This document shows, piece after piece, positions 1 through 38,393 of a stretch of DNA of 38,393 nucleotides. Origin of the DNA: a virus. The DNA lies in the IMG/VR virus record IMGVR_UViG_3300009034_001422, positions 1 to 38,393 of that record. One strand, written 5' to 3'. The position numbers and the translations under genes were made by a program. How positions within the stretch are numbered: position 1 is the stretch's first letter; every line of letters begins with the position of its first letter. The notes under the pieces were generated by a model. It saw nothing but the letters and a program-made list of their open reading frames with translations. It did no database searches and was not told the origin of the DNA.

Positions 1-17
1 GAAACGCGGCACAGGGA
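1..17. repeat. Terminal direct overlap, left copy
   Basis: The first 17 bases (GAAACGCGGCACAGGGA) are identical to 38377-38393. An open reading frame continues in the same phase across the join. This is what a circular assembly cut at an arbitrary point, or a terminally redundant phage genome, looks like. The unique length would be 38376 bases. Confidence 0.93.
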
Positions 18-562
18 CACCAGCCCCTTTAGCTGACCGCCGCAAAGCCCTGCAAAACAAGCGTGGGGCCAGATTCTTAACGGTCTTAGCTGATGAAATC
101 AAGAACAAAGAAATCGCAAACCTGGTTGCAAAGGATAAAACAACACTGCTGCTGGCCCTGGCCCACGTTTTCGGGGTAAAGGATTGCTATGAACACTCGA
201 TCAATTCTTATATGGATGAAAACGGCCCGCACGGGGTCTTACAGCCGTGGCGATTTATTGACCAGCTAAGTAGACAATCACCGCGAGCTATCAAGGAGAA
301 ACTGTGGCTTAACATTCGGCCACAACTTATACACACGCTTTCTTACGCCGGCCCGATATCGCAGACACCAAAGCAGCGTGTGATGGCGGCGAAAAAGTTA
401 GCTGCTTTATTCGGCATAGACACTGATGCAATGCAAAAAGATATTATTGCCGAGATGCCCGAGCCGAAATCCTGGCAGAAATTGAACCGTAATGGCACAC
501 CACTATTAACAAAGGCCAAAAGCAAAAGAGACAAAAGCAAAAAAGGAAAAGGCAAAAAATGA
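2..562 (+). CDS. ParB-like protein, C-terminal part (continues from 37310 across the join)
   Basis: This is the C-terminal 186 residues of the ParB-like protein that starts at 37310. Codon phase is preserved across the 17-bp overlap: residues KRGTG are read at both ends. The joined protein is about 542 residues. This half has no motif I recognise. It is mostly helical-looking and ends in a strongly basic lysine-rich tail (about the last 20 residues), suggesting nucleic-acid contact. An internal ATG at 212 could be mistaken for the start, but the frame is open and coding-like all the way from position 2, so 212 is not the gene start. The stop (560-562) overlaps the ATG of the radical SAM gene at 559, giving translational coupling. 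Confidence 0.88.
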   Translation, partial: KRGTGTPAPLADRRKALQNKRGARFLTVLADEIKNKEIANLVAKDKTTLLLALAHVFGVKDCYEHSINSYMDENGPHGVLQPWRFIDQLSRQSPRAIKEKLWLNIRPQLIHTLSYAGPISQTPKQRVMAAKKLAALFGIDTDAMQKDIIAEMPEPKSWQKLNRNGTPLLTKAKSKRDKSKKGKGKK

Positions 563-1338
563 GCATCATATATAGACCGGATGGCCGGGCCCTGGAATAT
601 GCCTTTCTTGCGGCCAATCATTACGTGGGTTGCGGTCACGGCTGTTATTACTGCTATGTTCCGGCGGCAACACGAAACACGACTTTTCACACAAAGCAAT
701 CGGTCCGACCTGGAGTACTCGGAATGCTTAGAAAAGAAGCATCAAAATATAGGGACACAGATTGCAGGGTTTTACTTTGTTTCAGTTGTGACCCATATCA
801 GCCGCTCGATGTACATAGTAAAACCACCAGGGACGTTATAAAGATTCTCCAGGCGCACAATATACCGATTCAAATCTTGACCAAAGGTGGCGCTCGGGCG
901 CAACGCGATTTTGATTTATACAGGAGCTGCGATATTTTTGGTACCACTTTGACGACTCTTACTCCCAGCGAATCGCATCGCACTGAGCCTCAAGCAGCTC
1001 TGCCGGCGGACCGAATCGAAACTATAAAAGAGGCCAAGAATAAGGGTATTGAAACCTGGGTAAGCCTGGAGCCGGTTCTGGATGCAAAGCAATCCCTCCA
1101 GATAATTCGAGAGACCCACAGCTTTGTCGATCTATTTCGGATCGGCAAATTGAACCATCGCGCCAGTAATATCAATTGGCGCGCATTCGGCAAACAGGCA
1201 ATCAATTTATGCCGCGATTTCGGCACCGACTATTACATCAAAGCTGACCTGGCTACTTTTCTGGATGGGATCACTTTTCACAATACGGACAAGCGAAAAA
1301 TCGAGCGGCCAAAGGCCAGGAACGAAACTCTATTTTGA
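559..1338 (+). CDS. SplB-like radical SAM protein
   Basis: A 259-aa radical SAM protein of the spore-photoproduct-lyase-like (COG1533) type. The CX3CX2C iron-sulfur motif is visible at C25, C29 and C32. It is followed by a DPYQPLD segment and an ILTKGG...RDFDLY segment, both typical of that family. Members reductively cleave S-adenosylmethionine; the founding enzyme repairs UV thymine photoproducts, but most SplB-like proteins have no known substrate. The ATG overlaps the TGA of the ParB-like gene by two bases, so the two are probably made together. A role in DNA repair or modification is inference. No SPASM-type cysteine-rich tail is seen. A GAAAGGAG ribosome site for the next gene begins within its stop codon. 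Confidence 0.85.
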   Translation: MSIIYRPDGRALEYAFLAANHYVGCGHGCYYCYVPAATRNTTFHTKQSVRPGVLGMLRKEASKYRDTDCRVLLCFSCDPYQPLDVHSKTTRDVIKILQAHNIPIQILTKGGARAQRDFDLYRSCDIFGTTLTTLTPSESHRTEPQAALPADRIETIKEAKNKGIETWVSLEPVLDAKQSLQIIRETHSFVDLFRIGKLNHRASNINWRAFGKQAINLCRDFGTDYYIKADLATFLDGITFHNTDKRKIERPKARNETLF

Positions 1339-1353
1339 AAGGAGTCTGTAAAT

Positions 1354-1599
1354 ATGTACGAGCGCAAATATACGATTGAGGATAATCAACTTGTCAAAAA
1401 AGATAATCAGGTACCGGTACCGAACGATGAACCGGTTTTTATTTTGAGGGCAAAAGACCGCAAAGCCCTGCCGGCATTACTTGCTTATCTTATGATACTC
1501 GATAGGCTGGACCAGCGGGAAAGCGTCACTCTATGTATTAACGACTTTCGAAAATTCCAAGAAGAAAACCCCGATAAAATGCACGAACCCGAACCATAA
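1354..1599 (+). CDS. Small conserved phage protein with a PVFILRAKD segment
   Basis: An 81-aa acidic-to-neutral protein. The start is set by a strong GAAAGGAG ribosome site at 1337-1344, nine bases upstream. The central segment EPVFILRAKDRKALPALLAYL resembles a motif I associate with small phage proteins of about 70-80 residues that carry a P-V-F-x-L-R-x-x-D segment. That resemblance is from memory and was not searched. No enzymatic motif or membrane segment is visible. It sits between the radical SAM gene and the pentamer repeat region. Function unknown. Confidence 0.7.
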   Translation: MYERKYTIEDNQLVKKDNQVPVPNDEPVFILRAKDRKALPALLAYLMILDRLDQRESVTLCINDFRKFQEENPDKMHEPEP

Positions 1600-1660
1600 G
1601 AATCGAGATCCGCAAGGGGATTGTTGAATGGGGAAAAAAGAAACAATAAAAATAACGAAA

Positions 1661-1755
1661 GGTCGGGTTAGGCATGGCCAGGTAGGGTGCGGTGAGGTGG
1701 GGTGTGCTCCGGAGAGGCTAGGTGAGGTCGGCTGTGGCAAGGCAAGGTTTGGTTT
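1661..1755 (+). repeat. GGYNN pentamer array, block 1 (19 units)
   Basis: Nineteen consecutive 5-nt units in perfect register. Sixteen begin GG[T/C]; the exceptions are GCTCC, GGAGA and GCTGT. The last two bases of each unit vary widely (CG, TA, AT, CA, AG, GC, GA, GG). The block ends GGTTT GGTTT then T. The fixed GG every five bases fits the G2N3 spacing of two-tetrad G-quadruplexes. It is not a simple microsatellite because units differ while phase is held. Confidence 0.9.
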
Positions 1756-1756
1756 T

Positions 1757-1797
1757 AAGATAAAAATGCGAAAACGCAAAGGTATAAACTTCAATGA
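1757..1797 (+). repeat. AT-rich inter-array spacer, copy 1
   Basis: A 41-nt AT-rich spacer following array block 1. It matches the spacer at 1899-1939 at 36 of 41 positions; both open with AAGATAAAAATGCGAAAA and contain GGTATAAA and TTCAAT. A weaker relative of the opening (AATAAAAATAACGAAA) lies just before block 1, near 1644-1660. The region is therefore built of repeating spacer-plus-array modules. Confidence 0.85.
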
Positions 1798-1806
1798 CGC
1801 AAACTT

Positions 1807-1891
1807 GGTTTCGCGAGGCTTGGCGAGGCTGGGTAAGGTACGGCGGGCTACGGTGAGTTTTGCTTTGGTAAGGCATGGCGAGCTAAGGTTT
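1807..1891 (+). repeat. GGYNN pentamer array, block 2 (17 units, more degenerate)
   Basis: Seventeen units in 5-nt register starting GGTTT CGCGA GGCTT GGCGA and ending GGCGA GCTAA GGTTT. About five units have lost one or both of the leading Gs (CGCGA, GCTAC, GTTTT, GCTTT, GCTAA), so this block looks the most decayed. Like the others it ends in GGTTT and a T-rich run. Confidence 0.85.
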
Positions 1892-1898
1892 ATTTTCT

Positions 1899-1939
1899 AA
1901 GATAAAAATGCGAAAAAACAACGGTATAAAATTCAATAA
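1899..1939 (+). repeat. AT-rich inter-array spacer, copy 2
   Basis: The second 41-nt spacer, between blocks 2 and 3, starting 142 bases after the first copy. Its five differences from copy 1 are all point substitutions, with no length change. A conserved, fixed-length spacer argues that it is a functional part of the module rather than filler. Confidence 0.85.
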
Positions 1940-1944
1940 AGTTT

Positions 1945-2049
1945 GGCAAGGCGTGGTCCGGTCAGGTCCGGCAGGGCGAGGTCAGGTTGGGCGCGGCCGG
2001 GTTTGGTCAGGCGAGGTCCGGCAAGGCGAGCTAAGGTAAGGTTTGGTTT
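1945..2049 (+). repeat. GGYNN pentamer array, block 3 (21 units)
   Basis: Twenty-one consecutive units, twenty starting GG[T/C] and one GC (GCTAA). The trailing dinucleotides are highly variable (AA, GT, CC, CA, AG, GA, TG, GC, CG). It ends GGTAA GGTTT GGTTT plus a T run, directly before the ribosome site of the gene at 2073. This is the cleanest of the three blocks and lies closest to that gene. Confidence 0.92.
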
Positions 2050-2072
2050 TTTTTACAGAAAGGAAGTGAATC

Positions 2073-2615
2073 ATGGCAACTAAAACAGTCAAAGTAATGA
2101 TTAAACAAAAGTCAGGAATACTCATGCATAAATTCCCGTTAGTTGCAATTGAAGCGTTCGAGAAAAAAACACCTGCTGAACAAGCGGAATTAGTGGCATA
2201 TCGTGACGACGAAACAGGCCAATTATATATTCCCGGGGTTTGTGTACAGCGTGCTCTAATAAATGGAGCGGTATATAGCAAAGGTAAGGGACGTGCTTCT
2301 CTACAAAAGATAGTTGCAGCGTGTTTATTAGTATCTCCCGAACACATACTTCTGGGGACTAAAGACTATCAGATAGATTCCAGGGCAGTTGTGGTACCTG
2401 CAACCAAAGGCAGAATTCTACGATATAGACCTCGCATTGATAAATGGGAATGCAGCTTCGAAATAGAATATGAGGATACTTTGCTAACAGAAGAACAAGT
2501 AAGAAAGATTGTTGATGATACAGGACAAAGAGTTGGCCTATTAGATTTCAGGCCTGAACGCAAAGGTCCATACGGGCGATTTATGGTAACTCGGTGGTCA
2601 ACAAAAAAATCATGA
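2073..2615 (+). CDS. Conserved phage protein of unknown function, adjacent to the pentamer arrays
   Basis: A 180-aa protein preceded by AAAGGAAG. It starts with a short strand-like stretch and a GILMHK segment, has YIPGVCVQRALINGA near residues 48-65, and ends with GLLDFRPERKGPYGRFMV near residues 157-175. I recall the combination of an N-terminal L-M-H, a P-G-x-x-(L/I)-x-x-(A/M) helix and a C-terminal G-x-x-D-F-R-P...(Y/F)-G-R-F as a widespread uncharacterised phage family with a RAMP-like look; this is memory, not a search. Its base composition is lower in GC than its neighbours. Its stop overlaps the ATG of the recombinase at 2612 (ATGA), so the two are coupled. A DNA-annealing or repeat-binding role is a hypothesis based on position only. 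Confidence 0.82.
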   Translation: MATKTVKVMIKQKSGILMHKFPLVAIEAFEKKTPAEQAELVAYRDDETGQLYIPGVCVQRALINGAVYSKGKGRASLQKIVAACLLVSPEHILLGTKDYQIDSRAVVVPATKGRILRYRPRIDKWECSFEIEYEDTLLTEEQVRKIVDDTGQRVGLLDFRPERKGPYGRFMVTRWSTKKS

Positions 2616-3235
2616 GCAAAAGCAAGAAACATCGAGGTGGCTTAGCTCCGAATAAATATCTGACACAGGAGCAATGGGACCAGCTCAAGCAATATCTGCA
2701 GCGCCAGTACAAAGCAGCGCCGACACGCCTGGCAAGAAAGCGTGCGGAGACCAATAGAATGATTATCGACCTACTGGCCAACACCGGCCTTCGGGCCGGT
2801 GAGTTATGCAATCTACGATTGCGGGATTTGCCCTGCCATCACGGCAAACCGGTTATCAATATTCGCGATGGCAAGGGTCAGGTCGAGCGGTCGGTTGAAA
2901 TCTCCACAGCCTTTGCAGACCGGCTGCAGCAATTTATCAAGCGGCACCGGCCCGCAGCCAAACCGAGGAACCCATTATTTCTAAATGAGAACAGAAGGCC
3001 TCTGAGCTATAAGAGTTTATATAGCAAGCTCAAGATCATCGGCAAGGCTGCCGACCTGGGCAATCTGCATCCGCACATGCTGCGCCACACGTTCGCCACG
3101 TTGTTCTATACGGACAATAAGAATTTACTTTTACTGCAGGACCAGCTCGGGCACAGCAAGCCGGAAATCACCGCAATTTATGCCAGGACTGCGAACCCCG
3201 AACGCCGGCGATGCGTGGAGGCTTTCGACCTTTGA
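2612..3235 (+). CDS. Minimal tyrosine recombinase (catalytic domain only)
   Basis: A 207-aa XerC/D-like recombinase. All catalytic residues are visible: R61 in TGLRAGEL, K88 in RDGKG, H155-x-x-R158 in HMLRHT, H181 in LGHSK and nucleophile Y190 in AIYAR. The usual N-terminal core-binding (SAM-like) domain is missing; the catalytic domain begins almost at once. I chose the ATG at 2612, which overlaps the upstream TGA, over the in-frame GTG at 2594. The phage has a separate full-length integrase beside attP, so this enzyme probably does another job such as resolving multimers, inverting a segment or acting on the nearby repeats. Confidence 0.9.
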   Translation: MSKSKKHRGGLAPNKYLTQEQWDQLKQYLQRQYKAAPTRLARKRAETNRMIIDLLANTGLRAGELCNLRLRDLPCHHGKPVINIRDGKGQVERSVEISTAFADRLQQFIKRHRPAAKPRNPLFLNENRRPLSYKSLYSKLKIIGKAADLGNLHPHMLRHTFATLFYTDNKNLLLLQDQLGHSKPEITAIYARTANPERRRCVEAFDL

Positions 3236-3309
3236 TAGGGATAGATACTATGCAAAAGCATAACAGTGCCATAAGTGTTTAGTATTACAATAATTGCAGG
3301 GATGCAAAA

Positions 3310-3786
3310 ATGAAGGCATTTTTTAGGTGGCAAGTGCAAAAGTGGCAAGCCGCTTTTTTAGGGTGGGAACCGCAAATTGCCGGTCATGAAATTGCCGCCG
3401 TTGCCGCGCTCGCAGTTACGACCTTTGTTTTTGGGCTAATAGTGACGATACACCAATTGTGTGACACACCACAAAAACAGGAAAAACACATGGTTTTTAC
3501 TACTTATTTTGGCGCGGATGGAAGGTCTGGGCCTGGCCGCGCCACAATCGCTCACAATGGCTACGTTCGCCTATTGGGCACACAAAACCACACTGCCAGG
3601 CGGTTTAAGCGATATACGGGGCAACCAGGTATGCCCACCAGCCAATTAAGCAATGGGTCCTACCTAACGAACACAATCTATTGCGGTAATCAAGGCCAAA
3701 AAGCGACCGAATTTTTCACAGGAAAAAGCCTGTCCGGCCAGGCGGTTTTTTGGCCCGTCTTGTTACGACGGATGGGAGTTAATTAG
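3310..3786 (+). CDS. Possible membrane protein, coding uncertain
   Basis: An open frame of 158 codons. Residues about 26-49 (GHEIAAVAALAVTTFVFGLI...) would form one membrane helix. A weak GCAGGGA precedes the ATG. The part after residue 60 does not look like a conserved protein, and a hairpin followed by a T run (3728-3751) sits inside the 3' end, so the true gene may be shorter. A competing frame at 3461-3649 also has a hydrophobic start. A small phage membrane protein is plausible; I could not identify a family. Confidence 0.38.
   Translation: MKAFFRWQVQKWQAAFLGWEPQIAGHEIAAVAALAVTTFVFGLIVTIHQLCDTPQKQEKHMVFTTYFGADGRSGPGRATIAHNGYVRLLGTQNHTARRFKRYTGQPGMPTSQLSNGSYLTNTIYCGNQGQKATEFFTGKSLSGQAVFWPVLLRRMGVN
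3728..3751 (+). terminator. Possible intrinsic terminator
   Basis: GCCTG (3728-3732) pairs with CAGGC (3739-3743) around a six-base loop and is followed by GG and six Ts. The stem is short, and it lies within an open reading frame, which lowers confidence. If real, it would end transcription from the recombinase region before the YkgJ-like gene. Confidence 0.4.
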
Positions 3787-3796
3787 GATAAACAAT

Positions 3797-4135
3797 ATGC
3801 ACACGTGCCACCGCTGCGGTCTTTGTTGTTTAGATATCGGGCGGACGTTCTGGAAGGGCGGTACATACAACGCACAGCCGGCGCTCGAAATCATGGCCAA
3901 CGATGGCGTTTATGAAGATGGCAGCCTGCCCTGCGAGATGCTGCGATTCGATAACGGTCTGGCTGTGTGCCTGATTCACAAACTATTCGGCTACCACGTT
4001 AAACCGGCCGCGTGCCGACATTATCCGGAGCATGAGACATTGTGCTTTCTGGAAGAATTGGAATTAAAGCAAACAGTCGACCAGTCTATCGGTCCCGTGG
4101 ATTCCATTGGAGAAATAACTAATGACGCAATATGA
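3797..4135 (+). CDS. YkgJ-like cysteine-cluster protein
   Basis: A 112-aa protein opening with CHRCGLCC (C4, C7, C10, C11), with further cysteines in LPCEML, VCLIH, AACRHYP and TLCF. This pattern is the CxxCxxCC...C...C signature of the YkgJ/Fe-S-cluster-like family, thought to bind zinc or an iron-sulfur cluster. Function is unknown even in cellular members. The stop overlaps the start of the uL29-like gene by 14 bases, suggesting coupled translation. Confidence 0.78.
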   Translation: MHTCHRCGLCCLDIGRTFWKGGTYNAQPALEIMANDGVYEDGSLPCEMLRFDNGLAVCLIHKLFGYHVKPAACRHYPEHETLCFLEELELKQTVDQSIGPVDSIGEITNDAI

Positions 4136-4334
4136 CTCAACACTGAAATATACGCCGGAGTTCCTTCGCGGTATGACAGCCGACCAATTAGAGCTTTTTC
4201 TACTCGCAGCACGTCGGGCCGGTTTGGAACTGCGGGCTCAGAACCAATTATCAGGGGCGGTCCCGCCGGATATTCGGAAAAAGATTGGCCGCGACATAGC
4301 CAGAATATTAACGATTATCAATGAGAGAAAGTAA
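4122..4334 (+). CDS. uL29 (ribosomal protein L29)-like protein
   Basis: A 70-aa protein that aligns by eye with bacterial L29 over residues about 14-70. It has LRGMTADQLELFLLAARR in place of L29's LRxxSxEEL...LL, then LELRAQNQLSGAV matching the L29 LR-x-Q-x-x-x-G core, then GRDIARILTIINERK matching the highly conserved R-R-D-I-A-R-x-x-T-x-x-x-E-R C terminus. L29 sits at the peptide exit tunnel of the large subunit. The 13 extra N-terminal residues are not part of L29. The ATG lies inside the end of the upstream gene. Chance resemblance of a short two-helix protein is the alternative. Confidence 0.68.
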   Translation: MTQYDSTLKYTPEFLRGMTADQLELFLLAARRAGLELRAQNQLSGAVPPDIRKKIGRDIARILTIINERK

Positions 4335-4340
4335 GGTGAC

Positions 4341-4634
4341 ATGATGTTGGCATTTTTAATTCGCTGGGCGTTGGGGCAAGAGGGACGGAAAAAAGACAGA
4401 ACGCCTGGACCGCCTCCACTGTTAATCCACGATTTAGAACAGCAATTGATAGATGCGGGTGTTTTGCCTGACCACTGCACGCACATCGTTATTGATATTG
4501 CACATGGCAAACCGGTGAAAGTTTATTACGAATGCTGGGGAGGCAGCAAGCTGCTCAAAGTCGACTGGGCGAAGGGCCTGACGGATGCAATTAAAATCAA
4601 TGTCGAGGATATAAAAACCGATGAGAGCGATTAG
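4341..4634 (+). CDS. Hypothetical protein
   Basis: A 97-aa protein with AAGGTG a few bases before tandem ATGs at 4341 and 4344. The N terminus is short and hydrophobic (LAFLIRWALG) and is followed by a basic, proline-rich linker. Residues about 25-97 read as an alpha/beta unit with a VYYECWGG...KLLKVDW core. I recognise no family. It overlaps the ASCH gene by 14 bases, so it belongs to the same transcription unit. Confidence 0.6.
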   Translation: MMLAFLIRWALGQEGRKKDRTPGPPPLLIHDLEQQLIDAGVLPDHCTHIVIDIAHGKPVKVYYECWGGSKLLKVDWAKGLTDAIKINVEDIKTDESD

Positions 4635-5016
4635 TGTGAAACAACCCTGGGCATCGCTGATTGCACAGGGGACAAAAACGATAGAGACGCGGCTGTGGCA
4701 GACCCCGTATCGCGGGGACTTGCTTATCGTTTCGACAATGCAGCCAAATATTGAGGGCTTTCCGACCGGCCAGGCACTTTGCATCGTCGATTTATATCAC
4801 TGCCGGCCAATGACGGTCGACGACCAGCAGCGGGCGCAATGCGAATTGTACGATGGCGCTTGGGCGTGGGAATTAAGAAACCGTCGACCAGTTGTGCCGG
4901 TTGTTATTCGCGGACGGCAGCGCATCTACGATATTGACAGCACCGAGATCGAAGCGGATTGCGAGAATTGTAACGGCTGCCAGGCCGGCTGCAATATAGA
5001 CGGCTTATGTTTTTGA
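4621..5016 (+). CDS. ASCH-domain protein with C-terminal cysteine cluster
   Basis: A 131-aa protein beginning with the ASCH hallmark: ISVKQPWASLIAQGTKTIETR (residues 4-24) matches the K-Q-P-W-A-x-L-I...G-x-K-x-I-E-x-R pattern. ASCH folds are PUA-like RNA-binding beta barrels; some act as RNA cofactors and some as N4-acetylcytidine hydrolases. The final 25 residues hold five cysteines (CENCNGCQAGC and a later C), an addition that looks metal-binding. The start overlaps the preceding gene. The ligand is unknown; nucleic acid or modified nucleosides are the likely targets from family knowledge. Confidence 0.82.
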   Translation: MRAISVKQPWASLIAQGTKTIETRLWQTPYRGDLLIVSTMQPNIEGFPTGQALCIVDLYHCRPMTVDDQQRAQCELYDGAWAWELRNRRPVVPVVIRGRQRIYDIDSTEIEADCENCNGCQAGCNIDGLCF

Positions 5017-5030
5017 AAAGGAATTTTATT

Positions 5031-5050
5031 AACCACAGATTACACGGATT
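5031..5050. repeat. Flanking inverted repeat, left
   Basis: AACCACAGATTACACGGATT, followed by a partial second unit TACACGG. Its reverse complement matches 5600-5619 with three mismatches. Motifs of this ACCACAGATTACACRGATT type are common intergenic repeats in several environmental bacterial phyla (general recollection). Here the pair brackets the gene at 5066-5608. Confidence 0.75.
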
Positions 5051-5065
5051 ACACGGAGAAAAAAA

Positions 5066-5608
5066 ATGCTAACAAAAGAAATGCTCGATGATGAATGGGA
5101 AGTTGCAATCAAATATGGAGCTATTTATGCGGTAACACAAGGGAATTACTATTGCCCATCAGCTTATAAAAAGAACGGAACGTTGAAAAAAAATGCAGAA
5201 CGTGCGCATAGAGTTTTATTTCGGGTGCTCCCGAATCCACCATTATCAACATCAGAAGAAGCAATTGACCGAGCAAACCAAATTTGCTTACATCACAATC
5301 TGTTGGTCAACCATGACAATCCTAAAAGGCAGAAAGAAATCATCACGGAAGTTATCGAATCGACAATGAGTAAGATTTTCGGCTATGACATTTCATTTGG
5401 AAATGCAAAGAGAATGAGACCATTGCCACACTCTAAACTTTGTTTAAGTAACCGAGCGAGAAAAGCATTGTTACTTCTGGATATTGAAACAATACATGAA
5501 TTGAAATCATTAGATTTACGACGATTGCGAGCACTAAAGAACTGTGGCGAAACTACTGTGCGTGAACTTAAAAGGAAACAGGATGATGTTATTGAAAATA
5601 ATCTGTGA
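5066..5608 (+). CDS. Protein with RNA polymerase alpha-CTD-like C terminus
   Basis: A 180-aa protein. The last 55 residues (about 125-172) read LCLSNRARKALLLLDIETIHEL...LRRLRALKNCGETTVRELKRK. This follows the alpha-CTD/helix-hairpin-helix pattern L-S-x-R-x-x-x-x-L...I-x-T-x-x-E-L...L...K-N-x-G-x-x-T-x-x-E-(I/L). In RNA polymerase this domain contacts UP elements and activators. The N-terminal 120 residues are not recognised. Base composition is clearly more AT-rich than the neighbours, and inverted repeats flank the gene, so it may have been acquired as a unit. A role in redirecting host transcription is inference; a generic DNA-binding HhH protein is the alternative. Confidence 0.68.
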   Translation: MLTKEMLDDEWEVAIKYGAIYAVTQGNYYCPSAYKKNGTLKKNAERAHRVLFRVLPNPPLSTSEEAIDRANQICLHHNLLVNHDNPKRQKEIITEVIESTMSKIFGYDISFGNAKRMRPLPHSKLCLSNRARKALLLLDIETIHELKSLDLRRLRALKNCGETTVRELKRKQDDVIENNL

Positions 5609-5619
5609 AATCTGCGGTT
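5600..5619. repeat. Flanking inverted repeat, right
   Basis: AATCTGTGAAATCTGCGGTT is the near reverse complement of 5031-5050, with three mismatches. It overlaps the stop codon of the alpha-CTD-like gene (TGA 5606-5608). A related fragment (AATCCGTGGAATCTGCG, about 15734-15750) occurs just past another gene's stop. Confidence 0.72.
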
Positions 5620-5641
5620 CAGAGACGAAAGGAATCTAAAA

Positions 5642-5836
5642 ATGGCAAAGGAAAAGATCACAGTAGAAACGACGTTAAAGAGCTGCAATATCAGCTCAAA
5701 GGGACAGACCATTGGATTGCCAAAAGTAAAATTGTCCCAGGCAAAGCAGGATAAGGTCATTAAGTGGGTGGAAGAAAAAAGAGCTATCAAGATCACCTTC
5801 GAGCTGGTGCAAGAGAATCTGCCGGGAATTGATTAG
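5642..5836 (+). CDS. Small hypothetical protein
   Basis: A 64-aa lysine-rich protein with AAAGGA just upstream. Sequence reads as a strand-rich start (ITVETTLKSCNIS...QTIGLPKVKL) and a short helix, then a strand (AIKITFELVQ). No family recognised. It is followed by a short G-rich direct duplication, GTCGTCAGGGGTCAGTCGTC, before the next gene. Confidence 0.55.
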   Translation: MAKEKITVETTLKSCNISSKGQTIGLPKVKLSQAKQDKVIKWVEEKRAIKITFELVQENLPGID

Positions 5837-5883
5837 GGGTTAGTCGTCAGGGGTCAGTCGTCAGAAATCAGAGGACAGATGAT

Positions 5884-6174
5884 ATGATAGAGATGCCTAT
5901 GGATTTACAAAGAGGCTTTATGATAATTGAGAAGATTGAGGAATGCTATCGAGCTGCGCATCGGCTGTTCGGTAATGAATTCACGCAGAAAACAAAAGCG
6001 ATCCGAGATGCTATGAAGGATTTGGTCAACAAAGGCGGCTGCAGTACGGTAAGTGCCGGCCTGCATCTTCTGGAATTTCTAAAAGATAAAAAGGGATACG
6101 TTGATGGGATGGAAGTCATGCTGGTCTGTGCGGTAACATACGATATGTGCAAAAAGAACGGGGAGATTCCGTAA
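5884..6174 (+). CDS. Small helical hypothetical protein
   Basis: A 96-aa protein, largely alpha-helical by composition, with four cysteines and no recognised motif. The ATG at 5884 follows GAGGACAGATGAT; ATGs at 5893 and 5896 are alternatives. Its stop is followed within two bases by the ATG of the 34-aa membrane protein, so it belongs to the same operon. Confidence 0.55.
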   Translation: MIEMPMDLQRGFMIIEKIEECYRAAHRLFGNEFTQKTKAIRDAMKDLVNKGGCSTVSAGLHLLEFLKDKKGYVDGMEVMLVCAVTYDMCKKNGEIP

Positions 6175-6175
6175 T

Positions 6176-6280
6176 ATGAAACTCATTGATTATTTCGACT
6201 GGTGGGTAATTTTGGGATTGGCCCTGTGGGTAACGGTTGATGTCCTGGTGGCAGGTTTGATTTGGTGGATAGTGACATGA
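6176..6280 (+). CDS. 34-aa single-span membrane protein
   Basis: A 34-codon frame read directly from the sequence. The peptide begins MKLIDYFDWW and then runs VILGLALWVTVDVLVAGLIW, one clear hydrophobic span with aromatic belts. It starts one base after the preceding stop codon and ends with an ATGA overlap onto the next gene, so the operon geometry supports translation. Function unknown; phage micro-membrane proteins of this size often modulate host envelope processes. Confidence 0.5.
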   Translation: MKLIDYFDWWVILGLALWVTVDVLVAGLIWWIVT

Positions 6281-6975
6281 AAGAAAGAGCGATTATTATG
6301 TGCGGTGAAAGTGTGCGGGCGATTCTGGCGGGTCAGCAAACGGCAACGCGCAGAGTGATAATACCGCAACCGCCGCCACATTATCATTGGGCTAAGAAGG
6401 CACAACTTTTCATATCGCGGAGCGGACTGCTTGCTATTAAGCGACACTGCCGATATGGACAGCCAGGTGACAGGCTGTGGGTAAGGGAGACGTTTATATT
6501 AGAAAGTACCCGCGAATATAACGAGTATGCGAACATACCCGCAGACAGGCCGACCAAACGGTTCGAAGATATCGAGGATGGAGAATATTATATTATCCCA
6601 CACTATCGAGCAACGGAACCCGAACCCCATATTGTGCCGCTGGAGCGTGAAGATAAATTCGATGATAGTACACGATGGAGCTCACCTATCTTTATGCAGA
6701 AATGGGCTGCCCGTATCTGGCTTGAGATTGTCAATATCAGAATCGAACGGCTGCAGGAATTAGACCTTGAGGACATATATAAAGAGGGTTTTCTTATAGC
6801 TTCGGATTTGGCCGCGGAATATGGCGAGGAACGAATCCGTTTGTTCGCTTATGAATGGTTTCAAAAACGCTGGGATTCACTCAATGCAAAACGGGGGTTC
6901 GGATGGGACAAGAACCCATACGTATGGGTAATTGAATTTGTGAAAATCGAAGGGAATCGAAATGGGAAAAAGTAA
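6277..6975 (+). CDS. ASCH-like phage protein
   Basis: A 232-aa protein starting MKERAIIMCGESVRAILAGQ. I chose the ATG at 6277, overlapping the upstream TGA, over an in-frame start at 6262. The pattern of SVRAILAGQQTATRRVI, then YGQPGDRLWVRETF, then PIFMQKWAARIWLEI...IERLQELDLEDIYKEG and WVIEF is that of a large family of phage ASCH/PUA-like proteins of about 200 residues, frequent beside ParB-like and methyltransferase genes. RNA or modified-base recognition is expected from the fold; the partner is unknown. It is the second ASCH-type protein here and is not closely similar to the one at 4621. Confidence 0.8.
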   Translation: MKERAIIMCGESVRAILAGQQTATRRVIIPQPPPHYHWAKKAQLFISRSGLLAIKRHCRYGQPGDRLWVRETFILESTREYNEYANIPADRPTKRFEDIEDGEYYIIPHYRATEPEPHIVPLEREDKFDDSTRWSSPIFMQKWAARIWLEIVNIRIERLQELDLEDIYKEGFLIASDLAAEYGEERIRLFAYEWFQKRWDSLNAKRGFGWDKNPYVWVIEFVKIEGNRNGKK

Positions 6976-7285
6976 AGATAAAAAACCCACAAAGATAAAA
7001 GAATTGTTGATTATGACTAAGTGTGGTCGCCTGAGCATTATAGGTGATGCTGATAAGATGAGCCACCTGGCTCTTGCATTGAGGCATCCGAAACGACCGG
7101 ATGACCTTATTCTTATTAGCTCTGATGAACATGATAAATCCGATGATGAAAAGCCAGCCAGCGATAAGGATGAAATCTATGTTCGCCCGCGGGCAATCGA
7201 GGCAATGATACTCAAAAAGCCGGATAATAAAACGCAGAATATTGCGGTACCGGGAATAAAATTCCTTACGCCTGGGCGAAACTAA
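6962..7285 (+). CDS. Hypothetical protein
   Basis: A 107-aa protein whose ATG overlaps the ASCH-like gene by 14 bases. It has a lysine-rich start, a compact middle (KCGRLSIIGDADKMSHLALALRHP) and an acidic linker (SSDEHDKSDDEKPASDKDE). No family recognised. About 200 bases of non-coding sequence follow, holding a short GC hairpin (GCCCGG/CCGGGC, 7432-7446). Confidence 0.55.
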   Translation: MGKSKDKKPTKIKELLIMTKCGRLSIIGDADKMSHLALALRHPKRPDDLILISSDEHDKSDDEKPASDKDEIYVRPRAIEAMILKKPDNKTQNIAVPGIKFLTPGRN

Positions 7286-7448
7286 AACGATTAACGCAGG
7301 TGGCAGCAAAAAAAAATGTCTGAGTAGCAAATTGAATTTTACAAAGGCCAAAAGGTTTATTAAAGACTGAACATTTTGGATCTTAAGAATAGCACTGTGT
7401 GGTGCAAGCTGCTGGCTGTTTTTTTTGAAAGGCCCGGACCCCGGGCTT

Positions 7449-7468
7449 ACTTGATAAGTAACTAAGAC
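7449..7468. repeat. 20-nt direct repeat, copy A
   Basis: ACTTGATAAGTAACTAAGAC. Related copies lie at 7927-7947 and 7950-7970, so the exported-protein gene at 7490-7939 is bracketed by direct repeats. Confidence 0.6.
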
Positions 7469-7489
7469 TGTTATAAGGGAGTAAGAAAA

Positions 7490-7939
7490 ATGAAGAACCG
7501 AATCTTACTAATATTGTTTATTACAGCTATCCTGCCGGCAGCGGCGGACATTTGTCCCGACCCGATACCACTGTTAGACTTATCACGGTATGCGTGGGTG
7601 GACCCGAACCAGGCGGAAAGTCAAATCATTATGGCGGTCGATGCTTATGTCGGCAAAGAAGCGAAATTCTATTTCAATATCTGCGCTGATGCTGGAATAA
7701 AATATCAGGTCCGAATTGGAACCCTTAGCACAGACAAAGCCATATCAGTTTACTCGACGGCTGACCCTTACTGGACGTGGACGCCGAAACTTGAACATAA
7801 AGGAATTCATTATATACCGTTTCTACTGTTCATCGTTAATGACCCTAACGACCAGTGGATTAGTGACAGGGGAACTGTCGCGGTCAAGGTGAGCCAGGCT
7901 GCGAGGTTTCTGCCAGGATACGGGTTACTTGAAAAGTAA
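7490..7939 (+). CDS. Exported protein of unknown function
   Basis: A 149-aa protein with AAGGGAG nine bases before the ATG. Residues 1-20 (basic KNR then ILLILFITAILPAAA) are a clear signal peptide, with cleavage likely near AAA-D. The mature part looks beta-rich (KYQVRIGTL, VYSTADPYWTWTPKLEH, GTVAVKVSQ), compatible with an immunoglobulin- or C2-like sandwich. It stands apart from its neighbours with about 200 non-coding bases upstream and direct repeats on both sides. It could be a periplasmic or surface moron such as a superinfection-exclusion factor; no family was recognised. Confidence 0.65.
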   Translation: MKNRILLILFITAILPAAADICPDPIPLLDLSRYAWVDPNQAESQIIMAVDAYVGKEAKFYFNICADAGIKYQVRIGTLSTDKAISVYSTADPYWTWTPKLEHKGIHYIPFLLFIVNDPNDQWISDRGTVAVKVSQAARFLPGYGLLEK

Positions 7940-7970
7940 TCAAGGACCTATTTGAAAAGTAAGCAAGGAT
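7927..7970. repeat. 20-nt direct repeat, copies B and C
   Basis: ACTTGAAAAGTAATCAAGGAC (7927-7947) and ATTTGAAAAGTAAGCAAGGAT (7950-7970) lie in tandem. Copy B contains the stop codon of the exported-protein gene. Both resemble copy A at 7449-7468. Confidence 0.65.
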
Positions 7971-7979
7971 GAGGACCTT

Positions 7980-8873
7980 ATGAAAGTAGGCCTTATTGAT
8001 ATTGAGCACAACATTTTTAATACCGCTTATATGCAGATCGCGGCTTATCACCGAGGCCGCGGTGATACCGTTGAGTGCTGGACGCCGCTAACCGACCGGC
8101 AGTTCGACCATGTCTACTGCAGTAGCATTTTTGATTACACGGATAAGACCGAGGTACCGGCCAGGGCGATATGCGGGGGTACGGGCTTTGATGTTACGAG
8201 CCGATTGTCTCAAGTCATAGAGAATTCCGATCTGGACTACTCTATCTATCCAAAATGTGACCGCTCATTTGTGTGGTTTAGCAGGGGCTGTATCAGGGAT
8301 TGCCCGTGGTGCATTGTTCGGCAAAAGGAAGGCTATATACATTCGGTTAAGGCGAAGAAATTGAATCCATCTGGTAAATATATTGTGGTCCAGGACAATA
8401 ACTTTTTTGCTAATCCGGAATGGGAAAAGGCAATCAAACAATTACAAAAATGGGGACAGCCTGTTGACTTTCAGGGGATAGATGCTCGGACGTTGAGTAT
8501 TTATCGGTGTGAGCAATTACTTACCATCCGACATTACAAAAGAATAAAAATCGCGTGGGATGACCCACATGAGGACCTGGAGCCAAAGCTGCGCACCATA
8601 ATCCGATACATCAAGCCATGGCGCTTGATGTGTTATGTTCTTATCGGGTACTGGCATGGCGAGGAAGAGCTGGATTTGCATAGAGTAGAAACACTCCGGA
8701 ATTTAGGAATAGACCCATTTGTCATGCCTTACGTTAGAAGCGATTTCTACCAGAGGGCATTTGCCAGATGGGTGAATCATAAGGCGATATTTAAGAAGAT
8801 TCCCTGGCAGGATTACCGATACCGAGTAGAAAAATCCGAGGCCGCTGGCCACGGCTGGAAGGAGCCGAAATGA
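7980..8873 (+). CDS. Radical SAM enzyme with B12-binding-like N-terminal region
   Basis: A 297-aa protein with GAGGA five bases before the ATG. Residues 1-90 (MKVGLIDIEHNIFNTAYMQI...HVYCSSIF) look like a reduced, cobalamin-binding-like Rossmann domain without the DxHxxG cobalamin motif. The radical SAM cluster CIRDCPWC gives C104, C108 and C111. A GIDARTL segment and a MCYVLIGY strand follow, as in MiaB/BchE-like barrels. The substrate is unknown. The TGA overlaps the next ATG, and the following genes are a ParB-like and a methyltransferase-like protein, so nucleic-acid modification is the best guess from context. Confidence 0.82.
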   Translation: MKVGLIDIEHNIFNTAYMQIAAYHRGRGDTVECWTPLTDRQFDHVYCSSIFDYTDKTEVPARAICGGTGFDVTSRLSQVIENSDLDYSIYPKCDRSFVWFSRGCIRDCPWCIVRQKEGYIHSVKAKKLNPSGKYIVVQDNNFFANPEWEKAIKQLQKWGQPVDFQGIDARTLSIYRCEQLLTIRHYKRIKIAWDDPHEDLEPKLRTIIRYIKPWRLMCYVLIGYWHGEEELDLHRVETLRNLGIDPFVMPYVRSDFYQRAFARWVNHKAIFKKIPWQDYRYRVEKSEAAGHGWKEPK

Positions 8874-9088
8874 AGCTGCCGTTTTTAGATTTATATGTAT
8901 TGAGAACAAATACTTTGCGTAAGCAATTAGAAAATGCAGAGGCCGAAGGCAAAAACCACAGCAATAGACAGGTCAGCCGCTTACTTCGAGAGAACCATCG
9001 ATTGAGTTTATTGGCAGGCGGCGGCCTTCCAGAGAGACTCAAAAAGAAAGGGCTAATATCAGTAAGCAAAAAAGAAAAACGACGATAG
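8870..9088 (+). CDS. Small coiled-coil-like protein
   Basis: A 72-aa protein whose ATG overlaps the radical SAM stop (ATGA). Residues 15-55 are helical with leucines at roughly heptad spacing (TLRKQLENAEAEG... RLLRENHRLSLL), and the C terminus is very basic (KKKGLISVSKKEKRR). It could be an adaptor for the radical SAM enzyme or the ParB-like protein. No family recognised. Confidence 0.6.
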   Translation: MKLPFLDLYVLRTNTLRKQLENAEAEGKNHSNRQVSRLLRENHRLSLLAGGGLPERLKKKGLISVSKKEKRR

Positions 9089-9102
9089 CTCCAAATCTAA
9101 AG

Positions 9103-9651
9103 ATGTTCAAGCTAAGTGAGCTCAAAGCATCATCTTACAATCCGCGGACGATTTCAGCTTCGGCCCTGGCTGGTCTTACTGCCAGTATAAAAAAGTTCGG
9201 CTGTGTCGAACCGATCATCGTAAATATCCGCGGCAAGAAAAATGCCGTGGTCGGTGGCCATCAACGGCTTCGAATCCTAAAGCAACTTAAGAGACCGGAC
9301 TATCGATGCGCTTGTGTTACTGTGGACCTGGCAGCAGCCGATGAAAAATTATTGAATCTTACACTGAATAATCCCAAAGCCCAGGGCATCTTTATAGATT
9401 CACTGGATGAACATATCGACCAGCTCCGCGAGGAATTGGGCAACGAAACCAATATTATGGAGCTCCAGGTAACCGAGTTGCGCAAAGAAGTAAGCGACAC
9501 CGGCATAATCTATCGCGAGGAAAAAATAGAACCATTCACAAAGACGCACGTGTTGCTATCCTTTGCGCCAGCCTTACTACCGCAGATTGCGGATTTTTTG
9601 GAAGCGATTATTCGGGTCCCAGGGGTGGAATATGAACAGTCCTCAAATTGA
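9103..9651 (+). CDS. Short ParB/sulfiredoxin-fold protein
   Basis: A 182-aa protein. Residues 1-75 carry the ParB N-terminal domain: LKASSYNPRTIS (with the N-P-R motif at 13-15) and VVGGHQRLRIL (the G-x-x-R-x-x-x-L motif at 51-58). In chromosomal ParB this fold is a CTPase; phage relatives include nucleases and partners of DNA methyltransferases. There is no downstream HTH, unlike the long ParB-like protein at 37310. Residues 76-182 are unrecognised. It overlaps the next gene by 20 bases. Confidence 0.82.
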   Translation: MFKLSELKASSYNPRTISASALAGLTASIKKFGCVEPIIVNIRGKKNAVVGGHQRLRILKQLKRPDYRCACVTVDLAAADEKLLNLTLNNPKAQGIFIDSLDEHIDQLREELGNETNIMELQVTELRKEVSDTGIIYREEKIEPFTKTHVLLSFAPALLPQIADFLEAIIRVPGVEYEQSSN

Positions 9652-10186
9652 CCATTCTTTTTTTGAAACAAAGATAAAGCTGCGAGAGGATAACTTGCCG
9701 CGGGGAAAGTGTCGCATCCTGGATTGTTACAGTTCGACTGGTCGAATCTGGCGAACAATAGAAAAACGCCATCCAGAAAAGGATATTGCCGTGACGCGGA
9801 TTGACCGCGAAAAAGGAAAAGGCGGAATCTATCTGCAGGGCGATAATATAAAATTCCTGGCTGTCCTGGACCTGGACAAGTTCGATATTATCGACCTGGA
9901 CAGTTATCGGGTTCCTTACAAGCCGCTGCATTATATTTTTGAGCACAAACACCGGCGCAGAAAAAGGATATTCGCAACATTTATACAATCTATTTACGGT
10001 AGCTTGCCAATCGATTTCTTGCAAGATTTAGGGTATCCGCCGGCAATGGTCCGAAAGTGCCCGACTCTTTTTTACGCCGATGGCTTCAACAAATTGAAGC
10101 AATACCTGGCAATGCACGGCGTCCGCCGAATCAAGCATTATTCGGACCTGCCAAATCGCAAGCATTATCTTTTTTTTCAGATATAA
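9632..10186 (+). CDS. Methyltransferase-like protein
   Basis: A 184-aa protein; the ATG at 9632 follows AGGGGTGG and lies within the end of the ParB-like gene. Residues about 28-40 (CRILDCYSSTGRIW) sit where class I methyltransferase motif I (D-x-x-x-G-x-G) is expected. DIIDLDSYRVPY sits where motif IV would be, although the usual (D/N)PP(Y/F/W) is replaced by D-S-Y-R-V-P. The fold assignment is moderate and the activity uncertain. With the ParB-like and radical SAM genes it forms a coupled cassette. It could instead be a catalytically dead SAM-binding protein. Confidence 0.6.
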   Translation: MNSPQIDHSFFETKIKLREDNLPRGKCRILDCYSSTGRIWRTIEKRHPEKDIAVTRIDREKGKGGIYLQGDNIKFLAVLDLDKFDIIDLDSYRVPYKPLHYIFEHKHRRRKRIFATFIQSIYGSLPIDFLQDLGYPPAMVRKCPTLFYADGFNKLKQYLAMHGVRRIKHYSDLPNRKHYLFFQI

Positions 10187-10232
10187 AATCAACCGGTGAT
10201 ATATTCGGTCCGGCTATAATAAGGAACCTACA

Positions 10233-10859
10233 ATTAAAAAAGCAGCCGAGCAAATCGACCCTCTCACAATAGCTACAAAGCAACGGCATTTATTCCTGCT
10301 GGCAAAGGTCAAATCCGGCCACGCATTAACGAAACCGGAATTAAAACAACTGGCAGAGCTGGAAGGTCTCGCCAAAGTGCAAACGGCACAACCGCAATCA
10401 GAGGCCGGCGAGATCGCTTCTGACCAGATCATAAAAGGGCAAGAGGCAGCGGCCAGATATGCCGGCGTTTCTAAACGAACAATCCGCCGTTGGGTATTCG
10501 AAGAAAAAATGCCGCTGACCAAAGACGGCTGCTATATCAAAACTATATTGGATTTATACAAAGCAAACCGCGGCAAGGAACACACGGAAGTCCGGACACG
10601 CATTATAGAATCCGAAGCGAATAGCAAAGAGGCAAAAGCAAAATTGCTTAAGCTTGAATTGCAAATGAAACAGGCTGATTTGCATAGCCGATCGGAATGC
10701 GAACAACAAACTATCGAAAAAATCCTTATTGTCAAACGCGGACTCCAGGCCCTGCCGAAAAAAGTTGCGGCAAGATTGCCAGCTAAACTAAGGCGAAAAG
10801 TCGAAGCCATTATCGACGCCGAGATCAGGATTCTAATTGCCGGATTTGCAAAAAGCTGA
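10233..10859 (+). CDS. terS: Terminase small subunit (probable AUU start)
   Basis: The downstream GTG at 10377 would give 160 aa, but the frame stays open and coding-like from 10200. It reads KKAAEQIDPLTIATKQRHLF and on through KPELKQLAELEGL before that GTG. No ATG, GTG or TTG exists in this extension; the best start is ATT at 10233, seven bases after AAGGA (10221-10225), giving 208 aa. The middle has a helix-turn-helix (QEAAARYAGVSKRTIRRWVFEE) like the Nu1-type small terminase, then a long charged helix. It would recognise packaging DNA and recruit the large terminase, whose gene starts two bases after its stop. Confidence 0.8.
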   Translation: MKKAAEQIDPLTIATKQRHLFLLAKVKSGHALTKPELKQLAELEGLAKVQTAQPQSEAGEIASDQIIKGQEAAARYAGVSKRTIRRWVFEEKMPLTKDGCYIKTILDLYKANRGKEHTEVRTRIIESEANSKEAKAKLLKLELQMKQADLHSRSECEQQTIEKILIVKRGLQALPKKVAARLPAKLRRKVEAIIDAEIRILIAGFAKS

Positions 10860-10861
10860 TT

Positions 10862-12826
10862 ATGACTACAAAATTAGTATGGACGGATGCAGAGCGCCAG
10901 GCCTGGCGGCTGCCAGCTAAAATGACGGTCAGCCAGTGGGCGGATAAACACCGCATCCTGGACCCACGCTCCAGCGCTGAACCCGGGCCCTGGCATACAA
11001 GTCGAACTCCGTATCTTCGCGGCCCGATGGATGCGTTTGCAGACCCGCAAGTCGAGGAACTTACGATAATGAAGCCACCACAGTCCGGCGGAACCGAGGC
11101 ACTTTACAATATGATGGGCTATTGCATTGGCGAGGACCCTGGGCCGGCGATGCTCGTTATGCCGCGGGATGATGATTGCGATTATACATCCGAGAACCGA
11201 CTAAAACCAATGGTCAGGGCAAGTGCCGAATTGCTCAAGCATACAACGGGCAGGATATGGGATTTATCAAAGCGCGACTTTCATTTTGACACAATGACCC
11301 TATACTTTGCCGGCAGTAATTCACCGGCGGGGCTGGGCTCCAAACCGATCCGTTATTTGTTCCTGGATGAGATCGACAAATACCCCCCGTTTGCCGGCAA
11401 GGAAGCGAATCCGGTTGACCTGGCGATTAAGAGGACGCTGACTTTTTGGGACCGCAAAATTGTAAAGGCTTCGACGCCGACTACAACGACGGGCGGGATA
11501 ACTATATCATTCGATTTATCGAATCGGCAAGAATACCATATACCGTGCCCGCGATGCGGCGAATTTTCGGTCTGGACGTTTCCACAGCTCAAGATTCCAA
11601 AGAATCTGCGCGACCCCGATAAGATAAGACAAAGTATCGGTGTCGTTTGGTATCAATGCGAACATTGCACGCATCGGATCGACGAAAGCGACAAAGAAAA
11701 ACTAATTGCCACTGGCACCTGGCTGGCCGATGGCCAGAAATTAGATGCTGATGGTAATATTAGCGGCAAGCCAATCCGCGAGAAAAGACATAGCGGTTTT
11801 CATTATTCTGCCCTGGTTAGCCCTTGGGTTTCTTGGCCAGAAATTATGGCCCAATGGTTCGAGGCCAACACGGAACAGGGAATCGCGATCGGAAAGCTCA
11901 TTGATTTTAACAATTCTATTTTATCCCAGGCTTTTCGCGAGACCGGTAAAAAATTAAAGGCCAAAGAGGTTCGCAAGCTCACCGGCGGATTCAGCCAGCG
12001 AACGGTCCCGCCCGATTGCCAGATTCTTGTCGCCTCAGCGGATTATCACAAGACTCGCGTGCGGGGCCTGGTAACGATTCCCTATGAGGTCAGGGCTTTT
12101 AGCTTCGGGATGAAAAATTATGTAATCGATACCGGTATAGCAACGAGCTTCGAGCAATTGGAGCAGGCAATCTTCTTCACAAAATTCACGTGGGCCGATG
12201 ATACCAATAAAGACGCACAGCCCCTACTGGCACCCACAGTTTTATTTATAGATTCATCTTTTAAGCCGGATGATGTTTACGATTACTGCCGGCAGCATCC
12301 GGGTTTAACTATACCAACGAAGGGAATGCCAGGGCCGCGAATGAAACCACTGCAGCCAAGCGATTTAGAAAGCGCCACGGAGTACAGATTGAATCGCCGG
12401 CAGCGGGCCAGGTACAGGGGGATGCAGCTACTTGTCGTCGATACCTATTATTTTAAGGACCAGGTGACAAGCTGGGTTGAACCGTTACTCGACGAAGACG
12501 ATAAGATCATAGCCGAACCGCTCACACTATTTTACGACGAGATTCCTTCTTACTATTTTACGGAATTCACAAACGAGCAGAAAGTGGCAGTGAGGGACAA
12601 GCACGGAAATGTGAAATATATTTGGGTGCCCGTCGGTAAGGGTGTGCCGACACACTCACTGGATACGGCGGTGCTCTGCGCAGCAGCGGGCTATTACAAG
12701 GGAGTTCAATATCTTCGCAGAGAGGAATCGAAAAAACCAGCGCCAAAACAATTGACCCGAACAAAAATAAGAAAAAGGAAACGACGCCGGCGAGCCGGCT
12801 GGCTCGATAACTTACCAGAGCTTTAA
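10862..12826 (+). CDS. terL: Terminase large subunit, lambda gpA type
   Basis: A 654-aa packaging motor of the GpA family (usual length about 600-700). The N-terminal ATPase has PWHTSRTPYLRGPMDAF, a Walker A-like KPPQSGGTE (residues 71-79) and Walker B YLFLDEIDKYP (about 165-174). A CPRCGEF...CEHC zinc-ribbon insert lies near residues 229-265, as in gpA. The nuclease half starts around VASADYHKTRVRG and continues through VLFIDSS. It cuts and pumps DNA into the prohead through the portal at 16320. The C terminus is very basic and ends AGWLDNLPEL, a motif echoed in the next gene. Confidence 0.95.
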   Translation: MTTKLVWTDAERQAWRLPAKMTVSQWADKHRILDPRSSAEPGPWHTSRTPYLRGPMDAFADPQVEELTIMKPPQSGGTEALYNMMGYCIGEDPGPAMLVMPRDDDCDYTSENRLKPMVRASAELLKHTTGRIWDLSKRDFHFDTMTLYFAGSNSPAGLGSKPIRYLFLDEIDKYPPFAGKEANPVDLAIKRTLTFWDRKIVKASTPTTTTGGITISFDLSNRQEYHIPCPRCGEFSVWTFPQLKIPKNLRDPDKIRQSIGVVWYQCEHCTHRIDESDKEKLIATGTWLADGQKLDADGNISGKPIREKRHSGFHYSALVSPWVSWPEIMAQWFEANTEQGIAIGKLIDFNNSILSQAFRETGKKLKAKEVRKLTGGFSQRTVPPDCQILVASADYHKTRVRGLVTIPYEVRAFSFGMKNYVIDTGIATSFEQLEQAIFFTKFTWADDTNKDAQPLLAPTVLFIDSSFKPDDVYDYCRQHPGLTIPTKGMPGPRMKPLQPSDLESATEYRLNRRQRARYRGMQLLVVDTYYFKDQVTSWVEPLLDEDDKIIAEPLTLFYDEIPSYYFTEFTNEQKVAVRDKHGNVKYIWVPVGKGVPTHSLDTAVLCAAAGYYKGVQYLRREESKKPAPKQLTRTKIRKRKRRRRAGWLDNLPEL

Positions 12827-12855
12827 CCCCAAACTTACGTATGGGGAATAGAATT

Positions 12856-13119
12856 ATGGGAAACGGATTTCTCGATGATTTACCGGAAGTGGATTTGCCG
12901 ACAAGGCGACGGCGCAAGCACCGGACCGGTGCATCACAGAAGGCGCCGGCGGATATAATCGTCGAATACGTAAAGATTCATTGTCCTAATCCCAAGTGCA
13001 GTTCTACGAACTGCCCGGTCTATGACAGTAATCATTTGCCGATTCGTTATCACAAATGCGGTGCCTGCGGGCTGCGATTTAAGAGCGTGGAAAAAACCGA
13101 CCATCGGCGGAAAAATTAG
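12856..13119 (+). CDS. Zinc-ribbon protein following terminase
   Basis: An 87-aa protein (92 aa if started at 12841). The ATG at 12856 has GGGGA eight bases upstream, which the 12841 start lacks. It begins NGFLDDLPEVDLPTRRRRKHR, an echo of the terminase C terminus. Residues about 45-80 hold cysteine pairs (CPNPKC, STNCPVY, KCGACG), a likely zinc ribbon. It could be a DNA-binding packaging or late-transcription factor; no family assigned. Transcription ends just downstream at tandem terminators. Confidence 0.72.
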   Translation: MGNGFLDDLPEVDLPTRRRRKHRTGASQKAPADIIVEYVKIHCPNPKCSSTNCPVYDSNHLPIRYHKCGACGLRFKSVEKTDHRRKN

Positions 13120-13123
13120 AAAA

Positions 13124-13157
13124 GCGGCCCCAGGCCTGAAAGCCGCCGAAATTTTTT
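13124..13157 (+). terminator. Intrinsic terminator after the packaging genes
   Basis: GCGGC (13124-13128) pairs with GCCGC (13142-13146); a run of six Ts follows at 13152-13157. It sits directly behind the zinc-ribbon gene's stop codon. Confidence 0.6.
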
Positions 13158-13193
13158 ACAAAAAAAAGCAAAAAAAAAGAATCGATTACCGCG

Positions 13194-13220
13194 CCCAAAG
13201 ACCGATTTTGGGATTTTTTT
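13194..13220 (+). terminator. Second intrinsic terminator
   Basis: CCCAAA (13194-13199) pairs with TTTGGG (13207-13212), followed by A and seven Ts. Together with the hairpin at 13124 it gives a tandem stop that insulates the packaging operon from the next promoter. Confidence 0.6.
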
Positions 13221-13240
13221 CAAAAAAAGCAAAAAAAGCC

Positions 13241-13269
13241 TTGTATATACTATATATATCATATATATT
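13241..13269 (+). promoter_or_regulatory. Sigma-70-like promoter for the 13.3-15.0 kb genes
   Basis: TTGTAT (13241-13246), a 17-base spacer and TATATT (13264-13269). The spacer and flanks are a run of TATATA repeats, so part of the match comes from low complexity. Its position after two terminators and before a strong AAAGAAAGG ribosome site supports it. Confidence 0.55.
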
Positions 13270-13320
13270 ATATATAGATGATAAGTTAATAAAACACAAT
13301 AGCAAAGAAAGGAAAAAAAA

Positions 13321-13914
13321 ATGTTGAACAGAAAAGAAGAGACAAAAATCGTAAAAGCAGAGTTGGCAAAATATGGTATAAATGCCAGGGTATCACACGG
13401 CAGAGGAACCGGCTGGGGCTGGCTTGACATCAATGTCGGCAGCGGTCAGCAATTCAGCGATGAGCACATTTTGGACGATTGCAATACGCACCGGAATTGC
13501 CCGATGTGCAAGGCAGCGCGATTGATAAGCGAATTTGCCCAAAAAATCGCCCAGCAGGTAACAGGCCGCGGAGGCGAATATGGCGGCAATATTCTGTGTC
13601 TGACACAAAACCACTGGACCGACAAAAAAGGCAACATACCGATCGAACATAATTTGACAAAACTTTTCAAGGCGATACCGGAGTTGCGCGAGATTAAAAG
13701 AGTTTGCCACTTAGAGCCGACCAGGGCCAGCGACCAGCAAGCCATCATTAAAAAGGCGATACGCGAGGGGCGTGCCTACCTACATACCTTTGTCGGCGAA
13801 AGGAAAGTGACATCTTATAATTGGGAGACTGGCTGGGCGATCACTAATAACACAGGCGACTATTACGACCAACGGTCTTTTATGGTTTGTCCTGACCAAA
13901 TTAAAATCAGATAA
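13321..13914 (+). CDS. Hypothetical protein with an LPD29-like N terminus
   Basis: A 197-aa protein with AAAGAAAGG before the ATG. Residues 1-45 (KEETKIVKAELAKYGI and SHGRGTGWGWLDINV) resemble, by eye, a short phage domain in which a helix precedes a strand with S-x-G-T-(A/G)-W-G-W; this recalls the LPD29 associated domain. A CNTHRNCPMCKAAR cluster near residue 55 may bind metal. The rest has no recognised motif. It is first in a promoter-driven group with an AAA+ ATPase. Confidence 0.6.
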   Translation: MLNRKEETKIVKAELAKYGINARVSHGRGTGWGWLDINVGSGQQFSDEHILDDCNTHRNCPMCKAARLISEFAQKIAQQVTGRGGEYGGNILCLTQNHWTDKKGNIPIEHNLTKLFKAIPELREIKRVCHLEPTRASDQQAIIKKAIREGRAYLHTFVGERKVTSYNWETGWAITNNTGDYYDQRSFMVCPDQIKIR

Positions 13915-13971
13915 CAAACCGAATCGGGTTTGCCGGTTCCCGATAAAAACCGGCAGAAGGGAACAAAAGAG

Positions 13972-14649
13972 ATGAACGCAAAAAGACAAAAACAAAAAGT
14001 TAGAAAGTTGGAACCATTGACTGAAAAATACAGACCGAAAAAATTGAGCCAGCTCATAGGCCAGCAGGCGGCGGCCAGGAAAGTTGCCGCGTTGACAAAG
14101 AGAGCCTGGGGCGGTCGGGCCTACTGGATCGCCGGTAAGAGCGGAACCGGCAAAACCAGCCTGGCCAGGATACTCGCGGCGATGGGAGCCGATGAATTCT
14201 TTATAACCGAATTCGATTCGGCTTTCGAGTTGGGCACAGATGACCTGGAACATATTGAACGGACAATGTTCCTATATGGCGGTGGCAAAGGTGGCAGGGT
14301 CTATATAATCAACGAAGCGCACGGCCTGCGACAATGGATAATCCAAAAGCTGCTCGGCTTGCTCGAACGCCTGCCATCGCACGTCGCGTTTATTTTTACG
14401 ACCACATCTAAGGGCCAGCAAAATCTTTTCAATGCACAGATAGACGCCGAGCCTTTGCTTAGCCGTTGCATTTACCTTGAATTGACGCTCGACCGGCTTG
14501 GCCCAAAGTTTGCCAGGCACTGCAAAAAGATCGCCGAGGCCGAAGGGCTTGATAGTAAGCCGTTGGCCGAGTATATAGAGCTGGCCAAATCAACAAACAA
14601 TAACTGCCGTGCGATGCTCCAGGCCATCGAAGCCGGCGAAATGCTCTAA
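13972..14649 (+). CDS. Clamp-loader-like AAA+ ATPase (DnaX/RFC type)
   Basis: A 225-aa protein; the ATG at 13972 has AGAAGG upstream, and an earlier in-frame start at 13930 is less likely. LTEKYRPKKLSQLIGQ (16-31) is the classic RFC/DnaX box II. Walker A is GKSGTGKTS (55-63), Walker B region VYIINEAHGL (110-119) with Asn in place of the usual Asp as in some RFC subunits, sensor 1 AFIFTTTS, and SRC with an arginine-finger-like Arg (LLSRCIYLEL). The collar and C-terminal DnaX domains are absent, so it is a bare ATPase. It may load the host clamp or act as a phage clamp-loader variant; no phage polymerase or clamp is visible. Confidence 0.85.
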   Translation: MNAKRQKQKVRKLEPLTEKYRPKKLSQLIGQQAAARKVAALTKRAWGGRAYWIAGKSGTGKTSLARILAAMGADEFFITEFDSAFELGTDDLEHIERTMFLYGGGKGGRVYIINEAHGLRQWIIQKLLGLLERLPSHVAFIFTTTSKGQQNLFNAQIDAEPLLSRCIYLELTLDRLGPKFARHCKKIAEAEGLDSKPLAEYIELAKSTNNNCRAMLQAIEAGEML

Positions 14650-14668
14650 AAGCGGAAAGGGACAGGCT

Positions 14669-14869
14669 ATGTCGAATGGCAATTTGATAAACCGAAAAGG
14701 CTGCAAGGAATTCGCCGTGCGATATGCGAGGGACACGCGAGAGGGCTGGCAGCCAAATCGGGTCAGCGGGGCTTTTCTCGATGACCTCAATACCAAAGTC
14801 AGGAACCTAATCACAAGCGCGGTCGCGAAGCATCCGACCCGCGGCAAAACGATAACCGATTTTAGCTAA
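14669..14869 (+). CDS. Small protein with possible histone-fold-like C terminus
   Basis: A 66-aa protein; ATG at 14669 follows AAAGGGACAGG, while an in-frame start at 14609 lies inside the AAA+ gene. The segment RVSGAFLDDLNTKVRNLITSAVAKHP followed by TRGKTITDF looks like the long alpha-2 helix, loop and strand of a histone fold (compare the archaeal R-K-T-(I/V)-x-x-x-D motif). The N-terminal helix is less convincing. A small basic DNA-binding protein is likely; the histone-fold call is tentative. Confidence 0.5.
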   Translation: MSNGNLINRKGCKEFAVRYARDTREGWQPNRVSGAFLDDLNTKVRNLITSAVAKHPTRGKTITDFS

Positions 14870-14890
14870 GATATTGAAAGGGAAAAAACA

Positions 14891-15055
14891 ATGGGAACGG
14901 ACAAAGAAATTCGCAAAGCATACGAAACACTGCTCGACGCAATTCACTATAAACGAAAAGTACGCAAAGACCTGGGTTATCAAATCCCGCGCGAGCATAC
15001 AATTATGATCAGACGATTACAGGCCATCGGCGTCTATTTGGACATTGTTCGATAA
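14891..15055 (+). CDS. 54-aa basic helical protein
   Basis: A 54-codon frame read directly from the sequence, starting MGTDKEIRKAYETLLDAIHY and ending VYLDIVR. GAAAGGG lies ten bases upstream. It is rich in Lys and Arg with a helical pattern. It lies between the histone-fold-like gene and a promoter, and the spacing fits a genuine operon gene. No family recognised. Confidence 0.5.
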   Translation: MGTDKEIRKAYETLLDAIHYKRKVRKDLGYQIPREHTIMIRRLQAIGVYLDIVR

Positions 15056-15063
15056 AGAATATA

Positions 15064-15092
15064 TTGACTATCAACGATATATATGCTATATA
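15064..15092 (+). promoter_or_regulatory. Sigma-70-like promoter for the RHH-like regulator
   Basis: TTGACT (15064-15069), a 17-base spacer and TATATA (15087-15092), 25 bases before the ATG at 15117. AGGAG at 15104-15108 is the ribosome site. The TATATA-rich spacer resembles that of the promoter at 13241, so the two may be co-regulated. Confidence 0.62.
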
Positions 15093-15116
15093 GAAAGCAT
15101 TTAGGAGATTACAGAT

Positions 15117-15302
15117 ATGAGTACAAAACGAAAAGAACAACGAACAAGCTGGCCGATGGTCCGGGTCAGTCCGCAAAACCACGCAGCGCTTCGCAAGGCG
15201 GCGGCAATGGAATCCGGCAAGCAGGGCAAGCCGATTAGCCTGGTGGATTTTAGCAATCGGGTTGTTGGTAGAGGCTTAAAGGCGCTCGGGTATTCGGTCT
15301 AA
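15117..15302 (+). CDS. Ribbon-helix-helix-like DNA-binding protein
   Basis: A 61-aa protein: a strand-like WPMVRVSPQNHAALRKAAA, then KPISLVDFSNRVVGRGLKAL. This order (short strand, helix, turn, helix) and size match Arc/CopG-type ribbon-helix-helix repressors. It has its own promoter and AGGAG site. It may autoregulate that promoter or control the two following small genes; this is inference. Confidence 0.65.
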   Translation: MSTKRKEQRTSWPMVRVSPQNHAALRKAAAMESGKQGKPISLVDFSNRVVGRGLKALGYSV

Positions 15303-15322
15303 TAACAGGAAAGGGACAGAAG

Positions 15323-15514
15323 ATGATTGAAATAAAAGCAGAAAAGGTCACACTTGATGAAGTACAGAAAATAGCATCACCGGATTCAGGAATTGTACCG
15401 GTCTTTGATAGGCCGATGATTATAGAGGTTCCACAGGATGGTGTTAAAATAACTTTGCCACCAGGGCTTGATAATGGTATCAAAATCAATTTTGAAGATA
15501 AGGACAGAAGATGA
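15323..15514 (+). CDS. Small hypothetical protein
   Basis: A 63-aa acidic, strand-rich protein (IKAEKVTLDEVQKI, MIIEVPQDGVKITLPPG, IKINFEDKD). AAAGGGA precedes the ATG, and the stop overlaps the next start (ATGA). No family recognised. Confidence 0.55.
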   Translation: MIEIKAEKVTLDEVQKIASPDSGIVPVFDRPMIIEVPQDGVKITLPPGLDNGIKINFEDKDRR

Positions 15515-15735
15515 CTGAAAAAGAATTGGCAGAGACTATCGAAGCTGGAATAAATCAATGGCTGGTTAGCTCGGAGTCCGATTTGGTTGGCTATTGCCCT
15601 CTTTGTGGCAATCAGGGTAAGGACCCGGCCTTCGGCGATAGGGAACCATCACACAAAGAGTTCGCCGAATTCCTTGCGAAACACATCAAGCAATCGGAAA
15701 ATATTCCGTATTACGGGCGAGTAAAAAAAGAATAA
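15511..15735 (+). CDS. Small protein with a CxxC zinc knuckle
   Basis: A 74-aa protein coupled to the previous gene by an ATGA overlap. Helical start, then LVGYCPLCGNQGKDP with one CxxC pair, then FAEFLAKHIKQ. A single CxxC may bind zinc as a dimer or together with its histidines. Function unknown. Confidence 0.58.
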   Translation: MTEKELAETIEAGINQWLVSSESDLVGYCPLCGNQGKDPAFGDREPSHKEFAEFLAKHIKQSENIPYYGRVKKE

Positions 15736-15974
15736 TCCGTGGAATCTGCGCTGCCGCCACTCCATCTTATCAAATCGCCCCTATTTCTTAATTCAGCACT
15801 ATATAACTATGTCATTATACATTTTAAGCCGTTCACGCGGCACACAGGCACGCCCATGAGCCAAATACAGGGGCTATCCAGGCAACTGCAACCGCAAAAA
15901 AAACTTTCACCTAATTACTAATTCTTAGTAATCAACATATTTCCATGCCGCCAGCGGTTTCGTAGTTTGTTTTT
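15736..15974. other. Intergenic region before the head genes
   Basis: About 240 bases without a convincing gene. It starts with a fragment of the AATCCGTGGAATCTGCG repeat type also found at 5600. It contains the palindrome at 15914-15932. No strong promoter was found, although late head transcription should start here or upstream. The 60-codon frame starting at 15739 has no ribosome site. Confidence 0.5.
15914..15932. promoter_or_regulatory. Perfect inverted repeat upstream of the head genes
   Basis: ATTACTAA, a TTC loop and TTAGTAAT: eight-base perfect arms. It lies 43 bases before the gpW-like gene. AT-rich symmetry and position suit an operator for a dimeric regulator of late genes better than a terminator, since no T run follows. 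Confidence 0.45.
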
Positions 15975-16175
15975 ATGGCAGAGCGAACTCTGGCACAGCA
16001 GTTGACGGATATCGATGCCGCGATCGAAGCGATTGTGACGGGTGGGCAAAGCTACTCGATCGCCGGTAGAACGTATACCAGGGCAAATCTTTCCGAGCTT
16101 CGCGCTGAACGAAACGATATTCTCCGGCGGATCGAGCACGAAACCGGCCACGGTAGGCGCAGGGCGGAATTCTAA
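15975..16175 (+). CDS. Head-tail joining protein, gpW-like
   Basis: A 66-aa protein of the lambda gpW type. LAQQLTDIDAAIEAIVTGGQSYSIAGRTYTRANLSELRAERNDI follows the family pattern: a first helix, the G-x-x-x-x-x-x-x-G-R-x-x-x-R hairpin, then a second helix. Size matches gpW (about 68 aa). It would stabilise packaged DNA at the portal and allow tail attachment. It sits just before the portal gene, as in lambda. No good ribosome site is visible before the ATG. Confidence 0.82.
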   Translation: MAERTLAQQLTDIDAAIEAIVTGGQSYSIAGRTYTRANLSELRAERNDILRRIEHETGHGRRRAEF

Positions 16176-16209
16176 CTGACTTGCTAAGTCAGCAAGGATA
16201 TTGCGAAAA

Positions 16210-16323
16210 ATGGAGCTTTTAGAAGTATATAGAGAATTGCGAGATGGCGATGGACATGGCCGGTTCAAAACTCTTTGGATTCTGCTGCACCTTTATTTGT
16301 TCGGTATTTATGGTGAGAATTGA
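16210..16323 (+). CDS. Possible 37-aa leader peptide before portal
   Basis: A 37-codon frame (MELLEVYRELRDGDGHGRFK and a hydrophobic tail) with AAGGA ten bases upstream. Its TGA (16321-16323) overlaps the TTG start of the portal gene at 16320, the geometry of translational coupling. It could be a real small membrane-associated protein or only a coupling leader. Confidence 0.35.
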   Translation: MELLEVYRELRDGDGHGRFKTLWILLHLYLFGIYGEN

Positions 16324-17798
16324 GACAGGCAAGAAAACAACTCAGGCCGGATGGCGAATGGTCGAAAAAGACCTCGGACCGGGTCGATAACCTGGTAGGG
16401 ATTCTTTTCCCAAAGGCAGCGCTACGGCGAAAGGCCTATCGATTCGGATACGAGGCCCTGGACAAACACAGGACTCGCAAGAAACGAACTGGTTTGGGCG
16501 GCAAGGGTGATACTCACTTAACCAGGGACAATCTCTATAACCTTCGAGAAGTCAGCCGCGAATTGATGCGGAATAACCCATTAGCTAAGCGATTATTAAA
16601 AGTAGAGCAAAACGGAATCATTGGATCCGGCGTCAAAATCCAGGCTCGAACCGATGATGATGGTCTTGACAAAGAGCTGGAGTCAGCCTGGAAAGAGGAG
16701 ATGCTGGATAAGCCCTGCGATGTCACTGGCCGACTCAATTTTAATCAGTATGTCCGCAAGTATTTCCTGGCTTATAGGCGGGATGGCGATGCGGCAACAA
16801 TTTTTCTCGATGATGAATTGCAGGCGATAGAAGGCGAGCAGATAGGGACGCCAGTCGGGCGAAAAAAAGAAATGGCGAAGAACTTCGAGGTTGTCAATGG
16901 CATAGCATACAGCAAAAAGACCAAAAAAGTTGTCGGTTACTATATCGGTGAGGCGAGTGACTATGGCTTTATAAAATCGGGCAGCTATGAAAAATATCTG
17001 GCCGACCATGTTCATTTAATGTTCGATCCGGAACGATTTAGTCAATCGCGGGGAGAACCCATTCTTACATCAAGCGTCAAATTGATTGATATTCTGTGCG
17101 ACTATATCGATGCCGAATTGGTAGCAGCCAAAGTAAATGCCTGCTTTTCTATGTTTATTAAATCCGAATATCCGGACATTCCAGCGGCCTATACCAAAGG
17201 GATATCATCGAGCGGACTGGATGAAGATGATGAACCGCTCGAAAAAATGGAGCCCGGCATCATAATGTATGGCAAGCCGGGCGAAGAAGCCCAGGGCATA
17301 GGCCAGACGAGACCAGCCAGTCAATTTGATCCGTTTATACTTCGTATTCTATCACTTATTGGTGGGCCTTTATCTATGCCGCTTATGCTGGTAACTCAGG
17401 ATTTTTCCGGTGCAACCTTTATGAACGCCCGATTAGCTTATCAGAAAGTGCAAGAGGAATGGCAGGCGCAGCAGGACAATATCGTAAAACCTTTTGTCAG
17501 TCGCGTATGGCGATGGAAATTGGGTCGGCTCCTGGATACAAAGCGGCTCAAAGTCAATAGTAATGATAAAATTTTTCGGCACGAAATTCTGTGTCGCAGG
17601 TGGCCATACGTTGACCCGTTCAAAGAGGCAAAAGCGGATGAACAACAGCTACTTAATGGCACTATATCACGGACCGAAATTTGCGCTCGGATGGGTCGGG
17701 ACTTTACGGATGTCACCGATGAATTGGAGAGGGAAAGTAAGTATCGAAGCCGCAAGGACCTTCCGCAGAAATCGGCGCCAGTCAAAAAAGGTGATTAA
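16320..17798 (+). CDS. Portal protein, lambda gpB type
   Basis: A 492-aa portal of the lambda family (Phage_portal_2). Diagnostic stretches include LREVSRELMRNNPLAKRLLKVEQNGIIGSG (about 77-106), the wing and clip region with YFLAYRRDGDAATIF, HVHLMFDPERFSQSRGEPIL and the C-terminal MNARLAYQKVQEEWQAQQ stem region. Twelve copies form the DNA entry ring. An in-frame stop lies at 16314-16316 and no ATG or GTG occurs before residue 85, so TTG at 16320 is the start, coupled to the short frame above. The gene ends two bases before the protease gene. Confidence 0.93.
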   Translation: MRQARKQLRPDGEWSKKTSDRVDNLVGILFPKAALRRKAYRFGYEALDKHRTRKKRTGLGGKGDTHLTRDNLYNLREVSRELMRNNPLAKRLLKVEQNGIIGSGVKIQARTDDDGLDKELESAWKEEMLDKPCDVTGRLNFNQYVRKYFLAYRRDGDAATIFLDDELQAIEGEQIGTPVGRKKEMAKNFEVVNGIAYSKKTKKVVGYYIGEASDYGFIKSGSYEKYLADHVHLMFDPERFSQSRGEPILTSSVKLIDILCDYIDAELVAAKVNACFSMFIKSEYPDIPAAYTKGISSSGLDEDDEPLEKMEPGIIMYGKPGEEAQGIGQTRPASQFDPFILRILSLIGGPLSMPLMLVTQDFSGATFMNARLAYQKVQEEWQAQQDNIVKPFVSRVWRWKLGRLLDTKRLKVNSNDKIFRHEILCRRWPYVDPFKEAKADEQQLLNGTISRTEICARMGRDFTDVTDELERESKYRSRKDLPQKSAPVKKGD

Positions 17799-17800
17799 CT

Positions 17801-19066
17801 ATGCCCGTAAGCTGTAAATTGAGAAATGGAAAATATAGAATCGTCGAGCCATCGGGCAAGATTGCCAAGACCAAAAAGGGCAATGCGGTCGATGGCGGTG
17901 GCCACGCAACCAAAGCCGGCTGCCAGAGCCAGGCCCGGGCAATCAATAGAAACTTGGGAGATAATGCAATGAACAATACAAAAGAAAACACAGCGCCACT
18001 CAGCGCTTGTATATTCAGCGAACCGTGCGAGGTTAGCTTTACCCGAACGGATTCGGATTTAAAAACCGACCAATTCAGAATTACAGCTTATACTGGGCGT
18101 GTGATTCCTGGTCACTGGCTGTGGGGAAATATCGCGTTTGACCTTACCGGCCTGGAGTTCAAGAAAAAGAAAACTCCGGTGCTGGAAGAACATACAAAGC
18201 ACAAGCGCATCGGCTTCACCACCAAGCAAGACATCAGCGACAAAGTAATCGTTGAGGGAAACTTTTTGACTAACCAAAACGCGCAGCAAATAAAGCAGGA
18301 CATAACAGACGGTTTTCCGATGCAGGCTTCTCTGAAAGTACCGCCGGAATTGGTCGAACACGTTCAGCAAGGTGAAAGTGTCCGCGTTAATGGCCAAGTA
18401 TTGAAAGGACCAGGGACAGTATTTCGCAAGGCCAAAATTATAGAGGTTAGTATGTGCAGCCTGGGCGCTGATAGTAACACGAAATCCAAGATGTTCGCGG
18501 AGGACGATAAAGTTACAGTTAATTTTAATATTATTGAAGGAGACCAGACAATGGGTAAGGAACAGAAAACAGAAATCGTACTGACTGCAGAAACATTTGC
18601 CGCCGATTATCCGGACCTGTTCGCAGAGATTACAGCGGATGCGAAGGATCAAGCCTGCAAGGAAACGAGGGAGCTTTTCGGCGAGTTCGCGAAAAGGTTC
18701 AAAGGAGACCCAGCGTTTTGCATCGAGCAATTCAGCGAAGGCGTTTCGCTGGAAGATGCAACGGTGGCCTTTGCAGGGAAGGTAAAAGAGGAGCTGGAGA
18801 AGGCAAAGGCAAAGACGATTGAATTGCAGGCCGAAGCTGACAAGACGCACGTGGACCCCGCGGTCCACGAATTCAGCGATGAACAGAAAAGCGACAAGAC
18901 AACCACTACCAAGGTACAGACGCCAGAGGAAAAATTCAGTGATGAATTCAACGCTGACAATGAGGAAGGCGAAAAAATACGCTCGGAGTTCTCCAGTGTA
19001 GAGACCTACATCGCCTATAAAAAGGCAGATGCCCAGGGCCAGGTCCGCATAAAAAGTCGTGGATAA
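17801..19066 (+). CDS. Prohead protease fused to scaffold
   Basis: A 421-aa protein. Residues 1-55 are an extension (RNGKYRIVEPSGKIAKTKKG...DGGGHATKAGCQSQ). Residues about 75-225 form the protease-like part with VLEEHTKHKRIGF (likely catalytic His) and FPMQASLKVPPE followed by KIIEVSMCSLGAD, where the Ser and strand of the S78-type fold are expected. Residues about 255-421 are charged and helical with coiled-coil character (VKEELEKAKAKTIELQAEADK), like a scaffold. A second possible start is ATG 17969. It would shape and mature the prohead before packaging. Confidence 0.82.
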   Translation: MPVSCKLRNGKYRIVEPSGKIAKTKKGNAVDGGGHATKAGCQSQARAINRNLGDNAMNNTKENTAPLSACIFSEPCEVSFTRTDSDLKTDQFRITAYTGRVIPGHWLWGNIAFDLTGLEFKKKKTPVLEEHTKHKRIGFTTKQDISDKVIVEGNFLTNQNAQQIKQDITDGFPMQASLKVPPELVEHVQQGESVRVNGQVLKGPGTVFRKAKIIEVSMCSLGADSNTKSKMFAEDDKVTVNFNIIEGDQTMGKEQKTEIVLTAETFAADYPDLFAEITADAKDQACKETRELFGEFAKRFKGDPAFCIEQFSEGVSLEDATVAFAGKVKEELEKAKAKTIELQAEADKTHVDPAVHEFSDEQKSDKTTTTKVQTPEEKFSDEFNADNEEGEKIRSEFSSVETYIAYKKADAQGQVRIKSRG

Positions 19067-19147
19067 TTACATTTTTGTAGTCAGTGAAAAAATTAATAAT
19101 CAAAAATTCGCAGTTTCTGCATAGCTAAAAGAAAGAAAGGGACAAAT

Positions 19148-19600
19148 ATGGCAAAAAGAAAGAACGAAAAAACGAAGGATAAAACACCACCAAAGGGCAA
19201 AGATAAAAAACCGCCGAAGGAGCTTGACATCGATAAGATTATTACGAACGCAAAATTAGAGGCTGCCAGAGAGATCGCAGAAATGCCGGTCGAGCTTTTC
19301 AAAGAAAAGTTCGCAGGACTTTATGGCAAGATCGCAGCTCGTATGATTGCCGAGGCAGCCGGCGCCAATTTGAAGATTCCAGGCTTTTTGCTGGACCCTG
19401 AAGACCCATTCGCCGAGGGTGCTGCCAGGACGTATGCAAACCTCAAAAAGACGGGACCTTTGAGATTGCCGCTCGTCTTACCATACAAAGACAAGGCGAC
19501 AATAAAAGCCTTGCAAAACTACATACAGCGAGCATCAGGCGCCGGCGATGAAGCCCGGGCCAAGGTGGCACGCGAAGCATTAGCAAAATTAGTAGATTGA
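19148..19600 (+). CDS. Hypothetical head-module protein
   Basis: A 150-aa protein after GAAAGGGA. The first 26 residues are almost all Lys, Pro and charged residues; the rest is helical (LEAAREIAEMPVELFKEKFAGLYGKIAARMIAEAAG) with an alanine-rich C terminus. It lies between the scaffold and decoration genes, so an assembly or DNA-binding internal head role is plausible. No family recognised. Confidence 0.6.
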   Translation: MAKRKNEKTKDKTPPKGKDKKPPKELDIDKIITNAKLEAAREIAEMPVELFKEKFAGLYGKIAARMIAEAAGANLKIPGFLLDPEDPFAEGAARTYANLKKTGPLRLPLVLPYKDKATIKALQNYIQRASGAGDEARAKVAREALAKLVD

Positions 19601-19682
19601 TTTGTGTGACCAGCCGGCTCAATGAAACCAGCTTGCTGGGAACGAACGATAAAAGAAAACATTTTTTTGAAAGGGCAAAACA

Positions 19683-20444
19683 ATGACAACTTTAGCAGCA
19701 AACGCTCCAATGGTACAAGTCCAAAGCGATACTTGCGGTATTGGGATCATCGCCGCCGACATTGTATATGAGGGCGCAATGGTAGGGGACAACGGGGCCG
19801 GATATGGCAGACCTCTTGTGGCCGGCGACAAGTTCGTTGGCCACGCCAGGGACAAGGTCGATAACTCAAGCGGCGCTGCCGGCGATAAGAATATCGCCCT
19901 GTTATCCGGCCGATACAAATTGGAAGTGGCGCTGGTCGGTACGATTACCGATGTCGGCCAGCCGGTCTACGCATCGGATGATGCAACATATACATTCGTG
20001 GCTGTAAGCAATAGTTATGTCGGCGTAGTCAGTCGATATGTTAGCGCGACGAAGATGGAAGTGGAATTTCGGCCAGGGGATTACGATGAATTCGGGCCAA
20101 CGGTACCAAGAGAGACCAAGAGCGCCAACTATACGGTCGACGCCCTGGATTCCGGTAAAATCATCTATGTCGATACGGATGCGAAGGTAATAACACTACC
20201 AGCTACGGATGCAGGGATTACAGTTACTTTTGTTAATGCCGGTTCGTTTGGTACGGTTCTATTGACAATCGACCCGAACGCAAACGACAAGATTCAGGGT
20301 AACGACATCAGTTCTGCAGACAACAAGGATTTACTAAATACGAAGGCAACGGCACAGAGAGGAGATTTCGTGACATTAGTTGCTGATGGTACCGATGGCT
20401 GGTTTATAACGGCACAGAGAGGGACCTGGGCCAGAGAGGCCTAA
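19683..20444 (+). CDS. Capsid decoration (cement) protein
   Basis: A 253-aa protein. Residues 1-135 fit the DUF2190/decoration pattern: IIAADIVYEGAMVGDNGAGYGRPLVAGDKFVGHA, then VALVGTITDVGQPVYASDDATYTF. This is a beta-rich protein that binds the outside of the shell. Residues about 145-253 form a second beta domain (ADGTDGWFITAQRG type), commonly seen as an add-on in phage surface proteins. TTTTTTTGAAAGGG precedes the ATG. Its position before the capsid gene is typical. Confidence 0.8.
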   Translation: MTTLAANAPMVQVQSDTCGIGIIAADIVYEGAMVGDNGAGYGRPLVAGDKFVGHARDKVDNSSGAAGDKNIALLSGRYKLEVALVGTITDVGQPVYASDDATYTFVAVSNSYVGVVSRYVSATKMEVEFRPGDYDEFGPTVPRETKSANYTVDALDSGKIIYVDTDAKVITLPATDAGITVTFVNAGSFGTVLLTIDPNANDKIQGNDISSADNKDLLNTKATAQRGDFVTLVADGTDGWFITAQRGTWAREA

Positions 20445-20493
20445 GAAAAGTAAAGAGAACGCTCTTTTAATAAGTTCATATTCGGGTTCGATT

Positions 20494-20511
20494 GCCTGCC
20501 GGCCGGCAGGC
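20494..20511. repeat. 18-bp perfect palindrome
   Basis: GCCTGCCGGCCGGCAGGC, fully self-complementary with no loop, between the decoration and capsid genes and just before the terminator. Palindromes with a CTGCCGGC core are frequent as scattered genomic elements in GC-moderate bacteria; regulatory meaning here is unknown. Confidence 0.7.
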
Positions 20512-20532
20512 GACCGACGTAAGAACAAAAAA

Positions 20533-20577
20533 GCGGCTGTGTAGGGGCCTACACCTTCTACGCAGTCGCTTTTTTTG
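20533..20577 (+). terminator. Strong intrinsic terminator before the capsid gene
   Basis: GCGGCTGTGTAG (20533-20544) pairs with CTACGCAGTCGC (20558-20569) over 12 positions with two G-U pairs, followed by eight Ts. It would reduce readthrough between decoration and capsid, implying either a separate capsid promoter or antitermination. Confidence 0.82.
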
Positions 20578-20615
20578 TTGCCCGAATCAACCGTAAATTT
20601 CGAAAGGAGTACAAG

Positions 20616-21572
20616 ATGGGAGCAGCAAGTTTAGGGACGCGCGACATAATCGGCAGGTTTTTTCTAAAGCTCGAAGAGTATGTCGGCACGAGCTGGATCG
20701 ATTTGGTTTCGATTCTATTTGATTCGGACCAGGAGACCGAGACTTACGCCTGGCTGGGTATGGTACCGGCGATGCGGGAATGGATCGGAGGCCGGCAGGC
20801 CAAGGGGTTCCGCGAGAACAGCCTATCAATAACCAATAAAAAATTCGAGGCAACGATCGATTTGTTGGTTGACTGGATTCGCAGGAACAAGACACAACAG
20901 ATCGACATTCGAATTTCAGAATTGGCAAGCCGATGCGTAGAACACTGGACGAAATTGCTCAGCACATTTATCGCAAATGGGACCGGGTCAACGAGCGGCC
21001 TCTGCTATGATGGCCAGTATTTCTTCGATACGGACCATAGTGAGGGTGACAGCGGCACGCAATTGAATCTATTGGCCGCGGCCCAGGTCGGAGCTCTCGA
21101 TGTTACCACAGCCACCGCACCAACAGCAACCGAGGCCGTGGATGCAATCTTAGGTGTGATTGCCTACATGCTGACGTACAAAGATGACCAAGGTGAGCCG
21201 ATGAACGCCAACGCCAGGGAGTTTCTGGTTATGACCAGCCCGAACCTATGGCCACGACTGGCACCGGCAGTCATGGCCGAGGCAATTACCGGCGGCGAGA
21301 CGAACGTTATCCTGACATTAAAGAAGGACAACTTCACTGTCCGCCTGGCTTGCAATCCGCGGCTGACCTATACCACCCAGTTCGTCACATTCCGTACCGA
21401 TGCACCGGCGAAGGCGCTTATCAGACAAGAGGAAGAAAAGATGACGGTCAGTGCCAAGGCCGATGGCTCCGATTACGAATTCGATTTTGATGCACACCAG
21501 TACGGCGTGAAGGCAATCCGCAACGTTGGCTACGGCTATTGGCAGTACGCGAGCCACGCGACATTGAGCTAA
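20616..21572 (+). CDS. Major capsid protein, Mu gpT-like
   Basis: A 318-aa protein with GAAAGGAG upstream. MREWIGGRQAKGFRENSLSITNKKFEATIDLLVDWIRRNK (about 52-92) is the signature stretch of Mu-like gpT major head proteins (W-I-G-x-R...L-x-N-K-x-F-E-x-T-I). Later GQYFFDTDHSEG and VLMTSPNLWP-like segments also match the family. Length is near the usual 300. It forms the HK97-fold shell. Pairing a Mu-type capsid with a lambda-type portal and terminase is a mosaic arrangement. Confidence 0.92.
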   Translation: MGAASLGTRDIIGRFFLKLEEYVGTSWIDLVSILFDSDQETETYAWLGMVPAMREWIGGRQAKGFRENSLSITNKKFEATIDLLVDWIRRNKTQQIDIRISELASRCVEHWTKLLSTFIANGTGSTSGLCYDGQYFFDTDHSEGDSGTQLNLLAAAQVGALDVTTATAPTATEAVDAILGVIAYMLTYKDDQGEPMNANAREFLVMTSPNLWPRLAPAVMAEAITGGETNVILTLKKDNFTVRLACNPRLTYTTQFVTFRTDAPAKALIRQEEEKMTVSAKADGSDYEFDFDAHQYGVKAIRNVGYGYWQYASHATLS

Positions 21573-21622
21573 TAGGGATTTTATAATCTTAATTCGTTCG
21601 GGAGACAGGTAGGTGCGACGGT

Positions 21623-21654
21623 GCCCCACTTTGCGAGGGAGCGCGGAGTGGGGC
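21623..21654 (+). other. RNA hairpin in the leader of the XhlA-like gene
   Basis: GCCCCACT (21623-21630) pairs perfectly with AGTGGGGC (21647-21654) around a 16-base G-rich loop. No T run follows, so it is not a simple terminator. It lies 28 bases before the next ATG and could protect or gate that message. Confidence 0.5.
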
Positions 21655-21681
21655 TGCCCATGCACATTAAGGAGTATCGGC

Positions 21682-21864
21682 ATGAGTCCGGAACCGAAAC
21701 CGCCGTGTGGCGAGCATGATGTGCGATTGGAACACCTTGAAGAGACAAACAAAGAACAATGGGAGGCAATCAATCGCTTGCGCAATCGACCGCCTATATG
21801 GGCGACGGTAGTGATTTCTCTATTGATGTTTTTGTTGGGCTGCTTTGTCCGATTGCCAGGCTAA
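21682..21864 (+). CDS. XhlA/holin-like small membrane protein
   Basis: A 60-aa protein; AAGGAG lies seven bases before the ATG. Residues about 12-38 are helical (DVRLEHLEETNKEQWEAINRL), then one membrane helix WATVVISLLMFLLGCFV at the C terminus. This order matches XhlA-type haemolysin/holin helper proteins, which pair a coiled coil with a C-terminal anchor. It may take part in lysis. A tail-assembly or envelope role is the alternative. Confidence 0.55.
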   Translation: MSPEPKPPCGEHDVRLEHLEETNKEQWEAINRLRNRPPIWATVVISLLMFLLGCFVRLPG

Positions 21865-21868
21865 TAAA

Positions 21869-22042
21869 ATGAGTACTATCAAGGAACATCTCGATAAGAT
21901 TTTGGATGAAACAAAAGAACTGCATACTCATGCACAAAAAGAATTCGGCAATGAATGTGCCGCTATCAACGCTATCGAACTGGCAGCGCATGAGGCCAGG
22001 CAGGCATTCGACCAGAGGGTAAACCTGGATAATCGACAATGA
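21869..22042 (+). CDS. Small helical hypothetical protein
   Basis: A 57-aa protein (STIKEHLDKILDETKELHTH...), four bases after the previous stop, predicted mostly helical and charged. Its last codons overlap the next ATG at 22039. No family recognised. Confidence 0.5.
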   Translation: MSTIKEHLDKILDETKELHTHAQKEFGNECAAINAIELAAHEARQAFDQRVNLDNRQ

Positions 22043-22374
22043 GAAATAACACGATTTACAAAGCATTGAAACAGCTAATCCTGGACAACAACTATACGGT
22101 CGAGCAGCTGCAGCAATTGGGATTCAACGAGGCAAGACAGCTATTAGGCAATCCCCGTTTCTCGGTGACGTTCTTTAATAACATGAAGCGCGGGCTTATC
22201 GATACACTACAGGCCCGGGATGATAAAGCGGACTGCGACCGAGTAAAAGGGCGTATTAAAACCTGGCTGGATACAAACTATCCAAATTGCGAGATCGAGC
22301 GCGGAAGAGAGTCAGGCAAACCTGTTATAAAACTCTGGCTAAAAGGGAAACCGAATGCCGGGAATAGTGTTTGA
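22039..22374 (+). CDS. Hypothetical phage protein
   Basis: A 111-aa protein overlapping both neighbours by a few bases. It is helical at the N terminus (IYKALKQLILDNNYTVEQLQQLGF) with an alpha/beta C terminus (RVKGRIKTWLDTNYPNCEIERG). Basic overall. No family recognised; it lies between the capsid and beta-helix genes. Confidence 0.55.
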   Translation: MRNNTIYKALKQLILDNNYTVEQLQQLGFNEARQLLGNPRFSVTFFNNMKRGLIDTLQARDDKADCDRVKGRIKTWLDTNYPNCEIERGRESGKPVIKLWLKGKPNAGNSV

Positions 22375-23788
22375 TACAAAAGAAACCGTTCTCTTTGTTG
22401 GTGGCCGCGGTACTAAGGCCGGCGATGCGAACGCCGGTGGCGGTGCTACCGAAGCCGCCTGGTTAGCGGGACTGGCTGAGGACCTTACCAAAGTGATGGG
22501 AACGAACGGCGAACCACTATCAGATTCAGCCGCTTGGAACGGTGCCCAAAACGCATGTGACGTACAACAGTGGGGTGCAACTGGCTACGTAAGTCTTGGG
22601 AAGGTGGGCTTTCCATGGATGGCTAATTGTCAAATAGGCAATATAGTTAATGTTAATTTTGCAGCAGTGTACCCTGATGGTCGTTATGAAGTCTTGGATA
22701 AGGACGATATTTTCCTGAAAATTGACTTAACTTATAGCGCTGATACTACATGTGATCTCAAATGTGGCGGTGCTTTTGATTTGCTGCAAAAGGCCATCGA
22801 TGAAAAGGATGCAGACAGCTACAATGTCACTATTCACAGAAACAAAGATTTTACATTTAGCATCGCCGGCGATACGATTGATTTCACGGCCGGCGGAGGC
22901 GATGTCGCCAACAATACATTCCTGACAATCCACGAGTTCAACACGGCAACGGGTGATATGGATGAGGGGGGGACGTATCATCAGGGGCCGCTGGATGCGC
23001 TGAAGAACGGGGTCGATGCAACGAAGTGTGTCAAGATCGATGCGAACAATCTGGCAACTGATGCTGTGAGTATCGACAACCGAGACAATATCCGCTTCAT
23101 CAATACGTACTTTACGAACACTAACCAGGCAAGTGGCAACAACCTTATCGAATTTGCTACAAGTCCGGTCAATATTCATTTTGTAAATTGTAAGTTTGAT
23201 GATGCGTTTTACTTTATTAACGGCACGAATTATAACCTATATTTAGATAGCTGCTATTGGGGCAATAATTACTTCGGCAATTATCCTTGTGCCTTTGCTA
23301 CATACGGCAAAGTATTCAATTGTGTTTTCAACGCGGATGGGAAAACCTATGGGCCTGTTATGTACTATACCCATTTCACGGGATGCTTCTTTTACAAAGG
23401 AACTTATGGCACTTACTTACCGCAAGGTACTTTTGTTCATTGTATTTTTTATCTTCAAACAGGAGCCTGTATATATACCAATGGAGGGACTTATTATGCC
23501 TCTGGCCATAGCAATATCTTTTATCCGGCAGCGGTAGATGATTATGCTTTTCTCGCTGGTGCTTCAGGTGGCACTTGCAGCCCCGATATGGTGAATTGCT
23601 GTGTCTGGAGCGATGCGGGGCAATTGACGGTAGACCACGTTTATAGCAATAAAACCAGCGAGGGTTGGGATTTGCCAGGGGCGATTGAGGCTGACCCGCA
23701 GTTTGTTGATGCAGGGAAGTTCGATTTCAGATTGAAGCTCAGCTCACTCTGCCTGCATACGGGTAAATCAACTTTAGGGGCACCATGA
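22355..23788 (+). CDS. Right-handed beta-helix protein
   Basis: A 477-aa protein that overlaps the upstream gene by 20 bases. From about residue 210 it shows repeating short strands with N and C ladders (IRFINTYFTNTN, IHFVNCKFDDAFYF, LYLDSCYWGNNYF, VFNCVFNADG, FTGCFFYKGTYG). It ends in ADPQFVDAGKFDFRLKLSSLC, a closing motif common in pectate-lyase-fold proteins of planctomycete-like bacteria. No signal peptide. Likely a virion-attached receptor-binding or glycan-cleaving protein; its place amid head-tail genes rather than after the tape measure is unusual. Catalytic residues could not be assigned. Confidence 0.75.
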   Translation: MPGIVFDTKETVLFVGGRGTKAGDANAGGGATEAAWLAGLAEDLTKVMGTNGEPLSDSAAWNGAQNACDVQQWGATGYVSLGKVGFPWMANCQIGNIVNVNFAAVYPDGRYEVLDKDDIFLKIDLTYSADTTCDLKCGGAFDLLQKAIDEKDADSYNVTIHRNKDFTFSIAGDTIDFTAGGGDVANNTFLTIHEFNTATGDMDEGGTYHQGPLDALKNGVDATKCVKIDANNLATDAVSIDNRDNIRFINTYFTNTNQASGNNLIEFATSPVNIHFVNCKFDDAFYFINGTNYNLYLDSCYWGNNYFGNYPCAFATYGKVFNCVFNADGKTYGPVMYYTHFTGCFFYKGTYGTYLPQGTFVHCIFYLQTGACIYTNGGTYYASGHSNIFYPAAVDDYAFLAGASGGTCSPDMVNCCVWSDAGQLTVDHVYSNKTSEGWDLPGAIEADPQFVDAGKFDFRLKLSSLCLHTGKSTLGAP

Positions 23789-24000
23789 GTATAGGATATA
23801 CGAATATAGGTCTGTGGAAATATGCCACGAACATCGGAATGTGGCAGAGTAAGGTACTGGACCCGAGCAATAAATTATGCGGCACTTTGAGTATTGAACC
23901 AAAGTACAGGGGCACTTTATCGCATGAGCCAAAATATAGTGGGACAATGTCGAATGAGCCGAAATTTGGAGGGACTTTGAGCCTGGTCCCCTGTCCATAG
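23785..24000 (+). CDS. Short protein with 10-residue repeats
   Basis: A 71-aa protein coupled to the beta-helix gene by an ATGA overlap. Residues 38-67 contain three near-identical decapeptides: EPKYRGTLSH, EPKYSGTMSN and EPKFGGTLSL, preceded by a partial copy (LCGTLSI). The DNA shows matching 30-nt degenerate repeats (about 23880-23990). Such repeats suggest a beta-strand stack or flexible tether, perhaps linking the beta-helix protein to the virion. No known family. Confidence 0.62.
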   Translation: MSIGYTNIGLWKYATNIGMWQSKVLDPSNKLCGTLSIEPKYRGTLSHEPKYSGTMSNEPKFGGTLSLVPCP

Positions 24001-24010
24001 AGGTAAGAGA

Positions 24011-24916
24011 ATGAGTGACTTAGCTATAAGAAGCGATAACGTCGTCAAGTGGGCCGGCATGATAGATGCGGAGAATCCTGGGTCCTATGAAAATGGCGCA
24101 ACCGTCAAAATGACATTATGCAAAAAAACTCCGCTTAATCCAAGCACGGCAGCGGTCGCAACTCAGGAATTACAAACCCTTTTGCCGGATAATCCGGCGA
24201 CGGCAGGGACCTGGAGGCTGACTTATGATGGCCAAACGACGGGCGCAATCCAGTGGAACGCGACAACGGCAACGGTACAAACGGCCTTAGAGGCCTTGGC
24301 CAATATCGTGGCGGGTGATGTGATTGTCGAGGGTGATAAACTGGATACGGACCCCGTTGTCGATGGTATGACGTTTCTGTGGAAGAATACATTAGGTGAT
24401 GTGAACCTCTTAACATTCGATTTTACGAGCCTGACCGGCCCGACACAGGCTGGCTCAACTATGACGGAAACAACTAAGGGAATCCTGCAGGGGGTGGCAG
24501 TCGATGAAGGCGGTGGGAAGGTAGGAATTCCGGTCCTTAATCATGGGCGTATTGCCAGCGATTATGTTCGTTTTGAAGGTTTTGTAAACTACAACGCTGA
24601 ATATTCGATAGATAGTGTCACTAACGATAAGATTATTATCGTTGCAGCATACGTGGCGGAGACGTTCACAGGCAATGAACAGATTTTTATAGGTATCGAA
24701 GATGGGTGTAATATCACTTTGTCTTACGTGGCAGGCTCTGATGGAGACTATCGCGGCATCCTGCCGGATACGCTCAAGGGCCTGGTTGAATATGGGTCAA
24801 GCCAGACATCGGGTGGCCTGGTAGAGACCGGTCTTTATTATCTGTTCGTTACAGCTACGAAGGGAGCGGACAAAACGAGTAAGAGGATGGCGTTAGAAGC
24901 AAAATATGCTACGTAA
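24011..24916 (+). CDS. Structural protein with an Ig-like insert
   Basis: A 301-aa protein after GAGGTAAGAG. Residues about 55-150 form a recognisable phage add-on: GTWRLTYDGQTTGAIQWNATTATVQTALEAL matches the common G-x-(F/W)-x-L-x-(F/Y)-x-G...T-x-x-(L/I)-x-(W/Y)-N-A-T...V-x-x-A-L-x-x-L unit found in virion proteins. The rest is beta-rich (VRFEGFVNYNAEYSIDSV, GIEDGCNITLSYV). Its position before the head-tail connectors suggests a virion surface or connector protein. Confidence 0.68.
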   Translation: MSDLAIRSDNVVKWAGMIDAENPGSYENGATVKMTLCKKTPLNPSTAAVATQELQTLLPDNPATAGTWRLTYDGQTTGAIQWNATTATVQTALEALANIVAGDVIVEGDKLDTDPVVDGMTFLWKNTLGDVNLLTFDFTSLTGPTQAGSTMTETTKGILQGVAVDEGGGKVGIPVLNHGRIASDYVRFEGFVNYNAEYSIDSVTNDKIIIVAAYVAETFTGNEQIFIGIEDGCNITLSYVAGSDGDYRGILPDTLKGLVEYGSSQTSGGLVETGLYYLFVTATKGADKTSKRMALEAKYAT

Positions 24917-24927
24917 TTGGAGAATGT

Positions 24928-25272
24928 ATGACAAATGAATTCGACCAGGCACTGATAGATAGCAGGGCCGATTTCTTAGAGGTCTTTGGCGAATCGGTCA
25001 CGTATTACCCGCGGGCCGGTGGCAGCCGGTCAATCACAGCCATCGTCAATAGAGAACGCCCGGAAACGGTCGATGGAGCTCCGCACGGCTCCGCTCCGCT
25101 CTTAATTATTGAGGTTGCCAACGATTCGACTACCGGAATTAGTAGTGATGAAATCGACTTAGGCGGTGATAAGGTCAAATTGGCCGTTCGGATAGGTAAG
25201 ACTACTCAGCAACGCGTGATAAGAAAGATACTGTCTCAAGATGAGGGGATGATGAAGCTGGAGCTTCGGTAA
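24928..25272 (+). CDS. Probable head-tail joining protein (gpFII-like)
   Basis: A 114-aa beta-rich protein (FGESVTYYPRAGGSRSITAIVNRE, then LIIEVANDS and VKLAVRIG). The combination of an ESVTYxP start, a central I-x-A-I-V-x-R strand and a position directly before the minor tail protein fits the gpFII/stopper group. Its stop overlaps the next start (TAATG). Confidence 0.65.
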   Translation: MTNEFDQALIDSRADFLEVFGESVTYYPRAGGSRSITAIVNRERPETVDGAPHGSAPLLIIEVANDSTTGISSDEIDLGGDKVKLAVRIGKTTQQRVIRKILSQDEGMMKLELR

Positions 25273-25844
25273 TGGCAGATAGCTTAGTTGAAGTCAAATT
25301 TGATGAAGCGAAGCTGGCACGCATCCGTAAGATGCTGCGGGCGGTACCGCAGGGGATGCCGCGGGTAATGAGCAGGGGAATTAACAGGACAGCTACGGGC
25401 GCCCGGACAGAAATCGCCCGGCGAATAGCTGCCATTGTCAAGATCAAGCAGACAGCAATAAAAAAGGGAATTAAACTTACTAAAGCAACTTATCGGCGAT
25501 GGTTGGCTAATCTGAACATCTACGGCAAGCGGATACCATTAATAGAATTTGGGGCCAGGCAGCTCAAGGCCGGCGTATCCTATAGCATCGAAAAAGGCGG
25601 GGCCCGCAAACGGATACCATCGGCCTTTATCCAGATTATGCCGGTCAGCGGGCATCGAGGGGTGTTCAAACGATATCGACCCACTACGAAAAGACTGCCG
25701 ATAGTGCAGCTGTTCGGACCTTCGGTAGGTACCGTATTCGAAGGGGCGGGCAGGATAGCTGCGGAGATAGAAAGAGAGACCGGCAAGAAACTGGAAAAGA
25801 ATATCGATGACCAGATTAAGCTGATACTCAGCAAGGGCAAATAA
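25272..25844 (+). CDS. Minor tail protein Z-like
   Basis: A 190-aa basic protein. FDEAKLARIRKMLRAVPQGMPRVMSRGINRTATGARTEIARRIA (about 10-53) followed by KIKQTAIKKGIKLTKAT is the hallmark of lambda gpZ-type tail completion proteins. A C-terminal part with FIQIMPVSGHRGVFKR and a PIVQLFGPSV motif also matches. It would finish the tail end that docks with the head. It is coupled to both neighbours. Confidence 0.85.
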   Translation: MADSLVEVKFDEAKLARIRKMLRAVPQGMPRVMSRGINRTATGARTEIARRIAAIVKIKQTAIKKGIKLTKATYRRWLANLNIYGKRIPLIEFGARQLKAGVSYSIEKGGARKRIPSAFIQIMPVSGHRGVFKRYRPTTKRLPIVQLFGPSVGTVFEGAGRIAAEIERETGKKLEKNIDDQIKLILSKGK

Positions 25845-26306
25845 ATGGCGACACCGATTACGGAAAATATAGCACACGACATTGAAGGTGCCATCAATCT
25901 TATTACGGTCGCCAACGGGTTCGAGCAGGACCTTGTCGCACAGCGCCATAAACGGGTCGATTTTTCCGATGTTATGCCGGAGAATGGTAAGGTCCTGATC
26001 GTGCAATGTGAAGAGGAAAAACCGGATAAGGTCGCGGTGGGGTGCCAGGAATGGCTGCAAATCTTTGCGCTCGTAGCCTTTGTTATTGAGAGCGATACTG
26101 GCCAAAACATCGAAATCCGTACAAGTAAGGTCAGGGATGATATTCGCAAGAAACTAATGGAGGACCCGACGCGCACAGGTTATGCGATCGATACGATACT
26201 ACGAGCTGCAACGCCCTTCGATGATGGTGAGGGTTTTACGGGAATAGAAATCGAAATCGCATGTCATTATAGAACGCAATACGCTGATCCATATACAGCA
26301 GCATAA
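25845..26306 (+). CDS. Tail terminator-like protein (gpU type)
   Basis: A 153-aa protein starting one base after the gpZ-like stop. It has an initial helix (ITENIAHDIEGAINLITVANGF), then strands (KVLIVQCEEEK, WLQIFALVAFVIES) and a helix with RTSKVRDDIRKKLMEDP, consistent with the tail-terminator fold. Position between gpZ-like and tail-tube genes supports this. Sequence signal alone is moderate. Confidence 0.7.
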   Translation: MATPITENIAHDIEGAINLITVANGFEQDLVAQRHKRVDFSDVMPENGKVLIVQCEEEKPDKVAVGCQEWLQIFALVAFVIESDTGQNIEIRTSKVRDDIRKKLMEDPTRTGYAIDTILRAATPFDDGEGFTGIEIEIACHYRTQYADPYTAA

Positions 26307-26325
26307 AATATAAAGGAGAAATATC

Positions 26326-27249
26326 ATGGTACTATCGGCACCATTATTAACACGGAAAAGGGTAATCAAGGTCATTCTGGAAGCTACCAAAGGTACTAAA
26401 CTCGCCGGCACGCAGGCCCTGTTAGTTTTTGATTTAGAAATAAATCCAACTTCACCTTTCGAGGAACGCAAGGGGACTGGACTGTACCGCGGTCACGGCC
26501 AGGCAGGAATACATGGTGAGCGAAGCGGAAGATGTTCGTTCACAGCTGAGCTGCGCGGGGATGGCTCTCAAGGGCTGGAGGCTGGATTGGCTATCCTATT
26601 GCAGGCCTGCACGTTAGCGAAAACGGTGGAAGTTTACCAGGTCCATTCGACCCACACGAACGATAAGACGATATCGATAGATGTGTGGGAAGATGGTGTC
26701 AAAAAAGGCTTGGCAGGGGCATCCGGCACGGTCACGTTTGCCGGTGTTACCGGTAAGCGTATGATGCTCAATTTCGAATTTTCCGGGGTCTGGCAAGCAC
26801 CGGTCGATGAAGCGCTCCCGGCCTATGCGCCAAGCACTACCAGACCTATGCTGATTCAGGGTGGTACGTTTACCTTAGCCGGGGAGTCCATCAAGATAGG
26901 CAACTTCAATCTTGATATGGCCTGCGTAGTAGTACCGCGCCTTGATGTCGATGCAACGGGCGGGATTATCTATTATATGGTTACGGACTACGATGGCCCT
27001 ATTATAAGCCTGGATCCGGAAGCGGACAAAATAGCAGGCTATGATTTCTATGGGGCCTGGCTTGCCGGTACGGAAGCGGCCGTATCCCTCGCATTGACGA
27101 ATGGTACGGATACAATCACATTTACTATTCCAAAAGTACAGTATCGAGAGGTCAACGAAGGCGATAGGGATGGTATCCAAATCTATGATATTACCGGTCA
27201 GTGTAACCATAGTGCTGGCAATGATTGCGTTAAACTCGCAGTCACTTGA
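26326..27249 (+). CDS. Major tail tube protein
   Basis: A 307-aa beta-rich protein with AAAGGAG upstream. VIKVILEATKGTKLAGTQALLVFDLEINP at the N terminus and GASGTVTFAGVTGKRMMLNFEFSGVW in the middle are typical of siphophage tail-tube proteins. It lies between the tail terminator and chaperone genes. Long for the family, so it may carry an extra surface domain near residues 170-290. Confidence 0.78.
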   Translation: MVLSAPLLTRKRVIKVILEATKGTKLAGTQALLVFDLEINPTSPFEERKGTGLYRGHGQAGIHGERSGRCSFTAELRGDGSQGLEAGLAILLQACTLAKTVEVYQVHSTHTNDKTISIDVWEDGVKKGLAGASGTVTFAGVTGKRMMLNFEFSGVWQAPVDEALPAYAPSTTRPMLIQGGTFTLAGESIKIGNFNLDMACVVVPRLDVDATGGIIYYMVTDYDGPIISLDPEADKIAGYDFYGAWLAGTEAAVSLALTNGTDTITFTIPKVQYREVNEGDRDGIQIYDITGQCNHSAGNDCVKLAVT

Positions 27250-27264
27250 TAGAAGGGAAATCAC

Positions 27265-27453
27265 ATGAAAACAGAGATTATACGTCAAGCCATCTTGATG
27301 CACCGGGGCGGCCTGAAGGAAGCGACGGATGCACAGTTAAAGATTATCTGGGATTCGCTCACCGCGGAGACGCAGAAACAATATTTAGAGAACGCCAAAA
27401 AAGAAAGGAAGGGCAGTAATGCCGTTAGCAACCCATCCAAACGTAAAGTATGA
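27265..27453 (+). CDS. Small tail-module protein
   Basis: A 62-aa helical, basic protein (AILMHRGGLKEATDAQLKIIWDSLTAETQKQY). AGAAGGGA precedes the ATG. Its 3' end overlaps the chaperone gene by 35 bases. No family recognised; position suggests a tail assembly accessory. Confidence 0.5.
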   Translation: MKTEIIRQAILMHRGGLKEATDAQLKIIWDSLTAETQKQYLENAKKERKGSNAVSNPSKRKV

Positions 27454-27832
27454 AGTAGTGCTTAGTACGGATGCCCATTTGCCGAAAGAAAAACGCCCAG
27501 TCTTCGTTTTTCGCTATCTGTCTGTCATTGCATGGGAAGAAATTGCAAAGCTCAACGATAAATTTGAGAAAGCAACGGAAGCTTCGGAGATGATAGCTTT
27601 GGCTTTTCAGGTGATTGAGCATACTCTCTGCGATTGGAAAAATATGAAAACACCTGCGGGCAAAACGATTGCCTATGCTCCTAAGGAACTCAAAAGTATG
27701 GTTACTTTAGAAGAGGCTACTGAGCTTATGCAAGCTGCGGTTTCACAACGACCATCCTTAGAGGATAAAAAAAAATCCGACTTGCCATTGGACTCCAGTT
27801 CGACGGCATCTGCAAAGCCTGCAAAGGAATAA
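27419..27832 (+). CDS. Tail assembly chaperone, gpG-like (frame 0 product)
   Basis: A 137-aa protein ahead of the tape measure, with GGAAGGG upstream. VFRYLSVIAWEEIAKLNDKFEKATEASEMI is the conserved helix region expected of gpG-like chaperones. Near its end, codons at 27767-27775 form nine consecutive As. Reading A-AAA-AAA there permits a -1 shift into the frame of 27775-28131. The unshifted form ends with a low-complexity Ser/Ala/Lys tail. Confidence 0.78.
   Translation: MPLATHPNVKYEVVLSTDAHLPKEKRPVFVFRYLSVIAWEEIAKLNDKFEKATEASEMIALAFQVIEHTLCDWKNMKTPAGKTIAYAPKELKSMVTLEEATELMQAAVSQRPSLEDKKKSDLPLDSSSTASAKPAKE
27769..27775 (+). promoter_or_regulatory. Slippery heptamer for -1 ribosomal frameshifting
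   Basis: A AAA AAA in the reading frame of the gpG-like gene, within a nine-A run (27767-27775). The -1 frame is open from here to 28131 and encodes a cysteine-rich, clearly protein-like sequence. The equivalent site in lambda produces gpGT. Confidence 0.75.
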
Positions 27833-28131
27833 ATAAATGTACGGACAGACCATCGACCAGCCAGCCGATGGAAATGAAATGCCCCGGTTGTGATGGTACC
27901 GGCTGTGCCGAATGCGAAAATGATGGTGCAATAACGATAACACGATGTCCATTGGAGCTTATAACTGCTGATGTGTGGGAGATTATTACATTGGCCGAAC
28001 TATTTGTCGATAAAGGCCTGCCACCGATCGCCGGTGGAACTTTGGATCAGGCAAAAGTCTTTGTCGAAACAGCATATTTCATCCTACACGAACAACGATA
28101 CTGGAAAAAGAAATTGGGGATTTTTGAGTAA
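27775..28131 (+). CDS. gpT-like C-terminal extension reached by -1 frameshift
   Basis: Read in the -1 frame after the slip, this gives IRLAIGLQFDGICKACKGIN and then a CPGCDGTGCAEC segment. Those cysteine pairs (CxxCxG and CPGCDGTG) resemble a DnaJ-type zinc finger. They continue unbroken from before the only in-frame ATGs (27868 and 27874), so part of the zinc-binding set lies upstream of any start codon. That is strong evidence that the segment is made as a fusion of about 237 aa with the gpG-like part. The extended form would bind the tape measure, whose ATG overlaps this stop. Confidence 0.75.
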   Translation: MRLAIGLQFDGICKACKGINKCTDRPSTSQPMEMKCPGCDGTGCAECENDGAITITRCPLELITADVWEIITLAELFVDKGLPPIAGGTLDQAKVFVETAYFILHEQRYWKKKLGIFE

Positions 28132-29717
28132 TGGCAAAACATAGTGTTGATGTCTTAGTTAAAGCCAGAGATGAAGCATCCAGAAAATTCGGCATTATTG
28201 CCGGAAGCGCTGCAATTATGGGTAAAGCCCTCAAAAGTGTGGCTTCAATAACAAGAACGGCCTTCGCAACGGCATTTCGGATCGCCAAACGTGCTGTCAT
28301 GGGACTTGCAGCGGCCTTTGCCTATTGCACCTATGTAGCAATCAAACAGGAAGCTGCCGAAGTCGAACTGGCCAGCGCTCTCAAGGTTACCGGACAATAC
28401 AGCGAAGAAACTATGCAAAAACTGAAACAGCAAGCGGCCGCGATACAGGATGCGACAACTTATGGCGATGAATATATTCTAAGTTTGATGCGAATGGCAC
28501 TAACACTCGGCGTAACCGCAGATAAAACGGATGAAGCGGCAAAAGCAGCGATTGCGCTTCACGCAGGATACGGAGGTGGTCGCGGCAAACCGGAAATCTT
28601 TATGAGATATTATATTGATGCTCTTAGGGGGACAACGAGCTCTTTGGCAACCTATATCGGCGAATTACGAAAAGCGAAGACTCAGGAAGAAAAAACCAAA
28701 ATCTTACAAGATGCTCTGGCCAAAGGCTGGGATGTTGCGAAATCGAAAACTGAATCTGCCGGCGGCGCCTTGAAGCAAATGAAAAATAAACTGGGCGATG
28801 TTGCCGAGGCGATTGCCTGGCCATTTTTGCCCGGTGTTGCAAAGGCGGCGAAGGCTGTTAAACAATGGGCCGCGGATAATGAAGCGGACATTTTATTCTG
28901 GGCCCAGAAGGTACATTCATCCGTAGTCTTTGTAAAGGATGTGATGTGGGACTTTGTCCTTTTTATGAAGAAAGATTGGCGGGCCGGCCTTGCCTGGGTC
29001 TTTGATTCATTTCTGAAGCTACTTAAAGCCGCTTTCAAAACGGCAGTCCTTTTAGCTATTGCCGGGGGAAAGGGTATTTGGCAAGGGATTAAAAAAGGGC
29101 TACATATTGGCGAAAAATATGGACTCAGAAAAGAAATGGAGCGCATTTATGGGGCGGAACATCCGGGAACAAAACTGTTTCCAGCAATCCCTCCTGAGGT
29201 AGGAGTCGGGGCATTAAGAGGCCGGGAATATGAGGAGTTGAAAAAAAGAGCGGAACAAGCAATATTAAAAAGACAAACTGAAAAAATACTGGGGGGAACT
29301 CTTGAGGCCGTAGGTGATACATTCAAAGATGCCTTCACCGATATTTTGAAAGATATGCCCAGTGATTTACGCAAAGAAACGCAGAAAGCCTGGGAAGAAC
29401 ATCAGCGAAGATTGAAGGAACTTATAAAACCATCACCAAGAAGAGCGAAACCTGAAGAAGCGGGTGTTCCTGGGATATTTTCTATGGCTAAAGAGATTAA
29501 AGATATTGTTTCCACAATTCGTATTCGGCAACAATTGCCAGCGAGAGAGGCGAGGTTCCTTGCATTCGGGCCGGGGGCACAGTTCGACTACAGCAAAAAA
29601 ACTTCTCAAAACACCGGAAAAATGGTCAACCTTCTTGGCAAGATCGATAAAGGAATTCAACACTTGAAAAAACCGCTTACAGTCAAAACCGATTTGGTAC
29701 TGACAAATTTCTCGTAA
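28131..29717 (+). CDS. Tail tape measure protein
   Basis: A 528-aa protein whose ATG overlaps the gpT-like stop (TAATG). VDVLVKARDEASRKFGIIAGSAAIMGKALKSV is the classic tape-measure N terminus. It is Ala/Lys-rich and helical, with hydrophobic stretches (AFKTAVLLAIAGGKGIW) that may enter the host membrane. With the usual rule of about 0.15 nm per residue, the tail would be near 80 nm. It is on the short side for siphophages. Confidence 0.9.
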   Translation: MAKHSVDVLVKARDEASRKFGIIAGSAAIMGKALKSVASITRTAFATAFRIAKRAVMGLAAAFAYCTYVAIKQEAAEVELASALKVTGQYSEETMQKLKQQAAAIQDATTYGDEYILSLMRMALTLGVTADKTDEAAKAAIALHAGYGGGRGKPEIFMRYYIDALRGTTSSLATYIGELRKAKTQEEKTKILQDALAKGWDVAKSKTESAGGALKQMKNKLGDVAEAIAWPFLPGVAKAAKAVKQWAADNEADILFWAQKVHSSVVFVKDVMWDFVLFMKKDWRAGLAWVFDSFLKLLKAAFKTAVLLAIAGGKGIWQGIKKGLHIGEKYGLRKEMERIYGAEHPGTKLFPAIPPEVGVGALRGREYEELKKRAEQAILKRQTEKILGGTLEAVGDTFKDAFTDILKDMPSDLRKETQKAWEEHQRRLKELIKPSPRRAKPEEAGVPGIFSMAKEIKDIVSTIRIRQQLPAREARFLAFGPGAQFDYSKKTSQNTGKMVNLLGKIDKGIQHLKKPLTVKTDLVLTNFS

Positions 29718-29728
29718 GGATTTTAATT

Positions 29729-30619
29729 ATGGCCGTTACCAAAGTTACGGAAAATTGGAAGAGCCGAACGGTCGATGAAAATGAAACGAGTCTTACCCCT
29801 GTCCGGGAATTCGATGTAGATTTTGATAATGCCGATAGCCCTATTAGCCGGCCTCTTCTGGCCCGCACAGCTACCGATGGTACAACTACCGTCCCAGGCA
29901 TGTGGTCGCTACATCCGTATAATAGCTGGCTCTATGTAAAAAGCGTACACGTGGAGCCCGGTGAAGGACCATTTGCTTATCACGTCACGGTTACTTACGG
30001 CTCCGTGACAGACCCCTATTCATCAACCGGCCATGAACCGGTGCATCCCCTGCTGGAACCACCTGAAATTTCTTATAGTTTTGTCACCGTGACAGAACCG
30101 GTGGACATAGATATTACCGGAGCTCCAATAACGAATTCAGCGGGTGAACTGTTCGATCCACCCATCACCAGGGAATTTCACGATTTAGTATTGCGAATTG
30201 TACGCAACGAGGCCGGCTTTAATGCCCTATTAGCTGCCGAATATAAAGGGGCGGTCAATAGCGATGTGTGGTATGGCTTTGCCGCTGAAACGATACGCTG
30301 CGTAGTGTTCGACGGTGTTCAGCGACGGGTTGCCGGATTAATTTACTGGCGGGTGACTTATGAACTGCATATCCGGTGGGATGGGTGGCGAAAAAGAGTA
30401 ATGGATGCTGGCTATATAGAACTAAATGTGGCGGGCGATGATTATCAGAAAATCAAAATTGAAGATCCAGATACCAAAATAAAAGAGGCAGTCACTTCAC
30501 CATGGCCGCTTGATGGAGCTGGGCGTGCATTAACGCCTGCTCAGAAAAAAGCAGGCACAGCATATTGGAAACTCTGGCCTCTATATCCATTAAAACCATT
30601 TTCTGTTTTGGGACTGTAA
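29729..30619 (+). CDS. Distal tail/baseplate protein candidate
   Basis: A 296-aa protein after AAGGA. It starts with a beta-rich segment (VTKVTENWKSRTVDENETSLTPVREFDVDFDN) and later shows RRVAGLIYWRVTYELHIRWDGWRKRVMDAGY. Position directly after the tape measure suggests distal tail or tip assembly. I could not match it to Dit or Tal families. The stop overlaps the next ATG (TAATG). Confidence 0.6.
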   Translation: MAVTKVTENWKSRTVDENETSLTPVREFDVDFDNADSPISRPLLARTATDGTTTVPGMWSLHPYNSWLYVKSVHVEPGEGPFAYHVTVTYGSVTDPYSSTGHEPVHPLLEPPEISYSFVTVTEPVDIDITGAPITNSAGELFDPPITREFHDLVLRIVRNEAGFNALLAAEYKGAVNSDVWYGFAAETIRCVVFDGVQRRVAGLIYWRVTYELHIRWDGWRKRVMDAGYIELNVAGDDYQKIKIEDPDTKIKEAVTSPWPLDGAGRALTPAQKKAGTAYWKLWPLYPLKPFSVLGL

Positions 30620-31293
30620 TGGCCAAACAATACGTTATATCTGAGCGAGACTATAATCGCATACAGCAAATGCTTCGCTGGTATGAGCGCAGCAGAAATC
30701 CCGCCGAATTTTTCCGGAGAAGAAATATTTCAGCAGGTGGTATGCTTCCCCAGGCGGCGGGCAAGATTTTTGAGATACAATCGGCGGCCGCCGGCGATGG
30801 GGTCTATAACTGCTACGAACAGACACTCGATGCCACGGAATGGACGGATACTGCAGGCGATGATAAGTTTGATGACAAAAATACGGATAGCGTGGAGGTC
30901 CTTAATCTTCTTGAGAATGACCCTGTCAGCGATTACACACCGGGCCTGGGCAAATACGATCGGCTGCAGGCCTGGCGAATGTACGATGATGAAGGGAATC
31001 ATCGGTGGGTGGGAATACCCTTAGTCAATTCAGTTCGACAGGTAAAGGCAACGGAAGCTGCGCCGGCGGCTACAAATATTACGTGCAACCTTCAGCTCAA
31101 TAACGGTGCGGAAGCGGGAAGCGGTGAATTGGGCTATAATATCGAAATCTATGCCCGTATCTGCGGTGGCGGTAATCTTGATGATGCTGTACCAAGAATA
31201 GCCAGTGGTGACTGGCTGACCGCCTATAATGAGCAGGGTAAATGGTGGTTTGATTTTTCATTCAATGCCTCAATAAACTGTGCGTGTAGCTAA
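30619..31293 (+). CDS. Tail-tip associated protein, unknown
   Basis: A 224-aa protein; the TAATG overlap sets the start at 30619 rather than the in-frame 30565. The N-terminal 35 residues are basic and helical (ISERDYNRIQQMLRWYERSR). Then come a beta-rich region and a cysteine-ended C terminus (NASINCACS). An Ala/Gly-rich hinge lies near residue 50. Likely structural; no family recognised. Confidence 0.58.
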   Translation: MAKQYVISERDYNRIQQMLRWYERSRNPAEFFRRRNISAGGMLPQAAGKIFEIQSAAAGDGVYNCYEQTLDATEWTDTAGDDKFDDKNTDSVEVLNLLENDPVSDYTPGLGKYDRLQAWRMYDDEGNHRWVGIPLVNSVRQVKATEAAPAATNITCNLQLNNGAEAGSGELGYNIEIYARICGGGNLDDAVPRIASGDWLTAYNEQGKWWFDFSFNASINCACS

Positions 31294-31712
31294 TGGCTGT
31301 AAATGTGCAAAGAGACAGTGCAACTGGCAAAGTTAAAACCGTTACGAATGGCGGTGTGATTAAAGTTCAAACTTATGATAAAACTTGTCGTTGTTGGCCA
31401 CAAAACGCTCCAGATTTCTACACAGTTATTATTGATACCTCTGATCCAATATGCACTAAATATAATGGGACACATAAACTTCAATTTGCTGGTAAGGAAT
31501 ATGGCGACTGTTATTGGGAGAAAATCGTTGGTAACTTAAAGTGGCGATTTTATGTGCTTTCAGGACCTACCGGTCGCATACGTTGCTATGATAACGAAAT
31601 AAATGATTGTCAATGGTATGATAGTGGAATTACTGGTTGTGATTGGGTGAAGAATGGTGGATGGCCTAGTGCGCAATGGTGTGAAGGCTGGAATCCTGGT
31701 GGTTGTCCCTAA
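31293..31712 (+). CDS. Cysteine- and tryptophan-rich tail protein
   Basis: A 139-aa protein coupled by TAATG to both neighbours. Eight or more cysteines and many Trp residues (CRCWPQN, CYWEKIVGNLKWRFY, NDCQWYDSGITGCDW, QWCEGWNPGGC) suggest a small disulfide-stabilised or metal-stabilised surface domain. Lower GC than neighbouring tail genes. A receptor-contact role is possible; no family recognised. Confidence 0.58.
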   Translation: MAVNVQRDSATGKVKTVTNGGVIKVQTYDKTCRCWPQNAPDFYTVIIDTSDPICTKYNGTHKLQFAGKEYGDCYWEKIVGNLKWRFYVLSGPTGRIRCYDNEINDCQWYDSGITGCDWVKNGGWPSAQWCEGWNPGGCP

Positions 31713-32047
31713 TGCCTTGCTGCGGAAAACAAATCAGGAGCATCGCCGCCGGTCACATCAATCTGGCCATTGGCAGAAAGCTGCCGACTACCGATGACAA
31801 GCTCAATATCTGCAAGGAGTGTGAGGAGCATACCTGGCTTTCGCCACAAGAGTATTATACCTGGCTATTGGCGCACGGTATCAAGGTAATCACACACTTC
31901 ATGCAACTCGATAAATTGCCCGCCCTGCCGAAACATTCTCAGACGAAAATCAGGAACAAGCTCTGCTGCCGACTGTGCAAATGCGATCTGGAGGCGAAGG
32001 CCAGGTCGGATGCGGATTGTGTGTTGGGACTTTGGCCGCAAAAATAA
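31712..32047 (+). CDS. Zinc-ribbon-like protein at the end of the tail operon
   Basis: A 111-aa protein starting MPCCGKQIRS; TAATG coupling sets the start. Cysteine pairs occur at the N terminus (CC), in ICKECEEHTW and in CCRLCKCDLEAK...ADC, an arrangement suggestive of treble-clef or zinc-ribbon binding. Basic helix between them. It is the last plus-strand gene before the minus-strand operon, whose end lies four bases away. Confidence 0.62.
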   Translation: MPCCGKQIRSIAAGHINLAIGRKLPTTDDKLNICKECEEHTWLSPQEYYTWLLAHGIKVITHFMQLDKLPALPKHSQTKIRNKLCCRLCKCDLEAKARSDADCVLGLWPQK

Positions 32048-32051
32048 CGAA

Positions 32052-32909
32052 CTATAAGTCCCGTTTTCTAAACTTAAAAAGCCATACAGATCCAACACTA
32101 AGCAAAATAATCATAGATGGTTCAGGGACAAGCATAATACTTGCATGTGGGTCCATTTTTATGTTAATGTCGATGGCTTGACCATCCAGATATAGTCCAG
32201 TGAGATGACCATAATTGACCGTGTCCAGCGGATTAGTAATAATGCCGGAAACTGGATGTTGGTCAAGAATAAAACTTGTGCCTAATATCATGGCATTCGT
32301 TCCTTCTCGTATATCAAAAAAACCAGATATTTGACCGCCTGTCACCGTGGCATGACTGCCTATCATGCTAAATAAATCTTGTCTGATTGTGCCACCTTTC
32401 AAATTGACTTCACTACCAATATAACCATATACATTATCTACAAAGCCACCAGAAATATTAAAGATGCTATCGTCGGTAACATTTACATGAGATCGAATTT
32501 CACCGCCAGACATAAGAACCGAGCTTTTGTTTTGAATCTCCGCAGATTGTAGTGAACCGCCTGACATCCAAACGTGACTATTGTCATGAGCTTGAAGATA
32601 GCCTACCGTTCCAGCAGACATTGTAACGTGGCTATTGTCACGGGCGATAAGGTAAAATTTGATTGACCCATCGAGGATATTAATCCGGCTATTTTGATAG
32701 CTATATAAATACCAAACAGACCCTCCCGAGACAAGATTTACAGTGGTTGATTCATCCCAAAAACTATTCCGCACTTCGATATAGTCCGTACTTGAAGAGC
32801 TTATTTGATGAACCCCCCCGTCATTGTATGTGACAGTGACCGCTTCAATGTGGTCAAAAGATAAAATCAAAACATCCAGTATTATAATGAACAACCACTC
32901 TCTTTTCAT
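32052..32909 (-). CDS. PEP-CTERM surface protein with beta-helix repeats
   Basis: A 285-aa exported protein. A signal peptide (REWLFIIILDVLILSFDHIEA) is followed by about ten 20-residue strand repeats with S-G-G turns (HVTMSAGTVGYLQAHDNS, HVWMSGGSLQSAEIQNKS, SVLMSGGEIRSHVNVTDDS), as in right-handed beta-helices. The last 26 residues are a textbook PEP-CTERM tail: VPEP (261-264), a hydrophobic span and a basic FRKRDL end. Such proteins are processed by exosortases and placed on the surface of Gram-negative biofilm bacteria. An excellent AGGAGGTG site precedes the ATG. Minus-strand placement beside the lysogeny regulator points to expression from the prophage. Confidence 0.85.
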   Translation of the reverse strand: MKREWLFIIILDVLILSFDHIEAVTVTYNDGGVHQISSSSTDYIEVRNSFWDESTTVNLVSGGSVWYLYSYQNSRINILDGSIKFYLIARDNSHVTMSAGTVGYLQAHDNSHVWMSGGSLQSAEIQNKSSVLMSGGEIRSHVNVTDDSIFNISGGFVDNVYGYIGSEVNLKGGTIRQDLFSMIGSHATVTGGQISGFFDIREGTNAMILGTSFILDQHPVSGIITNPLDTVNYGHLTGLYLDGQAIDINIKMDPHASIMLVPEPSMIILLSVGSVWLFKFRKRDL

Positions 32910-32941
32910 CGTTCACCTCCTAAAAATATTATCTCTTGAGT

Positions 32942-33325
32942 TTAACTTTCTTTTGCTTTCCTCTTTTTTTGCTTGGCAGGTTCCGGTCCCAAAAGCTCTT
33001 GAAGTTTCTCCCATGCTTTCTGGTCATCTGGCGTTAGCTGGATTATGGTTCCGGGTATTTCAATTTGATTATTTTTCTGCTTTTTCGCTCTCTCGACAAT
33101 ATTTTTAAATACACTCCGCAATGTCTTAGCTTCACCCTGAGCTTTCTCAATGTTTTCGCTATTGGCCTTTATGATCGCTTGTTTTTGTTCTTCCGTACTT
33201 AAGTCACTTAGTAAAAACAAGCCTGCGGAGAGGATATTTTTTAGGCCAAATACAGGAGCCAAATCTTCCTTCACCGCCTGAGCAGTTTCAGTCAAAATAA
33301 CAGTTGTATGTTTTTTCTGAGCCAC
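32942..33325 (-). CDS. Ribbon-helix-helix-like regulator, candidate lysogeny repressor
   Basis: A 127-aa protein from GTG at 33325 (TTG at 33337 is an alternative). KKHTTVILTETAQAVKEDLAPVFGLKNILSAGLFLL shows the strand-helix-helix order of ribbon-helix-helix proteins. The rest is charged and helical with a basic tail. It is divergent from the 33489 gene, with promoters in the 150-base gap between them, the usual place for a temperate switch. The minus-strand -10 box lies only eight bases from this GTG, so translation may be leaderless. The PEP-CTERM gene follows 32 bases downstream. Confidence 0.6.
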   Translation of the reverse strand: MAQKKHTTVILTETAQAVKEDLAPVFGLKNILSAGLFLLSDLSTEEQKQAIIKANSENIEKAQGEAKTLRSVFKNIVERAKKQKNNQIEIPGTIIQLTPDDQKAWEKLQELLGPEPAKQKKRKAKES

Positions 33326-33333
33326 AATTTTAC

Positions 33334-33362
33334 ACAATAAGCAAAAAAATTAAAATTCGCAA
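33334..33362 (-). promoter_or_regulatory. Candidate promoter for the minus-strand lysogeny operon
   Basis: On the minus strand: TTGCGA (complement of 33357-33362), a 17-base spacer and TATTGT (complement of 33334-33339). Start of transcription would fall near 33327, almost on the GTG codon of the regulator. Confidence 0.42.
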
Positions 33363-33428
33363 CTTCTTTACCCAAAATAAGTTACACACATCAGAAAAAT
33401 AATTTTCGATAGATGACATATTTTTATG

Positions 33429-33456
33429 TTGACACATCGGATATATTCCCGATAAT
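33429..33456 (+). promoter_or_regulatory. Sigma-70 promoter facing right from the switch region
   Basis: TTGACA (33429-33434), a 16-base spacer and GATAAT (33451-33456), 33 bases before the ATG at 33489. The near-symmetrical CGGATATATTCCCG in the spacer is a possible operator. Confidence 0.65.
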
Positions 33457-33488
33457 CTTGGATAGAATCAATTGAAAGGTTTTTAGGT

Positions 33489-33734
33489 ATGGCAAAAGGT
33501 GTCGTCACAACAATATATATCGAAAAGGCTGTCAGCCCTGACATCATCGCGAATATTAATCAACTTGCCGGGGACCACAAGGACCCAGATGAACAAACCC
33601 CGAATCCTCATAAGATCGCCCGAAAACTCCTCCGTGAAGCAAGTAACGCATGGCTCAATTTCCCTGAGCTCTATGAACAACTAATGGCCAATATAGCAAG
33701 AATGCAGGAAAAGGTCAAGGCAAAAACTGCATAA
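33489..33734 (+). CDS. Small regulator candidate opposite the lysogeny operon
   Basis: An 81-aa protein with GAAAGG upstream and its own promoter. It begins with a strand-like GVVTTIYIEKAVSP and then two helices (DIIANINQLAGDH, PHKIARKLLREASNAWLNF), again compatible with a ribbon-helix-helix or small DNA-binding protein. Position opposite the regulator resembles a Cro-like or excisionase slot. No family was confirmed. Confidence 0.52.
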   Translation: MAKGVVTTIYIEKAVSPDIIANINQLAGDHKDPDEQTPNPHKIARKLLREASNAWLNFPELYEQLMANIARMQEKVKAKTA

Positions 33735-33849
33735 ATAAAAAAATATCGAATGGAATCGAAAATAATCAATTCAGCTACGTCCCATATAAGCCCCAAATTG
33801 GCCATACAAACGTTTCTCCGTCCCTCTCAGACCAAAAAAACAGATAACC

Positions 33850-33867
33850 CTATCCAGCATAGGATAG
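33850..33867. promoter_or_regulatory. Inverted repeat upstream of integrase
   Basis: CTATCC, six-base loop, GGATAG: perfect six-base arms, no T run after. Candidate operator or integrase accessory site; not long enough to be certain. Confidence 0.4.
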
Positions 33868-33963
33868 AAACAAAAAACGATGCCTTATGGCGATCCAGAC
33901 AGGACCGACCGGCTCTTTGACAAGTGAACAGTTAAAAGATTGATTGGCTTAGCTCAGTTTGGC

Positions 33964-33992
33964 TTGATGCGTCTGCTTTCCTTATGTATAAT
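33964..33992 (+). promoter_or_regulatory. Integrase promoter
   Basis: TTGATG (33964-33969), a 17-base spacer and a consensus TATAAT (33987-33992). Transcription would begin near 34000, about 35 bases before the integrase ATG and its GGAAAGGAGG ribosome site. Confidence 0.72.
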
Positions 33993-34036
33993 TCTGGCGG
34001 CTCGTAATTCAATATGCTTTGGAAAGGAGGCGTACT

Positions 34037-34993
34037 ATGGTGAAATTACAAACCTTAAGCGCGCACTATCTATCTGAATTCTTCTGGCTCAAGCAGCAGA
34101 CAAAAGATACGACCCAACGGGCGGTGCGTTATTTTGTCGGCTACTCGGGCAATCTGCAACTGGACCGATTATGCTTTCGGCACTTCGAAAAGTATAAGCA
34201 TTGGCTGGTAAAGTCCGGTCGGTCAAAGACAACAGCGAATATCTATCTAAGGTCGATAAAACGTCTGCTTAATTGGGCGGTGCAATCGGGTTTGATTGCA
34301 ACTAATCCGATGGATGACTTGCAGCAGTATAAAGTCACTCGCAAACCGATTCGCATATATGAGGATTGGGAAGTCCGCAGAATGGTCCGGTTCTGTTCGG
34401 ACAAGCGATGGAAAACTATTATCTTGATGGCCCGGGCGACTGGCTTACGGCGTAGCGCGATTCTCAATCTCACGATGAATAATATTCGGGCAGGCTATGT
34501 TTGGGTGGAGCCGAAACGCAACACTCCAAACACTTGGCTGTGGGAACCAAAAGACCGCGAGATCCGCCGAGTACCACTGCCCGGGACTCTGAGCAGTTTA
34601 TTGAAGTCGCTACCTACCTTTTACCCGATGCTTTCAGCGCGGACCTATGCTAACCTGCTCAGGCGAAAAAATATCTTTGGCAGTTTACCAGAACGTCTTA
34701 GCAATCTGCCTGAGCAAAATTTCCGCAGGACATTTATAAATATTCAAAGGAAAGCCTTTGGTAGACAGATAGGTGACTTTCACAGCCTTCGCAAAACGTA
34801 CACGACCATGATGTGCGGTGAGTTACCGGATTACTTTGTCGCAAGATTGACCGGCCATAACTCTTTAAAAACGATGACTTATTACTTAGCGAGCAGGGAG
34901 TCATACTACGATACAGCCCGTGATGCTGCAGCAAAAGCAATTAAGGGGTGCCTTGGCTCGCAATCCGTGCAAGAAAGAAGGCACCTTGCGTGA
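34037..34993 (+). CDS. int: Phage integrase (tyrosine recombinase)
   Basis: A 318-aa integrase. I chose ATG 34037, six bases after GGAAAGGAGG. Residues 1-95 form the SAM-like core-binding domain (LDRLCFRHFEKYKHWLVKSGRSKTTANIYLRSIKRLLNWAVQSG). Catalytic residues: R138 in TGLRRSAI, K near 172 in WEPKDREIRRVPL, H249-x-x-R252 in HSLRKT, H274 in TGHNS and Tyr 282 or 283 in MTYYLA. It would recombine attP, which begins ten bases after its stop codon, with a host tRNA-Val gene. Inverted repeats (GGTGCCTT 34947-34954 and AAGGCACC 34978-34985) lie in its 3' end. Confidence 0.93.
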   Translation: MVKLQTLSAHYLSEFFWLKQQTKDTTQRAVRYFVGYSGNLQLDRLCFRHFEKYKHWLVKSGRSKTTANIYLRSIKRLLNWAVQSGLIATNPMDDLQQYKVTRKPIRIYEDWEVRRMVRFCSDKRWKTIILMARATGLRRSAILNLTMNNIRAGYVWVEPKRNTPNTWLWEPKDREIRRVPLPGTLSSLLKSLPTFYPMLSARTYANLLRRKNIFGSLPERLSNLPEQNFRRTFINIQRKAFGRQIGDFHSLRKTYTTMMCGELPDYFVARLTGHNSLKTMTYYLASRESYYDTARDAAAKAIKGCLGSQSVQERRHLA

Positions 34994-35002
34994 CACCCCT
35001 AA

Positions 35003-35052
35003 TGGGCGGTAGAGGACTTGAACCTCTGACCTCCTGCGTGTCGAGCAGGCGC
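35003..35052 (-). other. attP: attP core: 3' half of tRNA-Val(GAC)
   Basis: On the minus strand this reads as the anticodon arm, variable loop, T arm and 3' acceptor strand of a tRNA: CCTGC/GCAGG anticodon stem, GAC anticodon, AGAGG TTCAAGT CCTCT T arm, ACCGCCC plus A end. The ACCGCCCA acceptor and GAC anticodon identify tRNA-Val. The D arm and 5' acceptor strand are absent from the flanking sequence. Position 33 is C instead of the universal T, so the phage copy has drifted there or the identity block starts just inside. This is the classic way a phage restores a tRNA it integrates into. Confidence 0.85.
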
Positions 35053-35295
35053 CTGAAAACCTGCGAAATAAGTCACCTGTTTTAACAACTGGATTACGAG
35101 CCAGTTTCTATCTTCCAGGGATGCTCATTCATCTCACGCCGGCAGCGATCCCGATGTTAATTGGTCCATCGGGAGGGCAGGGATGCTCAGGCCGTGCAGA
35201 ATGTATTCTGTCTGCCGGCGGCAATCATAGCTTTTCATCACCCTCCTCCGAAGCCAGGTTCTCCGGACCAGGGCCTGGCTTTATTTTGAAAACAT
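35053..35295. other. Structured non-coding region between attP and tRNA
   Basis: About 240 bases with unusually many perfect inverted repeats: AACTGG/CCAGTT (35087-35106), TCCCGATG/CATCGGGA (35149-35174) and CAGAATGTATTCTG (35197-35210). A direct repeat CAGGGATGCTCA occurs at about 35117 and 35179. These could be integrase arm-binding sites or a structured RNA. The 65-codon frame at 35121 has no ribosome site. Confidence 0.5.
35252..35288 (+). terminator. Intrinsic terminator before the tRNA
   Basis: AGCCAGG (35252-35258) pairs with CCTGGCT (35274-35280) with a 15-base loop holding TCCGGA, followed by a T-rich TTATTTTG. It would end transcription coming from the integrase. Confidence 0.6.
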
Positions 35296-35378
35296 TGCGG
35301 GGTACTCAAGTGGACTAAGAGAAATGCCTCATAAGCATTTGCCGAAAGGCTTCACAGGTTCGAATCCTGTCCCCGCTA
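35296..35378 (+). tRNA. Class-II-shaped tRNA with CAT anticodon
   Basis: All arms fold by eye. Acceptor: six GC pairs (35297-35302 with 35371-35376) plus a U-U mismatch at 1-72. D stem CTC/GAG. Anticodon stem AATGC/GCATT with loop CTCATAA, anticodon 35330-35332. A 14-nt variable region has a GCC-GAAA-GGC stem. T arm ACAGG TTCGAAT CCTGT, discriminator A. No CCA is encoded. Long variable arms belong to Leu, Ser or Tyr tRNAs, yet CAT is Met or lysidine-modified Ile. The loop is identical to that of initiator and tRNA-Ile2. Charging is therefore unclear. Confidence 0.85.
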
Positions 35379-35428
35379 TTACAAGTAGAGTGACAACTAT
35401 AATCTATTTTTTGTTAAGGGATTAGAAA

Positions 35429-35728
35429 ATGAAAAGGTTTATTCGGGACTTAATTGGATTGGCCGGCTTTTGTATCGTTATCGCCCTGGCCGGCTTTATT
35501 GGCTGGGCCTGGCGGGACCACCGGCCAAAACCAGCAAGGCCATCAACAAGGATTATCGACCAGGTAAAAAACATTCAGCGGCAAGTCGGCTGCAGTAAAG
35601 TCGATGGGATCATCGGTCCTGAGACAACATACCTGGTAAACATCACAGTTAAAAATGAGCAGCAAAAATTTTTCAACGAATATGCCGCTCGATATATGAC
35701 CGGCACAGGCGCTCCGTCGCGCAGGTGA
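35429..35728 (+). CDS. Membrane-anchored peptidoglycan-binding-like protein
   Basis: A 99-aa protein with an N-terminal membrane anchor (LIGLAGFCIVIALAGFIGWAW, about 8-28). A short proline-rich linker follows, then IQRQVGCSKVDGIIGPETTYLVN (about 49-71), the L/I-Q...D-G-x-x-G-P-x-T motif of peptidoglycan-binding type 1 domains. The domain is short and lacks a catalytic partner. It could be part of the lysis system or a cell-wall tether. Its stop overlaps a GTG for the next frame. Confidence 0.68.
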   Translation: MKRFIRDLIGLAGFCIVIALAGFIGWAWRDHRPKPARPSTRIIDQVKNIQRQVGCSKVDGIIGPETTYLVNITVKNEQQKFFNEYAARYMTGTGAPSRR

Positions 35729-35733
35729 TTATT

Positions 35734-35946
35734 ATGGCAATTTCGGAAAGTGACATATTGTTTCGCCATCAACTTTTAAAACACCCAGGCCCACCGCTGC
35801 GTCTTACGCGGCTGGGTTCTGCAGAAATAATCGCGCACTGCGGGCTGATCGATAAATTATGTATCGAGGCGAATGAAAAACGCTTGACCGATGGACAGAT
35901 GGGTGAATGTTACAACCGATTCTTTGATTCGTGTCGATGGAATTGA
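35734..35946 (+). CDS. Small hypothetical protein
   Basis: A 70-aa protein from ATG 35734; GTG 35725, which overlaps the previous stop, would add three residues. It reads as helices (LFRHQLLKHPGPPLRL, EIIAHCGLIDKLCIEANEKR) with three cysteines. No family recognised. Confidence 0.5.
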   Translation: MAISESDILFRHQLLKHPGPPLRLTRLGSAEIIAHCGLIDKLCIEANEKRLTDGQMGECYNRFFDSCRWN

Positions 35947-35968
35947 TTAACGCACAACGGCACCTACG

Positions 35969-36700
35969 ATGCAAAAGCAAGATAAGAAATCTTATTATGC
36001 GATTATCTCCGCCGATGTAAGGTACGACAGTTCCCTGGCTCCAGCTGCAAAACTGCTCTTTGGAGAAATCACAGCACTTTGTAATGAAAAGGGATTCTGC
36101 TGGGCGTCCAATAGCTATTTTGCCAAGCTCTATAATAAAGACATTCAGACAATCAGCCGGTGGGTCCAGCAGCTTATCGATGGTCGCCATATCACCAGTG
36201 AGATCGACAAAGCTGCCGGCAATAAACGCCGGCTATACCTATCCGCAAAAATGCCTATAGGTATAGGCAAAAAAGTAGATACCCTCTCTACAAAAAAAAG
36301 GATAGCTATAGACAAAAATGCGGAACAGAATAATAAAGATAATACTACATCGAAAACTACAGATAATAAGAATTTTTCAGAGCCAGATTTATCTTCGGCC
36401 AAAGGCCGTTCCAAGTATGGCTTCACTTTATTGGTCAGATTTGGAGTTGATGGCCAAGTAGCAGTCTCCCTGGTTTACAAACAGCATATTCCACTGGAGA
36501 GCATCGAGAACGCGATCAAGAACGGTCTGGCCAAGCAACACTACAGCCAAAAAAGAGGAACCCAATTCGTCTTAGGTCCAGGTTACATCATCAACGCTTT
36601 GAATCGAGCACGAGGAGAGGGCAAGCTCGTTGCATTGTCGGCACAAGCCAGAAAATTATCCCTCAAGATAAACGATGGCCGGCGGACGGCCACAATTTAA
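35969..36700 (+). CDS. Helix-turn-helix replication initiator/replisome organiser-like protein
   Basis: A 243-aa protein. YYAIISADVRYDSSLAPAAKLLFGEITALCNEKGFCWASNSYFAKLYNKDIQTISRWVQQLIDG (about 9-72) is the winged-helix N terminus shared by phage replication initiators and DnaD-like organisers. A polar linker near residues 100-145 is followed by a C-terminal domain (GFTLLVRFGVDGQVAVSLVYKQ...ALNRARGEGK). It probably binds the phage origin and recruits host helicase. No DnaB-type helicase or polymerase was found, so replication would rely on the host. A candidate origin was not found within the gene. Confidence 0.72.
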   Translation: MQKQDKKSYYAIISADVRYDSSLAPAAKLLFGEITALCNEKGFCWASNSYFAKLYNKDIQTISRWVQQLIDGRHITSEIDKAAGNKRRLYLSAKMPIGIGKKVDTLSTKKRIAIDKNAEQNNKDNTTSKTTDNKNFSEPDLSSAKGRSKYGFTLLVRFGVDGQVAVSLVYKQHIPLESIENAIKNGLAKQHYSQKRGTQFVLGPGYIINALNRARGEGKLVALSAQARKLSLKINDGRRTATI

Positions 36701-36720
36701 TTTTTGAAAGGAGTCACAAA

Positions 36721-37290
36721 ATGAACAGAAGAATCTTTTTTGTAGGCCTGCTTTTTGCGGCGATCCTGGTTATACCAGGGTGTTCGGAGCCTTTGCGCTT
36801 CGGACCAACCGAAGCCCAAAAGCAGACGGCCTGGTTGACGGCGGACCTGGCCAGGAAAGTAGATGCTGACGGCACTATACCAGGCAGTCCAGCCAGCAAG
36901 AAGCTGGTCCGCGGGACACGGGCGGGCGCGTATTATATGGGACCGCCTAAGACGCCGGCAGATATAGAGCAATTCGATACGATTGCACCGCTTGCAGAGC
37001 AGCAGGCCCAAGCCCGACCGGATGCGTGGGCTATGGCCGACAATGCGCTTGAGCTGGGGGTCGGCATAGCAGCGATTTTCGGCGGTGCCGGCGGCGCAGC
37101 GCTTATACGCCGGCTCAAAATCTTGCGGCAAAAAGGCAAGGCCCTGGAGCAAGTAGTAAAGGGTAACGATTTGTTCAAAACCAAAAAAGGCAACGGAACA
37201 TCGACTACGGAAAACTTTACATCAGCCCACAACGACGTACAGGATACCGAAACGAAAAAACTGGTAGCTATACTAAGAGCAGGAACATAA
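36721..37290 (+). CDS. Lipoprotein with a second hydrophobic segment
   Basis: A 189-aa protein after TTTTTGAAAGGAG. Residues 1-20 are a signal peptide ending in the lipobox VIPGC with the lipidated Cys at 21. A second hydrophobic stretch (ALELGVGIAAIFGGAGGAALI) lies near residues 110-130, followed by a basic helix. Phage lipoproteins of this type can be outer spanins or superinfection-exclusion factors; neither is shown. It directly precedes the ParB-like gene. Confidence 0.68.
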   Translation: MNRRIFFVGLLFAAILVIPGCSEPLRFGPTEAQKQTAWLTADLARKVDADGTIPGSPASKKLVRGTRAGAYYMGPPKTPADIEQFDTIAPLAEQQAQARPDAWAMADNALELGVGIAAIFGGAGGAALIRRLKILRQKGKALEQVVKGNDLFKTKKGNGTSTTENFTSAHNDVQDTETKKLVAILRAGT

Positions 37291-37309
37291 TTTTTGAAAG
37301 GGAAACAAG

Positions 37310-38393
37310 ATGAATGAGGAGACTAAAAACAAACAGGCGGGACGGCTTATCCAGGTAGCCGTCGGAGATGTAGTACCATCAGGGGATAATCCCAGGATTA
37401 TCTCAAAAACAAGTGCAAGCTTTTTGGAGCTGCTTGAAAGCGTCAAATCAAGTGGGGTGGTTGTGCCGGTCCACGTCCGGCAGCATCCAAAAAGGTCGGG
37501 CAAGTTTGAATTGATTGCCGGCGAACGGCGCTTACTGGCAGCGGCCCAGGCAGACCGTCCTACCTTGCCGGCAATCGATCACGGTAAGATTTCAGACCAA
37601 GAGGCGTTCGATATTACATTCATTGAGAATTTCTCGCGTCCGGACTTAACACCGCTCGAACAAGGTAAGGCGGTCGCGATTCTCCTTGGCAAATATAAGA
37701 ACGATATCGAGGCCGTCGCATCAAAGTTGGGCAAGCCGATTATGTGGGTGACACAGCGCCGGGCCCTGGGCACCAACCTGAGCACGAAATGGCAAAAGGC
37801 CATATCATTCAGCGATGGTGAAATGAGCACCTGGACAGTCGGGCATTTGCAGATTATTGCATCCCTACCGAAACCGGCCCAGCATGAAGCACTTGAATAT
37901 TTTGAGTATCACGCCGAGCGGCCCACGATAAAAGAATTGAATCAATACGTTGTGGACATTTTGCAGCAATTGAGCAAAGCGCCATTTGACAGGGACAAGG
38001 CCGGCTGCGGAAAATGCAACAAGCGGACCAGTTGTCAGCCTGGGCTTTTCGATACTACTTTGGACCCCACGGCATTAAAGAGAAACGACCGCTGCCTGGA
38101 CCGGCACTGTTGGGACAAGAATATCGTAGAATGGCTCAAGGTGGCATTCGAAACAAAAAGCAAAGAATTGCCGAACCTAATAGCAATTGCAACCGAGCCA
38201 ATGACCGTCAATGAACAGGCTATATTCGAAGGGGAGTGGCCCAATTTCTTATCATATTCTCAATACAACCAGGCAAAGAAAAAAGACAAGAGCGCTTTCC
38301 CAGGATTCATTATCCACGGCAAGGCCCGCGCTACAATATTATGGGTCAGGCCCCGTGGGTCCGCGGCACAGCAAACGAAACGCGGCACAGGGA
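37310..38393 (+). CDS. ParB-like protein, N-terminal part (continues at position 2)
   Basis: The first 361 codons of a protein of about 542 aa that runs through the join. The start is ATG 37310 with GAAAGGG upstream. The ParB N-terminal domain shows VAVGDVVPSGDNPRI (15-30), LIAGERRLLAA (68-78, the G-E-R-R CTP/DNA-binding box) and ENFSRPDLTPLEQGKAV (106-122). A helix-turn-helix follows (AVASKLGKPIMWVTQRRAL, about 135-153). Near residues 225-270 a CGKCNKRTSCQ...CLDRHCW cluster may bind zinc. No ParA partner is visible, so this is probably a DNA-binding regulator or modification partner rather than a partition protein. Confidence 0.9.
   Translation, partial: MNEETKNKQAGRLIQVAVGDVVPSGDNPRIISKTSASFLELLESVKSSGVVVPVHVRQHPKRSGKFELIAGERRLLAAAQADRPTLPAIDHGKISDQEAFDITFIENFSRPDLTPLEQGKAVAILLGKYKNDIEAVASKLGKPIMWVTQRRALGTNLSTKWQKAISFSDGEMSTWTVGHLQIIASLPKPAQHEALEYFEYHAERPTIKELNQYVVDILQQLSKAPFDRDKAGCGKCNKRTSCQPGLFDTTLDPTALKRNDRCLDRHCWDKNIVEWLKVAFETKSKELPNLIAIATEPMTVNEQAIFEGEWPNFLSYSQYNQAKKKDKSAFPGFIIHGKARATILWVRPRGSAAQQTKRGTG
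38377..38393. repeat. Terminal direct overlap, right copy
   Basis: Identical to positions 1-17. It supports a closed circular genome; reading continues in frame from codon 38378 into codon 2. Confidence 0.93.

Follow-up and report, generated by a model that had tools for sequence, protein, structure and literature searches.

The locus considered here raises the question of what is encoded by three runs of five-base units, in which the last two bases of each unit vary almost freely, that lie between two open reading frames of a viral genome and directly precede a small gene and a minimal tyrosine recombinase. The stretch analysed as a whole, hereafter the window, comprises 38,393 nucleotides (IMG/VR record IMGVR_UViG_3300009034_001422, positions 1 to 38,393), and its phage context is given by terminase, portal, head protease, major head protein and integrase genes. 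The three blocks are all on the plus strand, i.e., block 1 at 1661–1755 with 19 pentamers, the majority of them GGY; block 2 at 1807–1896 with 18 pentamers; and block 3 at 1945–2049 with 21 pentamers, where units 1–17 are strictly GGY. Summed over the blocks this gives 58 pentamers (57 had been counted in a first-pass annotation of this DNA), of which 49 start with GG and 48 with GGY, and all four bases occur in free variation at positions 4 and 5; the variable pairs of block 1 read CG TA AT CA AG GC GA GG GT CC GA TA GA CG GT AA AA TT TT. The earlier account of three phased blocks with a largely fixed GGY and two free bases was accurate, but block 2 is the most degenerate of the three (12 of its 18 units are GGY), and the strict 5-nt register that had been reported is kept inside each block and lost across the spacers. 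The blocks end in GGTTT and runs of Ts, as had been noticed, and 3′ of block 3 the T run is followed by the ribosome-binding site of the downstream gene.

Phased-GG scores of 15, 7 and 19 were obtained for blocks 1, 2 and 3. When the whole window was shuffled 100 times the highest score was 5, and 1000 shuffles of the region gave no more than 6; a chance origin of the array was ruled out by the block scores, which lie above every shuffle. The same scan detected no second comparable array elsewhere in the window and none on the minus strand. A microsatellite was ruled out by the diversity of the units; Tandem Repeats Finder detected block 3 alone, and weakly. A coding repeat was ruled out because units of 5 nt do not fit a whole number of codons and because the stretch is intergenic, between the ORFs at 1599 and 2073. 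Neither Cas families, among the genes scanned, nor CRISPR-type repeats, among the repeats searched, were found in the window, and the earlier view that the array is not a microsatellite, a CRISPR or a coding repeat was upheld. An Rfam scan of 1300–2200 returned no match, and therefore no recognised hammerhead lies between the blocks; at the array locus no promoters were predicted above chance, and terminators were likewise without clear excess.

The identity of the array became apparent through the neighbouring gene (2073–2615, plus strand), which encodes a protein of 180 aa for which no Pfam match was found. All 52 of the 52 family members were assigned to phrog_4652, a family of which the function is not known. 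A PDB search with a profile of 52 relatives gave a sole match, entry 36pp, the “SUSP1 Vipr protein” (E=5.1e-39), which was again the sole match when the window protein was used singly (E=1.9e-4). Among PDB folds, its AlphaFold model (pLDDT 94.6, pTM 0.89) is closest to RAMP subunits of the Csm3/Cas7 type from CRISPR complexes of types III and VII, with E-values down to 4e-8 and a TM-score of about 0.6; these matches of a predicted structure provide independent support for a RAMP fold, and the protein appears to contain the RRM core and the glycine-rich loop of a RAMP protein. In the family alignment G151, G155 and G168 are invariant and R160 nearly so, and the window ORF is intact and keeps the invariant residues. 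No sequence or fold match to the annealing families RecT, Erf or Red-beta was detected, and the remark in the first-pass annotation that similar tracts lie near annealing-protein genes in other phages gave way to a RAMP assignment by sequence and fold.

Vipr is one component of VIPR (Viral Interference Programmable Repeat), described in a preprint of April 2026 as a system that is guided by RNA, has a relationship to CRISPR proteins and is employed by phages against their rivals among other phages (PMC13142463). It combines Vipr, a RAMP protein encoded by the phage, with guide RNAs (vrRNAs) in which a series of YNNGG repeats, hypervariable at NN, precedes a conserved, structured 3′ tail; the NN positions of the guide base-pair with double-stranded DNA, one base being skipped each time, and transcription is repressed by the complex (PMC13142463). 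The biochemistry was carried out on two systems, SUSP1 and P. fulva, and seven types have been published, the SUSP1 clade being type II; the carriers are mainly phages and proviruses, 9–16 repeats per vrRNA were reported for two clades, and an accessory gene, vap, of which six families have been published, is typical of VIPR but not universal (PMC13142463). Because the protein, its fold, the array and the phage context of the window all agree with this description, the blocks were taken as three vrRNA genes and 2073–2615 as vipr, and the array and the gene together very probably constitute a phage-borne VIPR system (a probability of about 0.93), whose blocks would be the vrRNAs that guide Vipr to the DNA of rivals. 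The anatomy of the locus, the protein family, the fold and the co-occurrence described next are what the present analysis itself shows.

The co-occurrence of arrays of at least ten GG[CT]NN units with homologues of the 2073 protein, put forward in the first-pass annotation, was strongly positive in both directions. A search of IMG/VR for runs of ten GGYNN units, in which the DNA pattern was the sole criterion and the encoded proteins played no part, yielded at least 120 loci. When the array-adjacent proteins of 120 loci among the matches listed were clustered, the family of the 2073 protein formed by far the largest cluster, and a profile search found Vipr encoded in 86 of these 120 listed array loci, and on the array strand in each of the 86. 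In contrast, Vipr was present in none of 113 control loci, which total about 1 Mb and had been retrieved with decoded-target patterns (SUSP1, which falls in the same id range, was excluded); a single one of them had a GGY run of at least nine units. Among the 34 of 120 listed array loci that lack Vipr, four (L094, L101, L108 and L109) are plain microsatellites and several are short contigs.

For the reverse direction, 28 viral loci were fetched by the Vipr protein with a two-sequence alignment as the query; the window Vipr, used as a single query in an IMG/VR protein search, had recovered no relatives. GGY blocks were located within 2 kb of vipr in 23 of the 28, all on the vipr strand, with none elsewhere or on the opposite strand in those 23 loci. 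Four of the remaining five carry variant phased arrays, i.e., AGYNN in L272 (5503–5857, about 70 units) and L273 (5559–5698), TGYNN in L260 (2–76) and mixed units in L270, and the fifth, L264, has a weak phased GC run alone. Clear GGY blocks lie beside the homologue in the annotated phages LESphi2, Medea1, Trine and MakoManhole, and weaker ones in prophiBWHA-1; phiHSIC (L131) has a GCA-type array at about 5454–5714, and the layout of the SUSP1 locus is the same as that of the window.

The variant units also bear on a quite different explanation, according to which the array is a DNA site for replication or recombination, forming G-quadruplexes or annealing as a single strand, on which the 2073 protein would act as an annealing or filament protein and the recombinase as the processing enzyme. 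The occurrence of GG every five bases, and a recombinase gene that overlaps the 3′ end of the 2073 gene, would fit such a site. It is nevertheless hardly credible, given a 2073 protein that is a RAMP by sequence and fold without a match to annealing families, arrays that follow the coding strand of vipr in 86 of 86 loci among the matches listed, and relatives in which the same arrangement is built of AGYNN, TGYNN or GCA-type units, i.e., without a regular GG; nor does a recombinase adjoin vipr in any other locus examined. Since these variant arrays occupy the same place, the two-tetrad G-quadruplexes that had been suggested are not the principle shared by the family. The recombinase itself (2612–3235, plus strand, 207 aa) comprises the catalytic domain only, with no recognisable core-binding domain, and the coupling of the two genes that had been proposed was confirmed, as it overlaps the vipr stop codon (ATGA). 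No recombinase was found beside vipr in the nearest relatives, L249–L259, or in the 86 Vipr array loci listed, and because it is not adjacent to vipr in the other loci examined it was not counted in the VIPR system, outside which it probably lies. What remains of the earlier idea of a repeat-protein-recombinase cassette is that the array belongs with the 2073 gene, as the co-occurrence indicates, but the recombinase is not a recurrent partner. That it might be a true accessory of this VIPR, serving RNA-guided DNA rearrangement, is suggested by the ATGA overlap and by the bare catalytic domain, but with its absence from the same comparison loci this is very improbable. A similarly slight chance is given to a stand-alone VIPR lineage without an accessory protein, in which the recombinase was recruited at this locus and a vrRNA-guided Vipr would direct recombination to chosen sites. 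A second tyrosine integrase, full-length, lies at 34019–34993, and the phage therefore has two tyrosine recombinases; a tRNA-Met follows at 35295–35379.

Within the VIPR reading, the published mechanism would be expected to hold for the window locus by analogy. Transcription of the plus strand across the three blocks would produce three vrRNAs, along which copies of Vipr would line up, presumably one per pentamer, with the fixed GGY held by each copy and the two variable bases left exposed. The ribonucleoprotein formed in this way would recognise double-stranded DNA in which the successive NN pairs of the guide are matched and a single base between them is left unread (NNxNNx...), and once bound it would block transcription of its target; the target gene most likely belongs to a competing phage or a satellite, a rival phage being the presumed opponent. 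In this scheme the transcription step, the binding of the guide, the one-base skip and the repression are carried over from the other family members studied in the preprint. The 5-nt-pitch protein filament imagined in the first-pass annotation comes close to the published mechanism of the Vipr family, but where that annotation had single-stranded DNA inside the filament, the strand is most likely an RNA to which a RAMP protein binds.

The element that separates the blocks is a possible counterpart of the vrRNA tail. Copy 1 (1756–1795) and copy 2 (1898–1937), both on the plus strand, are identical at 36 of 40 positions without gaps, which was equalled in 0 of 300 shuffles; conservation between the blocks, stated earlier as 36 of 41 positions of a 41-nt spacer, was thus borne out over a length measured here as 40 nt. 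Copy 1, a candidate vrRNA 3′ tail or processing element, contains a TGCG-AAAA-CGCA hairpin that is lost in copy 2, and its fold is weakly structured, no stronger than that of shuffles (z -0.35). The element follows blocks 1 and 2, and no further copy was found 5′ of block 1 or 3′ of block 3. Conserved elements between blocks are also present in L001, L002, L005 and L055, where, as in the window, no obvious element follows the last block; the element of L002 is strongly structured (z -4.5), unlike the window spacer. In SUSP1 and LESphi2 a tail-like element is located 3′ of every block. The 40-nt spacer of the window may be a 3′ tail, a 5′ leader or a processing site. In the Gordonia phage Trine (L132:5411–5686) the array spacer is a 46-nt repeat in three copies, which resembles the T arm and acceptor 3′ half of a tRNA (GGGGTTCGACTCCCCGGGGGAGCA).

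In a tree of 80 Vipr proteins the window protein pairs with that of L249 (support 99/94), and both sit in a 12-member clade (98/99) that is separate from the group of SUSP1, LESphi2 and Medea1 (100/94). The window locus and the SUSP1 clade (type II) have in common a protein of the Vipr family, with the solved relative 36pp, and intergenic GGY/NN blocks on the vipr strand, several per locus and phage-borne. The window differs from that clade, besides the separate and supported position of its Vipr, in that its blocks all lie upstream of vipr, no vap was found, and the spacer is weakly structured and missing after the last block. Its blocks are up to 21 units long, i.e., 19, 18 and 21 units versus the published 9–16, and fewer when strict GGY units alone are counted. 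An accessory-like family, phrog_15946, occurs in at least 23 array loci, always with Vipr, and is not among the scanned window genes downstream of vipr. No accessory gene recurs within 3.5 kb of vipr in the window clade and its neighbours, where the most widespread other gene encodes a terminase-like large subunit (8 loci) and the next is found in 4 loci; the window clade, with no conserved accessory gene, is a candidate for a minimal, single-protein form of VIPR. Class 1 CRISPR-Cas systems, in which a Cas7/Csm3 backbone forms on the crRNA, share with the window the RAMP fold and, according to the preprint (PMC13142463), an RNA-guided filament with periodic unpaired positions. In the window, however, no Cas genes were found among the genes scanned and no CRISPR repeats or spacers, and its guide information would reside in NN pairs, one per five bases, and not in a contiguous spacer.

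Under the one-base skip, the guides would read CGxTAxATxCAxAGxGCxGAxGGxGTxCCxGAxTAxGAxCGxGT... for block 1, TTxGAxTTxGAxTGxAAxACxGGxACxGAx... for block 2 and AAxGTxCCxCAxCCxAGxGAxCAxTGxGCxCGxTTxCAxGAxCCx... for block 3. Exact scans of IMG/VR (7–8 units) and one scan of the GTDB genomes (10 units) gave chance-level matches alone, which extend past the searched stretch no more than expected by chance; full-length scoring of the window guides on the fetched loci reached 26/38 at best, also chance level, and no target of block 3 with up to three mismatches was found in 24 whole viral records. These blank searches, together with the 6 of 18 units of block 2 that are off the GGY consensus, are what could be expected of a decayed or inactive VIPR remnant, in which the protein is kept and the guides have no current match. 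Such decay is unlikely in view of the intact vipr ORF with its family-invariant residues and of the 17 consecutive strict GGY units of block 3, and the target databases may hold little from the host of this phage.

An all-against-all comparison with skip rules 0–3 gave an excess for skip-1, which came mostly from loci picked by skip-1 patterns. When 10 units of a guide in L088 (minus strand, about 2380–2429 of the reversed locus) were compared with a portal-like gene of L058, 19 of the 20 positions agreed, in antisense orientation and with the skipped base at wobble positions. As a natural VIPR target this match is suggestive, on the sequences compared, and is not proof, because about 0.1 matches of this quality would be expected by chance over the guides tried (our own estimate). 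In the pair L252 and L253, with 86–88% DNA identity around the locus, units 1–9 of the arrays have the same NN, the pyrimidine differs in 2 of 9, and the arrays diverge beyond; the blocks of other close pairs also share units in part. This partial sharing, in a small sample, fits a role of NN as the carrier of information and a replacement of guides.

One relative carries a different kind of array next to vipr. In L259 (IMGVR_UViG_3300010330_000010) a mini-CRISPR array is located directly upstream of vipr at 4755–4966, where its relative L258 (about 92% DNA identity in flanking stretches) has GGY blocks. The array is type I-E-like, with four 29-nt repeats at an exact 61-nt period and three 32-nt spacers. 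All 32 positions of the third spacer agree with a protospacer in vipr of L258 (L258:5007–5038) that is flanked by AAG, and 31 of the 32 agree with the vipr of L259 itself, where the first protospacer base differs. For the other two spacers no other match was found among 20 related records when up to three mismatches were allowed, and a search of IMG/VR with the core of spacer 1 gave no other match. No Cse1 gene was found in the L259 or L258 record, and the array would therefore need Cas proteins supplied from outside, presumably by the host. Virus-borne mini-arrays are reportedly used in conflicts between viruses and have been proposed to depend on host Cas. They resemble the window array as small virus-carried guide arrays in inter-virus conflict, but are distinguished by true CRISPR repeats and Cas dependence, neither of which is seen in the window. 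The L259 case suggests, as far as its sequence can tell, that virus-borne CRISPR may be used against rival VIPR systems.

Several other genes of the window were recorded. A second 180-aa protein (5066–5608), the C-terminal part of which resembles the RNA polymerase alpha C-terminal domain (E 3.6e-6), is a possible modulator of the host RNA polymerase. Two radical SAM proteins are encoded at 559–1338 and 7980–8873, one of which also resembles, more weakly, a photolyase-like repair family, and two proteins with a ParB N-terminal domain at 9103–9651 and 37310–38392.

Taken at the level of its sequence, the window locus appears to be a real, functional-looking RNA-guided system of the kind published in 2026, and not a new category. 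The link between the array and Vipr was reproduced independently and in both directions on metagenomic phages. The VIPR class is striking and has already been reported; the additions made here are the variant triplets, a divergent clade in which no accessory gene is conserved, and a case in which CRISPR may be directed against VIPR. The variant fixed triplets (AGY, TGY and GCA) could show which residues of Vipr read the triplet.
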